Shown here: positions 1-45,036 of the stretch, piece after piece
Numbering within the stretch: position 1 is the first letter of the stretch
Layout: each line of letters begins with the position of its first letter
From: Oscillospiraceae bacterium
GTDB taxonomy: Bacteria > Bacillota > Clostridia > Oscillospirales > Oscillospiraceae
Direction of reading: 5' to 3'
Length of the DNA: 45,036 nt
Assembly: GCA_022800665.1 (NCBI GenBank)
Contig: JAAWQS010000014.1
Span: 1-45,036 of the forward strand
Program-made: the position numbers and the translations under genes
The notes under the pieces: generated by a model
Database searches by the model: none
Seen by the model: only the letters and a program-made list of their open reading frames with translations
Told to the model about the DNA's origin: nothing

Positions 1-402
1 CAGACCGTTCTGCCGCAGGGTATCTATGTAGGCGGAGATCACCTCGTCCTTGGTGGGGCCGCCTTGAATCCCCAGATCCCACCGGGCCTGCATCCGCCAA
101 TTTTCCAGGAACTCCTTTGATTTTTCTGGGTCATCCAGGTCTTTCAAATTGAAGGTCTGCGTTTCCTTCCGCCACAGACTCTCCGCCGCGTCCCGGATGG
201 AGAAGCCCTCCCGGTAGCCTTGCCGGGCGGCTTCATCAATGCTTTTCAGAGTCCCGATGCCGCTGATGTCCATGCCGCGGGTCGCACCCTTGCCAGCGGA
301 GCGCACTGCGGCACTGCGGTCACAGCGAAAGCCCGCCTGGGGTGCGCCGGTGGTAACTTGGTTGGCCATGTTGGGGATGTTTCCCCAGTTTGTGATGTTC
401 AT
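1..402 (-). CDS. Hypothetical protein, N-terminal part (runs off the window)
   Basis: An open minus-strand frame begins at ATG 402-400, preceded by a good ribosome binding site (AGGGAGGAACC, about 405-418), and stays open for 134 codons to the window edge. The protein starts MNITNWGNIPNMANQ and is hydrophilic, with an Ala/Gly-rich first third and a charged helical region rich in Lys, Glu and Trp (around residues 70-125). There is no signal peptide or membrane segment in the visible part. I do not recognise the family. It sits beside decayed transporter genes and transposase scraps, so it may be accessory, but nothing visible gives a function. Codon use and the clean Shine-Dalgarno make it a real gene. 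Confidence 0.7.
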   Translation of the reverse strand, partial: MNITNWGNIPNMANQVTTGAPQAGFRCDRSAAVRSAGKGATRGMDISGIGTLKSIDEAARQGYREGFSIRDAAESLWRKETQTFNLKDLDDPEKSKEFLENWRMQARWDLGIQGGPTKDEVISAYIDTLRQNGL

Positions 403-671
403 GGTGGTTCCTCCCTGAAAAATTCGTTCAAAATTCAATTTTCGTCCTCTGTGTACAAACACCATTTTATTTTCCTCAAATCGTATTTTCTGATGTCGGT
501 TCTGCGTCGATGATACTGAAGCGTATTCCGGATGTCCTCATAGATGCTCTGAAACATGGCGGCAAAAATGCCCTTTACTATTTTTCCCACATTCCTACGG
601 AAAATATTTCTATTTCTTACATCGGCCTGCGGCTGAAAAAGTTAAGTTCTGTGGGAATAAAGGCTGCTCTA

Positions 672-985
672 TTATCCTTGAAAACGCCGTTTCATCTCTT
701 CGCTGGACAAAACGCCCAAGTTTCCATCATCCAATACATAAATCTGATTGCACAAGGCTTCCAAATCCTCATAGTTGTGGGAAGTCAGTAACATTGTTTT
801 GCCCTCCGCCTGCAGGACACGGAGAATTTCTTTCACATCATTATGGGTTTTATAGTCCAGCGCATTGAAGGGCTCATCCAAAATGAGAATATCCTGCCCC
901 GCCATAATAGCCTGCGCCAGCCCCAGCTTCTGTTTCATGCCAAGCGAATACTGTTCAACCTTTGTCCGATCCTCCCGCCCTATAT
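672..985 (-). pseudogene. ABC transporter ATPase, C-terminal fragment
   Basis: The last ~103 residues of an ABC ATPase are readable. They hold the signature region (EQYSLGMKQKLGLAQAI), Walker B with D-loop (DILILDEPFNALD) and the switch histidine (MLLTSHN). The Walker A half is absent. Upstream of about 985 the sequence belongs to the preceding permease in another frame, so the ATPase 5' end has been deleted or fused away. This looks like a bacitracin/lantibiotic-type exporter ATPase. With the permease and receiver fragments next to it, it forms the remains of one regulator-transporter cassette. It should be non-functional, since no nucleotide-binding P-loop remains. Confidence 0.75.
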
Positions 986-1869
986 AACACACGAGCAGCA
1001 GAAACAATCCTGCCGAATCATCTGAAAAGAGCCGTTCCCATTGACCACCTGAGAGAGTAATCCTCCAACAGGCCATAAGGGTAGTACCTGCGCGGTCAGC
1101 AAGGATAAATAGCCCATCATGTAAAAATATCCTGTTCCATGCCCCGCAAGCAGCCGGATTACCCATTCTGAACCATCCGCAACAGGCCCGCCCGATCTCC
1201 ATGCCCATATTGCCGGGAGTACGATGGAAGCAGCCAAAAGCGCCAGATTCCCATAGCTGAACAACACACGCTGGTAATAAGACGCAAGACCTTTCGCCGG
1301 TTTTCCCGCCTGCACCGGCATTTTCCGCCATCGCCGGCAAACGCTCCAAAACATCCCGCCGGTTAAAAAGGAAGTCGCAGCGATTGTAAGCGGAAACCGC
1401 CACGGCTCAGTTAAATTGTGCAGAAGAAGGACCCAATGATTGAAAAAAGTAAAAAAGGAAAAGGGCGGCTCTGTGAGAACAGGGATTTTGAACCACAAAA
1501 CAGTCAGCACATAGAGGCCCGTTAAAACTTTCACGGCGGCAGAGCGGGACAAAAATGTCCCAGCCACGCCCCGCCGCACAGCAGAGCCAACGCCCGCCAT
1601 TTTGCCGCAAAGTATCTCCCGTAGCTGCTGTATCGGAGAATCACAATCTCTGCGTCATCCTCCACAACGCTGGCGCAAAGAAACAGAATGATCGGAAGAA
1701 CAGCAAATATGATATAATATTGGTCATTCAGCACGCCCAGAAGATGGAGCGGAAACGACGTCTCCATTCCGCTCCGGCTGCTGAGGCCAAACGCAAGGGA
1801 AAAGCTCCAAAGCAGCAGAAATTTTCCCCAGCCGGTTTCGGCAAACAGTCTCCGCCCCATGCCGGTCAC
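980..1869 (-). pseudogene. ABC-2 type permease, frameshifted
   Basis: A hydrophobic protein is read in two frames. The first part starts at GTG 1869 (MTGMGRRLFAETGWGK) and runs to a stop at 1531. The continuation lies in a second frame that ends at 980. The switch point is near 1555, where reading GGAWLG into TFLSRSAAVK keeps a membrane-protein pattern. Several transmembrane segments are visible, for example around VLNDQYYIIFAVLPIILFLC and in the later WVIRLLAGHGTGYFYMMGYL. The GTG start overlaps the stop of the upstream fragment (ATGTGACC), showing former translational coupling. It is probably the second permease of a peptide exporter cassette and is inactive as written unless the shift is a sequencing error. 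Confidence 0.65.
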
Positions 1870-2153
1870 ATCCCGTAAACGGTACAGCGTTTAATCTTCG
1901 CGTAGTACAACGCCGCCGCTCCAATGACGGCGCACAGCAGCAGCGGTCCCACGGCGAAGGATACGCCTGTGACAGGGAGCTGAATATCCAGAATAAACAG
2001 GTCAATTGGATGCGTCTTTCCCCAGGCCAGGGCCTGAGCCGCGTTGGGAAATACGGTAAGCTGATGACGGTTTGGCAGCCGTTCCACAAATTGTTCAATA
2101 AGCGCAGCAGCTGCGCGATCATCTTCTGCTAAAAGGATATGTGCGATCTTATA
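1866..2153 (-). pseudogene. Response-regulator receiver fused to a permease C-terminal tail (deletion scar)
   Basis: Reading the minus strand from 2153 gives the start of a CheY-like receiver: an acidic pocket (HILLAEDD), helix 1, beta 2, and the phospho-acceptor strand DLFILDIQLP. Immediately after the Pro the sequence becomes a hydrophobic tail (VTGVSFAVGPLLLCAVIGAA) ending in a basic stretch, KIKRCTVYGM, and a stop. That tail resembles the last membrane span of an ABC permease. The rest of the receiver, its output domain, any sensor kinase and the start of the permease are missing. No usable start codon is in frame (TGA lies at 2156-2154). This is best explained by a large internal deletion in a two-component/ABC cassette. 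Confidence 0.65.
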
Positions 2154-2288
2154 TCACCACGTTTCAACTGCTTCATCCTTCACAGTCTTTGTCTATCCTA
2201 TAATACCATTATATCTATAATTTTGCAGGAGTCGACAGATTTTCTTGTATTGGAGGTGATGTGGTATAAAAAAGCAGACACTTCCATC

Positions 2289-2435
2289 TCACGAAAAAAG
2301 GAGGATATTTTCTGGGATGTCCAACATTTTCGATTTATGCCAGGTAGCGCCGTCACAGCAGAGCAGAATGACATCGTCAGGAAATTGGTTGGACAATTCT
2401 CTCAATTGTAAAAACCGGCTTGCTTTTATGTTGTA
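2289..2435 (-). mobile_element. IS630-family transposase fragment
   Basis: A 48-residue minus-strand reading between stops carries the IS630/DDE core around the second catalytic Asp: SNQFPDDVILLCCDGATWHK followed by SKMLDIPENI. This matches the usual layout of D..ILLV.DGA.WHKS..L.IPENI in that family. Both ends of the transposase are lost, and no terminal inverted repeats were found. It lies just upstream of the germination genes, so an old insertion and decay shaped this intergenic region. From about 2154 to 2288 and from 2436 to 2482 I see no other gene. Confidence 0.7.
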
Positions 2436-2482
2436 TCATCACATAGCGGCGCTCATTGTATGCACCCCTAAGCTGCGGGGCG

Positions 2483-2490
2483 CATACACT
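2483..2490 (+). promoter_or_regulatory. Possible sigma-E type -10 element upstream of cwlJ-like gene
   Basis: CATACACT at 2483-2490 is a full match to the mother-cell sigma-E -10 consensus (CATACAMT), 28 bp before the ATG at 2518. A convincing -35 at normal spacing is not seen (GTATGC at 2458-2463 lies 19 bp away). The element sits in the 3' arm of a dyad (GTATGCACCCC / GGGGCGCATAC, 2458-2487). Known cwlJ and gerQ genes of Bacillus are sigma-E controlled, which fits. Confidence 0.35.
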
Positions 2491-2517
2491 GGCAGTGAGC
2501 AGGAGAGTGAAAGAACT

Positions 2518-2958
2518 ATGGCTTATTCCGATCGTGAGCTGCTGGCCCGGCTCATTGCGTGCGAGGCTGGCGGAGAGGGAGAAACCGGAATGAAAGCAGT
2601 GGCCTGTGTGGTGATGAACCGCGTCCACGCCAAGGGCGGCGAGTATGCCAGGGTAGGGCAGGGCAGTATCCGCAACATCATCTTCCAGCCCTATCAATTT
2701 GTCTGCGCCAGCGAGACGGAGGGAGGTGCATACAACCCGCAGAACATCTACAACATGCGTCCTGAGGCAATCCACTATGAAATTGCTGACTGGGCGATTG
2801 CGGGCAACCGCCTGCCGGACCTGGGGGAAGCGCTCTGGTTTTATAATCCATTCAGTCCCAAGTGCCGCAGCCGTTTCCCCACCGACGTAGGCTACTGGCA
2901 GACCCGTATTGGCGATCACTGTTTTTATAATCCGACCAATGCCTATTTCAGTACATGA
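2518..2958 (+). CDS. Spore cortex-lytic cell wall hydrolase, CwlJ/SleB family
   Basis: The 146-residue protein spans the Hydrolase_2 (SleB/CwlJ) catalytic domain almost entirely. It opens with RELLARLIACEAGGEGETGM, which contains the family's catalytic Glu context, then AVACVVMNRV, and ends with the typical aromatic-rich tail (FYNPF, IGDHCFYNPT). There is no signal peptide and no separate peptidoglycan-binding domain, which is the CwlJ arrangement rather than SleB. CwlJ acts in the spore coat to degrade cortex during germination. The start at 2518 was chosen because homology begins there; the frame is open farther upstream but that stretch is unrelated. It is followed 29 bp later by a GerQ-like gene, the same partnership as cwlJ-gerQ of Bacillus. 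Confidence 0.9.
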   Translation: MAYSDRELLARLIACEAGGEGETGMKAVACVVMNRVHAKGGEYARVGQGSIRNIIFQPYQFVCASETEGGAYNPQNIYNMRPEAIHYEIADWAIAGNRLPDLGEALWFYNPFSPKCRSRFPTDVGYWQTRIGDHCFYNPTNAYFST

Positions 2959-2987
2959 GCACAATTGAAGAAGGAGTGACGCACAAC

Positions 2988-3671
2988 ATGCAGAATGTAC
3001 AGCAAACGCCGCAGCCCGGCAGCGCCGGAACCACCGGCGTACAGAACACCCAGAACAACCACAACACCCAGAATATCACCATCAACAACAACCGGCCCCA
3101 GAGCTATCCCGATGAGACGGGCTACACCATGCCGCCGGACACCGGCGCGCCGGTCAACGGCACCTGGGTCTACGGCAGCCCGGACCTCAGCTACGATGGG
3201 AAATCGCCTTCCAACGGCGTATCCGTCTATACCATGGACGGCTCCACGCCTCCCGGCAACCCGGACAGCGTACCCATGCCCATTCCTGGCATGAACGGCG
3301 AGACGCATATGGGTACCGGCATCTCCCGCGCCGCGGCCCAGAGCGAGCGGATGAAAAATCCCGTCAGCATGGCCGACACCCATCTGCCGCCGGACAGCGA
3401 GACAGCCTATCAGGCATCCCTGCGGAGCCTGCTGGACCGGAATGTGGGCTATTTTATCGTCGCCAGCTTCCTCATCGGTACCCAGCAGACCGTCACCTGG
3501 CAGGGAATCCTACATAGCGTCGGCAGCGATTACCTGGTACTCTACCAGCCCGATTATGAGCGGTATATCTCCTGCGACATCTATTCCCTGAAATTCGTCC
3601 AGTTCCACAACGTCAAGGGCGTACCCTACTGCGCCGCTTCCCAGAACTGGCAGGGACATTCGTCGTTTTAA
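2988..3671 (+). CDS. gerQ: GerQ-like spore coat protein
   Basis: The protein has 227 residues. The first ~140 are low-complexity and rich in Pro, Gly, Asn, Gln and Thr. The last ~80 form a GerQ-like domain (SLRSLLDRNVGYFIVASFLI, then TVTWQGILHSVGSDYLVLYQ and YERYISCDIYSLKFVQF). GerQ is an inner coat protein that holds CwlJ in the spore and is cross-linked by transglutaminase in Bacillus. Gene order directly after a CwlJ-type hydrolase supports the call. The start at ATG 2988 has AAGGAG 11 bp upstream; an earlier ATG at 2955 overlaps the cwlJ stop but lacks a good binding site. The N-terminal extension is longer than in Bacillus GerQ, and its role is unknown. Confidence 0.8.
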   Translation: MQNVQQTPQPGSAGTTGVQNTQNNHNTQNITINNNRPQSYPDETGYTMPPDTGAPVNGTWVYGSPDLSYDGKSPSNGVSVYTMDGSTPPGNPDSVPMPIPGMNGETHMGTGISRAAAQSERMKNPVSMADTHLPPDSETAYQASLRSLLDRNVGYFIVASFLIGTQQTVTWQGILHSVGSDYLVLYQPDYERYISCDIYSLKFVQFHNVKGVPYCAASQNWQGHSSF

Positions 3672-3708
3672 CGGGGAGCGGCCCCGCCCGCGCCCAATTG
3701 TATAGCAA

Positions 3709-3742
3709 AGGAGCGGCTCCGAAACTATTCGGAGCCGCTCCT
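3709..3742 (+). terminator. Rho-independent terminator after gerQ, shared with convergent permease gene
   Basis: A perfect 15-bp stem (AGGAGCGGCTCCGAA, loop ACTA, complementary arm 3728-3742) is followed by CCTTTATTCTT. It lies between two convergent genes (gerQ stop 3671, minus-strand stop 3748). The T-rich side favours the plus strand. Confidence 0.85.
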
Positions 3743-3747
3743 GTCCT

Positions 3748-5631
3748 TTATTCTTCCAAATCCGCTATAAATGCATAATCCCCGTCCTGAATGGACGTCA
3801 TCTGCTCTTGGGTCAGGTATCCTTCTGCCACCAGCGCGTCTATGGTGTGGGTCATCGTGGAACAAAGGGTGACGCTCTCTGCTGATCCTGTATAGCTTCC
3901 GTCGTCCCGCTTCGCTAAAAAGGAGATATGCAGCCGCACATCATAGAAGTCATCCGTTGCTTCACCCTCCCAATAGGGGAACACAGAGGTCCTGAGATTT
4001 CCCTCCCTGGCATCTTGCCGCAGGGCATCCATAAGGTGGTCCGCGTTGCCGCTGAGTCCGTATTCGGCGCCCTGGATATAAACGTCAATCTGCGGTACGC
4101 TGTCCTCTGGTACGCCCAGCTGCTGCAGCATGGCTTCCTCGCTGTGGGCCATCTGGTACAGCTTCCCGTCGAAGGTGTCCGCGTTCTGCAGGCGGGATTC
4201 AAAAACAGGAAGGGTATAGCCCCGCTCCAGGGTGGAGCCGTCCGTCAGGTAATAGGTGATCCACACGCTGGAGTAGGTCCACTTCTCATCGTACTGCGTG
4301 TCCCTGTATCCGTATTTGCTTCTATCCATGCTGTAGATATAGTCCTTATCCGCCAGAATCGACCGGTGGATATCCAGCGTCTGCTCTGTGAGCTGCCGTC
4401 CCTCCGCCGTGTCCGTCTCAAAGGTCATGCACGTAAAGCCATTGAGCGTCACCTTTTGAATCTCATCCAACGCCGGGATTTTGTTTTCCAACCCAAACAG
4501 GTCCATACTGACGGTAAGGCAGATGACCGCCGCACCGGCGCAGACCGCCAGCACGCCCTTCCAGCTGCCCTTGAACACCCGCAGGGATTTTTCCAGCAGC
4601 ATGGAGGCCACGTAGTACCCAACCACCCCGGCTATCGCCATGCATACGATCATCGGCAGCAGGTTCGAGCTTGGGATATCCGCATATATCGCCGCCCAGA
4701 ACGCGCTCTCCAGCAGCGGCCCCAGAGTCAGTGCGCTCAGCAGCGCAACGCCGTAGCGGAACACAGGCCGCAGGGGACGGTAGGCCACAATGTCTCCCGC
4801 CCGCTCGCTCTGCCGTTTCCGGTACAGCAGCTAGGACAACGCCAGCAGACCTATGCCCGCCAGGCCGTACAGAGCCACCGTACCCAGCCCCTGGAGGTAG
4901 ACGGCGGATTCCTGGGACGCGGCGGATGCAGGCTCCATATCTAAATAGCCCATGGTGAAGTTCTCATAAATTTGCAGGAGCGGCGTCAGAAACTGCAGCT
5001 GCATCGACTGGAGCGGTATGCCCATCAGGAACGTCTGGTTCAGGAATCCCACCATGGTCTCCAGAAGAGCCGCCAGGAAATTCAACAGCAGGTACAGCGC
5101 CGGCAGCATGGCGGTATGGCCCGTCAGCATGGCGCACAGCGTCGCCAGGCCGAAAAACAGAACTGCCAGCAAAATGACTGCCGCCACGGTATTGACCGCC
5201 GCCAGGAGATTGAAAAATCCAAATGCCAGCGCAAGCAGGCACAGCAGCCCGCCCACAACCAGGAACGGGATGCCCAGCATAACCAGACCAGACAGGGCGT
5301 TGGTCACAAACAGGCACGTCCGGTCCACAGGCAGCGTGTGCATCAGCCCCACCGCCCTGGGGGAGTACAGGTAATTCCACACCAGCATGGCGCACAGGAG
5401 GGCGTAGACCATGAGGAACGTCGGGGCGAATATAGTGACTGCGCCGTAAAGCAGCTCCGCAAAGTCGTTGGGGCCGGGGGCCAGCCCCAACGACGTCCGG
5501 GTCGATAATTCCAGCAGCATATACAGGGGAATGAACGATCCGGCAATGGACATGCCGCCCCACAAGGGCCAGTAGCGCGTCAGATTTTTCCGGAACAGCG
5601 CCTTGTTAAAGAATGATCTCTTTGACTGCAT
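3748..5631 (-). pseudogene. ABC-2 family permease (YtrC/YtrD-like) with in-frame TAG
   Basis: One continuous minus-strand frame of 628 codons runs from ATG 5631 (MQSKRSFFNKALFRKN; ribosome site GGGAGGTGAG) to the stop at 3748, broken only by TAG at 4833-4831. The first 266 residues carry about six membrane spans. After the TAG the frame resumes with LLYRKRQSERAGDIVAYRPL, further membrane spans and a ~200-residue extracellular-type region. The stop falls within LALS[stop]LLYRKR, where related permeases often have an aromatic residue; a single G-to-A change of TGG would create it. Everything else is intact, so this is a recent nonsense mutation, a sequencing error or, less likely, read-through. 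The start overlaps the ATPase stop by 26 bp. Confidence 0.8.
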
Positions 5632-6505
5632 ACTGCTCACCTCCCAATTCATAGATGAAAATTTCCTCCAGCGACAGGGGCAGAGCCTCCAGCATCAGGG
5701 GCTGGTGGACCTGCAGCTGCCGGGTAATCTCCTGGGCCTTTCCGCGGACGATATAGGTATAGACACGGCCCACGTGGGAGGTGTGGAGGACCTCCAGCTC
5801 CCGCGGCAGAACCGGGACCTCGCCGGGCTTCCAGACCGCCTGGAGCTTTACAATATTCTCCTGCAGGTCGCTGAGGCTGCGCTCCAGGAGCACTCTGCCC
5901 TTGTTCATGATGCCCACATGGTCGCACACATCCTCCAGCTCCCGCAGGTTGTGGGAGGATACCAGCACCGTGGTCCCGTGCTCGGTGACGTCGCTCATCA
6001 TCAGGCTCCACACCTGCCGCCGCATCACCGGGTCCAGACCGTCCACCGGTTCGTCCAGAATCAGATATTTGGGCCGACAGCACATGGCCAGCCAGAACGC
6101 CGCCTGCTTCTGCATTCCCTTGCTCATGCGGCGGATGGGGGATTTTTCCGGGAGGGAGAAGACTTCCTTGAACTTCTCGTACCGGTTCCCGTCAAAATTG
6201 GGGTAAAAGCCCCGGTAAAAGCGCATCATGTCAAAAATAGTGGAGGAGGGGAAATAGAACCAGTCGTCGGGGATGACCGCCAGCAGAGCCTTCTTGGCGG
6301 GGTTCTCATAGACCGGCTCGCCCTCCACCAACACCTCGCCGCTGTCGGGGGCGTAGATACCGGTCAGATGACGGATGATAGTGGACTTGCCTGCGCCGTT
6401 GGGGCCCACCAGGCCATAGACGCCGCCGTCGGGAACGGTGATGGATGCGCCGTCCAGAGCAGTAAAGCCGTCAAAGGTCTTGACTATATTTTTTACTTCA
6501 ATCAT
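5606..6505 (-). CDS. ABC transporter ATP-binding protein, YtrB-like
   Basis: This 299-residue ATPase has Walker A GPNGAGKST (about residue 34), a Q/P-loop region near IPDDWFYFPSST, a divergent signature MSKGMQKQ, Walker B YLILDEPVDGLDP and switch His in VSSHNLRELE. A C-terminal ~80-residue extension is usual for this exporter family. The signature variant is typical of YtrB-like proteins. ATG 6505 overlaps the GntR stop as ATGA, so it is translationally coupled. It should energise the downstream permease, which is interrupted by a stop codon in this sequence. Exporters of this family are often induced by cell-wall-active antibiotics; the substrate here is unknown. Confidence 0.92.
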   Translation of the reverse strand: MIEVKNIVKTFDGFTALDGASITVPDGGVYGLVGPNGAGKSTIIRHLTGIYAPDSGEVLVEGEPVYENPAKKALLAVIPDDWFYFPSSTIFDMMRFYRGFYPNFDGNRYEKFKEVFSLPEKSPIRRMSKGMQKQAAFWLAMCCRPKYLILDEPVDGLDPVMRRQVWSLMMSDVTEHGTTVLVSSHNLRELEDVCDHVGIMNKGRVLLERSLSDLQENIVKLQAVWKPGEVPVLPRELEVLHTSHVGRVYTYIVRGKAQEITRQLQVHQPLMLEALPLSLEEIFIYELGGEQYAVKEIIL

Positions 6506-6864
6506 TGCTTCAGCTCCTCCTCTACCGCGGTGATGATCTCCTCGTTGGAAAAGCGCAGGCACCGCAGCTCTGCAATCAGCTCATGGAGTTTTTGCAGCAG
6601 CTCCCGGCGGCGGGCCTCCAGCGGCTCCGGCGGCAGGGCGGCAAAGCTGCCCTTGCCGGGAACGGAGTAGAGAAAGCCCTCGGCCTCCAGCTCCGCGTAA
6701 GCCCGCTGGATAGTGTTGGGGTTGATGGCCAGATCCATCGCCATGGCCCGGACGGAGGGCAGTTTCTCGTCCGGCTCCAGCGCGCCGGTGACGATCAGCT
6801 TGCGCAGGCCGTCCTTGATCTGCCCGTAGATGGGACGGGCGTCCCGGTAATTCAGTTGCAGCAC
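6502..6864 (-). CDS. GntR-family repressor, YtrA subfamily
   Basis: The 120-residue protein has the short YtrA layout: an N-terminal winged helix (RPIYGQIKDGLRKLIVTGAL; EKLPSVRAMAMDLAINPNTI; GKGSF wing) and a short helical C-terminus of about 45 residues for dimerisation, with no effector domain. I chose GTG 6864 because AGGAGGG at 6872-6878 gives 7-8 bp spacing; TTG 6870 is too close. It is the second reading frame of an operon with a 28-residue membrane peptide ahead and the ATPase/permease behind. It probably represses its own operon through the dyad at 6982-7000. Confidence 0.9.
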   Translation of the reverse strand: MLQLNYRDARPIYGQIKDGLRKLIVTGALEPDEKLPSVRAMAMDLAINPNTIQRAYAELEAEGFLYSVPGKGSFAALPPEPLEARRRELLQKLHELIAELRCLRFSNEEIITAVEEELKQ

Positions 6865-6876
6865 GTTCAATCCCTC

Positions 6877-6963
6877 CTAACGGCGCAGCAGCAGCGCAGC
6901 CGTATAAATAAAGCAGAATAAAAACAGGATTCCACCCAGCATCAACGCTAAATGCATAGTCAT
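6877..6963 (-). CDS. 28-residue single-span membrane peptide leading the ytr-type operon
   Basis: ATG 6963 follows GGGAGTGATCTGC, a fair ribosome site, and opens 28 codons: MTMHLALMLGGILFLFCFIY, then TAALLLRR and TAG. The core is one hydrophobic helix closed by two Arg, the pattern of a small inner-membrane protein. Its stop codon lies inside the ribosome site of the GntR gene, so the two are tightly coupled. It is the first frame downstream of the promoter. It could regulate or stabilise the transporter, or be a leader peptide that tunes GntR translation. No homologue is known to me. Confidence 0.6.
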   Translation of the reverse strand: MTMHLALMLGGILFLFCFIYTAALLLRR

Positions 6964-6981
6964 GCAGATCACTCCCTAACT

Positions 6982-7031
6982 GTACTATTTGAACTAGTAC
7001 GCACTATACAGAACCCGGCGCACTTTCGCAA
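6982..7031 (-). promoter_or_regulatory. Promoter and YtrA-type operator of the GntR/ABC operon
   Basis: On the minus strand, TTGCGA (7031-7026), a 17-bp spacer and TATAGT (7008-7003) form a good sigma-A promoter. Directly downstream is a dyad GTACTA-N7-TAGTAC (6982-7000), which covers the expected transcription start. Placement and symmetry suit autorepression by the encoded GntR/YtrA protein. Confidence 0.7.
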
Positions 7032-7112
7032 GTGAATGCGGTATAAGATATCTTTAAGATTTCCTTAACCCAATAAAACCGCGCCCCGCAAAAAATATTT
7101 CCCCCAAGGGAC

Positions 7113-7143
7113 TTGACATGGAGCCCACTCCAAAGTATATAAT
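7113..7143 (+). promoter_or_regulatory. MerR-type promoter of the DUF362 gene
   Basis: TTGACA (7113-7118) and TATAAT (7138-7143) are separated by 19 bp, and the spacer contains the dyad TGGAG-CCCA-CTCCA (7119-7132). A consensus -35/-10 with an over-long spacer filled by a dyad is the hallmark of MerR-family activated promoters. GGAG-N4-CTCC resembles operators of the AdhR/NmlR branch. TATATA at 7136-7141 with 17-bp spacing is the alternative -10. No merR gene lies nearby in the window. Confidence 0.6.
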
Positions 7144-7192
7144 ATCTGTATCTGTCCGTACGCACAAAATTTGCAGAAGGAGTTTCAATACA

Positions 7193-8071
7193 ATGGAAAA
7201 AGCAAAGGTTTTCTTCACAGAGGAACTGACCGCAGATGCGCTGCAAAAAATATACCGCGCACTGGGCGTCTCCCTGCCTGGCAAGGTGGCGGTAAAGATT
7301 TCCACCGGCGAACCCGGCGGACACAACTTCCTCCAGCCCGCCATGATTGCGCCTCTGGTCAAGGAATTGAACGGTACGATTGTAGAGTGCAACACCGCCT
7401 ATGAGGGCCGCCGCAACACCACAGCCGCCCACTGGGAGACCATGAAGGAACACGGCTTTATGGACATCGCCCCCTGCGACATCATGGACGAGGACGGCGA
7501 TCTCTCCCTTCCCGTCACCGGCGGCAAGCAGCTCAAGGAAAATTTCGTCGGCGCACATCTGGACAACTACGACTCCATCCTGATGCTCTCCCACTTCAAA
7601 GGCCACCCTATGGGCGGTCTCGGCGGCGCGCTGAAAAACATGTCCATCGGCATCGCCTCCTCCCGCGGCAAGCAGTGGATTCACACCTCCGGCAGCGGGG
7701 AGACCTCCTTTGACGCCCTCATGAATGCCGACCACAACTCCTTCCTGGAGTCCATGGCCGATGCCTGCCAGGCGGTCATAGCCCATGTCGGCGGGGAGAA
7801 CATCGTCTATATCAACGTGGCCAACCGCCTGAGCGTGGACTGTGACTGCTGTGCCGCGCCTGCGGAGCCGGAGATGGCGGATATTGGTATCTTTGCCTCT
7901 CTCGACCCCGTGGCCGTAGACCAGGCCTGCATTGACGCGGTGTACGCCTCCCCGGACCCCGGCAAGGCCGCGCTGATTGAGCGTATGGAGTCCCGCAACG
8001 GCATTCACACCATTGAAACTGCCGCGGAGCTTGGCCTGGGTACACGGGAATACGAGATCATCCATATCTGA
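7193..8071 (+). CDS. DUF362 domain protein
   Basis: The 292-residue protein starts at ATG 7193 behind AGAAGGAG. It matches the DUF362 family: an N-terminal EKAKVFFTEELTADALQKIY, the central THFKGH-like stretch (LMLSHFKGHPMGGLGGALKN), and a C-terminal SVDCDCC followed by DIGIFASLDPVAVDQACIDA. The CxCC cluster suggests metal or Fe-S binding, but no separate ferredoxin CxxCxxC domain is present in this protein. There is no signal peptide, so it is cytoplasmic. The family is widespread in anaerobes and its function is not established. Its promoter looks MerR-controlled, hinting at a stress or redox role. It precedes a small unknown gene by 5 bp. Confidence 0.85.
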   Translation: MEKAKVFFTEELTADALQKIYRALGVSLPGKVAVKISTGEPGGHNFLQPAMIAPLVKELNGTIVECNTAYEGRRNTTAAHWETMKEHGFMDIAPCDIMDEDGDLSLPVTGGKQLKENFVGAHLDNYDSILMLSHFKGHPMGGLGGALKNMSIGIASSRGKQWIHTSGSGETSFDALMNADHNSFLESMADACQAVIAHVGGENIVYINVANRLSVDCDCCAAPAEPEMADIGIFASLDPVAVDQACIDAVYASPDPGKAALIERMESRNGIHTIETAAELGLGTREYEIIHI

Positions 8072-8076
8072 AGCCG

Positions 8077-8379
8077 ATGCCGTATCAAATCAGCGCCGGA
8101 CGCCTGCTTCGTGCCGGTTTCCGCTTGACAGACTGTGACGACGGAAAATACTGGGTCCTGGAATGCCGGCCCGGCCCGGAGGCAGATCGTATGGCGGCTG
8201 TCTGCGGGCGGTTTGTGGACGACATGGAGGATACCGCTGTTAAAGAGAATATCGTCCTGCAGTGCGATGAGAATTTCAAAGACCCGCTGCTGTATATGGA
8301 CGGGTTCCTCTGGCAGCTGGACCGCATCCATTTTTCCGGTATGATCGCCCGTTTGACAAAATTGAAAGCCTCCGGCTGA
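8077..8379 (+). CDS. Hypothetical 100-residue protein
   Basis: A 100-codon frame starts five bases after the DUF362 stop. It has host-like codon use (C/G-ending codons throughout) but only a weak ribosome site, so translation probably depends on coupling. The product is soluble and acidic in the middle (FVDDMEDTAVKEN) with three Cys (DCDDGKYWVLEC, VLQC). I recognise no family. The ordered position between DUF362 and a terminator suggests a two-gene operon. It could be a partner of the DUF362 protein; that is inference from position only. Confidence 0.6.
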   Translation: MPYQISAGRLLRAGFRLTDCDDGKYWVLECRPGPEADRMAAVCGRFVDDMEDTAVKENIVLQCDENFKDPLLYMDGFLWQLDRIHFSGMIARLTKLKASG

Positions 8380-8393
8380 GCCGGAGACCTGAC

Positions 8394-8429
8394 AAAGACC
8401 AACAGCCTCTGGCGGAGCTGTTGGTCTTT
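8394..8429 (+). terminator. Bidirectional terminator between DUF362 operon and MATE gene
   Basis: A 13-bp perfect stem, AAAGACCAACAGC (8394-8406) with GCTGTTGGTCTTT (8417-8429), has a 10-nt loop and A/T tracts built into the stem ends. It separates convergent genes. A second short hairpin (CTCCGGCTGAGCCGGAG) lies just before it. Confidence 0.75.
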
Positions 8430-8477
8430 CCTGCTTTCATGTGTTTTGGGAGGGCCTGCGAATATACCGGCGTTCTT

Positions 8478-9899
8478 CTAAACCGCACTGATGGTCTGGA
8501 TTTCAAGCCACCTCCCCCGGTACATCCGCAGGAGGAACAGCAGCCCCCGGATACAGAGGTCCGTACACATGGCCGTCCATACGCCGTGGAGGCCAAGGGG
8601 ACCCACCAGCATCATAGCCAACGGAATCCGCACCCCCCACATGCTCCCCAATTCCATTATACTGGGTACGAGGGTATCCCCCGCTCCCCGCAGCGCGCCT
8701 GCGGCCACAATGGAGGCGGCAAAAAGAGGCTCGGCGAACGCTTCAATACGAAGTACCGCCGCCCCCAGCGTCTGAACCGCTGGATCGGGCGTCAGCATAG
8801 AGAATATCCACGGCGCAGCAATATACATGAGGACGCCCGTACAGGTCATGACGCCCACGCCTACCCCAACGCTCAGCCATGCAAACCGTTTGGCCTGATC
8901 CCTCCGTCCTGCGCCAATGCTCTGTCCCACCAGCGTGGTAGTTGCCGCCGCCATACCGTAGCCGGGCATATAGCAGAATCCCTCCGCTGTCACAGCCAAA
9001 GAATTTGCCGCCACTGCCGTGGTTCCCAGAGGCGAGACAATCTTTGTCCCCGCAATCTGGGCCAGCGAGGTGGTCACACGCTCCAGCGCAATGGGGACAG
9101 CCAGCCGCACCGTGGTCCTCATGCAGCCCCGCTCCAGCCGCCACGGGATTCCCTTTTCCAGACGCAGTACCGGAGAGCGGCGGCAGACAAAGTACATCAT
9201 CAGCGTCATAGCCACTGCCTCGCTCATCACCGTCCCCAGAGCCGCCCCGGCCACGCCTGTCCCCAGACCATACATGGTAAAACGCATTCCCCGGACTGCC
9301 ACGGTTCTGGTGGGAAAGATAAAGAACGCATTGAACCCTACGTTCATGACGCACATGAGGATATTGAGCGCACTGGGCGTCTTCATGTCCCCGCTGCACT
9401 GCAACATACTTCCTCCCGCCTGCCGCAGCAGCACCGCCGGCAGGCCGCAGCCGTAGATAAAGAAGTAGCGGGATGCGCCTGCGCACACCTCCGGCCCGCC
9501 CCCCAGCCAAACCGGCAGGAATCCGCTGATGCCCGCTGCCGCCGCAGCAAAAAGGAGCCCTATTGCTGTGCAGACCATCATAGCCTGCCGCATGACCGAC
9601 TGCACCTGCCGCAGCCGTCCTGCGCCGAGCAGCTGGGCAATCTGGATGGAGAAGCCTGTTACAATGCACATGCCCATGCCGTTGAAAAGCCAGGTGGTAG
9701 TGGCGACCAGTCCCACCGATGCGGTAGCCGCGGCCCCCAAAGACCCCACCATGGCGGAGTCTGCATAGCTCATAATGGTGGAGCTGATCTCCGCCAGAAT
9801 GACGGGGATGCTCAGCCGCACCACAAGCCCCAGCTGTTCTCCTGGGCTGGGCTTTGCGTCCGGCGCGAGGAACCGGCTCCATTGAATCTCTTTTGCCAT
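8478..9899 (-). CDS. MATE family multidrug/Na+ efflux transporter
   Basis: The 473-residue protein has twelve predicted membrane spans in two homologous halves, the MATE layout. The first half opens with LGLVVRLSIPVILAEISSTI and MSYADSAMVGSLGAAA; the second repeats the pattern at VRLAVPIALERVTTSLAQI, with SLAVTAEGFCYMPGYGMAAA and the conserved TLVGQSIGAG. Length fits the family. ATG 9899 (MAKEIQWSRF) was chosen since upstream codons are promoter sequence. It is transcribed alone from its own promoter. MATE proteins export cationic compounds in exchange for H+ or Na+; the substrate here cannot be told. It probably belongs to the DinF/NorM-like clostridial group. Confidence 0.93.
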   Translation of the reverse strand: MAKEIQWSRFLAPDAKPSPGEQLGLVVRLSIPVILAEISSTIMSYADSAMVGSLGAAATASVGLVATTTWLFNGMGMCIVTGFSIQIAQLLGAGRLRQVQSVMRQAMMVCTAIGLLFAAAAAGISGFLPVWLGGGPEVCAGASRYFFIYGCGLPAVLLRQAGGSMLQCSGDMKTPSALNILMCVMNVGFNAFFIFPTRTVAVRGMRFTMYGLGTGVAGAALGTVMSEAVAMTLMMYFVCRRSPVLRLEKGIPWRLERGCMRTTVRLAVPIALERVTTSLAQIAGTKIVSPLGTTAVAANSLAVTAEGFCYMPGYGMAAATTTLVGQSIGAGRRDQAKRFAWLSVGVGVGVMTCTGVLMYIAAPWIFSMLTPDPAVQTLGAAVLRIEAFAEPLFAASIVAAGALRGAGDTLVPSIMELGSMWGVRIPLAMMLVGPLGLHGVWTAMCTDLCIRGLLFLLRMYRGRWLEIQTISAV

Positions 9900-9945
9900 A
9901 TCTGTACCTGCCCGCCCCAAGGGGGAGTCCTTTCTCTTTTTGGCA

Positions 9946-9974
9946 AGTGTAGCACATTTTCCCAGCCATGGCAA
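9946..9974 (-). promoter_or_regulatory. Sigma-A promoter of the MATE gene
   Basis: Minus-strand TTGCCA (9974-9969), 17-bp spacer, TACACT (9951-9946), about 45 bp before the ATG at 9899. Confidence 0.65.
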
Positions 9975-10019
9975 GACCCGGAGCAGACGGCAGTGCGCAG
10001 GCCACGACAAATTTGGGGC

Positions 10020-10049
10020 TTGACAAGTCCCGTTTCTATGTGATACAAT
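10020..10049 (+). promoter_or_regulatory. Sigma-A promoter of the T-box operon
   Basis: TTGACA (10020-10025), 18-bp spacer, TACAAT (10044-10049). Transcription would begin near 10056, a short distance before Stem I of the T-box leader. Confidence 0.75.
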
Positions 10050-10069
10050 GCCGCATAAGTTGATACTTC

Positions 10070-10350
10070 CCAAATGCGTAGAAGGCGTTATGCCCTGTTG
10101 TGAGCGTTGTCAGAGAACCGGCGGTTGGTGCGAGCCGGTCAGCGGCGGCGGGGCGGCTGGCGCCGGAGCGGGACGCCCCAACGATGCGTTTTCCAGTAGG
10201 GCGCCACGGTTTTGCCCCCGTTATCCAGGCAGAGGCTTGCTGGAGCCTGATTGAGAGCGCGCTCAGGCGCGAATCCGGGTGGTACCGCGGTAAAACAGTT
10301 TTTTATCGTCCCGGGAGCAGAAAGACCTGCTCCCGGGATTTTTTCTTTTT
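10070..10350 (+). promoter_or_regulatory. T-box riboswitch leader (uncharged-tRNA sensor), probably leucine
   Basis: The leader shows the diagnostic T-box sequence GGGTGGTACCGCGG (10277-10290) followed by an intrinsic terminator. Stem I is recognisable by CAGAGA (10111-10116), the helix ACCGGC/GCCGGT and the apical loop GGTTGGTGCGA. A Stem III-like hairpin ends in CCCGTTAT near 10217-10224. In the tentative Stem I fold, GGCG/CGCC and GCCC/GGGC flank an internal loop whose 3' strand GGCTGG (10155-10160) contains CTG followed by a purine, a possible Leu specifier. TGGT in the T-box implies a tRNA discriminator A, compatible with Leu, Ala, Val or Ile but not with Gly (U). The fold was done by eye, so the amino acid remains uncertain. 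Confidence 0.9.
10309..10350 (+). terminator. T-box regulated intrinsic terminator
   Basis: A 12-bp stem TCCCGGGAGCAG (10309-10320), loop AAAGAC, CTGCTCCCGGGA (10327-10338), then TTTTTTCTTTTT. It is positioned to compete with the antiterminator formed by the T-box sequence just upstream. Confidence 0.9.
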
Positions 10351-10414
10351 CCTGAGACAGGCCGTCAATACGCGGCTGGACGCCGCAAAGGATTAAAAAA
10401 GGAGAAGCAGAGCT

Positions 10415-11827
10415 ATGAGAACTATTTACATTTCCGACGTCACCCTGCGGGAGGCCGGCAAGGACCGGACCGGAACGCTGAGTTTCAAGGAACGGGTGGA
10501 GATTGCCCGCTCCCTGGACCGGCTCCAGGTGGACGCTATTGAATTGCCCCCCATCGGGGACGCCAAGTCCGACACCCTCAGCAACAAGACCATCGCCTCC
10601 GTCGTGACCTCCGCCTGCGTATCCGCCGCCGCCGGAGTGACGGAGGAGAGCGTAGACGCGGCCTGGGAGAGCATCCGCGGCGCACGGAAACCCGCGCTGC
10701 ACATCATGCTCCCCGCCTCTGCGGTCCAGATGGAGTACCTCTGCCACAAGAAGGCCCCCGCCATGCTGGAGCTTGTCAAGGCCCTGGTGGAGCGGGCGCG
10801 GTACCACACGGAGCAGGTGGAGTTTTCCGCCCTGGACGCCACCCGCGCAGAGACAGACGTGCTCTGCCGGCTGCTGGACGCCGCTGCAGCGGCGGGCGCG
10901 GAGACCGTTACGCTCTGCGACTCCGCCGGAATCATGACGCCCGGCGAGTGCGCAGAGTTTGTCCGGATGGTACTGGAACAGGTACCTGCGCTGAAAAACG
11001 TGCGGCTGGGCGTGGAGCTGAGCAACAACCTGAAGATGGCGGTGGCCTGCGCCGCTGCCGCCGTGGATGCGGGAGCCGAGGTGGTCAAAACGGCCATCAC
11101 CCCCATGGATATCCCCACTACAAAGGCTTTTGCCGCCTACATGACTGCCCGCGGGGAGAGCAAGGGCCTGCGCTACGGCCTGCGGACCACAGAGCTGGCC
11201 CGCGCCGCCGCTCAGCTGCAGTGGATGCTGCAAACCGAGCGTAGCAGCGGTTCCCCCTTTGACAGCGGGGTCAGCGAGGGCGCGCCCACCATCTGTCTGA
11301 CCGCCGGGGACGATATCAGCGAGGTGGTCAAGGTGGTGCGGCGCCTGGGCTATGATCTGAGCGAGGAGGACAACGCCAAGGTATTTGAGGCGTTCCGCCG
11401 TATTGCCTCCAAAAAGCACTTCGTCAGCACACGGGAGCTGGACGCTATCGTAGCCAGCTCCGCCATGCAGGTCCCCTCCGTCTACCGGATTGTCAACTAT
11501 GTCATCACCTGCGGCAATCTGACCAGCGCAATGGCTACCCTGACTTTGGAGCGGGAGGGGGAGAAGCAGCAGGGCGTATGCGCCGGGGACGGCCCCATTG
11601 ACGCGGCTTTCCTGGCCATTGAGCAGATCATCGGCCACCACTACGAGCTGGCCGACTACCAGATTCAGACCGTCACCGAGGGCCGGGAGGCCATGGGTTC
11701 CGCCCTGGTGAAGCTGCGCTCCAACGGCAAGCTTTATTCGGGCAACGGCATTTCCACCGACGTCATCGGCGCCAGTATCCGGGCCTATATCAGCGCACTG
11801 AACAAGATCATGTACGAGGAGGCGTAA
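10415..11827 (+). CDS. LeuA/HMGL-family protein lacking canonical metal ligands
   Basis: The 470-residue protein has a TIM-barrel HMGL-like domain (about 1-300), a linker and a C-terminal LeuA dimer/allosteric domain (about 370-465: GDGPIDAAFLAIEQIIG; YQIQTVTEGREAMGSALV; GNGISTDVIGASIRAYI). This is the 2-isopropylmalate/homocitrate/citramalate synthase architecture. However the RDGxQ motif reads REAGKD (residues 12-17), and the HxHND metal motif reads ELSNN in GVELSNNLKMAVA. The metal-binding Asp and both His are therefore replaced. Standard synthase chemistry is doubtful; it may have a different reaction or be a sensor. It starts at ATG 10415 behind AAGGAG, and a T-box leader controls it. 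The next gene starts 2 bp after its stop. Confidence 0.8.
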   Translation: MRTIYISDVTLREAGKDRTGTLSFKERVEIARSLDRLQVDAIELPPIGDAKSDTLSNKTIASVVTSACVSAAAGVTEESVDAAWESIRGARKPALHIMLPASAVQMEYLCHKKAPAMLELVKALVERARYHTEQVEFSALDATRAETDVLCRLLDAAAAAGAETVTLCDSAGIMTPGECAEFVRMVLEQVPALKNVRLGVELSNNLKMAVACAAAAVDAGAEVVKTAITPMDIPTTKAFAAYMTARGESKGLRYGLRTTELARAAAQLQWMLQTERSSGSPFDSGVSEGAPTICLTAGDDISEVVKVVRRLGYDLSEEDNAKVFEAFRRIASKKHFVSTRELDAIVASSAMQVPSVYRIVNYVITCGNLTSAMATLTLEREGEKQQGVCAGDGPIDAAFLAIEQIIGHHYELADYQIQTVTEGREAMGSALVKLRSNGKLYSGNGISTDVIGASIRAYISALNKIMYEEA

Positions 11828-11829
11828 TC

Positions 11830-14301
11830 ATGAAGCTCTCTTATACGATCCGTAATTGGTCCGGACAGGACTGGGCCGGTTTCTGCACCGCCGCTGTGGA
11901 CGCAAAGCTCCAGGGCCTGGAGATGGACAGCGTCCGCAACCCCGCCCTGACCTCCCGCAGCAGCCCCACCAATCCCGAACTGGCTGTTGCGGCCCGCCGC
12001 CAGCTGATGGGACAGAATCTGACCATCCCCTGCGTGGGGGTAGAGGCCGATTTGACCTCCCCGGCGGCGGAGGACGAGGTTTCCGCCGCTGTCGAGACCG
12101 CCCGCAACCTGCTGGTTTCCTATGTGCTGCTGCATACGGACAGCGGCAGCGGCGAGGAGATTATCCAGCGGCTGCAATCCTTTGTGGACATAGCCGAGCG
12201 TGCCGGTGTGGTTCTGCTGCTGGAGAGCAGCGGTCCCATGGGCGACACAAAAAAGCTGGTGGAGGTGCTGGACTACTTTGCCTGCGACCATCTCTCCGCC
12301 TGCTGGAACATGTTTGACACCTGCCTGCTCCAGAACGAGACCCCGGAGCAGACCATCACCAATCTGGGGGCCTATGTCCGCCACGTGCGCATCCATGATG
12401 GCACGCCGGAAAACGGCCATGTTTCCCCGGAGCTGATGGGGGAAGGAAAACTGCCGGTTCAGGACCTGATGAACGCCCTGCGGTCCGTCAACTATGACGG
12501 CTTCATCTCCCTGGTCTGGGACCCCGCCTGGGTGGAGGGGCTGGAGGACCTGGACATGATCCTCACCCACTACGGCGTGTATCTCTCCCGGTTTGAGCGG
12601 GAGAGCCGGAAAAAACACCTCTACTATAACACCGCCGGTACCGGTCAGTATGTCTGGAAGAAGGACACGGTCATCGACCGCACCTTCCCCCAGGTGCTGG
12701 ACCGGATGGTGGAGGAGTTCCCCGACCAGTACGCCTTCAAATACACGACCCTGGACTACACCCGCACCTATGCCCAGTTCCGGGACGACGTGGACCAGTT
12801 CGCCCGCTCCCTCATTGCCATGGGCGTGGGGCCGGGGGACAAGGTGGCGATCTGGGCCACCAACGTCCCCGCCTGGTTTATCACCTTCTGGGCTACCACC
12901 AAAATCGGTGCGGTGCTGGTCACGGTCAACACCGCCTATAAGATTCACGAGGCGGAATATCTGCTCCGCCAGTCCGACACCCACACCCTGGTGATGATCG
13001 AGAGCTACCGGGACAGCCACTATGCGGAGATTATCGCCGAGCTGTGTCCGGAGCTGGCCTCCGCCAAGCCCGGCAAGCCCCTCCACTGCAAGCGTCTTCC
13101 CTTCCTGCGCAACGTGGTCACGGTGGGCTACCGGCAGACCGGGTGCCTGACATGGGAGGAGGCAGTGGCCCTCTCTGGACGGGTGTCTCTCCAGGAGGTC
13201 CGCCGCCGGGCCGCTGCGGTCCGGGTCCACGATGTGGCCAATATGCAGTACACCTCCGGGACCACCGGCTTCCCCAAGGGCGTGATGCTCACCCACTACA
13301 ACGTGGTGAACAACGGCAAATATATCGGAGACCACATGGACCTGTCCACCGCCGACCGGATGATGATTCAGGTCCCCATGTTCCACTGCTTCGGCATGGT
13401 GCTGTCCATGACCGCCTCCATGACCCACGGCACGACTATGTGTCCCCTGCCCTACTTCTCTCCGAAACCCGCCCTGGCCTGCGTCAATCAGGAGCGGATT
13501 ACCACCTTTAACGGCGTACCCACCATGTTCATTGCTATGATGAACCACGCCGATTTCGCCAAAACGGACTTCTCCCACATGCGCACGGGCATTATGGCCG
13601 GGGCCAACTGCCCGCCGGAGCTGATGCGCAAGGCGGCAGACGTGATGAACATGAAACAGATTATCAGCGTCTTTGGCCAGACCGAGGCATCTCCCGGCTG
13701 TACCATGAGCAGCTTCGACGATCCCCTGGATGTGCGCACAGAGACCGTTGGCAGCCGCTTTGCCAATGTGGAGTGCAAGATCATCGACCCGGACACCGGG
13801 GAGGAATGTCCCATCGGGGTCAGCGGCGAATTTGTGGCGCGGGGCTACAACATTATGAAGGGCTACTATAAAATGCCCGGCGCAACCGCAGAGGCGATTG
13901 ACCGCCAGGGCTGGCTCCACTCCGGCGACCTGTGCTGCGAGGACGAGAACGGCAATTTCCGGGTCACGGGCCGGCTGAAGGATATGATTATCCGGGGCGG
14001 CGAGAATATCTATCCCCGTGAGATTGAGGAGTTTATCTACACCAACCCCAAGGTCCGGGACGTGCAGGTCATCGGCGTGCCGGACGAGCAGTACGGCGAG
14101 GAGATTATGGCCTGCATCATCTTGAAAGAGGGGGAGACGATGACGGAGGAGGAGCTGAAGAGCTTTGTCCTGTCCCATATGGCGAAGCACAAGGTTCCCC
14201 GGTATGTGGACTTTGTGGATGCGTTCCCCATGAATGCGGCGGGTAAGATTCTCAAGTACAAGATGAGAGAGGAAGCCCAGAAAAAGCTGGGATTGAAATG
14301 A
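11830..14301 (+). CDS. Fusion: xylose-isomerase-like TIM barrel + AMP-forming acyl-CoA ligase
   Basis: The 823-residue protein joins two enzymes. Residues 1-~255 form a sugar-isomerase/AP-endonuclease-2 type TIM barrel (MKLSYTIRNWSGQDWAGF; LLLESSG; VRHVRIHDG; GFISLVWDPAW), where the usual last Glu ligand appears to be Val. Residues ~270-823 form a complete acyl-CoA synthetase: P-loop YTSGTTGFPKGVML, GQTEASPG, HSGDL, hinge GRLKDMIIRGGENIYP and catalytic Lys in NAAGKILKYK. The ligase should activate a carboxylate via acyl-AMP to a CoA thioester. Start ATG 11830 follows GAGGAGG. There is no internal stop or frameshift and no start site between domains, so the fusion looks genuine. The substrate is unknown; the operon suggests a branched or short-chain acid. 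Confidence 0.85.
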   Translation: MKLSYTIRNWSGQDWAGFCTAAVDAKLQGLEMDSVRNPALTSRSSPTNPELAVAARRQLMGQNLTIPCVGVEADLTSPAAEDEVSAAVETARNLLVSYVLLHTDSGSGEEIIQRLQSFVDIAERAGVVLLLESSGPMGDTKKLVEVLDYFACDHLSACWNMFDTCLLQNETPEQTITNLGAYVRHVRIHDGTPENGHVSPELMGEGKLPVQDLMNALRSVNYDGFISLVWDPAWVEGLEDLDMILTHYGVYLSRFERESRKKHLYYNTAGTGQYVWKKDTVIDRTFPQVLDRMVEEFPDQYAFKYTTLDYTRTYAQFRDDVDQFARSLIAMGVGPGDKVAIWATNVPAWFITFWATTKIGAVLVTVNTAYKIHEAEYLLRQSDTHTLVMIESYRDSHYAEIIAELCPELASAKPGKPLHCKRLPFLRNVVTVGYRQTGCLTWEEAVALSGRVSLQEVRRRAAAVRVHDVANMQYTSGTTGFPKGVMLTHYNVVNNGKYIGDHMDLSTADRMMIQVPMFHCFGMVLSMTASMTHGTTMCPLPYFSPKPALACVNQERITTFNGVPTMFIAMMNHADFAKTDFSHMRTGIMAGANCPPELMRKAADVMNMKQIISVFGQTEASPGCTMSSFDDPLDVRTETVGSRFANVECKIIDPDTGEECPIGVSGEFVARGYNIMKGYYKMPGATAEAIDRQGWLHSGDLCCEDENGNFRVTGRLKDMIIRGGENIYPREIEEFIYTNPKVRDVQVIGVPDEQYGEEIMACIILKEGETMTEEELKSFVLSHMAKHKVPRYVDFVDAFPMNAAGKILKYKMREEAQKKLGLK

Positions 14302-14864
14302 GCCGTCAGCTGCCGCTGCGCAGAATTCTGCTGTTGGTCATGGCCGCGGGCCTGACCGGATGCCTGGCCTTCGGCGCGGCTTACTGCGCCCGTCCTGGGA
14401 CAGCGTGGTATTTCACCGCTGCGGTCGCATCCGGTATGTTTGCCTATCACATGTTCATCCGCTTTTTGTCCCCCGCCGTGCTGTGGTTGTTTTTCCGGAA
14501 GCGGTACGATTACCGGCGCAGGTGGTTTCAGCAAAAGCCCTGGGAACCGGAGCTTTACCGGTTTCTGCGGGTCAAGCGGTGGAAGGCGAACGCAGTCACC
14601 TATGACCCCAGGGAGTTTTCTCTCAGGCTGCACTCCTTGGAGGAGGTCATCAACAACATGTGCCATGCGGAGGCGGTCCACGAGCTCACCGCCGTCTTCA
14701 GTCTGGCCTCCGTACTCTTTGCCATCCCTTTTGGCGCAGTCCCCGTCTTCTGGCTCACAGCCCTTGCAGCGGCGGCGGCGGACCTCTCCTGCGTTGCCAT
14801 ACAGCGGTACAACAGGCCCCGGCTGGTGAAAATATCAGAGCGGAAAAGAGCGGCTGACCCGTAA
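14298..14864 (+). CDS. CrtO-like membrane acyltransferase family protein
   Basis: The 188-residue protein has two N-terminal membrane spans (LLLVMAAGLTGCLAFGAAYC and about 36-65), a basic loop with WF and RVKRWKANAV, the motif HAEAVHEL, two more membrane spans and a terminal IQRYNRPRL. This order matches the glycosyl-4,4'-diaponeurosporenoate acyltransferase (CrtO) family, where RKWK, CRAE..H and QRxNRPR are conserved. In clostridia such proteins occur without carotenoid genes, so the acceptor is open. The ATG overlaps the ligase stop as ATGA, so it is coupled to acyl-CoA supply. I infer that it transfers the acyl group made by the ligase to a membrane molecule. Confidence 0.6.
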   Translation: MSRQLPLRRILLLVMAAGLTGCLAFGAAYCARPGTAWYFTAAVASGMFAYHMFIRFLSPAVLWLFFRKRYDYRRRWFQQKPWEPELYRFLRVKRWKANAVTYDPREFSLRLHSLEEVINNMCHAEAVHELTAVFSLASVLFAIPFGAVPVFWLTALAAAAADLSCVAIQRYNRPRLVKISERKRAADP

Positions 14865-14878
14865 CGGCAGCCGCTCTT
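14846..14878 (+). terminator. Terminator between the T-box operon and galT
   Basis: An 11-bp stem AAGAGCGGCTG (14846-14856) and CAGCCGCTCTT (14868-14878) with an 11-nt loop, then CTACTCTTAT. It overlaps the end of the CrtO-like gene and lies between convergent operons, so it may serve both. Confidence 0.65.
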
Positions 14879-14898
14879 CTACTCTTATAATTCTTCTT

Positions 14899-16398
14899 TT
14901 ACCGGACCGACTCCACAAACCGCAGAAATGCAGCCTGTCCCTCCTCGGTGCGCTTAAACACGCCCGCATGTTCCAGAACCTTGGCAAACACGTGGCCGAT
15001 CTCCTGCTGCAAAATCCCGTCCACCGTATCCGCGGTAAACGTGTACTTCTGCCGCAGCTCCTCCGCCCAGGGCGCGTGCTTGGACAGCTCCTCATCCTGG
15101 GCCGGGTCGCCGCCGCTGACCAGCATCTCTCCCAGCCGGGCCATCTCGGTCTTCAGCCGGGCGGGCAGTACCGCCAGACCCATGACTTCAATCAGGCCGA
15201 TGTTCTCTTTCTTAATGTGGTGCAGCTCCTGGTGGGGGTGATAGACCCCCAGAGGATACGCATCTGTGGTGATATTGTTGCGTAGCACCAGGTCCAGCTC
15301 GAATTTGCCGTCCCGCATCCGGGCAATGGGGGTGATGGTGTTGTGGGGCTCGCCGTCCGTCTCCGCGTACACAAAGACGGCGGGGTCGCTGTACCCGCGC
15401 CAGGCGGCGAGGATTTTGTCCGCCAGCTCCACCAGCCGCCCGCTGTCCTGACAGCGGATGCGCAGCACGCTCATGGGCCATTTCACCAGTCCGGCCTCCA
15501 CGTCCTCGAAACCGGGGAAGGAGACTGTCCGCTCTATGGGGGCCTTCTCCATGGCGAAGGTATACCGTCCGCCCTGGAAGTGGTCGTGGCTGAGGATGGA
15601 GCCGCCCACAATGGGCAGATCCGCGTTGGAACCCACAAAGTAGTGGGGGAACTGCCGCACAAAGTCCAGCAGCTTCCGGAACGCCGCACGGTCGATTTTC
15701 ATGGGCGTGTGCCGCTTGTTCAAGCAGATGCAGTGCTCATTGTAATAGACATAGGGGGAATACTGGAAGAACCAGTCCGCCCCGTCGATGGTGATGGGAA
15801 TGATGCGGTGGTTCCGGCGGGCGGGGTGGTCCAGCCGCCCGCTGTAGCCCTCGTTCTCACAGCAGAGCTGGCACTTGGGGTACCCGCCCTGGGGGGCGGA
15901 CTTGGCGGCGGCAATCGCCTTGGGGTCCTTCTCCGGCTTGGAGAGATTGATGGTAATATCCAGATCGCCGTATTCGGTGGCTGTGATCCACTTCACATCC
16001 TTGGCGATGCGGTAGGCCCGGATGTAGTCCGTGTCCTGGCTGAGCTGATAGTACCAGTCCGTGGCCAGGGCGGGGTTGTCCCGGTACAGGTGGCGGAACT
16101 GGGAGATGACCAGGCTGGGCCGGGGGGTCAGCACACCCATCAAGGCGGTGTCCAGCAGGTCCCGGCTCACCGGCCCGCCGTCGATTTTTCCCTCCCGGAC
16201 GGCGTAATCCACCAGTCCGCCCAGAATCTCCTCCAAAGGCAGCTCGGCGGCGTCCTCCGGCTCCTCATAGCTGGAAATGCCCATCTCATGCAGCAGGCTG
16301 TTGATTACCCAGATCCGGTCCTCCGGCGCGGTCATACCCCTGCGGATGCCGTAGTCCGCCAGGGCCGCGATGTACTTGGAAACAGATGTATCCTTCAT
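14899..16398 (-). CDS. galT: UDP-glucose--hexose-1-phosphate uridylyltransferase (class II)
   Basis: The 499-residue protein is a class II (Firmicutes-type) GalT. It shows the N-terminal helical region, the Cys-containing stretch YPKCQLCCENEGYSGR, and the nucleotidyl-transfer His motif in GGSILSHDHFQGG, plus late family motifs GVYHPHQELHHIKKENIGLI. It exchanges UMP between UDP-glucose and galactose-1-phosphate in the Leloir pathway. ATG 16398 follows AAGGAGACAAGACA. It lies 12 bp downstream of galK in the same operon. galE is not in the window. The length is normal for this class. Confidence 0.95.
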   Translation of the reverse strand: MKDTSVSKYIAALADYGIRRGMTAPEDRIWVINSLLHEMGISSYEEPEDAAELPLEEILGGLVDYAVREGKIDGGPVSRDLLDTALMGVLTPRPSLVISQFRHLYRDNPALATDWYYQLSQDTDYIRAYRIAKDVKWITATEYGDLDITINLSKPEKDPKAIAAAKSAPQGGYPKCQLCCENEGYSGRLDHPARRNHRIIPITIDGADWFFQYSPYVYYNEHCICLNKRHTPMKIDRAAFRKLLDFVRQFPHYFVGSNADLPIVGGSILSHDHFQGGRYTFAMEKAPIERTVSFPGFEDVEAGLVKWPMSVLRIRCQDSGRLVELADKILAAWRGYSDPAVFVYAETDGEPHNTITPIARMRDGKFELDLVLRNNITTDAYPLGVYHPHQELHHIKKENIGLIEVMGLAVLPARLKTEMARLGEMLVSGGDPAQDEELSKHAPWAEELRQKYTFTADTVDGILQQEIGHVFAKVLEHAGVFKRTEEGQAAFLRFVESVR

Positions 16399-16410
16399 TG
16401 TCTTGTCTCC

Positions 16411-17685
16411 TTACGCTAATCTGATGCCGCCCACCGGACGGATGGTCAGCACATGGCAGGATTTGGCCCCCAGGACCTTCTCCATCTCCGTCTGGAAACG
16501 CACCAGCATGTCCAGCGGGACAAAAGCCTGGATGGTCCCCGCAAAGCCGCCGCCGTGGACGCGGCACGCGCCCCGGCCCTCCAGCAGCCGCTCGCACAGA
16601 GCCAGAGCCAGAGCCACCTCCTGGTGGTGGGTGTACCCGGCAGGGGCCACGTTCTGCAGGAACCGCCAGCTGGACAGGCCCGAATGCTTCACCAGCTGCA
16701 GGAAGCCCTCAAAATCGCCCTGCTTCAGCGCGGCGGCCTGTCCCGCCACACGGCGGTTCTCTTCGTACACATGGATGGCCCGCAGCGCGGCCCGGTCGCC
16801 GGCCTTCCGGCGCAGCTCCGGCAGGGCGGTGAAAAAGTCGGCCTCCGGCACCTCCCGCAGCACGTTCTTGCCAAAGTAAGCGCAGACCTCCTTCAGCTCC
16901 TGCGTAACGGCGGCGTACTCGCCTGTGAGGTCCGCGTGGTCCGCGCCGCTGTCGATGATGCACAGCGCATGTCCGGCGGAGGAGAAGTCGAAGTCCAGCC
17001 GCTCCACCACGGGGCTGGCGTTGTCCTGGAAGTCGATTGTCACCATGCCGCCCACAGAGGAGGCCATCTGGTCCAGCAGGCCGCTGGGCTTGCCGAAAAA
17101 GACGTTCTCCGCATACTGCCCGGTCTGGGCAATGCGGGCGGGGGAGCACTGGCCGTCAAAGAACAGCTCGTTGAAGATATTGCCCAGCAGCACCTCGAAA
17201 GCGGCGCTGGAGCTGAGGCCGCTGCCCTTGAAGACAGTGGAGGTGGTGTAGGCGTTGAAGCCCTCCAGCTTACAGCCCTGGCTCTGGAACCAGGCGGCTA
17301 CGCCGCGGATGAGGGCGGCGGAGGTGTTGCGCTCCTCCTCCCGGACCTCCAGGCTGTCCAGCTCCACAATGTCCATGGGGAAGCCCTCGCTCTGGATGCG
17401 GATGACGTCCTCCCCATTGGGAGCCGCCGCTGCAATAACGTCCAGGTCGATGCTGCCGGCCAGCACCAGGCCATGCTGGTGGTCGGTGTGGTTGCCGCAG
17501 ATCTCCGTGCGGCCCGGCGCGGAGAAAACGGCGGCCTGGGCACAGGGGCCAAAGGTTTCGGTCAGGCCCGCCAGAAGGCTGCGGTAGCGGTTGATCTGGC
17601 TTGGCAGCTGCTGGGGGGAGTAGAGCCTGGAGAGCGCCTGCTCCAGTTGTTGAAAATCAGTCTCCGGTGAAAATTGATATCCCAT
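16411..17685 (-). CDS. galK: Galactokinase
   Basis: The 424-residue GHMP kinase has the galactokinase signature GRTEICGNHTDHQHG, the ATP-binding motif GSGLSSSAAFEVLLG and the third GHMP motif near GGGFAGTIQAFV. The catalytic Asp region NHTDHQ and the conserved LDQMASSVGG are present. It phosphorylates galactose at C1 with ATP. The start at 17685 has an excellent AGGAGG seven bases upstream. It is first in the galK-galT operon, and the promoter region between it and the AraC gene carries an inverted repeat likely bound by that regulator. Confidence 0.96.
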   Translation of the reverse strand: MGYQFSPETDFQQLEQALSRLYSPQQLPSQINRYRSLLAGLTETFGPCAQAAVFSAPGRTEICGNHTDHQHGLVLAGSIDLDVIAAAAPNGEDVIRIQSEGFPMDIVELDSLEVREEERNTSAALIRGVAAWFQSQGCKLEGFNAYTTSTVFKGSGLSSSAAFEVLLGNIFNELFFDGQCSPARIAQTGQYAENVFFGKPSGLLDQMASSVGGMVTIDFQDNASPVVERLDFDFSSAGHALCIIDSGADHADLTGEYAAVTQELKEVCAYFGKNVLREVPEADFFTALPELRRKAGDRAALRAIHVYEENRRVAGQAAALKQGDFEGFLQLVKHSGLSSWRFLQNVAPAGYTHHQEVALALALCERLLEGRGACRVHGGGFAGTIQAFVPLDMLVRFQTEMEKVLGAKSCHVLTIRPVGGIRLA

Positions 17686-17731
17686 AGCGCCTCCTGAAAA
17701 ATCCTTATGAATTAGAGTGGTTCATACCTGC

Positions 17732-17779
17732 ATTATAGATTCTTTCACCTTACATGAACATGGATTTTTCATCCATGTT
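17732..17779 (-). promoter_or_regulatory. galK promoter with AraC-type dyad operator
   Basis: A minus-strand TATAAT (17737-17732) lacks a good -35. Just upstream lies a 9-bp dyad AACATGGAT-N5-ATCCATGTT (17757-17779), close to where an activator would sit. A weak -35 plus adjoining dyad suggests activation by the neighbouring AraC protein. The dyad also lies 14 bp past the araC stop, but lacks a U tract, so a terminator role is less likely. Confidence 0.55.
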
Positions 17780-17793
17780 TTACATCTTTTTTG

Positions 17794-18654
17794 TCAAACT
17801 GTCTCCTCCTCTTCCCTGCCGGTCCGGACCTGCTGGGCAAACTGCCTGGGGGAGAGGCCCTTGACGTCCTTGAATGCCCGGGAAAAATAGAAGGGGTCTT
17901 CAAACCCCACGGACGTCGCCACCTCCTGGATGGAGCAGTTGGTGGCGGACAGCAGCGCGCAGGCCCGTTCGATGCGGTATTCCAGCAGAAACCGCTTTGG
18001 AGAGATTTGGAACCGCTTCACAAAGCGTCTGTACAGGCTGGAGTGGCTCACCGCAGCGTATGCGGCCAGGCCCTCCACTGTGATGGGCTCCTCATAGTGG
18101 TTGATGATGTACTCTGCCGCCATCTGGGCGCAGTCGGAGGCATCCTCCCTGCTGTCGGGCTTGGCTTTGGCGGTGCGGGTCAGGAAAGACAGCAGACTGT
18201 ACAGACGCGAGGTCATCTCCAGTTCCTCCCACATGGCGGCGCCGTAGCTCTGGTACACGCCTTCCAGCAGGCGGCGGATCTCCTCGCTGTCCCGGCCCCG
18301 GAAGACCGGTTCATCCGGGGTAAAGTCGGTGCGGGACACGCAGGCGGCGGCGTCCAGGCCGCTGAAGCCTACCCAGACATACTCCCATGGCTCTTGACTG
18401 TCGGCGCAGTAATGGATTGTCGTGTCCGGGTAGACTAAAAAGGTATCTCCAGCGCTCAGCTCATACCGTTTGTCCCGGCACAAATACACGCCCCTGCCGC
18501 TCAGGATGTGGTGCAGCAGGAAGTGGTTGCGCACACCAGGTCCCCAGCCGTAGCATGGCGGACACTGTTGACAGCCCGTATTCTGGACATAGAGTGATGC
18601 CGTCCGGCGTTCCAGTTTCATGGAATGTTTATAAATGGTACTCTGTTCGTTCAT
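17794..18654 (-). CDS. AraC family regulator of galactose genes
   Basis: The 286-residue protein has an N-terminal cupin-type sensor domain (HFLLHHILSGRGVYLCRDKR; AGDTFLVYPDTTIHYCADS) and a C-terminal double helix-turn-helix AraC domain (EPITVEGLAAYAAVSHSSLY with RRF; then CSIQEVATSVGFEDPFYFSR). The start at ATG 18654 has GAGGAGGGGAG upstream; the frame extends further but without support. Position before galK-galT with a dyad between suggests a sugar-responsive activator, as with RafR/MsmR/MelR relatives. The inducer may be an alpha- or beta-galactoside, which is inference. It has its own promoter at 18738-18767. Confidence 0.9.
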   Translation of the reverse strand: MNEQSTIYKHSMKLERRTASLYVQNTGCQQCPPCYGWGPGVRNHFLLHHILSGRGVYLCRDKRYELSAGDTFLVYPDTTIHYCADSQEPWEYVWVGFSGLDAAACVSRTDFTPDEPVFRGRDSEEIRRLLEGVYQSYGAAMWEELEMTSRLYSLLSFLTRTAKAKPDSREDASDCAQMAAEYIINHYEEPITVEGLAAYAAVSHSSLYRRFVKRFQISPKRFLLEYRIERACALLSATNCSIQEVATSVGFEDPFYFSRAFKDVKGLSPRQFAQQVRTGREEEETV

Positions 18655-18737
18655 TGACAGCTCCCCTCCTCCTCTCAGATTGCCTGCCCGGGCTGCGGGC
18701 AGCGGGAAGCCGTAAGGGGCGCTTCCCATTGGAATTC

Positions 18738-18767
18738 ATTATACATGAATCTACAGCCTCTTGTCCA
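18738..18767 (-). promoter_or_regulatory. Promoter of the AraC gene
   Basis: Minus-strand TGGACA (18767-18762), 18-bp spacer, TATAAT (18743-18738). The intergenic stretch 18655-18969 holds this promoter and the divergent his promoter; I see no other gene in it. Confidence 0.65.
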
Positions 18768-18905
18768 CAATTTATGTGAATTTTGACGGATAAACTTGAA
18801 AATTTTCCGTTATTCACGGACGCCTTTCCGATAATTTGTACAAAATGACAGGAAAATTTTACATTGTCCCGAAAAATATCATCCAAGTTTACGGGCCGCT
18901 CTTTA

Positions 18906-18934
18906 TTGACTTTTTGAGTATGCCGTGCTACCAT
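18906..18934 (+). promoter_or_regulatory. Candidate promoter of the his operon
   Basis: TTGACT (18906-18911), 17-bp spacer, TACCAT (18929-18934), ~35 bp before the first gene. A TAAAGT at 18937-18942 is an alternative -10. The repeated TGCTA words here (18925-18938) could be part of an operator for the TrpR-like regulator. Confidence 0.45.
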
Positions 18935-18969
18935 GCTAAAGTATAAAAGCGATGAAAGGGGCCAATGCT

Positions 18970-19260
18970 GTGGACATATTTCATTCGGAGGGCGCACAGA
19001 TGCTGATTCAGGCGGTTCTCGCCCTGCGGACCGAGGAGGAGTGCAGGGCTTTTCTGGAGGACCTGATGACCGGAAAGGAAATTCAGGACTGCGCCCAGCG
19101 TCTGCTGGTGGCCAGCCTGCTGCGCAAGGGCATGGTTTACAGCCAGATTGCCAATGCTACCGGGGCCAGCAGCGCAACCATCAGCCGCGTCAACCGCTGC
19201 TATACCTACGGGACCGGCGGGTACCAGACGGCCTTGGACCGCCTGCCGGGGACGGATTGA
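18970..19260 (+). CDS. YerC/YecD-family TrpR-like repressor (HisR-type)
   Basis: The ~96-residue protein is all-helical and belongs to the TrpR-like YerC/YecD family: EECRAFLEDLMTGKEIQDCA, QRLLVASLLRKGMVYSQIA, and the recognition region NATGASSATISRVNRCYTYG. The family was predicted by comparative genomics to repress histidine genes in Firmicutes (HisR), and here it heads a complete his operon. I favour GTG 18970 because AAAGGGG lies 8-9 bp upstream; ATG 18952 in the same frame is the alternative. It probably senses histidine as co-repressor, by analogy with TrpR. The hisZ start follows 61 bp after its stop. Confidence 0.88.
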   Translation: MDIFHSEGAQMLIQAVLALRTEEECRAFLEDLMTGKEIQDCAQRLLVASLLRKGMVYSQIANATGASSATISRVNRCYTYGTGGYQTALDRLPGTD

Positions 19261-19321
19261 CAGCTCTCATACGATTCCCTGAAAAACAATGCACGATCAC
19301 AATGATATGGAGGATTTCTAT

Positions 19322-20416
19322 ATGGACACCATACTCCGCCCCGATGAGCGGGCCGGACTCGCCCTGCGGGAGCTGTACCACCGCCGGGGCTACCAGCCCT
19401 ACCGCATGAGCAAATTCGAGGCTTATGACCTCTATGTGCGCAACAAAAGTTTTCTGGTCAGTGAGAACGTCATCACCTTCACCGACACCGACGGCCAACT
19501 GATGGCCCTCAAGCCGGACGTCACCCTCTCCATCGTGAAGAACGCGCCCCCCGCCGGCGGCGCGCTCCAGAAGGTGTACTACCACGAAAACGTCTACCGC
19601 ACCTCCCCCGCCGCCATGGGCTTCCAGGAGATCATGCAGACTGGACTGGAGTGTACCGGCTCCCTGGACCTCTATGCCATGGGCGAGGTGCTGGCCCTGG
19701 CCGCCGAGAGCATGTCGCTGCTCAACCGCGGGGATTACCTGCTGGACCTGGGGCATATGGGCTTTGTCACCGGTCTGCTGGAGGGGCAGGAGGACAGCGT
19801 GCGAAAAGAACTGCTCGCGGAGATTGGCCGGAAGAACGCCCCCGCCATCCGCACCGCCTGCGCCCAGGCGGGCATCGGCCACAGCCTGTCGGAAGCCCTC
19901 TGCAGCCTTGCGCTGCTCTACGGCCCGCCGGACGAGGCGCTGCCCCAGCTGAAAAATCTGCCGGACCGGAGCGGCGTGCAGTCCTCCCTGGAGGAGCTGG
20001 AGAGCCTGTGCGCTCTCCTGAAAGACCGGGGCCTTGCGGAGAACCTGCGTCTGGATTTCTCTATTGTCAACGATATGAGCTACTATAACGGCGTCATTTT
20101 CCGCGGCTATCTGCCGGGACTGCCCAGCGGCGTCCTGGCGGGGGGGCGATACGACAACCTGCTGCGACGCATGGGCAAGCAGGGCGGCGCAATCGGCTTT
20201 GCCGTCTACCTGGACCAGCTGGAGCGGCTGGAGAAGGCGGGGGAGCTTGACGTGGATACGCTGCTGCTCTACCGCGCCGGGGACGACCCTGCCGCCGTGG
20301 CCCGGCTGGCGGACTCGCTGGCGGAGCAGGGGAAGACGGTCCGTGTGGAGCGGAACATCCCCCAGGGCCTGCGGTACCGGGAGACGGTCCGGTTTGGAGA
20401 AGGAGGACAGGGGTAA
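19322..20416 (+). CDS. hisZ: ATP phosphoribosyltransferase regulatory subunit
   Basis: The 364-residue protein is a HisRS paralogue without tRNA charging capacity. It shows class II aaRS-like motifs (MALKPDVTLSIVKN as motif 2 region; RLDFSIVNDMSYYNGVIFRG; GVLAGGRYDNLLRRMG as motif 3) but only a short C-terminus. HisZ pairs with the short HisG to form the active, histidine-feedback-inhibited enzyme. ATG 19322 has GGAGG at 7 bp; ATG 19289 in frame lacks a site. Its stop overlaps the hisG start (TAATG), so the two subunits are made together. Confidence 0.93.
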   Translation: MDTILRPDERAGLALRELYHRRGYQPYRMSKFEAYDLYVRNKSFLVSENVITFTDTDGQLMALKPDVTLSIVKNAPPAGGALQKVYYHENVYRTSPAAMGFQEIMQTGLECTGSLDLYAMGEVLALAAESMSLLNRGDYLLDLGHMGFVTGLLEGQEDSVRKELLAEIGRKNAPAIRTACAQAGIGHSLSEALCSLALLYGPPDEALPQLKNLPDRSGVQSSLEELESLCALLKDRGLAENLRLDFSIVNDMSYYNGVIFRGYLPGLPSGVLAGGRYDNLLRRMGKQGGAIGFAVYLDQLERLEKAGELDVDTLLLYRAGDDPAAVARLADSLAEQGKTVRVERNIPQGLRYRETVRFGEGGQG

Positions 20417-21051
20417 TGGAAATGATTCATATTGCGCTGCCGAAAGGGCGGCTGGGGGAAAAGGTCTACGCCCGGTTCAAAGCCGCCGGGTATCCTTGCC
20501 CCGCCATTGAGGAGGAGAACCGGAAGCTGATTTTTGAAAATCCGGAGGCAGGGGTCTGCTATTTCTGGGTGAAGCCGTCGGACGTGGCCATCTATGTGGA
20601 GCGGGGCGCGGCGGATGTGGGCGTGGCGGGCCGGGACATCCTGCTGGAGTACGCGCCGGACGTGTATGAACTGGCAGATTTGGGATTGGGCAAGTGCCGG
20701 ATGTGCGTGGCGGCTAAGAAGGATTTCCGGGACAACCCGGACCGGACGCTGCGGGTCGCCACGAAATTCCCCCATATCGCCGCCCGCTACTACAGCGCCC
20801 ACAGCCGGCAGATTGATATTATCAAGCTCAACGGCTCCATTGAAATTGCCCCGATTCTGGGGCTGAGCGACGTGATCGTGGACATTGTGGAGACCGGAAA
20901 AACGCTGCTGGAGAACAATCTGGAGCCGCGGGAGACCATTGTGCCCATCAGTGCGCGGCTGATCGCCAACAAGGTCGGCTATAAGTTCAAGCACGACCAG
21001 ATTTCACAGCTGTGCCAAAAGGCGGCGGAGCCGCTCCAGACAAAGATATGA
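20416..21051 (+). CDS. hisG: ATP phosphoribosyltransferase, short-form catalytic subunit
   Basis: At 211 residues this is the short HisG that needs HisZ. It begins MEMIHIALPKGRLGEKVYAR, has the PRPP-binding segment DVIVDIVETGKTLLENNL with ETG(K/R)T, and lacks the regulatory C-terminal domain of long HisG. It catalyses the first step, ATP + PRPP to phosphoribosyl-ATP. The start codon overlaps the hisZ stop. Confidence 0.96.
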   Translation: MEMIHIALPKGRLGEKVYARFKAAGYPCPAIEEENRKLIFENPEAGVCYFWVKPSDVAIYVERGAADVGVAGRDILLEYAPDVYELADLGLGKCRMCVAAKKDFRDNPDRTLRVATKFPHIAARYYSAHSRQIDIIKLNGSIEIAPILGLSDVIVDIVETGKTLLENNLEPRETIVPISARLIANKVGYKFKHDQISQLCQKAAEPLQTKI

Positions 21052-21061
21052 GGTGTTTCCT

Positions 21062-22348
21062 ATGATACGTTTACTCAACGCAGGCGAGGTTTCGCTATCG
21101 GAGATTTTAGCCCGCACGGAGGACAAGCGGGACATAGCCGGTACAGTCTCGGCTATTCTGGCGGACGTACGGCAGAACGGCGACGCCGCTCTCCGCCGGT
21201 ATACCAAAGAGTTCGACGGCGCGGAGCCGGACGCCCTGGAGGTTCCCGCCGACCGGCTGGACCAGGCTCTGGCCGGACTGGACAGGGACCTGCGTGCGGT
21301 TCTGGAGGAGGCGGCGGAGAATATCCGCGCCTTCCACCGCCGCCAGATTCGCAGTGATTTTATCATCAGCGAAAAGAACGGCGTTATCCTGGGCCAGAAG
21401 ATCACCCCCATCAATCGGGCCGCCCTCTATATCCCCGGCGGCACCGCCGCCTATCCCTCCACCGTGCTCATGAACTGTATTCCCGCCAAGCTGGCCGGAT
21501 GCCGGGAGATTGTGATGGTTTCGCCCCCCACCTGCGGCGGGGACATCAACCCGGTGATTCTGGCCGCCGCCCGGCTGGCGGGGGTGGACCGGGTCTTCCG
21601 CTGCGGCGGTGCGCAGGCCGTCGCGGCCCTGGCCTACGGCACGGAGACAGTGCCGCAGGCGGACAAGATTGTCGGTCCCGGCAACGCCTTTGTGGCGGAG
21701 GCCAAGCGGCAGGTTTACGGTCAGGTGGGCATCGACGTCATCGCCGGCCCCAGCGAGATCCTGGTGGTGGCGGACGGAAACAGCAATCCCCGGCACGTTG
21801 CCGCCGACATGCTCAGCCAGGCGGAGCACGACCGCAGCGCCAGCGCGGTGTTGGCGACGGACTCCCCGGCCCTGGCGGAGGCAGTCCGTACAGAGCTGGA
21901 ACGCCAGCTGTCCCTGCTGCCCCGCGAGGAGATTGCCCGCGCGTCCATCGAGGCCAACGGGAAAATCATTCTGACGGGTACGATTCCGGAGGCAATTGAG
22001 ATTGCCAACGCCCTGGCGCCGGAGCATCTGGAGCTGTGCGTGGACAATCCCTTCGACTATCTGGACCAGGTAAAAAACGCAGGTTCTATTTTTATGGGGC
22101 GCCACTGTCCGGAGGCGTTGGGCGACTATTTTGCCGGTCCCAACCACACCCTGCCCACCAACGGCGCGGCCCGGTATGCCAGTCCGCTGTCCGTGGACGA
22201 CTTCATCAAAAAATCCCAGTTTACCTATTACACCGGCCCCGCTCTGTCCGCCGCCGCCGGCAAGATTGCCGCGTTTGCCCGGCAGGAGGGTCTGGAGGGC
22301 CATGCCCGGAGCGTACAATCCCGGTTTGAGGAGGAGACAGAAGTATGA
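21062..22348 (+). CDS. hisD: Histidinol dehydrogenase
   Basis: The 428-residue enzyme has the NAD/zinc site signatures: IPGGTAAYPSTVLMN, IVGPGNAFVAEAKRQVYG, IAGPSEILVVADG, the zinc His in QAEHDRSASAVL and GPNHTLPTNGAARYASPLSV. It oxidises histidinol to histidine in two NAD-dependent steps. ATG 21062 was preferred over GTG 21053 because TGAGGTG is six bases upstream. It follows hisG by 10 bp and overlaps hisC (ATGA). Confidence 0.97.
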   Translation: MIRLLNAGEVSLSEILARTEDKRDIAGTVSAILADVRQNGDAALRRYTKEFDGAEPDALEVPADRLDQALAGLDRDLRAVLEEAAENIRAFHRRQIRSDFIISEKNGVILGQKITPINRAALYIPGGTAAYPSTVLMNCIPAKLAGCREIVMVSPPTCGGDINPVILAAARLAGVDRVFRCGGAQAVAALAYGTETVPQADKIVGPGNAFVAEAKRQVYGQVGIDVIAGPSEILVVADGNSNPRHVAADMLSQAEHDRSASAVLATDSPALAEAVRTELERQLSLLPREEIARASIEANGKIILTGTIPEAIEIANALAPEHLELCVDNPFDYLDQVKNAGSIFMGRHCPEALGDYFAGPNHTLPTNGAARYASPLSVDDFIKKSQFTYYTGPALSAAAGKIAAFARQEGLEGHARSVQSRFEEETEV

Positions 22349-23409
22349 GCCGTTTTATGAGCAGGCGTTTTGACGGCCTGGAGGCGTACGTCCCCGGCGA
22401 ACAGCCCCAGGATATGCAATATGTGAAGCTGAACACCAATGAATCCCCCTTTCCGCCGTCCCCGGCGGTATTCGCCGCGCTGAACGACTCCGAGACGGCG
22501 CGCCTGAATCTGTACCCGGACCCGGAGGGCCGGGTCCTGCGGCAGAAGCTGGCCGCGCTGTACGGCGTGGATATGGAGAACGTATTTCTGGCGAACGGTT
22601 CCGACGAACTGCTGAACTTCTTTTTCATGGCCTTCTGCGACCAGGAGCGGCCTGTGGCCTTTCCGTCCGTGAGCTACGGATTTTACCCTGTCTATGCCAG
22701 CCTGTACAATCTGCCCCGCGCGGAAATTCCTTTGCATGAAGGCTTCCGGCTGGAACCGGCGGACTACTGCGGTATCCGTAAAAACATCGTCATTGCCAAC
22801 CCCAACGCCCCCACGGGCCGGACCGTCAGCGTAGCGGAAATTGAGGAGATTGTCCGAACAAATCCGGACCACGCAGTCCTTATTGACGAGGCGTACATCG
22901 ACTTCGGCGGCGAGAGTTGCGTGGGGCTGGTGTCGAAATACGAGAACCTGCTGGTGGGACAGACCTTCTCCAAGTTCCGCTCCCTGGCTGGCGGACGGCT
23001 GGGCTACGCCATCGGCAGCCGGACGTTGATTGAAGACCTGGATAAGATCAAATATTCCACCAACTCCTACAACATCAACCGTCTGACAATGGCGGCGGCG
23101 GCCGCTGCCATCGACAGCAACGACTACTATGTCCAAAACAGCAGAATCATCCAGGAAAACCGCGCCTATACGGCCGCCGGACTGGAGGAGCTGGGTTTCG
23201 AGACACTGCCCAGCAAGGCTAACTTTATTTTCACCCGCTGTCCCCAGGTGGAGGGCGGCAGGCTCTACCGAAGCCTGAAGGCAAAGGGCGTCCTGGTCCG
23301 GCGCTGGGATAAGCCGGAGATTTCGGATTACTGCCGTGTTACCATCGGGAACCGGGAGCAGATGGACATTTTCCTGGAAAAAGTCCGGGAAATTCTGAAG
23401 GAGGGATAA
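22345..23409 (+). CDS. hisC: Histidinol-phosphate aminotransferase
   Basis: The 354-residue fold-type I PLP enzyme shows KLNTNESPFPPSPAV at the N-terminus, IVIANPNAPTGR, IDEAYIDFGG and the PLP Lys in TFSKFRSLAGGRLGYAIG. It transaminates imidazole-acetol phosphate. Its ATG overlaps the hisD stop (ATGA). Length and motifs are standard. Confidence 0.96.
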   Translation: MSRFMSRRFDGLEAYVPGEQPQDMQYVKLNTNESPFPPSPAVFAALNDSETARLNLYPDPEGRVLRQKLAALYGVDMENVFLANGSDELLNFFFMAFCDQERPVAFPSVSYGFYPVYASLYNLPRAEIPLHEGFRLEPADYCGIRKNIVIANPNAPTGRTVSVAEIEEIVRTNPDHAVLIDEAYIDFGGESCVGLVSKYENLLVGQTFSKFRSLAGGRLGYAIGSRTLIEDLDKIKYSTNSYNINRLTMAAAAAAIDSNDYYVQNSRIIQENRAYTAAGLEELGFETLPSKANFIFTRCPQVEGGRLYRSLKAKGVLVRRWDKPEISDYCRVTIGNREQMDIFLEKVREILKEG

Positions 23410-23410
23410 C

Positions 23411-23998
23411 ATGCGCACCGCCACACTGAACCGCAGAACAGCGGAGACCGAGATCGCCCTGACCCTGGACCTGGACGGCGTTGGGACCAGTCAAGTGGAC
23501 ACTGGCTGCGGTTTTCTGGACCACATGCTGACCCTCTTTGCCCGCCACGGGCGTTTTGATCTACAGGTTTCCTGCAAAGGCGACACCTATGTGGACGACC
23601 ACCACACCGTGGAGGATATCGGTATTTGCTTGGGGGATGCTTTCGCGCAGACGCTGGGGGAAAAGCGGGGCATCCGGCGTTACGGCTCCGCGATTCTGCC
23701 GATGGATGAGGCGTTGATTCTGACAGCCGTTGACAGCAGCGGCAGGGGAATGCTATGCTATGAGATGAACATTCCCACAGAGAAGGTGGGGACCTTCGAC
23801 ACGGAGCTGACAGAGGAATTTCTGCTGGCTTTCACCCGCCGGTCGGGCATGACGCTGCACGTCCGGCAGCTGGCAGGGACCAACAGCCACCATATTATTG
23901 AGGGCGTGTTCAAGAGTCTGGCCCGCACGCTGCGGGAGGCCGTCTCCATTGACCCCGATTTTGCGGATGAAATCCCCTCGACGAAGGGGGTGCTGTAG
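23411..23998 (+). CDS. hisB: Imidazoleglycerol-phosphate dehydratase
   Basis: This is the monofunctional 195-residue IGPD. It carries the His-rich manganese motifs DTGCGFLDHMLTLFARHG and YVDDHHTVEDIGICLG, and again in the second half SHHIIEGVFKSLAR. There is no histidinol-phosphatase domain; that activity comes from the PHP protein at the operon end. ATG 23411 follows GAAGGAGGGATAAC, one base after the hisC stop. Confidence 0.97.
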   Translation: MRTATLNRRTAETEIALTLDLDGVGTSQVDTGCGFLDHMLTLFARHGRFDLQVSCKGDTYVDDHHTVEDIGICLGDAFAQTLGEKRGIRRYGSAILPMDEALILTAVDSSGRGMLCYEMNIPTEKVGTFDTELTEEFLLAFTRRSGMTLHVRQLAGTNSHHIIEGVFKSLARTLREAVSIDPDFADEIPSTKGVL

Positions 23999-24000
23999 GC

Positions 24001-24609
24001 GTGGTTGCTATTATTGATTACGGCGTGGGGAATCTGTTTTCCCTGAAAAGCTCTTTCCGGGCTATCGGCGAGGAAGCGGTGGTGACTGGAGAGCCGGAGG
24101 TCATCCGGAGCGCGGACAAGCTGGTACTGCCCGGCGTGGGGGCGTTCGGCGACGCGGCGGCGCTGCTGCGGAAAAATGGTATGGATCAAGTGGTCTGCGC
24201 CGAGGCGGCGGCGGGAAAACCGCTGCTGGGGATCTGTCTGGGGATGCAGCTGTTGTTTGACTACGGCGTGGAGTACGGGCGTCATGAGGGGTTGGGACTG
24301 ATTCCCGGTTCTGTGCAGCCCATCCGGCCTGTGATTCCGGCGGCGTACAAGGTCCCCCATATCGGTTGGAACGGACTGCATTTTCCAAGGGAAAAAAGCC
24401 CGCTGTTCCGATACGTTCAGGAGGGGGACTGCGTCTATTTTGTGCATTCTTTCTACGGCGCGGACTGCAATGAGAGCGTCATTGCTACGGCAGAATACGG
24501 CCCGGAGCTGACGGCGGCGGTGGCGAAGGGGAATGTGTACGGCGTGCAGTTCCATCCGGAGAAGAGCGGGAGCGTAGGGCTGCATATTTTGAGGGCGTTT
24601 TGTGAGTGA
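24001..24609 (+). CDS. hisH: Imidazole glycerol phosphate synthase, glutamine amidotransferase subunit
   Basis: The 202-residue class I glutaminase has the nucleophile Cys in LLGICLGMQLLFDYG (about residue 80) and the catalytic His/Glu in GVQFHPEKSG. It supplies ammonia to HisF. It begins with GTG at 24001, two bases after the hisB stop. In most operons hisA follows directly; here a Uma2 gene intervenes. Confidence 0.95.
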   Translation: MVAIIDYGVGNLFSLKSSFRAIGEEAVVTGEPEVIRSADKLVLPGVGAFGDAAALLRKNGMDQVVCAEAAAGKPLLGICLGMQLLFDYGVEYGRHEGLGLIPGSVQPIRPVIPAAYKVPHIGWNGLHFPREKSPLFRYVQEGDCVYFVHSFYGADCNESVIATAEYGPELTAAVAKGNVYGVQFHPEKSGSVGLHILRAFCE

Positions 24610-24624
24610 AAGGAGCTTTCGCGG

Positions 24625-25209
24625 ATGAGTATGCCTTTGTTTGAATCTTCGGAACACGAAAATATGACGGTAGAAGAATTCCAGCGGTTTGCGGAAACGC
24701 ACGAGGGAATGTGGGAGCTTTATGACGGAATGCCGGTTAAAATGCAGTCCCCTTCGCCGGAGCATCAGTGGATCAGCCACGAGGTCATGTCACAATTTCG
24801 AGATTATTTCAGAGACAAGGGCTGTATTCCGCTGCAGGAATTGGACGTATGCGTATCCCACCAAGCGCAGAGGTATGAAATACGAAAGCCGGATATACTT
24901 GTGTTTTGCAGCAAAGATCAGCTCAAAGGGAATTTGGTGTATTCCCCGCAGCTGGTGACAGAAATCTGGTCGCCGTCAAACACAATGAAGGAACGCTTGG
25001 AAAAAATGCGGACGTATCAGCAGGCAGGCGTAAAAGAATTCTGGCAAATTGATTACTGCAACCGGGATTTTGCAGTCGTAACACTGAGCAGAGAAAACCT
25101 TATGACAATAACCGGCGGTAGCTTCCAGGAAGATATTGTGTCAGAATATTTCCCTGGATTGCGTGTGAGCCTCGCGGAATACGAAAGCTTTATAGCACAA
25201 GTCAGATAG
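24625..25209 (+). CDS. Uma2 family (DUF820) endonuclease-like protein inside the his operon
   Basis: The 194-residue protein is a PD-(D/E)XK superfamily Uma2 member: MTVEEFQRFAETHEGMWELY, YDGMPVKMQSPSPEHQWIS, RKPDILVF as the active-site Asp strand, TEIWSPSNTMKERLEKM and YQQAGVKEFWQIDYCNRDF. Sampled lines of this gene have about 45-50% GC by hand count, against well over 60% in hisF, and its codon use is A/T-ending unlike every neighbour. It has its own ribosome site (AAAGGAGC) and is co-oriented, so the operon stays transcribable. Uma2 genes are common accessory genes of unknown role; this one was very likely acquired later than the his genes. Confidence 0.88.
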   Translation: MSMPLFESSEHENMTVEEFQRFAETHEGMWELYDGMPVKMQSPSPEHQWISHEVMSQFRDYFRDKGCIPLQELDVCVSHQAQRYEIRKPDILVFCSKDQLKGNLVYSPQLVTEIWSPSNTMKERLEKMRTYQQAGVKEFWQIDYCNRDFAVVTLSRENLMTITGGSFQEDIVSEYFPGLRVSLAEYESFIAQVR

Positions 25210-25231
25210 ATAAAATAAGGAGGGGGACAGT

Positions 25232-25945
25232 ATGCTGATTTTCCCCGCAATTGACTTAAAGGACGGCAAGGTCGTCCGCTTGCACAAGGGCAGCTTCGAC
25301 ACGGTCCACCAGGTGGCGGACGACCCGGTGGCTACGGCGCGGACCTTTTACGAGGCCGGGGCGCGGTATCTGCACATGGTGGACCTGGATGGCGCAAAAG
25401 AAGGCGTACGAAAAAACAGCGTCATTGTCAGGGCCGTTGCAGACGCAGGGCTGAAAATTGAACTGGGCGGCGGCATCCGTTCCATGGAGGACATCCGGGC
25501 GGTGTTTGACCTGGGGGTCTGGCGCGTGGTAATCGGTTCCGCCGCAGTCACGGACCCAAACTTTGTACGGGCCGCAATCGAAGCCTGCGGAACGGAACGG
25601 GTTGCCGTGGGCATCGACGCAAAAAACGGCTCCGTCCGCACCGCCGGATGGGTGGAGGACGCGGGGCTGCATTACCTGGATTTCGCCCGCTCCATGGAGG
25701 CCCTTGGCGTCCGGCATCTCATTTTCACGGATATTGACACGGATGGGACGCTGGCCGGGCCGGCCTGCGGACGGCTGGCGGAACTGAAAGAGGCGGTCAG
25801 CTGTCAGATCACCGCCTCCGGCGGCGTGTCCTCCAATGCGGACCTGCGGGCCTTGCGCAATATGGAGCTTTACGCCGCCATCGTGGGCAAAGCCTGGTAT
25901 GCAGGGGAGGTGGATCTGCGGCAGGCTGTGGAGGAGTGCCAATGA
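25232..25945 (+). CDS. hisA: ProFAR isomerase
   Basis: A 237-residue (beta-alpha)8 barrel with the internal-duplication pattern: FPAIDLKDGKVVRLHKGSFD at the start with catalytic Asp, AVGIDAKNGSV, HLIFTDIDTDGTLAGP with the second Asp, and ITASGGVSSNADL at the phosphate site. It isomerises ProFAR to PRFAR. ATG 25232 has AAGGAGGGGGACAGT upstream. Its stop overlaps hisF. Confidence 0.96.
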   Translation: MLIFPAIDLKDGKVVRLHKGSFDTVHQVADDPVATARTFYEAGARYLHMVDLDGAKEGVRKNSVIVRAVADAGLKIELGGGIRSMEDIRAVFDLGVWRVVIGSAAVTDPNFVRAAIEACGTERVAVGIDAKNGSVRTAGWVEDAGLHYLDFARSMEALGVRHLIFTDIDTDGTLAGPACGRLAELKEAVSCQITASGGVSSNADLRALRNMELYAAIVGKAWYAGEVDLRQAVEECQ

Positions 25946-26700
25946 TTACAAAACGGATTATTCCCTGCCTGGATGTGAAGGACGGACGGGTCGTTAAAGG
26001 GGTCAACTTCCTGGGGCTGGCCGACGTCAGCTCCCCGGTGAAGCTGGCGGAGTTCTACAGCAGCTGCGGCGCGGACGAGCTGGTATTCTATGACATCACT
26101 GCTTCCGCAGAGGGCCGCGCTCTGTTTACCGGTATCCTCACCGAAGTGGCCTCCACCATCTTCATCCCCCTGACGGTGGGGGGCGGCATCAACACAGTGG
26201 CGGATTTTGACCGGGTCCTCAAGTGCGGCGCGGATAAGGTGAGCGTCAATTCCGGCGCCATCCGGGACCCGTCCCTGATTGCCCAGGCGGCAAAAAAATA
26301 CGGCGACCAGTGTGTGGTGTTGTCGGTGGACGCCAAGCGGGTGGACGGACAGTTCCGGGTCTTCGCCAAGGGCGGGCGGGAGGACACCGGATTGGACGCT
26401 CTGGAATGGATTCGCCGGGGCGTAGGGGACGGCGCAGGAGAAATTGTTCTCAACAGCATCGACACCGACGGTGTGAAGAACGGCTTTGACCTGGAGATGC
26501 TGGCGGCAGTGTGCGAGATCGTGGATGTGCCGGTGATTGCGTCCGGCGGCGCGGGATGTGCGGAGCACTTCAAGACGCTGTTCGAGACCTTGCCGAAGGT
26601 AGACGCCGGTCTGGCGGCCTCTATTTTCCACTTCGGAGAGGTGTCCATCCCCGACCTGAAACGGGAGCTGGCCGCAGCCGGCATCAACATGCGTTTATAA
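25942..26700 (+). CDS. hisF: Imidazole glycerol phosphate synthase, cyclase subunit
   Basis: The 252-residue barrel shows [19 protein letters not shown] with catalytic Asp, the phosphate motif [24 protein letters not shown] with the second Asp and [12 protein letters not shown]. It joins PRFAR with ammonia from HisH to give IGP and AICAR. ATG 25942 overlaps the hisA stop (AATGA); GTG 25936 in frame is less likely because GGAGGAG is placed for the ATG. Confidence 0.96.
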
Positions 26701-26714
26701 TACGGGAGGAAATT

Positions 26715-27365
26715 ATGCTGAATATTGACGAGTTGAAATTTAACGGCCATGGTCTGATTCCGGCAATTGTGACGGATGCGTCCACCAAGAAGGTTCTGAC
26801 GCTGGCGTACATGAACCGGGAGAGCCTGGAAATCAGTATGCGGGAGGGCCGGACCTGCTTCTGGTCCCGGTCCAGGAAGGAGCTGTGGCGGAAGGGCGAG
26901 ACCAGCGGCAATGTGCAGCGCATCGTGGACATCACCGCCGACTGCGACCGGGACGCGCTGCTGGTGACGGTCAGCAAGGACGGCCCCGCCTGCCACCTGG
27001 GGACAGACTCCTGCTTTAATGACCAGGTGTTTCAGGGCGGCCAGACCGCGCCTTTTTCGGTGGAGGGACTATACGGCTTGCTGGAGGGCAGAAAAAAAGA
27101 CCTCCCCGAAGGATCCTACACCACGTACCTGTTCCAGAAGGGACTGGATAAAATCCTGAAAAAGGTGGGCGAGGAGTCCACGGAGGTCATTATCGCCGGG
27201 AAAGCCGGCGACAAGGCGGAGACGGTATATGAGGTTGCGGACCTGATGTATCATGTGATGGTGCTGATGGTGGAGATGGGTATTTCCGTGGAGGACATCC
27301 GGGCGGAACTGGCCTCCCGGCATGTCATCGACCACAAAGTGAAGCAAGAGAAGATGACCAAATGA
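26715..27365 (+). CDS. hisI: Bifunctional phosphoribosyl-AMP cyclohydrolase / phosphoribosyl-ATP pyrophosphatase
   Basis: The 216-residue fusion (HisIE) has the HisI part (~1-115: [33 protein letters not shown]; a Cys pair later in [10 protein letters not shown]) and the HisE helical pyrophosphatase (~120-216: [20 protein letters not shown] with [10 protein letters not shown]). It performs steps two and three of the pathway. ATG 26715 follows GGGAGGAAATT. The stop overlaps the next gene as ATGA. Confidence 0.96.
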
Positions 27366-28180
27366 TACTGCAAAATCTGCATACCCACACCGTCTTCAGC
27401 GACGGAAAAAACACGGCGGAGGAAATGGCCACAGGCGCGCTGCGGGCGGGGTGCGCCTCCCTGGGGTTCTCGGAGCACAGCCCCCTGCCGCCGGAGGCGG
27501 ACCCGGACAGGTACGCTATGGCGAATGTCCCGGCCTACCGGCAGGAGGTCCTGCGGCTGCGGGAGCGGTATGCCGGAGAGCTGGAAATTTTCCTGGGTCT
27601 GGAGCAGGATATCGATTCCGGCCCGCCCCAGGACCCGTACGACTACCTGATTGGATCGGTCCACGGCGTTTGGAAGGACGGCGTATATCTGCCGGTTGAC
27701 GACAGCCTGGAGAAATTTGCGCAGGCCGCAGCAGAATGCTACGGCGGGGATGTCCTGGGATTTGTCCGGGACTATTACCGCCGTGTGTCGGAGGTATACC
27801 GGAAAACCGGCTGTCAGATTATCGGGCATTTTGACCTGATAACAAAATTCAACCAGCGCGGCGGCTTTTTTGACGAGGACAGCCCCCAGTATCTGGACCT
27901 TGCGCTGGCGGCGCTGGAGCCGCTGGCAAAAGAGGACGTCATCTTTGAAATCAACACCGGGGCTATGTCCCGCGGCTACCGCACCGCGCCATACCCAGGA
28001 CCGCGTCTGCTGCGGGCGGTCCGGGAGATGGGCGGGCGCGTCTGCATCACCAGCGACAGCCACAGCATGGATACCGTCGTCCACGCCTTTGACCAGGCGG
28101 CGGAGCTGGCCCGGTACTGCGGGTTCCGGGAAACAATGGTCCTGAAAAAGACGGGGTTTCAGGCGGAGCCGCTTCTGTGA
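27362..28180 (+). CDS. hisK: Histidinol-phosphatase, PHP family
   Basis: The 272-residue PHP metallo-hydrolase has [13 protein letters not shown] at the N-terminus, [33 protein letters not shown] and [11 protein letters not shown], supplying the His/Asp/Glu ligands of a trinuclear metal site. It dephosphorylates histidinol phosphate, the step before HisD, and replaces the HAD-type domain of enterobacterial HisB. ATGA overlap with hisIE. With it the operon covers every step of histidine synthesis. Confidence 0.93.
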
Positions 28181-28194
28181 CGATGCATACGGCA

Positions 28195-28229
28195 AAGACT
28201 GCCGGTCGGATTTTCCGACCGGCAGTCTT
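28195..28229 (+). terminator. Terminator of the his operon
   Basis: A perfect 15-bp stem AAGACTGCCGGTCGG (28195-28209), loop ATTTT, complementary arm 28215-28229, then CCTATTAGGTT. The T tract is poor on the plus strand. It lies between convergent genes, 11 bp from the stop of the surface protein, so it may act in both directions. Confidence 0.75.
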
Positions 28230-28239
28230 CCTATTAGGT

Positions 28240-30441
28240 TCAGGCAAGATTGGCCTTGATATACTGTTTCGCTGTCTCCAAAACAAACGCCTGGCAGGCA
28301 GGTCCGCTGGCGGGATCAAAATCTTCCCCATGGATACCTGTATTGGAGAGGATACGGATACCCAGGTACGGCACGCCGTAGGTCCGGCAGATTTGCGCCG
28401 CCGCGTTGGTCTCCATCTCCTCGACAGAGGTGCCGGCAGTCTCATGTAGATACAGCATCCGGTCAATCTGGTTGTTCCATTCGTCGCTGGTACCAATGAC
28501 GCCTTCTACGACGGAACCCTTTGTATAGGCAGGCTTGGCTGCATTTGCTGCGGCCAGCAGTCCCGCATCGCCGTCGTAGTAAACGGACTGTACAAAGGTA
28601 TCCTTGCTCTTGTCATAGGCGTATACGCCGTTCATCTCAAACGCCGTGTAGTCTACGCCCGCGCCTTTTTCGGATGCCTCCGTCTTCCATGCGGTGGAGT
28701 TGACGCTCTGCTTGCCCAGGACGATGTCAAAGGTGTGCAGATCGGGGTCATGTCCGCCGGAGGTACCCTGGTTGATGACGGCCACAGGGTGGAAGAACTC
28801 CATAGCCAGCGCGGTGGACGCGCCGGTGTTGGCCAGTCCCTGCTCCGTGCGGCAGACCACTACAGGATATCCCTCATAGGTTCCGGCAGCGTAGCGCCAC
28901 TGGCCCAGAGTGTACTCCTTTGCGTCAGAGAGGGCGGCGATCATATCGTCGCTCTCAATGGTCATCGCGCCCTCCAGAAGAATGGGCCGGAGAGTTTTGT
29001 CGTAGCTCTGGGTTTCCAGAGAACTTTTCGCAGTATTGGCCGTGGCGGAATCCGGGGCGGTCTTCAGGTAGCTGGCGATGTACTGCTCGACAACATCCAG
29101 GACAAACGCCTGGCAGGCGGGGCCGGTGGCGGGATCGAAATTCTCGCCGTAGATGCCTGTGTTGGAGAGAATGCGGATACCCAGGAAGGGAACGTCGTAG
29201 GTCTTGCAGATCTGCGCGGCTGCGTCGGTCTCCATCTCCTCGCAGGAGGAGCCGTAGAACTCATGGAGGAACAGCATCCGGTCAATCTGATTGTTCCACG
29301 CATCGCAGGAGGAGATGGTCCCCTCAACAACACTGCCCTGGGTATAGCTGTCCTTGACGGCGTTGGCAGCGGCCAGCAGCTTGGCGTCGCCGGCGTGATA
29401 GACCTCCTTGACAAAGGTCTTCTCATCCTTGTCGTAGGCATAGACGCCGTTCTGCTCCAACGCCTTGTAATCTACGCCCGCGCCTTTTGCCGAGGGCTTG
29501 GACTTCCAGGCGGAGTAGTTGGTGGACTGCTTGCCCAATACAATGTCAAAGGTGTGCAGGTCGGGGTCATGCCCGCCAGAGGTACCCTGATTAATCACCG
29601 CCACAGGATGGAAGAACTCCATAGCCAGCGCGGTGGACGCGCCGGTGTTGGCCATACCCTGCTCCGTGCGGCAGACCACCACAGGGTATCCCGCGTAGGT
29701 TCCGGCAACGTAATCCCACTGGCCCAGGCGGTAGGAGACGGGGTCGGTCAGGGCGTCCATCATGTCCTGCGTCTCAATGGTCATGGCCCCCTGGAGCAGA
29801 ATGGGACGCTGCTCGCTGTCATAGGACGCATCCAGCGCATCAAAATTCTGGAGAATCTGTGCCAGCTGAGCGCGGGTCAGCGTTTCGCCGGGGCGGAAGG
29901 AGCCGCCGGCATAGCCGGACATGAGGCCGGTCCCCAGCGCGGAGGCTACGGCGGCGGTCAGTGCGGCGTCGATTTCATCGCTGTCAGCCACGTCCTCCAG
30001 ACTGCCGCCCTTGACGCTGCGGCCAACGTACCCGGCATAATCCACCAGAATCTTGGCCAGCGATTCACGGGTCACGCCGCTGCTGCCGTTAAATGCTTTG
30101 CCTTCGGCCAGCCCGGCGCTCTGGGCCCAGGCTGCGGCGTCTGCGTACCAGCTGTTCTCTGGTACATCGGTAAAGGTGGAACTCTCTGTAGAGGGACTGC
30201 CCTGAATCTGATACAGGGTCTGGTACAGCTGCGCATACGTGACAGTGGCGCCGGGGGCAAAGGAGCCGTCGGCATAGCCGTTCATGTAGCCTTTGCCGCT
30301 GACGTAGGCGACAGCCCCGGCATACCAGGAATTTTCTCCCACATCGCTGAATGTGTCGGAGGATTCGGCTGCCAGTGCGGCGGCGCTCAGAGACAACGCC
30401 ATGCTGAGCGTCAGGAACAGTGCGAGAAGCTTGCGTTTCAT
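28240..30441 (-). CDS. S-layer-anchored protein with three SLH domains and two tandem MTA/SAH-nucleosidase-like domains
   Basis: The 733-residue protein starts at ATG 30441 (ribosome site AGAAGGGTAAC) with a signal peptide (KRKLLALFLTLSMALSLSAA). Three SLH domains follow (about 28-75, 85-135, 145-205), e.g. TFSDVGENSWYAGAVAYVSG and LMSGYAGGSFRPGETLTRAQ, which bind cell-wall polymer. Then come two copies of a purine-nucleosidase/phosphorylase fold of ~245 residues, at about 210-460 and 483-733. Each has GAMTIE (the E aligned to MTAN Glu12), NQGTSGGHDPDLHTFDIVLG and EEMET with the ribose-binding Glu. The catalytic Asp of MTAN (SD) is Asn in both (RILSNTGI), as in 6-oxopurine-specific PNPs. It probably cleaves extracellular nucleosides; the true substrate is unknown. 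Confidence 0.88.
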   Translation of the reverse strand: MKRKLLALFLTLSMALSLSAAALAAESSDTFSDVGENSWYAGAVAYVSGKGYMNGYADGSFAPGATVTYAQLYQTLYQIQGSPSTESSTFTDVPENSWYADAAAWAQSAGLAEGKAFNGSSGVTRESLAKILVDYAGYVGRSVKGGSLEDVADSDEIDAALTAAVASALGTGLMSGYAGGSFRPGETLTRAQLAQILQNFDALDASYDSEQRPILLQGAMTIETQDMMDALTDPVSYRLGQWDYVAGTYAGYPVVVCRTEQGMANTGASTALAMEFFHPVAVINQGTSGGHDPDLHTFDIVLGKQSTNYSAWKSKPSAKGAGVDYKALEQNGVYAYDKDEKTFVKEVYHAGDAKLLAAANAVKDSYTQGSVVEGTISSCDAWNNQIDRMLFLHEFYGSSCEEMETDAAAQICKTYDVPFLGIRILSNTGIYGENFDPATGPACQAFVLDVVEQYIASYLKTAPDSATANTAKSSLETQSYDKTLRPILLEGAMTIESDDMIAALSDAKEYTLGQWRYAAGTYEGYPVVVCRTEQGLANTGASTALAMEFFHPVAVINQGTSGGHDPDLHTFDIVLGKQSVNSTAWKTEASEKGAGVDYTAFEMNGVYAYDKSKDTFVQSVYYDGDAGLLAAANAAKPAYTKGSVVEGVIGTSDEWNNQIDRMLYLHETAGTSVEEMETNAAAQICRTYGVPYLGIRILSNTGIHGEDFDPASGPACQAFVLETAKQYIKANLA
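28790..29654. repeat. Tandem nucleosidase-domain duplication, near-identical DNA blocks
   Basis: The two nucleosidase-like domains are spaced 819 bp (273 codons). The block 28790-28835 is identical over 46 bp to 29609-29654, and similarity extends well on both sides. The duplication is recent or kept similar by conversion, and could recombine to delete one domain. Confidence 0.85.
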
Positions 30442-30500
30442 TGTTACCCTTCTTTCCTTTTTGTTTTGACCGATGCAGAGAGCCATCGATTCCTGTTGAG

Positions 30501-30529
30501 ATTATAGCAAAAAAAGCTGGAACATGCAA
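30501..30529 (-). promoter_or_regulatory. Promoter of the SLH-nucleosidase gene
   Basis: Minus-strand TTGCAT (30529-30524), 17-bp spacer containing a T run, TATAAT (30506-30501), about 60 bp before the start codon. Confidence 0.7.
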
Positions 30530-30595
30530 GAAATATTGTGGATTTTATCACTTTTTTTCTGCCTGGCAGAAGGCGCGCGGCTGGATGAACGGATA

Positions 30596-30625
30596 TTGAC
30601 TTGGCTGAGAGGATGATGGTATACT
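30596..30625 (+). promoter_or_regulatory. Promoter of glpK
   Basis: TTGACT (30596-30601), 18-bp spacer, TATACT (30620-30625), about 30 bp before the glpK ATG. Confidence 0.7.
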
Positions 30626-30655
30626 ATAAAAAATGCGCAAAGGAGTGTGGAGCGA

Positions 30656-32146
30656 ATGGGGAAATATATACTTGCTTTGGACCAGGGAACCACCAGTTCC
30701 CGCGTGATTCTCTTTGACCGGGAGCAGAACATCCATGGAATCAGCCAGAAGGAATTCACCCAGATTTACCCCCGCGAGGGCTGGGTGGAACACGACGCTA
30801 TGGAAATCTGGTCCTCCCAGTACGCGGTCATGATGGAGGTCATCGCCAAAACCGGCGTGGACCCGGCGGACATTGCCGCCATCGGCATCACCAACCAGCG
30901 GGAGACCACCATTCTGTGGGACAAAACCACCGGACGCCCCATTTACAACGCCATTGTCTGGCAGTGCCGCCGCACCGCCGGAACCGTGGACCGGCTGGTG
31001 GAGGAGGGCCTGGCGGAGCACATCAAAAAGACCACCGGCCTGGTGCCGGACGCCTACTTCTCCGCCACGAAGATCAAATGGATTCTGGACCATGTTGAAG
31101 GCGCACGGGAAAAAGCGCGGCGGGGCGAAATCCTTTTCGGCACCGTGGACACCTGGCTGGTGTGGAAGCTCACCGGGGTCCATGTCACGGATTACACCAA
31201 TGCCTCCCGCACCATGCTCTACGACATCCACAAGCTGGACTGGGACAGCACGCTGCTGGAGGCTCTGGATATTCCCCGTGCCATGCTGCCCCAGGTGCGG
31301 CCCTCCAGCGGAATCTATGGATACACCGCTATTCAGGGGGTGCAGGTCCCCATTGCCGGCATCGCCGGGGACCAGCAGGCGGCGTTGTTTGGCCAGACCT
31401 GCTTCTCGCCGGGAGACGCCAAGAACACCTACGGCACCGGCTGTTTTCTGCTCATGCACACCGGCGGTACGCCCTTTGAAAGCAGCAACGGCCTGCTGAC
31501 CACCATTGCCGCCGGGGTGGATGGGAATGTCCAGTATGCGCTGGAGGGCTCGGTATTTGTCGGCGGCGCGGTCATCCAATGGCTGCGGGATGAGATGCGC
31601 TTTTTCCCGGACAGCGGCGATGCGGAGTACTATGCCCAAAAAGTCTCTGATAACGGCGGCGTGTACCTGGTGCCCGCCTTTACGGGGCTGGGCGCGCCCT
31701 ACTGGGATATGTATGCCCGCGGCGCCATTGTGGGCATCACCCGCGGCACAAAGCGGGAGCATATCATTCGTGCCGCCCAGGAGTCCATTGCTTATCAGGT
31801 GGCGGATCTGGTCCATGCTATGGAGGCGGACACCGGTCTTCCGCTCCGGTCGCTGAAGGCCGACGGCGGCGCCAGCCGGGACCGGTTCCTCATGCAGTTT
31901 CAGGCGGATATCATTGGCCGGGAGGTCCGCCGCCCCGTCATCCGGGAAACCACTGCGTTAGGCGCGGCCTATCTGGCCGGGCTGGCTGTGGGGATGTGGC
32001 GCAATCCGGAGGAACTCCGGCAGCTGTGGCTATGCGACGCATCTTTCCAACCTGCGCTGGAGGCGGAGGGCCGGGACCGGCTGCTGGCGGAATGGCGCCG
32101 GGCTGTGGGCCGGAGCCGGGATTGGGCCAGAGGGAGCTGTGTTTGA
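30656..32146 (+). CDS. glpK: Glycerol kinase
   Basis: The 496-residue FGGY kinase has [65 protein letters not shown] and the C-terminal ATP-site stretch [20 protein letters not shown]. It phosphorylates glycerol to glycerol-3-phosphate. ATG 30656 has AAAGGAG about ten bases upstream; the in-frame GTG 30647 is too close to that site. It is transcribed alone; no glpF, glpD or glpO is adjacent, so the uptake partner lies elsewhere. Confidence 0.95.
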
Positions 32147-32280
32147 CTGGTATGTAAGGCGGCGAAATGAACGCGGCCATATCGTTTGCAGATGAAGACA
32201 GTGCCGTCCGCAGAAGGGAATGCAGGCGGCTTTCCTCCCGGAATATGCTGTGTGTACCGCGAATTCTGCCCTTCTGGTAC

Positions 32281-32310
32281 TTGACTTTTCCATCCGCCAT
32301 AGTCTATACT
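32281..32310 (+). promoter_or_regulatory. Promoter of the ZIP transporter gene
   Basis: TTGACT (32281-32286), 18-bp spacer, TATACT (32305-32310), 33 bp before the ATG at 32344. I found no clear Zur-like dyad around it. Confidence 0.65.
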
Positions 32311-32343
32311 GAAAAGCTGAAATTTGTAACAGGGAGCAGACCT

Positions 32344-33219
32344 ATGAATATGTACACAATGATATTGACTATCACCACACTGACCGGCGTAGGCGGACTG
32401 GCGCTGGGCGGCGCACTGGCGGCGGCGGTCCACAGCCCGTCGGAGCGGACGGTCAGCCTGCTGCTGCGCTTTACCTCCGGCGTTATGCTCAGCGTGGTGT
32501 GTTTTGATTTGGTAGCCGACGCCATGGACGGCGGTGCGGTCCTCCCCGTACTCTGCTGGCTGTTGATCGGGTATCTGTGTACCTATCTGCTCAACTGCTG
32601 GATTGACAAACGCGCCCACCACAGCCACGGCGGACCTCATCACGAGCGCCACGAACACCACGAACACCATGGGCGCCACAGCCAGGAGGCGCATCACCAC
32701 CATGCGGCAGCCCATATAGGCCGCGACAACGGGGAGATGTGCGCCTGCGGCCACCACACCCTCCACACTGCCGGACTGGTGCTGGCCGCTGCGGTGGCGC
32801 TGCACAACATGCCGGTGGGTATGGCTATCGGGGCCACCTTTGCGGGTTCGGCCCACGGCGGCTGGCACGGCGGCGCACTGGCCGCGCTGATCATCGGGCT
32901 GCACAACATCCCGGAAGGCATGGCGATTGCCGCACCGCTGCTGACCGGCGGCGCAAAGCCTGGTGAAGCAACCGGCATTGCGGCAGTCAGCGGACTGCCA
33001 ACGATCCTGGGCGCACTGCTGGGATACTCCGTGGGCGCGGTGAACGGCGGGCTGCTGGGCGTGGCGCTGAGTTTCGCGGCGGGAGCGATGCTCTATGTTA
33101 TTTTCGGCGAGCTGCTGCCAGAGGCGGAGAACCTGTGGCAGCATAAGCTCTCCGGCGGCGCAACCATGCTGGGGATGCTGCTGGGCATGGCTCTGATCTT
33201 CAGCCATGTACACGGATAA
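32344..33219 (+). CDS. ZIP family divalent metal transporter
   Basis: The 291-residue membrane protein has about eight spans. A His-rich cytoplasmic loop (roughly residues 93-140; HHSHGGPHHERHEHHEHHG and more) lies between TM3 and TM4. The metal-site helices carry HNMPVGMAIG and HNIPEGMAIAAPL, the ZIP TM4 and TM5 signatures. ZIP proteins bring Zn2+ and sometimes Fe2+ or Mn2+ into the cytoplasm. ATG 32344 follows AGGGAG. The longer upstream frame contains the promoter and is not translated. With the nearby damaged feo locus, an iron role is possible but not shown. Confidence 0.92.
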   Translation: MNMYTMILTITTLTGVGGLALGGALAAAVHSPSERTVSLLLRFTSGVMLSVVCFDLVADAMDGGAVLPVLCWLLIGYLCTYLLNCWIDKRAHHSHGGPHHERHEHHEHHGRHSQEAHHHHAAAHIGRDNGEMCACGHHTLHTAGLVLAAAVALHNMPVGMAIGATFAGSAHGGWHGGALAALIIGLHNIPEGMAIAAPLLTGGAKPGEATGIAAVSGLPTILGALLGYSVGAVNGGLLGVALSFAAGAMLYVIFGELLPEAENLWQHKLSGGATMLGMLLGMALIFSHVHG

Positions 33220-33258
33220 CCCCAAATCCATTTTTAATAAGCAGGGTAGGTGGCACAT

Positions 33259-34878
33259 ATGAATCAGACAAAAAATCTAATAGACCGTAAAATCATCCTC
33301 AGGCTCGGAATCATCCTTCTGCTGGCTATAGCGGCAGGCGCGTACCTCTATGATCGGCTGATGCCTGAACCGGAGCGGGCAAATCTGGAGGGTAACCCAC
33401 AGCCTACCTATATGATTTACTATGGGAAGCTGAACAGCAAGCTGATCCGGCAGGCCAAGCAGTATGATATCGTCATTCTCCATCCGAAGCAGGGGAATCT
33501 GACCCGCAAGCAGGTCCGGGAAATCCAGTCAGCCGGCGCCTGCGTTTTGGGCTATCTGTCCATCGGGGAGGACCTGCGGACGGCGGGAATGACGCCGGAG
33601 GATATGCTGGAGGACTGGCGTTTTACCGGAGACGGCTCCGGTCCGCGGGTTGACGGACGGGAAGCGGGGGACGAGAGCCTGGACCATGCCGGCCTGCTGG
33701 GCGCGCCATCCCCGGCGGGGAGCGGATATGCGTCCTATTATCTGGACGACAACGACCACGACGGCAAGCCGGATTTCAACCCAAGCTTCGGCTGCGCCTA
33801 TACAAACATCGGCGACCCGGCCTGGTATGACGCGCTGCAGGATATGATGATGGGCGATTCCGGCGGGACGCCGGGCATCCGGGAAATCCTGACAACGGAT
33901 TACGGGCGGGGGCTGGGCTGTGACGGACTGTTTCTGGATACGGTTGATACCTGTGCGCCCAACTCGTATACGGACGACTCCTTTCCCGGCAAGACAAGGT
34001 TTGAATGGACCGCGCCGGGCGTGTCCAGCTTTTTGAAGCGGCTGCGGACGGACTATCCGGATGCGTACATTCTCCAGAACCGCGGCCTGTTTTTCTTTCA
34101 TTACCAGCTGCCCCACTTCGACTATACCACAGGCCAATATATTGACTTCCTCATGTATGAGAGCTATATGCTCGATTCCAATAGTACCTCTCTTTATAGT
34201 GAGATGTACTTCCAGGACAACAAAAATGTATACGCGCCGAAAATCAACGCGGAGGCCAACCGTCCGGACGGCTTTCGGGTGTTGTCTCTGGGGTATGCGG
34301 AGGGACCGGAGGAGTACCAGCTGAAGGAGACGCTGACGGGGAACTCTGCGGCGGGTCTGGACATTCTGCTGGCAGATCTGGAGCAGGCGCAGAATGAGGC
34401 CGGTTTTTCCCACTACATTACGGATGGGGCGCTGTTGCTGACAAACGATTTTGTTTTGGAGCGGACAGAGACGGACTGCCTGCCCCCGGTGTGGAGCAGC
34501 GTCCACACGGCGGCCTGGGACCAGCCGCCTGTGCCGCGGGTGGGAATCGGACAGGCGGAGCCGGTCCCAGGAGGGATGACCGTACGCTGGGACGTGGCAG
34601 TCGACAGGAGCGGTGTGGAATACACCCTCTACTATCAGAAAACGCCCTTTGACTTTGCGGCTGACCCCGATCTGGAGAATGCGGAAAAAATGGCCCTGAT
34701 TCCGGACGTAGGCGATGGATACCAATACGGCGCAGGGCCGGATACCTGGCCGTATCAGGCGGCTGTGGAAAATCTGGACGCCGGGGAGACCTATTACTTT
34801 GTCATCCGGGCGAGAGATTTGTCCCAGTCCGGCCACGAAGAAAAAAACACGGTGGTACTGGAGGGCGTCCCGCTGTAA
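33259..34878 (+). CDS. Membrane-anchored GH114-like (TM1410 family) putative glycosidase
   Basis: The 539-residue protein has one N-terminal membrane anchor (RLGIILLLAIAAGAYLYDRL) and a large extracellular part. Residues ~45-400 look like the GH114/TM1410 barrel: YDIVILHPKQGNL, AGACVLGYLSIGED, GCDGLFLDTVDTC as the acidic strand end, YILQNRGLFFFH, FLMYESYM. GH114 enzymes cleave alpha-1,4-galactosaminoglycans; whether this one does is unknown. Residues ~415-539 resemble a fibronectin-III-type sandwich (GMTVRWDVAVDRSGVEYTLY; GETYYFVIRARD). ATG 33259 follows GGTAGGTGG. It is probably anchored and acts on an extracellular polysaccharide, perhaps biofilm. Confidence 0.75.
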   Translation: MNQTKNLIDRKIILRLGIILLLAIAAGAYLYDRLMPEPERANLEGNPQPTYMIYYGKLNSKLIRQAKQYDIVILHPKQGNLTRKQVREIQSAGACVLGYLSIGEDLRTAGMTPEDMLEDWRFTGDGSGPRVDGREAGDESLDHAGLLGAPSPAGSGYASYYLDDNDHDGKPDFNPSFGCAYTNIGDPAWYDALQDMMMGDSGGTPGIREILTTDYGRGLGCDGLFLDTVDTCAPNSYTDDSFPGKTRFEWTAPGVSSFLKRLRTDYPDAYILQNRGLFFFHYQLPHFDYTTGQYIDFLMYESYMLDSNSTSLYSEMYFQDNKNVYAPKINAEANRPDGFRVLSLGYAEGPEEYQLKETLTGNSAAGLDILLADLEQAQNEAGFSHYITDGALLLTNDFVLERTETDCLPPVWSSVHTAAWDQPPVPRVGIGQAEPVPGGMTVRWDVAVDRSGVEYTLYYQKTPFDFAADPDLENAEKMALIPDVGDGYQYGAGPDTWPYQAAVENLDAGETYYFVIRARDLSQSGHEEKNTVVLEGVPL

Positions 34879-34907
34879 GAGCGAGACAGATACATAGATA
34901 AAAGCTC

Positions 34908-34936
34908 TTGGTTTTGCCGGAAAATCGTGTTATACT
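34908..34936 (+). promoter_or_regulatory. Promoter of the metallophosphoesterase-mnmG-murT-gatD group
   Basis: TTGGTT (34908-34913), 17-bp spacer, TATACT (34931-34936). The AAGAGC...GCTCTT stem (34877-34909) just before may be a weak terminator for the preceding gene. Confidence 0.6.
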
Positions 34937-34976
34937 AGGGATGAACTGATTACTCAAGAGAAAAGAGGCGTACATC

Positions 34977-35837
34977 ATGGCTACCCATCGCCGCCGGCGG
35001 CGGCGCAGAGTTCCCCGTATTGTCCCGTTTCTGCTGCTGGCAATATGCGGCGTTTTGTTTTTCCGCTGGAGCAACCGCTCCCTGCAAATCGAAGCCTTTA
35101 CCTATGCGTCCCCCCGGCTCCCGGAGGGCTTTGACGGCTGTACCATCGTGCAGCTGTCCGACCTCCACGGCGCGTCCTTTGGAGAGGACAATGCAGAGCT
35201 GATTGCCGCCGTAGCCGCCCAGGACCCGGACCTGATCTTTCTCACCGGCGACATCCAGGACCGCTACCGGAAAACGCCTGCCAGCTACACCGCTGCCATA
35301 GGCCGGGCGATGGCCGGGATTGCCCCCACCTATTTTGTCACCGGGAACCATGAGTGGGCATTCCCGGACGTGCGGGAGCTGAAGCGGGCGTTAAAGGATG
35401 CGGGGGTGACGGTGCTGACCAATGAATTTGTTGCTCTGGAGCGGAACGGCGGCGTCATTTTCCTGGCGGGCATCGATGATCCCAACGGCTTTGCCGACCA
35501 GAAGTCTCCGGAGGCCCTGGCGGAAGAGGTCAAGGCTGCCGCAGACGGCGGATTCTGGATGCTCCTGGCCCACCGCAACAACTATTTTGAAAAGCAGTAC
35601 AGCGGCTTGGGGGCCGACCTGGTGATTTCAGGCCACGGCCACGGCGGACTGATCCGCCTGCCCTTTACCGACGGCCTCATCAGTGTGGAGCGGACGCTGT
35701 TTCCCTCCTACACCGCCGGTTTCTACCAGTTCAATGGACGGGACGTCTTTGTCTCCAGGGGGCTGGGCAACTCCGGCCCCAGCTTCCGGCTGTTCAACCG
35801 GCCTCAGCTGGTGACGCTGACTTTAGAGAAAGAATGA
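34977..35837 (+). CDS. Membrane-anchored calcineurin-like metallophosphoesterase
   Basis: The 286-residue protein starts with an Arg-rich tail ([12 protein letters not shown]) and one membrane span, then the metallophosphoesterase motifs: [15 protein letters not shown] (D-x-H), [15 protein letters not shown] (GNHE), LLAHRNN and [12 protein letters not shown] (GHxH). Both metal sites look complete. The YaeI/YkuE-like family acts on phospholipid head groups or other phosphodiesters near the membrane. The stop overlaps the mnmG start as ATGA, so both are coupled, though a functional link is not known. Confidence 0.88.
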
Positions 35838-37711
35838 ACCCTATGAAAGAATTTTTTGCCGGACAATTTGATGTAGCCGTCATCGGCGCAGGACACGCGG
35901 GCATTGAAGCCGCCCTTGCCGCCGCGCGTCTGGGACGGAAAACCGTCTGCTTTACCATCAATCTGGACGCGGTGGGCAACATGCCCTGCAACCCGGCTAT
36001 CGGCGGCACCGGAAAAGGCCACCTGGTCCGGGAGCTGGACGCCCTGGGGGGCGAGATGGCACGGGCCGCAGACGCGGCGTGCATCCAGTACCGGCTGCTG
36101 AACCGGGGCAAGGGACCGGCGGTCCACAGCCTGCGGGCGCAGGCCGACCGGCGGTACTACCAGCAGGTCATGAAACACGCCTTGGAGCGGCAGGAGAATC
36201 TGGCGCTGCGGCAGGGCGAGGTGACGGAAATCCGCCTTACCAACGGTGCGGTCAGCCATGTGGCGCTGCAGACCGGCGCTGTGTTCGCCGTCAAAGCCGC
36301 GATTGTATGCTCAGGCACCTATCTCAACGGGCGCACCATTGTTGGCGAGTGCGTCCGGGAGGGCGGGCCGGACGGCATGTTCGCCGCCGCGGAGCTGACC
36401 GGCTGTCTGGCGGACATGGGCCTGTCCCTCCGGCGTTTCAAGACCGGTACCCCGCCGCGGGTCAACGCCCGCAGCGTGGATTTTTCCAAAATGGAGCGGC
36501 AGGAGGGGGACAGCCAGACCATGCCCTTTTCCTTTGAGACCAAAGAGCCGCCGGTCAACCGGGCGGTCTGCCACCTGACCTATACCAACGAGGAGACCCA
36601 CCGCGTTATCCGGGAGAATCTGGACCGCTCCCCTATGCACAGCGGCGTCATTGCGGGCGTCGGTCCCCGCTACTGCCCGTCCATTGAGACAAAAGTCACC
36701 CGTTTTGCGGATAAGCCCCGGCATCAGCTGTTTGTCGAGCCTATGGGGTTGGATACAGAGGAGCTGTATATCCAGGGATTTTCCTCCGCCATGCCGGAGG
36801 AGGTGCAGCTGGAGATGCTCCACACCATCGCCGGACTGGAGCAGGCGGAGATGATGCGTCCGGCCTACGCCATTGAGTACGACTGCGTGGACCCGCTGGA
36901 GCTGAAGCCGACCCTGGAGTGCAAGAAGGTACCCGGCCTCTACGGCGCGGGACAATTCTGCGGGTCCTCCGGCTACGAGGAGGCGGCGGTGCAGGGCTTT
37001 GTGGCCGGGGTCAACGCGGCGTTGGCGCAGAAGGGGGAGGAACCGCTCATTTTGTCCAGAGGGCAGTCCTATATTGGGACGCTGATCGACGACCTGGTGA
37101 CAAAGGGGACCAACGAGCCGTACCGTATGATGACCAGCCGCAGCGAGTACCGCCTCCTGCTGCGCCAGGACAACGCCGACCAGCGGCTGTGTCGCATTGG
37201 CTTCCGGATCGGCCTGATCTCCCCTGAGCGGCTGCGGCGTGTGGAGGAGAAATACGCGGCGGTGGACCGGGAGGTAAAGCGGCTTGCCGCCAAAGGCGTG
37301 CCGCCCACGCCGGAGCTGAACGAGTTCCTCACCCGGCGGGGGACCGCGCCTGTCTCCGACGGCGCGCCCCTGGCGGCTCTGCTTCGCCGTCCGGAGATCC
37401 GGTATGGGGACCTTGCGCCTTTTGATCCGGACAGGCCGGACCTGCCGCCCGAAGTGGCAGAGCAGGTGGAGATATCCGTCAAGTACGCCGGGTATATCCA
37501 GCGGCAGCTCCAGGAGGTGGAGGAGCTGCGCCGCATGGAGGACCGCGCCCTGCCAGCCGGTATCGACTATGCCTCCATCCAAGGCCTGCGCCTGGAGGCC
37601 CGCGAGAAGCTGGCTGCCGTGCGTCCGCTGAATATTGGACAGGCGTGCCGTATTTCCGGCGTATCGCCTGCCGATGTGGCGGCGTTGATGATTTATCTTG
37701 AGAAGCCGTAA
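35834..37711 (+). CDS. mnmG: tRNA uridine-5-carboxymethylaminomethyl modification enzyme
   Basis: The 625-residue enzyme has the FAD site [37 protein letters not shown], the second signature [40 protein letters not shown] and the C-terminal MnmE-binding helices ([25 protein letters not shown]). With MnmE it modifies wobble U34 in several tRNAs. Usually it sits beside mnmE; here the neighbours are a metallophosphoesterase and murT. The ATG overlaps the upstream stop. Confidence 0.97.
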
Positions 37712-37726
37712 GGAGGAACCTGCACT

Positions 37727-39055
37727 ATGCGAATGCTTTTAGCCATTGTTGTCTGTAAGTTGCTGCGCTTCATCGGGAAGCGGGTGGGCAAGGGCAGCTC
37801 CCTGCCCGGAAAGTTCGCGCTGAAAATCTGTCCTGACGTTCTGCGCCGCGTCACCCTGCCGCCCTGTATCATCGCCGTCACCGGCAGCAACGGCAAGACC
37901 TCCACTGTGGAGATGATCGCGGCCATTCTCCGCAGGAGCGGAAAGAAGGTTATCTACAACGCGGAGGGGTCCAACCAGATCGAGGGCGTCACTACGCTGA
38001 TTCTCTGCAGCAGTACGCTGGGCGGCAAAATGCGGGGGGACGTGCTCCTTCTGGAGAGCGACGAACGGTATGCCCGGCTCTCCTTCCGGTGGTTCCACCC
38101 CACCCACTTCGTCATTACCAACCTCTACCGGGACCAGCTCACCCGCAACGGTCATCCGGAGTGGGTGTACGACGCCATTCTGCCCGCCATCCATCCGGAT
38201 ACCACCCTGGTCCTGAACGCGGACGACCCTCTGGTCTCCTGCTTTGCCAATGGCAGAGACAATGTGAAATGGTTCGGCCTGGAGCGATGCTCCGTCAGCA
38301 CGGACAAGCCCCAGGGCGTCTACGACGACGGGGCCCGGTGTCCGGTATGCCGGGGGAAAATGGAGTATACCTGCTACCACTACCACCATATCGGCCACTA
38401 CCGCTGTCCCGCCTGCGGACATGCGCGGCACACGCCGGATTTTGCCGTCACCGCGCTGGACCTGGACGCCGGAAAGCTGACCATTGACGGCGGGACGGAA
38501 ATCGAACTGGCGTTCCGCAGCATCTACAATGTATACAACATTCTGGCGGCGTGGTCCGTATGCTCCCTGGCAGGGGCGGAGAAAGAGGCTATGGCCGCTG
38601 TCATCAGCAACTATGTCCTGAAAAATGGCCGTATGGTCCGTTTTACCCTGGGGGGGTATCACGGGACGCTGCTGACCAGCAAGCATGAGAACTCCGTGGC
38701 CTACGACACCAATCTGGGCTACATCCGGGACAGGAAGCAGGACTGCGAGGCGCTGATTATCGTGGACGCCATCAGCCGGAAATACTTTACCGGGGAGACA
38801 AGCTGGCTGTGGGACATTGATTTTGATTTGCTGGATTGTCCCCAGGTGAAGCGGGTGCTGCTGTGCGGAAAGTACGTCCATGATTTGGCTATGAGGTTTG
38901 ACTACACCGGCATTCCGGCGGAAAAGGTGGTCTGTTATGACACGGTCTCCCAGGCTGCCGGGGCGTTGGAGCAGGACGGCGGCGGGGAACTGTATGTAGT
39001 GACCTGCTTCTCTGACCGGGACAAGTTGCTCAATCTTGTAAAGCTGGAACAGTAA
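37727..39055 (+). CDS. murT: Lipid II isoglutaminyl synthase, MurT (Mur ligase) subunit
   Basis: The 442-residue protein has a hydrophobic N-terminus, the Mur-ligase P-loop AVTGSNGKTSTVEMI, VLLLESDERYARLSF and TNLYRDQLTRNG, a zinc ribbon between about residues 204 and 235 (CPVC...CPAC), and a C-terminal DUF1727 domain with SWLWDIDFDLL, which contains the Asp thought to complete the GatD triad. MurT activates the D-Glu of lipid II so that GatD-derived ammonia yields D-isoGln. ATG 37727 has AAGGAGG upstream. It pairs with the next gene, which however lacks the usual catalytic Cys. Confidence 0.93.
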   Translation: MRMLLAIVVCKLLRFIGKRVGKGSSLPGKFALKICPDVLRRVTLPPCIIAVTGSNGKTSTVEMIAAILRRSGKKVIYNAEGSNQIEGVTTLILCSSTLGGKMRGDVLLLESDERYARLSFRWFHPTHFVITNLYRDQLTRNGHPEWVYDAILPAIHPDTTLVLNADDPLVSCFANGRDNVKWFGLERCSVSTDKPQGVYDDGARCPVCRGKMEYTCYHYHHIGHYRCPACGHARHTPDFAVTALDLDAGKLTIDGGTEIELAFRSIYNVYNILAAWSVCSLAGAEKEAMAAVISNYVLKNGRMVRFTLGGYHGTLLTSKHENSVAYDTNLGYIRDRKQDCEALIIVDAISRKYFTGETSWLWDIDFDLLDCPQVKRVLLCGKYVHDLAMRFDYTGIPAEKVVCYDTVSQAAGALEQDGGGELYVVTCFSDRDKLLNLVKLEQ

Positions 39056-39067
39056 GGGGGCGTGATG

Positions 39068-39817
39068 ATGGAACTGAATATTCTGCATGTATATCCCGAC
39101 CTGATGAATCTGTACGGGGAGTATGCCAACCTTGCCGTTCTGCGCCGCCATCTGGAGGCTCTGGATGTGGAGGCGCATATCCGGACGGCGTTGCTGGAGG
39201 ACGCGCCGGACTTTGATACGGTGGACATGATCTACATGGGCGCGGGTACGGAGCGGGGACAGAAGGCCGCGCTGACCGCACTGACGCCCTACGCCGGCAA
39301 GCTGAAGGAAGCTGCCGGACGGGGTGCGGTCCTCCTGTTTACCGGCAATGCAATGGAGACGCTGGGCGCTTCCGTGACGGATGCGGATGGGAAGGTCTGG
39401 CCCGGACTGGGTCTGGCGGAATACACCACCGTGGAGACGAAAAAGCGGGTCGCGACGGATATAGTTGCCAGTTCAACCACGGTACCTGCGACCTCGGTTG
39501 GCTTTATGAACAAGTGCAGCATAACAAGGGGCGTCGTTTCTCCGCTGTTCGACTCCCTGTCCAGCGGCTTTGGCAACGAGGAGGACTGCGGTCCGGAGGG
39601 GTTTACGTTGGGAAATGTGTTTGCCACCCATGTCACCGGACCGGTTCTGGTGAAGAATCCGGTGTTTACAGATTTGATTATCCAACGGCTATTTGCCCTG
39701 CGGGGCTGGGATTTGCCGGAGAAGCTGCCCGTACTGCCCCACGAGCAGGAGGCGCATGATGTGACGCTGGAGGAGCTGTCGCAGAATGGGGATCGTCAAA
39801 AGGCCAGTTTAGAGTAA
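39068..39817 (+). CDS. GatD-like type 1 glutamine amidotransferase without nucleophile Cys
   Basis: The 249-residue protein matches GatD (CobQ/CobB-like) over its length: YPDLMNLYGEYANL, a MGAGTERGQKAAL region, then GAVLLFTGNAMETLG where active GatD has the CGGYQ-type nucleophile elbow. The Cys is replaced by Thr (LFTGN). The His is retained (ATHVTGPVLVKNPVF), but surrounding LHGP is altered to VTGP. It therefore probably cannot hydrolyse glutamine. It may have become a structural partner of MurT, or the complex may take free ammonia. ATG 39068 is 7 bases after GGGGG; 39065 is also possible. It is the last gene before a terminator. Confidence 0.85.
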   Translation: MELNILHVYPDLMNLYGEYANLAVLRRHLEALDVEAHIRTALLEDAPDFDTVDMIYMGAGTERGQKAALTALTPYAGKLKEAAGRGAVLLFTGNAMETLGASVTDADGKVWPGLGLAEYTTVETKKRVATDIVASSTTVPATSVGFMNKCSITRGVVSPLFDSLSSGFGNEEDCGPEGFTLGNVFATHVTGPVLVKNPVFTDLIIQRLFALRGWDLPEKLPVLPHEQEAHDVTLEELSQNGDRQKASLE

Positions 39818-39852
39818 AATAATGCTCCCGACAATCATAAGACAAAAACGGA

Positions 39853-39899
39853 CCGGGACGGCGTTCTGCTCAAAAGTCAGGACGCTGTCCCGGCTTTTT
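39853..39899 (+). terminator. Terminator after murT-gatD
   Basis: CCGGGACGGCGT (39853-39864) pairs with ACGCTGTCCCGG (39882-39893) with one mismatch over 12 bp, loop 17 nt, followed by CTTTTTG. Confidence 0.8.
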
Positions 39900-39942
39900 G
39901 TACAGCATTTTGCCAAAACAGAAAATTTTGCAAAATTTCCTC

Positions 39943-39995
39943 TTGACATCGCGGTTAGTATGTGCTAATATCGCAGCGTAGTTAGTAAAAGCTAA
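39943..39995 (+). promoter_or_regulatory. Iron-type promoter with two DtxR-family operators
   Basis: TTGACA (39943-39948), 17-bp spacer, TAATAT (39966-39971). Two inverted repeats TTAG-N6-CTAA lie at 39955-39968 (overlapping the -10) and 39982-39995 (over the start), 27 bp apart. TTAG...CTAA is the core of DtxR/IdeR/MntR-family boxes, so Fe2+ (or Mn2+) dependent repression is expected. Confidence 0.75.
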
Positions 39996-40022
39996 TGCGC
40001 AAACAGGAAAGGAGCGTGCAGG

Positions 40023-40100
40023 ATGCCGCTGACAATGGCACAGCAGGGAGAGGATAACCTGATTGAGCAGGTAGGCGGACGCTCCATAGCGCAGACCTGA
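40023..40100 (+). pseudogene. FeoA stub (first ~20 residues only)
   Basis: A 25-codon frame with a strong site (AAAGGAGCGTGCAGG) reads MPLTMAQQGEDNLIEQVGG and ends after a few unrelated residues (RSIAQT). The first 19 residues match the FeoA N-terminus (MPLTxAxxGExNxIxxVGG). The remaining ~50 residues of the FeoA SH3-like domain are missing, and no feoB follows. The iron-type promoter upstream is intact. This looks like an internal deletion of feoA-feoB leaving both ends. Confidence 0.75.
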
Positions 40101-40122
40101 TGCGGAAAGAAAGGTGAACGCA

Positions 40123-40302
40123 ATGCTGGCATATCTGGCGGCACATATGGGTTACATTGTTGTAACGATGGTCCTTGTCTTGGCTGCCGCTGCGGCAGCT
40201 GTGCGCACAGTCCGGGACAGAAAGCGGGGCGGGTGCGGCTGCAGGGGCTGCGCCAACGCGCCGTACTGCCACCCTGAAAAGAAAGCGTCCCAATCCACTT
40301 GA
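40123..40302 (+). CDS. FeoB-associated Cys-rich membrane protein
   Basis: The 59-residue protein has one N-terminal membrane span (GYIVVTMVLVLAAAAAAV), a basic linker (RTVRDRKRGG) and a Cys-rich tail CGCRGCANAPYC. This is the form of the small proteins usually encoded directly after feoB. It is intact with ribosome site AAAGGTGAACGCA before ATG 40123. In this window feoB is absent, so it is an orphan partner. It would still be expressed from the DtxR-controlled promoter. Confidence 0.8.
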   Translation: MLAYLAAHMGYIVVTMVLVLAAAAAAVRTVRDRKRGGCGCRGCANAPYCHPEKKASQST

Positions 40303-40360
40303 GTCCTGCCGCACTTTCTCCTGCGGTTTGACTGCCATACTTGAATGATTCCTATGGGGG

Positions 40361-40390
40361 AACCCCTGGACTTGGGTCCAGGGGTTTTCT
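40361..40390 (+). terminator. Terminator of the feo remnant
   Basis: AACCCCTGGAC (40361-40371), loop TTGG, GTCCAGGGGTT (40376-40386), then TTCT. Confidence 0.8.
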
Positions 40391-40446
40391 CTGGCCGACG
40401 GGGGATTTTGTAACCCTTTTGTCATAATTTTCCACGAAACAAGCCC

Positions 40447-40475
40447 TTGGTTTGTAACCGCCTCCGTGCTATACT
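40447..40475 (+). promoter_or_regulatory. Promoter of the deacetylase lipoprotein gene
   Basis: TTGGTT (40447-40452), 17-bp spacer, TATACT (40470-40475), about 47 bp before the ATG. Confidence 0.65.
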
Positions 40476-40522
40476 ATGGTTACAGACATACAGGACGCAC
40501 CGCCGTCCACAGGAGGTAAACG

Positions 40523-41788
40523 ATGATGAAAAAGACCCTGGCGCTGCTGCTGGCGCTGACCATGCTGCTGGTCCTTCCAGCGTGCAGCGGAGGAAACAAC
40601 GCGCTCCCCGACCAACCGTCCCCTGCAGAACCGCCGCCGGCAGAAGAAACCGTCCCGGAACCGCCGGAGCCCGAAGCGCCGCCGGAGCCGGAAGCCTACG
40701 AAATTTCCGACCCCAAGGTCATGCCGGAGGGCGGCGTAAAAGACGGCGTCGCCTATGCCGCCTATGACGGCCTGGTGGAGCACCTGTTTTTCCACCCCAT
40801 CATTGCTTACCCGGAGCTGGCCTTTGACGGCGACGCCCAGGAGAAGGGCCTGGACGACTTCATGATAACAGTAGACGAGTTCAACAAAATTCTGAACAGC
40901 GTCTATGAGCGGGGCTATGTCCTGGTGGACATTGCCGACGTCTGGAGCGAAACCACAGATGAGGCGGGCAATCCCGTCATGGTCCGAAACACCCTCTATC
41001 TGCCAGAGGGCAAAAAGCCACTGATTTTCTCCTACGACGACACCAATTACTACCCCTACATGCTGGAAAACGGCTTCGCCCACAAGCTGATTCTCGGTGA
41101 AGACGGCAAGGTGTGGTCCTGGGGGCTGGACCCGGCGGGAAATGAGGTGGTCAGCCGGGACCTGGACGCTATTCCGGCCCTGGACAAGTTTGTGGAGGAG
41201 CACCCGGACTTCTCCCCCTTCGGTGCAAAAGCCTGCCTGAGTCTGACGGGCTACGAGGGGATTCTGGGCTACCGCACCCAAACCGACACCCAGTCCTGGG
41301 ACGAGGCCAGAGAGTCCAACCGGCAGGCGGAGCGGGAGGCGGTCAAGCCCATCATTGCGGAGCTCAAGCGCACCGGCTGGACCTTCGGGAGCCACACCTG
41401 GGGCCACATCCGTCTGGGCAGCGGCAACATGGGCAAGATTCAGACAGATACGGAGAAATGGCTGGACGAGGTAGGCAGTCTGGTGGGACCCACGCCCATT
41501 CTGTTCTATCCGCACGGCGAGCGGCCCGACGGCAACGACTGGAAACAGACCGGTCCGGCCTTCCAGTATTTGCAGAGTCAGGGCTTCCGCGTCTTCTGCT
41601 CGGTGGGGGTGGAGAGCTTCAGTTACATCAAGCAGGATATCTGCGCCGTCATCTGCGACCGCCTGCACCCGGACGGAACGACCCTGCGTTACTCCCGCAA
41701 CCGCTATTTGCAGTTCTATGATGCAAAGGATATCATGGATACCGCCGTACGCCCCGACCTAGGCGTCGGCCAGGACTGGAACGCATAG
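40523..41788 (+). CDS. Lipoprotein with polysaccharide deacetylase (NodB-like) domain
   Basis: The 421-residue protein has a lipoprotein signal peptide (KKTLALLLALTMLLVLPACS, lipobox LPAC with Cys ~21). A Pro/Glu-rich linker follows (about 30-60), then a CE4/NodB-type domain. The metal motif appears as IFSYDDTNYYPY, where TFDD is usual, and GSHTWGHIRL (H-x3-H). A large insert separates them. A later PHGERPDGNDW is also consistent with the fold. It is probably anchored outside the cell and deacetylates peptidoglycan or another glycan. ATG 40523 has AGGAGG six bases upstream. cdd follows 14 bp after its stop. Confidence 0.85.
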   Translation: MMKKTLALLLALTMLLVLPACSGGNNALPDQPSPAEPPPAEETVPEPPEPEAPPEPEAYEISDPKVMPEGGVKDGVAYAAYDGLVEHLFFHPIIAYPELAFDGDAQEKGLDDFMITVDEFNKILNSVYERGYVLVDIADVWSETTDEAGNPVMVRNTLYLPEGKKPLIFSYDDTNYYPYMLENGFAHKLILGEDGKVWSWGLDPAGNEVVSRDLDAIPALDKFVEEHPDFSPFGAKACLSLTGYEGILGYRTQTDTQSWDEARESNRQAEREAVKPIIAELKRTGWTFGSHTWGHIRLGSGNMGKIQTDTEKWLDEVGSLVGPTPILFYPHGERPDGNDWKQTGPAFQYLQSQGFRVFCSVGVESFSYIKQDICAVICDRLHPDGTTLRYSRNRYLQFYDAKDIMDTAVRPDLGVGQDWNA

Positions 41789-41802
41789 AGGAGGAGAAAA
41801 TC

Positions 41803-42225
41803 ATGACAAAACAGGAGCTATGCCAAACCGCACTGGACATGCTGTCCCGTTCCTACTCCCCATATTCCCGCTTCCCCGTGGGCGCGGCCCTTGCGTGCGC
41901 GGACGGCTCGGTGTACACCGGCTGCAACATCGAGAACGCAGCCTACGGCCCCTCTGTCTGCGCGGAACGGGTGGCTGTATTCAAGGCGGTCAGCGAGGGC
42001 AAACGGGAGTTTGTCCGGATTGCCGTGGCAGCTTCAACGAAGAAATTCTGTGCGCCCTGCGGCGTGTGCCGCCAGGTGCTCCAGGAGTTTGCCCCGGACC
42101 TGGAGGTTATTCTGGTCAACTGCGACGGAGAAACCAAGGAGCTGACACAGCGGGATTTGCTCCCCTACAGCTTTGACGGCGATAGCCTGACGGACTGTTC
42201 GGGGGACCCCGCCGGACTCTCCTGA
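41803..42225 (+). CDS. cdd: Cytidine deaminase
   Basis: The 140-residue enzyme is of the tetrameric CDA type: SRFPVGAALACADGSVYTGC, NIENAAYGPSVCAERVAVFK (C-A-E zinc and catalytic residues) and FCAPCGVCRQVLQEF (PCxxC). It deaminates cytidine and deoxycytidine for pyrimidine salvage. The start at 41803 follows GAGGAG. It may be cotranscribed with the deacetylase gene. Confidence 0.96.
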   Translation: MTKQELCQTALDMLSRSYSPYSRFPVGAALACADGSVYTGCNIENAAYGPSVCAERVAVFKAVSEGKREFVRIAVAASTKKFCAPCGVCRQVLQEFAPDLEVILVNCDGETKELTQRDLLPYSFDGDSLTDCSGDPAGLS

Positions 42226-42253
42226 TCAAATGTTCTATTACCGCGCATAGCGC

Positions 42254-42280
42254 TGCGGGCGGAGCACGCTGCTCCGCCCG
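42254..42280 (+). terminator. Stem-loop between convergent cdd and purA
   Basis: A perfect 12-bp stem GCGGGCGGAGCA / TGCTCCGCCCGC with a CGC loop. There is no T tract on either side, so termination strength is uncertain. Confidence 0.55.
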
Positions 42281-42301
42281 CAATATCATGAATACAGGTT
42301 C

Positions 42302-43573
42302 TTAAAACATTTCAATATAGGCGTCCCGCTCTGCGCCCACAGAGACATACTTAATGGGGCAGCCTACGGCTTTTTCCAGATAGGCAATATACTCCAGCGC
42401 AGCCTGGGGCAGCTCCTCCTTCTTCCGGCACTTCGACACATCGCCAAAGCCCGGCAGATACTCATATACCGGTTTTGCACGGTTCAGACGCAGGCCGGAG
42501 GGGAAATCGGTCGTGCGCACACCGTCAACCTCATAAGCCACGCAGACAGGCACCTGCTCCAGATAGCCCAAAACATCCATCTTTGTCAAGGCAATCTCCG
42601 TCGCGCCCTGGGTCTTGACGCCGTATTTGCTTGCCACCACGTCAAATCCGCCCACCCGGCGCGGACGGCCCGTAGCGGCGCCGTATTCGCCGCCCGCTTT
42701 CCGCAGCTCTTCCGCCTCATCGCCGAAGAACTCGCAGGTAAAGGGACCCTCGCCCACACAGCTGGAATAAGCTTTCATAATGCCGATGGAGCTGTCCAGC
42801 TGCCGGGAGGGAATGCCCGCGCCCACCGGCGCATAGGCCGCAATAGAGGAGGAGCTGGAGGTATAGGGGAAGATGCCGAAGTCAATGTCCCGCAGCGCCC
42901 CCAGCTGCGCTTCAAAAAGAATGTTCTTTCCCTCTTCCGCCGCCTTGTCCAGATACAGGGATGTATCGCAGATATAGTCCTTCCACGGCAGACCGTATTC
43001 CCGCAGCCATGCCGTCATATCCGCCGCCTGGATGGCCTCGTGGCCGTATCCCTTCTCCACGGTCAAGTTCTTCCACTCCACAATGTCGCTGATCCGCTCT
43101 GTAATCTGGTCCAGCTCCAGCAGATCGCCCATGCGGAGCGTCTTTTTCATATATTTATCGGCGTATACCGGTGCAATGCCCCGGCGGGTGGAGCCAAATT
43201 TCTTCCCCGCCAGCCGGTCCTCCTCCAGACAGTCCAGCAGCTTGTGGTAGGGCATACAGATGGTTGCCCTGTCGCTGATCTTCAGATTCTCCGGCGTGAC
43301 GGCAATGCCGCCGTCCCGAAGACGCTGTACCTCGCCGCACAGATGCTCCAGGTCAATCACCATGCCCGGCCCCAGTATGTTCACCGTACCCTCCCGCAGA
43401 ATGCCGGAGGGCATCAGGTTCAGAATAAACTTGCCCCTGTCGTTGACCACGGTATGACCGGCGTTATTGCCGCCCTGGTAGCGCACAACAATTTCGTATT
43501 TTTCACTGAGCAGATCGACCATCCGGCCCTTGCCTTCGTCGCCCCAGTTGATGCCCACGATTGCAGTTAACAT
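42302..43573 (-). CDS. purA: Adenylosuccinate synthetase
   Basis: The 423-residue enzyme has IVGINWGDEGKGRMVDLLSE (GDEGKG), YQGGNNAGHTVV, GSTRRGIAPVYADKY, FEAQLGALRDIDFGIFPYTS and the C-terminal PVYEYLPGFGDV. It condenses IMP and aspartate with GTP to adenylosuccinate, the committed step to AMP. I chose ATG 43573 (MLTAIVG) because homology starts there with GGGGGA upstream; the frame extends to 43651 with another ATG at 43603. It has its own promoter, divergent from a GntR gene. Confidence 0.96.
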   Translation of the reverse strand: MLTAIVGINWGDEGKGRMVDLLSEKYEIVVRYQGGNNAGHTVVNDRGKFILNLMPSGILREGTVNILGPGMVIDLEHLCGEVQRLRDGGIAVTPENLKISDRATICMPYHKLLDCLEEDRLAGKKFGSTRRGIAPVYADKYMKKTLRMGDLLELDQITERISDIVEWKNLTVEKGYGHEAIQAADMTAWLREYGLPWKDYICDTSLYLDKAAEEGKNILFEAQLGALRDIDFGIFPYTSSSSSIAAYAPVGAGIPSRQLDSSIGIMKAYSSCVGEGPFTCEFFGDEAEELRKAGGEYGAATGRPRRVGGFDVVASKYGVKTQGATEIALTKMDVLGYLEQVPVCVAYEVDGVRTTDFPSGLRLNRAKPVYEYLPGFGDVSKCRKKEELPQAALEYIAYLEKAVGCPIKYVSVGAERDAYIEMF

Positions 43574-43641
43574 TGTTTTTTCCCCCAATATCGTAATGTT
43601 CATGGGTATTGCGGTACGGACAAAAAACACGTACCCTCTAT

Positions 43642-43670
43642 AGCATAACACAAATTGCGGATAAAAACAA
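43642..43670 (-). promoter_or_regulatory. Promoter of purA
   Basis: Minus-strand TTGTTT (43670-43665), 17-bp spacer, TATGCT (43647-43642), leaving a leader of about 60 nt. No clear purine riboswitch fold was seen in the leader. Confidence 0.55.
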
Positions 43671-43786
43671 TGCGTGATTTGATAGAATTTGTCAAAAACG
43701 CGCTGGAATTTCGGTGTGCGTGTTGTGTGGAACGACTAATTCCTGCAGTTGGACAGGCGGAGAGGAGAATGGCCGCTGTTTTTGCC

Positions 43787-43815
43787 TTGACCAGAGGGGA
43801 AAAATCGGATATGAT
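43787..43815 (+). promoter_or_regulatory. Promoter of the GntR/UTRA gene
   Basis: TTGACC (43787-43792), 17-bp spacer, TATGAT (43810-43815). The purA-gntR intergenic region is about 317 bp and holds only these two promoters. Confidence 0.6.
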
Positions 43816-43890
43816 ACAGGAGGATTCATCTTAAAGTCCTATGATGTCTATAACGACAGTTACTATCCATATCGCAGGAGGAAGTTTGCA

Positions 43891-44613
43891 ATGCCGGAAA
43901 ATACATTGGTCCCCTTGTATCAGCAGATCAAGGAAGACATCAAGTCCGCCATTGAGCGCGGTAAATACAAGCCACAGGAGCAAATTCCCACAGAGCCGGA
44001 GCTGAGCGCGGAATATTCCGTCAGCCGCGTCACCGTGCGCAGGGCGGTGGAGGAGCTGTGCAGCGAGGGCTACCTGGTCAAAATGCAGGGCCGCGGGACC
44101 TTCGTCAGCACCCCGCGCATCCACCGCAAGATGACCGGCGGCAACCGGATGGAGAGTTTCAGCAAAACCTGCCGGGACTACGGTATGCGGCCGGGGGCCA
44201 GACTGCTGGATAAGAAAATCGTACCAGTGCGGGACGACGAAAAAGCGTTCTGGAACTGCGACGGGGACGCCCTGCTGCTCTACATCCAGCGGGTGCGCAC
44301 CGCGGACGGACAGCCTATCTTTCTGGAAAATCTGTTTCTCCCTTATGACGGGTACAAATCCCTGATGGCGGCGGACTGGAACGACACCTCGGCCTTTGCC
44401 GCGATTGCGGCAGTGCGTGGCCGGCGGGTTGTGGACACCAGCCGCAGAACGATTGAAATTGCCCGTGCCTCCGCAGAACAGGCGCAGGTCTTGAACGTGC
44501 CGCTGGGAGAGCCGCTGCTGTTCCTCAACTGCTACTTTGTGGACCAGGACGGAGATCCCCTGTGCATTGGCCGTCAATACTATGTGGGCAGCAGGTATAT
44601 GTTTGAGATGTAA
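43891..44613 (+). CDS. GntR family regulator with UTRA domain (HutC subfamily)
   Basis: The 240-residue protein has an N-terminal winged helix (LVPLYQQIKEDIKSAIERGK; ELSAEYSVSRVTVRRAVEEL; GRGTFV wing) and a C-terminal UTRA effector domain (~85-240; RVRTADGQPIFLENLFLPYD; TIEIARASAEQAQVLNVPLG). Such regulators sense sugar phosphates, amino acids or nucleoside-like ligands. ATG 43891 has AGGAGG at 43877-43882. It is divergent from purA and alone in its transcript, so it may control purA or a distant locus; there is no direct evidence. Confidence 0.9.
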   Translation: MPENTLVPLYQQIKEDIKSAIERGKYKPQEQIPTEPELSAEYSVSRVTVRRAVEELCSEGYLVKMQGRGTFVSTPRIHRKMTGGNRMESFSKTCRDYGMRPGARLLDKKIVPVRDDEKAFWNCDGDALLLYIQRVRTADGQPIFLENLFLPYDGYKSLMAADWNDTSAFAAIAAVRGRRVVDTSRRTIEIARASAEQAQVLNVPLGEPLLFLNCYFVDQDGDPLCIGRQYYVGSRYMFEM

Positions 44614-44806
44614 AAAGTTTTTTGAAGGCTGTCTCTTGTACCGGAAGAAGACGCCAGGGACAAAATTACTGACAGACAAAGGGAGCCTGAAACCAGAGCT
44701 GACAGTCGTGCGAGGAACTTGTCGATAGGCCGGGCTGTTCCCGCAGCCCATCCACTATGCTATCGGTTTTTCATCTATGCCTCTCCATTTTCATTTCTCC
44801 ATAACA

Positions 44807-44846
44807 CCCCCCTATGTAGTTATTATTCCTACACAGGGGGGCTTTT
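44807..44846 (+). terminator. Terminator downstream of the GntR gene
   Basis: CCCCCCTATGTAG (44807-44819) pairs with CTACACAGGGGGG (44829-44841) with one mismatch, followed by CTTTTG. Between 44614 and 44806 I see no gene; the stretch is AT-richer and unstructured by eye. Confidence 0.75.
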
Positions 44847-44866
44847 GCCTATTGTCCGTTTTTACT

Positions 44867-44910
44867 GGAGCAGTTTGATCTGAACTGCTCCCCGTCAAGT
44901 AGACAGTAAA
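44867..44910. repeat. Probable IS3-family terminal repeat with an abutting inverted copy
   Basis: TGAACTGCTCCCCGTCAAGT begins at 44881, 48 bp beyond the transposase stop, and looks like the TG-starting end of an IS3/IS150-group element. Just outside it, GGAGCAGTT (44867-44875) is the reverse complement of AACTGCTCC (44883-44891), making a 9-bp dyad across the element edge. Confidence 0.5.
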
Positions 44911-44928
44911 ATAGAATGCGAAATTTTG

Positions 44929-45036
44929 TCAGGCAGCCCTGCATTGGGTGTAGACCTCCATGGGCGTATGAACCCCCAGCCGCCGCTGGAGGCGAGAGAA
45001 ATTGTAGTAAGCAATATACTCCCGGATCATACCGCA
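44929..45036 (-). mobile_element. IS3-family transposase (OrfB), C-terminal end
   Basis: The last 35 residues of a DDE transposase enter from the right edge: REYIAYYNFSRLQRRLGVHT then PMEVYTQCRAA and TGA. The YI.YYN..R.Q..LG..TP.E pattern is typical of the rve/IS150 integrase end. The rest lies outside the window, so it cannot be said whether the element is complete. Confidence 0.85.

Follow-up and report, generated by a model that had tools for sequence, protein, structure and literature searches.

A carboxylation route from isovalerate to leucine was reportedly described in rumen bacteria by Allison, Bryant and Doetsch in 1962 and by Allison, Bucklin and Robinson in 1966. This is established rumen biochemistry, known since the 1960s (PMC7356843). 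The operon described here would use the same chemistry, carboxylating isovalerate and aminating the product to give leucine, and according to their sequence records its relatives come from the same kind of habitat. The rumen route is known as biochemistry, the system in our window (the whole 45,036-nucleotide stretch of Oscillospiraceae DNA that was analysed) as genes. A search of the literature outside most subscription journals found no paper that links the isovalerate route with a ligase under T-box control or with a relative of LeuA.

Aryl acid incorporation, which uses an arylacetate ligase and an indolepyruvate:ferredoxin oxidoreductase, has a common logic of ligase, ferredoxin-dependent carboxylation and transamination, but it acts on aromatic acids and its oxidoreductase is from another family. 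By reading, the window genome also holds a candidate aryl acid set (L156), with no T-box above the Rfam score there. T-box leaders switch genes on when their amino acid is scarce. One placed before leuA is known in other bacteria (PMC2494555). Our protein has the HMGL-like barrel and LeuA_dimer domain of LeuA; in contrast to LeuA it has no metal ligands, falls under the LeuA cut-offs listed and is encoded beside a ligase, and most of the genomes that carry it have no LeuC.

MbcS of S. aureus activates branched short-chain acids and feeds them into lipid synthesis, but it takes isovalerate poorly; its KM is <10 µM for 2-methylbutyrate and isobutyrate and >500 µM for isovalerate (PMC10026030). 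A different ligase is therefore expected for a leucine branch. Compared with MbcS, the window ligase belongs to another subfamily and is fused to a TIM barrel, and the isoleucine T-box ligase of a related locus (L115) has an extra HTH-like and cupin region. MbcS was the best NCBIfam match of this last ligase, the one scanned, with a score of 440 bits where the cut-off is 850.

Leader, genes and conserved unit

The operon has the following features, all on the forward strand:
10020..10049, +, promoter-like site, TTGACA-18 nt-TACAAT, 11/12 matches
10070..10316, +, T-box leader, predicted leucine specific (Rfam RF00230, 94.0 bits against a gathering score of 93, E 1.8e-19)
10157..10159, +, specifier codon CUG (Leu) in the specifier loop, placed by the stem I register
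10280..10283, +, T-box UGGU of the antiterminator (Rfam alignment)
10308..10339, +, intrinsic terminator stem, 13 pairs of which 9 are G-C, then a T run; overlaps the antiterminator
10415..11827, +, gene 1, LeuA-like protein of 470 aa with metal ligands lost, proposed leucine-sensing subunit (Pfam HMGL-like 124 bits, LeuA_dimer 106 bits)
10424..11098, +, changed HMGL-like barrel, residues 4-228 (Pfam)
11423..11812, +, LeuA_dimer (PF08502) regulatory domain, residues 337-466 (105.8 bits against a gathering score of 24.9)
11830..14301, +, gene 2, TIM-barrel/acyl-CoA ligase fusion of 823 aa, proposed isovalerate--CoA ligase (Pfam)
11890..12519, +, Xylose-isomerase-like TIM barrel, residues 21-230 (PF01261, 57.4 bits)
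12700..14247, +, AMP-forming acyl-CoA ligase domains, residues 291-680 and 731-806 (PF00501, 308 bits; PF13193, AMP-binding_C, 66.5 bits)
14298..14864, +, gene 3, CrtO-like membrane protein of 188 aa (PF18927 CrtO, 82.7 bits)

The first-pass annotation had placed a T-box ahead of three tightly coupled genes, and this was confirmed: the RF00230 match was the only one in the window above a gathering score in the Rfam scan, genes 1 and 2 are separated by 2 bp, and genes 2 and 3 overlap by ATGA. The register of the CUG specifier is set by pairing of GC at 10076-10077 with GC at 10168-10169 and of GGCG with CGCC, and the UGGU would presumably pair with the tRNA 3' end. Judged by its specifier, the window T-box is predicted to sense leucine, as that annotation had suspected, and the relatives agree.

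Relatives were collected as 114 loci, of which eighty came from a contig search (the best 80 of 245). The set holds some genomes twice, for example L142/L033, L143/L037, L144/L046 and, as separate contigs from a single MAG, L079/L080. Specifiers were sought where at least 300 nt lay upstream, which gave 106 loci (again with the best 80 of 245) and omitted eight whose upstream sequence was too short. All eighty-five that could be read were leucine codons: fifty-six CUC and twenty-six CUG by script, and three by eye, namely CUG in L115 from the Rfam alignment, CUC in L108, and CUC in L126, where the helix lacks one base and the codon was placed by reference to related loci. T-boxes were found by the wider script in 85/106 loci and by a narrower one, without GAGTGG antiterminators, in 81/102; in the other 21/106 there was no T-box within 700 nt. 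Sixteen of twenty family loci scanned with Rfam passed the RF00230 gathering score, as did one of eight loci picked as misses of the narrower script. In L047 a T-box is visible by eye but lies under the Rfam score.

The genes for the LeuA-like protein and the fusion are adjacent in 112 of the 114 loci (including the best 80 of 245). At E 1e-80 the LeuA-like protein occurs in 34/291 genomes of the class, and under that value in 37/150 genomes of the family, a spread that rules out an isolated oddity. A neighbourhood survey for the whole trio, which the first-pass annotation had proposed, thus bore out the pair and failed for the third gene: no CrtO-like gene follows the ligase in any of the seventy-six loci whose sequence continues for 700 nt or more beyond the ligase (of 114, including the best 80 of 245). 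This rules the protein out as a functional partner, and its membership of the system has to be dropped; the CrtO-like gene is a bystander outside the conserved unit. A single homologue lies elsewhere in one locus, L140.

The fusion itself was as first read, with all three Pfam domains found and both AMP-binding and AMP-binding_C above cut-off. Its TIM barrel is poorly conserved: across thirty-eight sequences the mean identity is 0.44 in the barrel and 0.77 in the ligase part. Among the 25 families listed (of 113) the fusion is under every cut-off, the best being PRK12583 (679 vs 832), and homology therefore does not give the ligase's substrate. The T-box, the neighbouring genes and the co-occurrence pattern point to isovalerate as the probable substrate.

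The LeuA relative

Closer reading upholds the first description of gene 1, a LeuA homologue that has lost its metal ligands. The two histidines of the metal-binding HxH motif are replaced by E201 and S203, and the protein lacks the NGxGERAGN loop. Both histidines were found in 0/111 LeuA-like proteins and in 20/20 canonical LeuA. (The 111 include the window protein; sequences with a stop or of at most 440 aa were dropped.) LeuA models all score far under cut-off, for example TIGR00973 at 276 vs 598.7 bits, among the 25 NCBIfam families listed (of 26). Metal ligands, family cut-offs and the missing LeuC together rule out an ordinary synthase.

Conservation in these proteins is highest in the regulatory domain, with a mean pairwise identity of 0.75 against 0.51 for the barrel (n = 111). 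Restricting the comparison to LeuA-like proteins of the same family (n = 32) gives 0.65 against 0.45, while canonical LeuA of that family (n = 20) shows the reverse, 0.46 for the regulatory domain and 0.65 for the barrel. Some loci have altered architectures. In L206 the regulatory domain alone was found (154 aa, LeuA_dimer 82 bits), in L205 the barrel is cut down, and L209 keeps the barrel and has lost the regulatory domain, which counts against a pure sensor role. Searching PDB sequences with the LeuA_dimer part alone returned nothing meaningful (best E 0.048). We give about an even chance to the reading that the LeuA relative is a leucine-sensing subunit whose synthase chemistry has been lost; it would bind leucine and contact the ligase.

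Oxidoreductase, aminotransferase and LeuC across genomes

Four loci (L116, L133, L136 and L139) share the gene order P-loop ATPase, ferredoxin, VorB, beta and gamma subunits, IlvE, LeuA-like protein, fusion. In L133, VorB (500 vs 399) and IlvE (485 vs 307) are above their NCBIfam cut-offs. Across the 114 loci, including the best 80 of 245, a PFOR of ~1164 aa is present in thirty-seven, and a PFOR (whole or piece) or vorB in fifty. The locus PFOR is a separate paralogue in 6/6 genomes searched: it is 75-100% identical to the query, while the remaining copies in the genome, whether full or split, reach 51-59%. Its family name is pyruvate:ferredoxin oxidoreductase (1707 bits), a match that we counted against the pathway reading.

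In the window genome, the only strong vorB match and the only IlvE match stand together on another contig (C75), behind an isoleucine (AUC) T-box and a ligase; a further vorB match has E 3.7e-10. Within the family sample of 150, VorB occurs in 32/37 carriers of the LeuA-like protein and 36/113 other genomes. Two of the five carriers without a VorB match (G076, G100) have a PFOR beside the pair, and three (G043, G062, G090) show neither.

LeuC shows the opposite pattern in the same sample, with 3/37 carriers against 69/113 others (p 8e-9, although co-occurrence p values overstate independence since the genomes are related). Here LeuC means a match at E <= about 1e-35 in frames of ~415-530 aa, plus G028, with aconitase frames of 645-674 aa excluded. 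At class level, LeuC-type matches were found in 18/34 carriers and 203/257 others (Fisher p 0.002), but aconitases also pass E 1e-30, and we therefore rely on the family sample. The window genome (95.4% complete) has no LeuC at 1e-30, its best LeuC-family match being E 1.1e-25. It is among the seven of thirty-seven carriers with ilvC, and so does not depend on the fatty-acid route for valine and isoleucine. A further 18/150 genomes have the fusion without a LeuA-like match (E under 1e-80), seven of them with LeuC. Ten of eighteen fusion-only loci carry a leucine T-box directly before the fusion, with no LeuA-like gene between; the LeuA-like protein is thus not essential to the route.

Paralogous HTH-cupin ligases extend the picture to the other branched-chain amino acids. 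Among forty-seven distinct ligases (the entries L145 and L154 refer to the same gene and count as one), the T-box is specific for isoleucine in twenty-six, valine in fourteen and leucine in two; five have none found, and no other amino acid occurs. In a tree of the forty-five rows longer than 600 aa, with three short ligases left outside, one clade (support 0.994) holds all the valine ligases, both leucine ligases and three of those with no T-box found. The two valine-type ligases with leucine specifiers are in L133 and L136, in both of which the T-box lies ahead of the entire operon.

A probable route from isovalerate to leucine and other readings

The T-box with its leucine specifier, the domains, the loss of metal ligands, the neighbourhood and the co-occurrence are observed; the operon that they describe is probably the leucine branch of a branched-chain amino acid synthesis starting from branched-chain volatile fatty acids. 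Uncharged leucyl-tRNA would let transcription pass the T-box. The fusion ligase would then activate isovalerate that the cell takes up in the gut. The resulting isovaleryl-CoA would be carboxylated reductively to 2-ketoisocaproate by a ferredoxin-dependent 2-oxoacid oxidoreductase (on C75 in the window genome, beside the pair in many relatives), and the branched-chain aminotransferase IlvE would make leucine. Both later enzymes are encoded in the window genome, on C75; the reductive direction of the oxidoreductase is our prediction. When leucine is plentiful, the LeuA-like protein would bind it and shut off the ligase. The set fits the earlier idea of a pathway induced by leucine shortage.

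Within the same pathway, the LeuA-like protein might instead be an enzyme with changed, metal-independent chemistry, acting for example on one of the acyl-CoAs or 2-oxo acids that the pathway contains. D141, R144 and D169, which are common to LeuA, are invariant in all 111 barrels, and T166 (111/111) and K225 (110/111) are fixed where canonical LeuA has N and E (20/20). The barrel may thus still bind or do something, and its survival without a regulatory domain in L209 points the same way. The absence of the full metal histidine pair from all 111 proteins, a barrel more variable than the regulatory domain, the regulatory domain standing alone in L206 and the ten fusion-only loci with a T-box directly on the fusion all speak against an enzyme, and we consider this reading possible but doubtful. 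The enzymes could also run catabolically, from leucine-derived isovaleryl-CoA to isovalerate with a gain of energy, since the same oxidoreductase and aminotransferase families can work oxidatively. Induction by a T-box at amino-acid scarcity, the poor reverse activity of AMP-forming ligases and the lack of a LeuC match in 34/37 carriers make that direction very unlikely.

Two further readings give the ligase product to membranes or to protein 3. Isovaleryl-CoA could prime iso-branched membrane lipids, for which MbcS of S. aureus is a precedent (PMC10026030) and to which a CrtO-like gene after the window copy might be added. But the T-boxes are amino-acid-specific and matched to three amino acids, the genes are linked with vor and ilvE, and CrtO is not conserved, so lipid priming appears very unlikely. 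The first-pass annotation had itself favoured a pathway or modification that answers the shortage of an amino acid, perhaps leucine, by making an acyl group and passing it on, with the CrtO-like protein as the transferring enzyme. The ATGA overlap in the window genome fits such coupling, but with no CrtO-like gene after the ligase in any locus with room, and only the one homologue elsewhere, transfer by this protein is hardly credible. The oxidoreductase, the aminotransferase and the Ile/Val T-box ligases found elsewhere suggest leucine synthesis from isovalerate rather than acyl transfer.

For the leucine branch from isovalerate, a broader picture seems to us about evenly balanced between right and wrong: an enzymatically dead relative of LeuA, which opens the classical leucine pathway, would act as sensor for an unrelated enzyme that starts a replacement pathway, alongside matched Leu, Ile and Val T-box ligases making all three amino acids from the fatty acids of other gut microbes, with one lineage having cut the sensor back to the domain that binds leucine. 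Should the LeuA relative prove to be a sensor, it would be a clear example of an enzyme dying while its regulatory domain is retained. For isovalerate dependence, the locus supplies candidate genes, a means of control and a simple marker. The T-boxes suggest substrates for the ligases, and cross-feeding on isovalerate, 2-methylbutyrate and isobutyrate would become predictable from sequence. The carriers, gut bacteria that mostly seem to lack the normal leucine pathway, apparently salvage the waste isovalerate of their neighbours as a source of leucine when leucine is short.

Gene content and leader of the operon

The operon on this contig comprises the following features, listed in order:

10020-10049, promoter-like site
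10070-10316, T-box leader (94.0 bits against a gathering score of 93)
10415-11827, + strand, LeuA-like gene behind the T-box (470 aa)
11830-14301, + strand, fusion of a Xylose-isomerase-like TIM barrel and an AMP-forming acyl-CoA ligase (823 aa; hereafter the fusion)
after the fusion, CrtO-like membrane protein (188 aa)

The leader is the only match in the window above any gathering score, and its antiterminator is overlapped by a terminator stem. The first-pass annotation had treated the three genes as one unit, and the gene spacing it gave is confirmed in the window. We surveyed 114 loci with a LeuA-like gene (L-numbers below), consisting of 34 loci from a sample of 150 Oscillospiraceae genomes (G-numbers) and the best 80 of 245 genome-contig loci, most of which, to judge by their titles, are MAGs from Clostridia of the gut and rumen; the record of L052 (Lachnospiraceae bacterium FE2018) has no such label. 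In 112 of these 114 loci the gene after the LeuA-like one is the fusion, at a median distance of 20 nt. In one exception the LeuA-like gene meets the end of the locus; in the other (L141) 1.6 kb remain without a fusion, which lies on another contig of that genome. Of the 76 loci that extend at least 700 nt beyond the ligase, none has a CrtO-like gene after it; thus the conserved unit is a pair rather than a trio, and the CrtO-like protein was ruled out as a member. One locus, L014 (G067), has a single in-frame TAG in its LeuA-like gene. Elsewhere in the window, a gene run at 19000-27365 reads as a histidine biosynthesis operon with a small TrpR/YerC-like gene ahead of it.

The window specifier, placed by stem I register, is the leucine codon CUG at 10157-10159. 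At least 300 nt of upstream sequence were available in 106 of the 114 loci, and 85 of these (from the set that includes the best 80 of 245) have a T-box with a readable specifier. Eighty-two were read by script (56 CUC, 26 CUG), and three that the script misread are Leu when read by eye. Because the specifiers switch only between two leucine codons, their variation fits leucine as the sensed amino acid; what had been suggested with a 'perhaps' is borne out by the CUG of the window and by Leu in all 85 loci read.

The remaining 21 of the 106 loci showed no T-box in the 700 nt upstream. Six loci where none was found (L111, L133, L136, L138, L139, L141) have vor genes directly upstream, with ilvE between these and the LeuA-like gene in four, and L140, also without a near T-box, has ilvE directly upstream. 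The operons of L133 and L136 begin with a Leu T-box. Other upstream neighbours include two genes that we interpret as azlC and azlD (export of branched-chain amino acids), which adjoin the LeuA-like gene at L045:6714-7880, where a T-box was not found, and a permease-like gene (cluster 16) in L064, L069, L073, L078, and L081, with no T-box within 700 nt.

Co-occurring and neighbouring genes

The LeuA-like protein is present in 37 of the 150 family genomes. Thirty-six of these carriers have the fusion, as against 18/113 of the other genomes; in the sole carrier without it, the LeuA-like gene is truncated by the contig end. VorB shows a similar distribution (32/37 versus 36/113), as do ligases bearing an HTH-like and cupin region at the N terminus (32/37 versus 20/113, in a set picked by reading search rows). 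The reverse holds for ilvC (7/37 versus 67/113) and for LeuC (3/37 versus 69/113, P = 8e-9). All of these counts are drawn from related genomes and do not represent independent events. In a class sample of 291 genomes, the LeuA-like protein occurs in thirty-four, under seventeen family labels. The LeuC contrast is weaker at this level and blurred by aconitases, with any match in 18/34 carriers and 203/257 others.

Four loci (L116, L133, L136, L139) share the gene order P-loop ATPase, ferredoxin, VorB, oxidoreductase beta and gamma subunits, IlvE, LeuA-like gene, fusion; in L133, both VorB and IlvE score above the respective NCBIfam cut-offs. In L123, L124, L126, and L134, the next genes after the pair encode IlvE and a 1153-1165-aa PFOR. 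Across the 114 loci (including the best 80 of 245), many of which end early, we counted a PFOR cluster in 37, an amidohydrolase in 26, IlvE in 13, and vorB in 10; PFOR, a piece of it, or vorB is present in 50. The PFOR found at these loci is a separate paralogue in all six genomes searched, being 75-100% identical to the query where other copies in those genomes reach 51-59%. The P-loop ATPase (about 221 aa; L133:13434-14096 and relatives; cluster 6, 12/114 loci) recurs in the vor clusters without any evident function, and its CbiA match (23.4 bits) is below the cut-off of 25.4.

The LeuA relative

The first-pass description of a LeuA homologue without metal ligands stands: both metal histidines are kept in 0/111 LeuA-like proteins versus 20/20 canonical LeuA of the same family. 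Conservation is highest in the regulatory domain, with a mean pairwise identity of 0.75 versus 0.51 for the barrel (0.65 versus 0.45 among the 32 from the same family); canonical LeuA shows the reverse (0.46 versus 0.65).

Eighteen genomes carry a fusion without a LeuA-like match (E < 1e-80). Ten of them have the fusion immediately behind a Leu (CUC) T-box, and a search for a LeuA-like gene came up empty; another five have an altered LeuA-like gene, and in three neither was seen. Altered forms include a free-standing LeuA_dimer domain of 154 aa directly ahead of the fusion (L206:635-1096; the remainder of that contig piece gave no barrel match), a shortened barrel with regulatory domain (L205), and two proteins missing most of the linker (L201, L212). 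In L209:2454-3449, a barrel without regulatory domain precedes the fusion, beside an aminotransferase, in a genome (G111) that also has canonical LeuA and LeuC matches.

Judged by gene content, what stays constant is the ligase, in most cases behind a predicted leucine T-box, and the LeuA relative is an accessory. Its simplest role would be to exert leucine feedback on the ligase, and we consider the chances of its being a leucine sensor evenly balanced. Evidence that the barrel retains some function, perhaps as a contact or second binding site, comes from L209 and from the invariant barrel residues of the LeuA-like proteins, two of which are fixed at positions where LeuA has a different residue.

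Proposed leucine synthesis from isovalerate and the ligase set

The operon probably serves leucine synthesis from isovalerate, in which the ligase would form isovaleryl-CoA, an oxidoreductase (VorB or PFOR) 2-ketoisocaproate, and IlvE leucine. This reading replaces the acyl-transfer role first proposed; the underlying observation of an operon with T-box, LeuA homologue, and fusion is retained. Carboxylation of isovalerate to make leucine is described for rumen bacteria in a passage of PMC7356843, citing papers from 1962 and 1966, and likewise for methanogens in part of a review (PMC10658910). By term search, neither of two surveys of T-boxes (PMC2494555, PMC3766115) refers to acyl-CoA in its main text.

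In the window's genome, the pair stands alone. Another contig (C75) carries at L154:8700-16624 an Ile T-box, an HTH-cupin ligase, P-loop ATPase, ferredoxin, VorB with two more subunits, a carbon-nitrogen hydrolase, and the only IlvE match of the genome; the Ile (AUC) leader was read from sequence and is not above its Rfam score. The genome has ilvC, with ilvD and ilvBN beside it by our own reading. It has no canonical LeuA match and no LeuC match better than 1.1e-25, and two genus mates in the sample likewise lack both. On contig C76 (L156:5317-10833), a 545-aa ligase is followed by proteins read as IorA-like and IorB-like, a possible aromatic-acid counterpart. THF riboswitch aptamers score above the Rfam threshold at L156:759-856 and L115:6945-7045.

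The acids 2-methylbutyrate, isobutyrate, and isovalerate correspond to isoleucine, valine, and leucine, respectively. The HTH-cupin ligases are paralogues that adjoin the pair or sit in vor clusters; of two scanned with Pfam, the cupin passes in both and the HTH model in one. Among forty-seven distinct sequences, the T-box is Ile in 26, Val in 14, and Leu in 2, with none found for 5. A FastTree phylogeny of 45 rows over 600 aa places the Val ligases, both Leu ones, and three unassigned in one clade (support 0.994), with the Ile ones outside. MbcS is the best NCBIfam match of the one such ligase scanned (440 bits, cut-off 850). S. aureus MbcS, as reported in part of PMC10026030, has a KM below 10 uM for 2-methylbutyrate and isobutyrate but above 500 uM for isovalerate. 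While MbcS takes isovalerate poorly, the fusion is proposed here as a separate isovalerate ligase under a leucine T-box, and such a dedicated enzyme would complete the set of Ile, Val, and Leu ligases.
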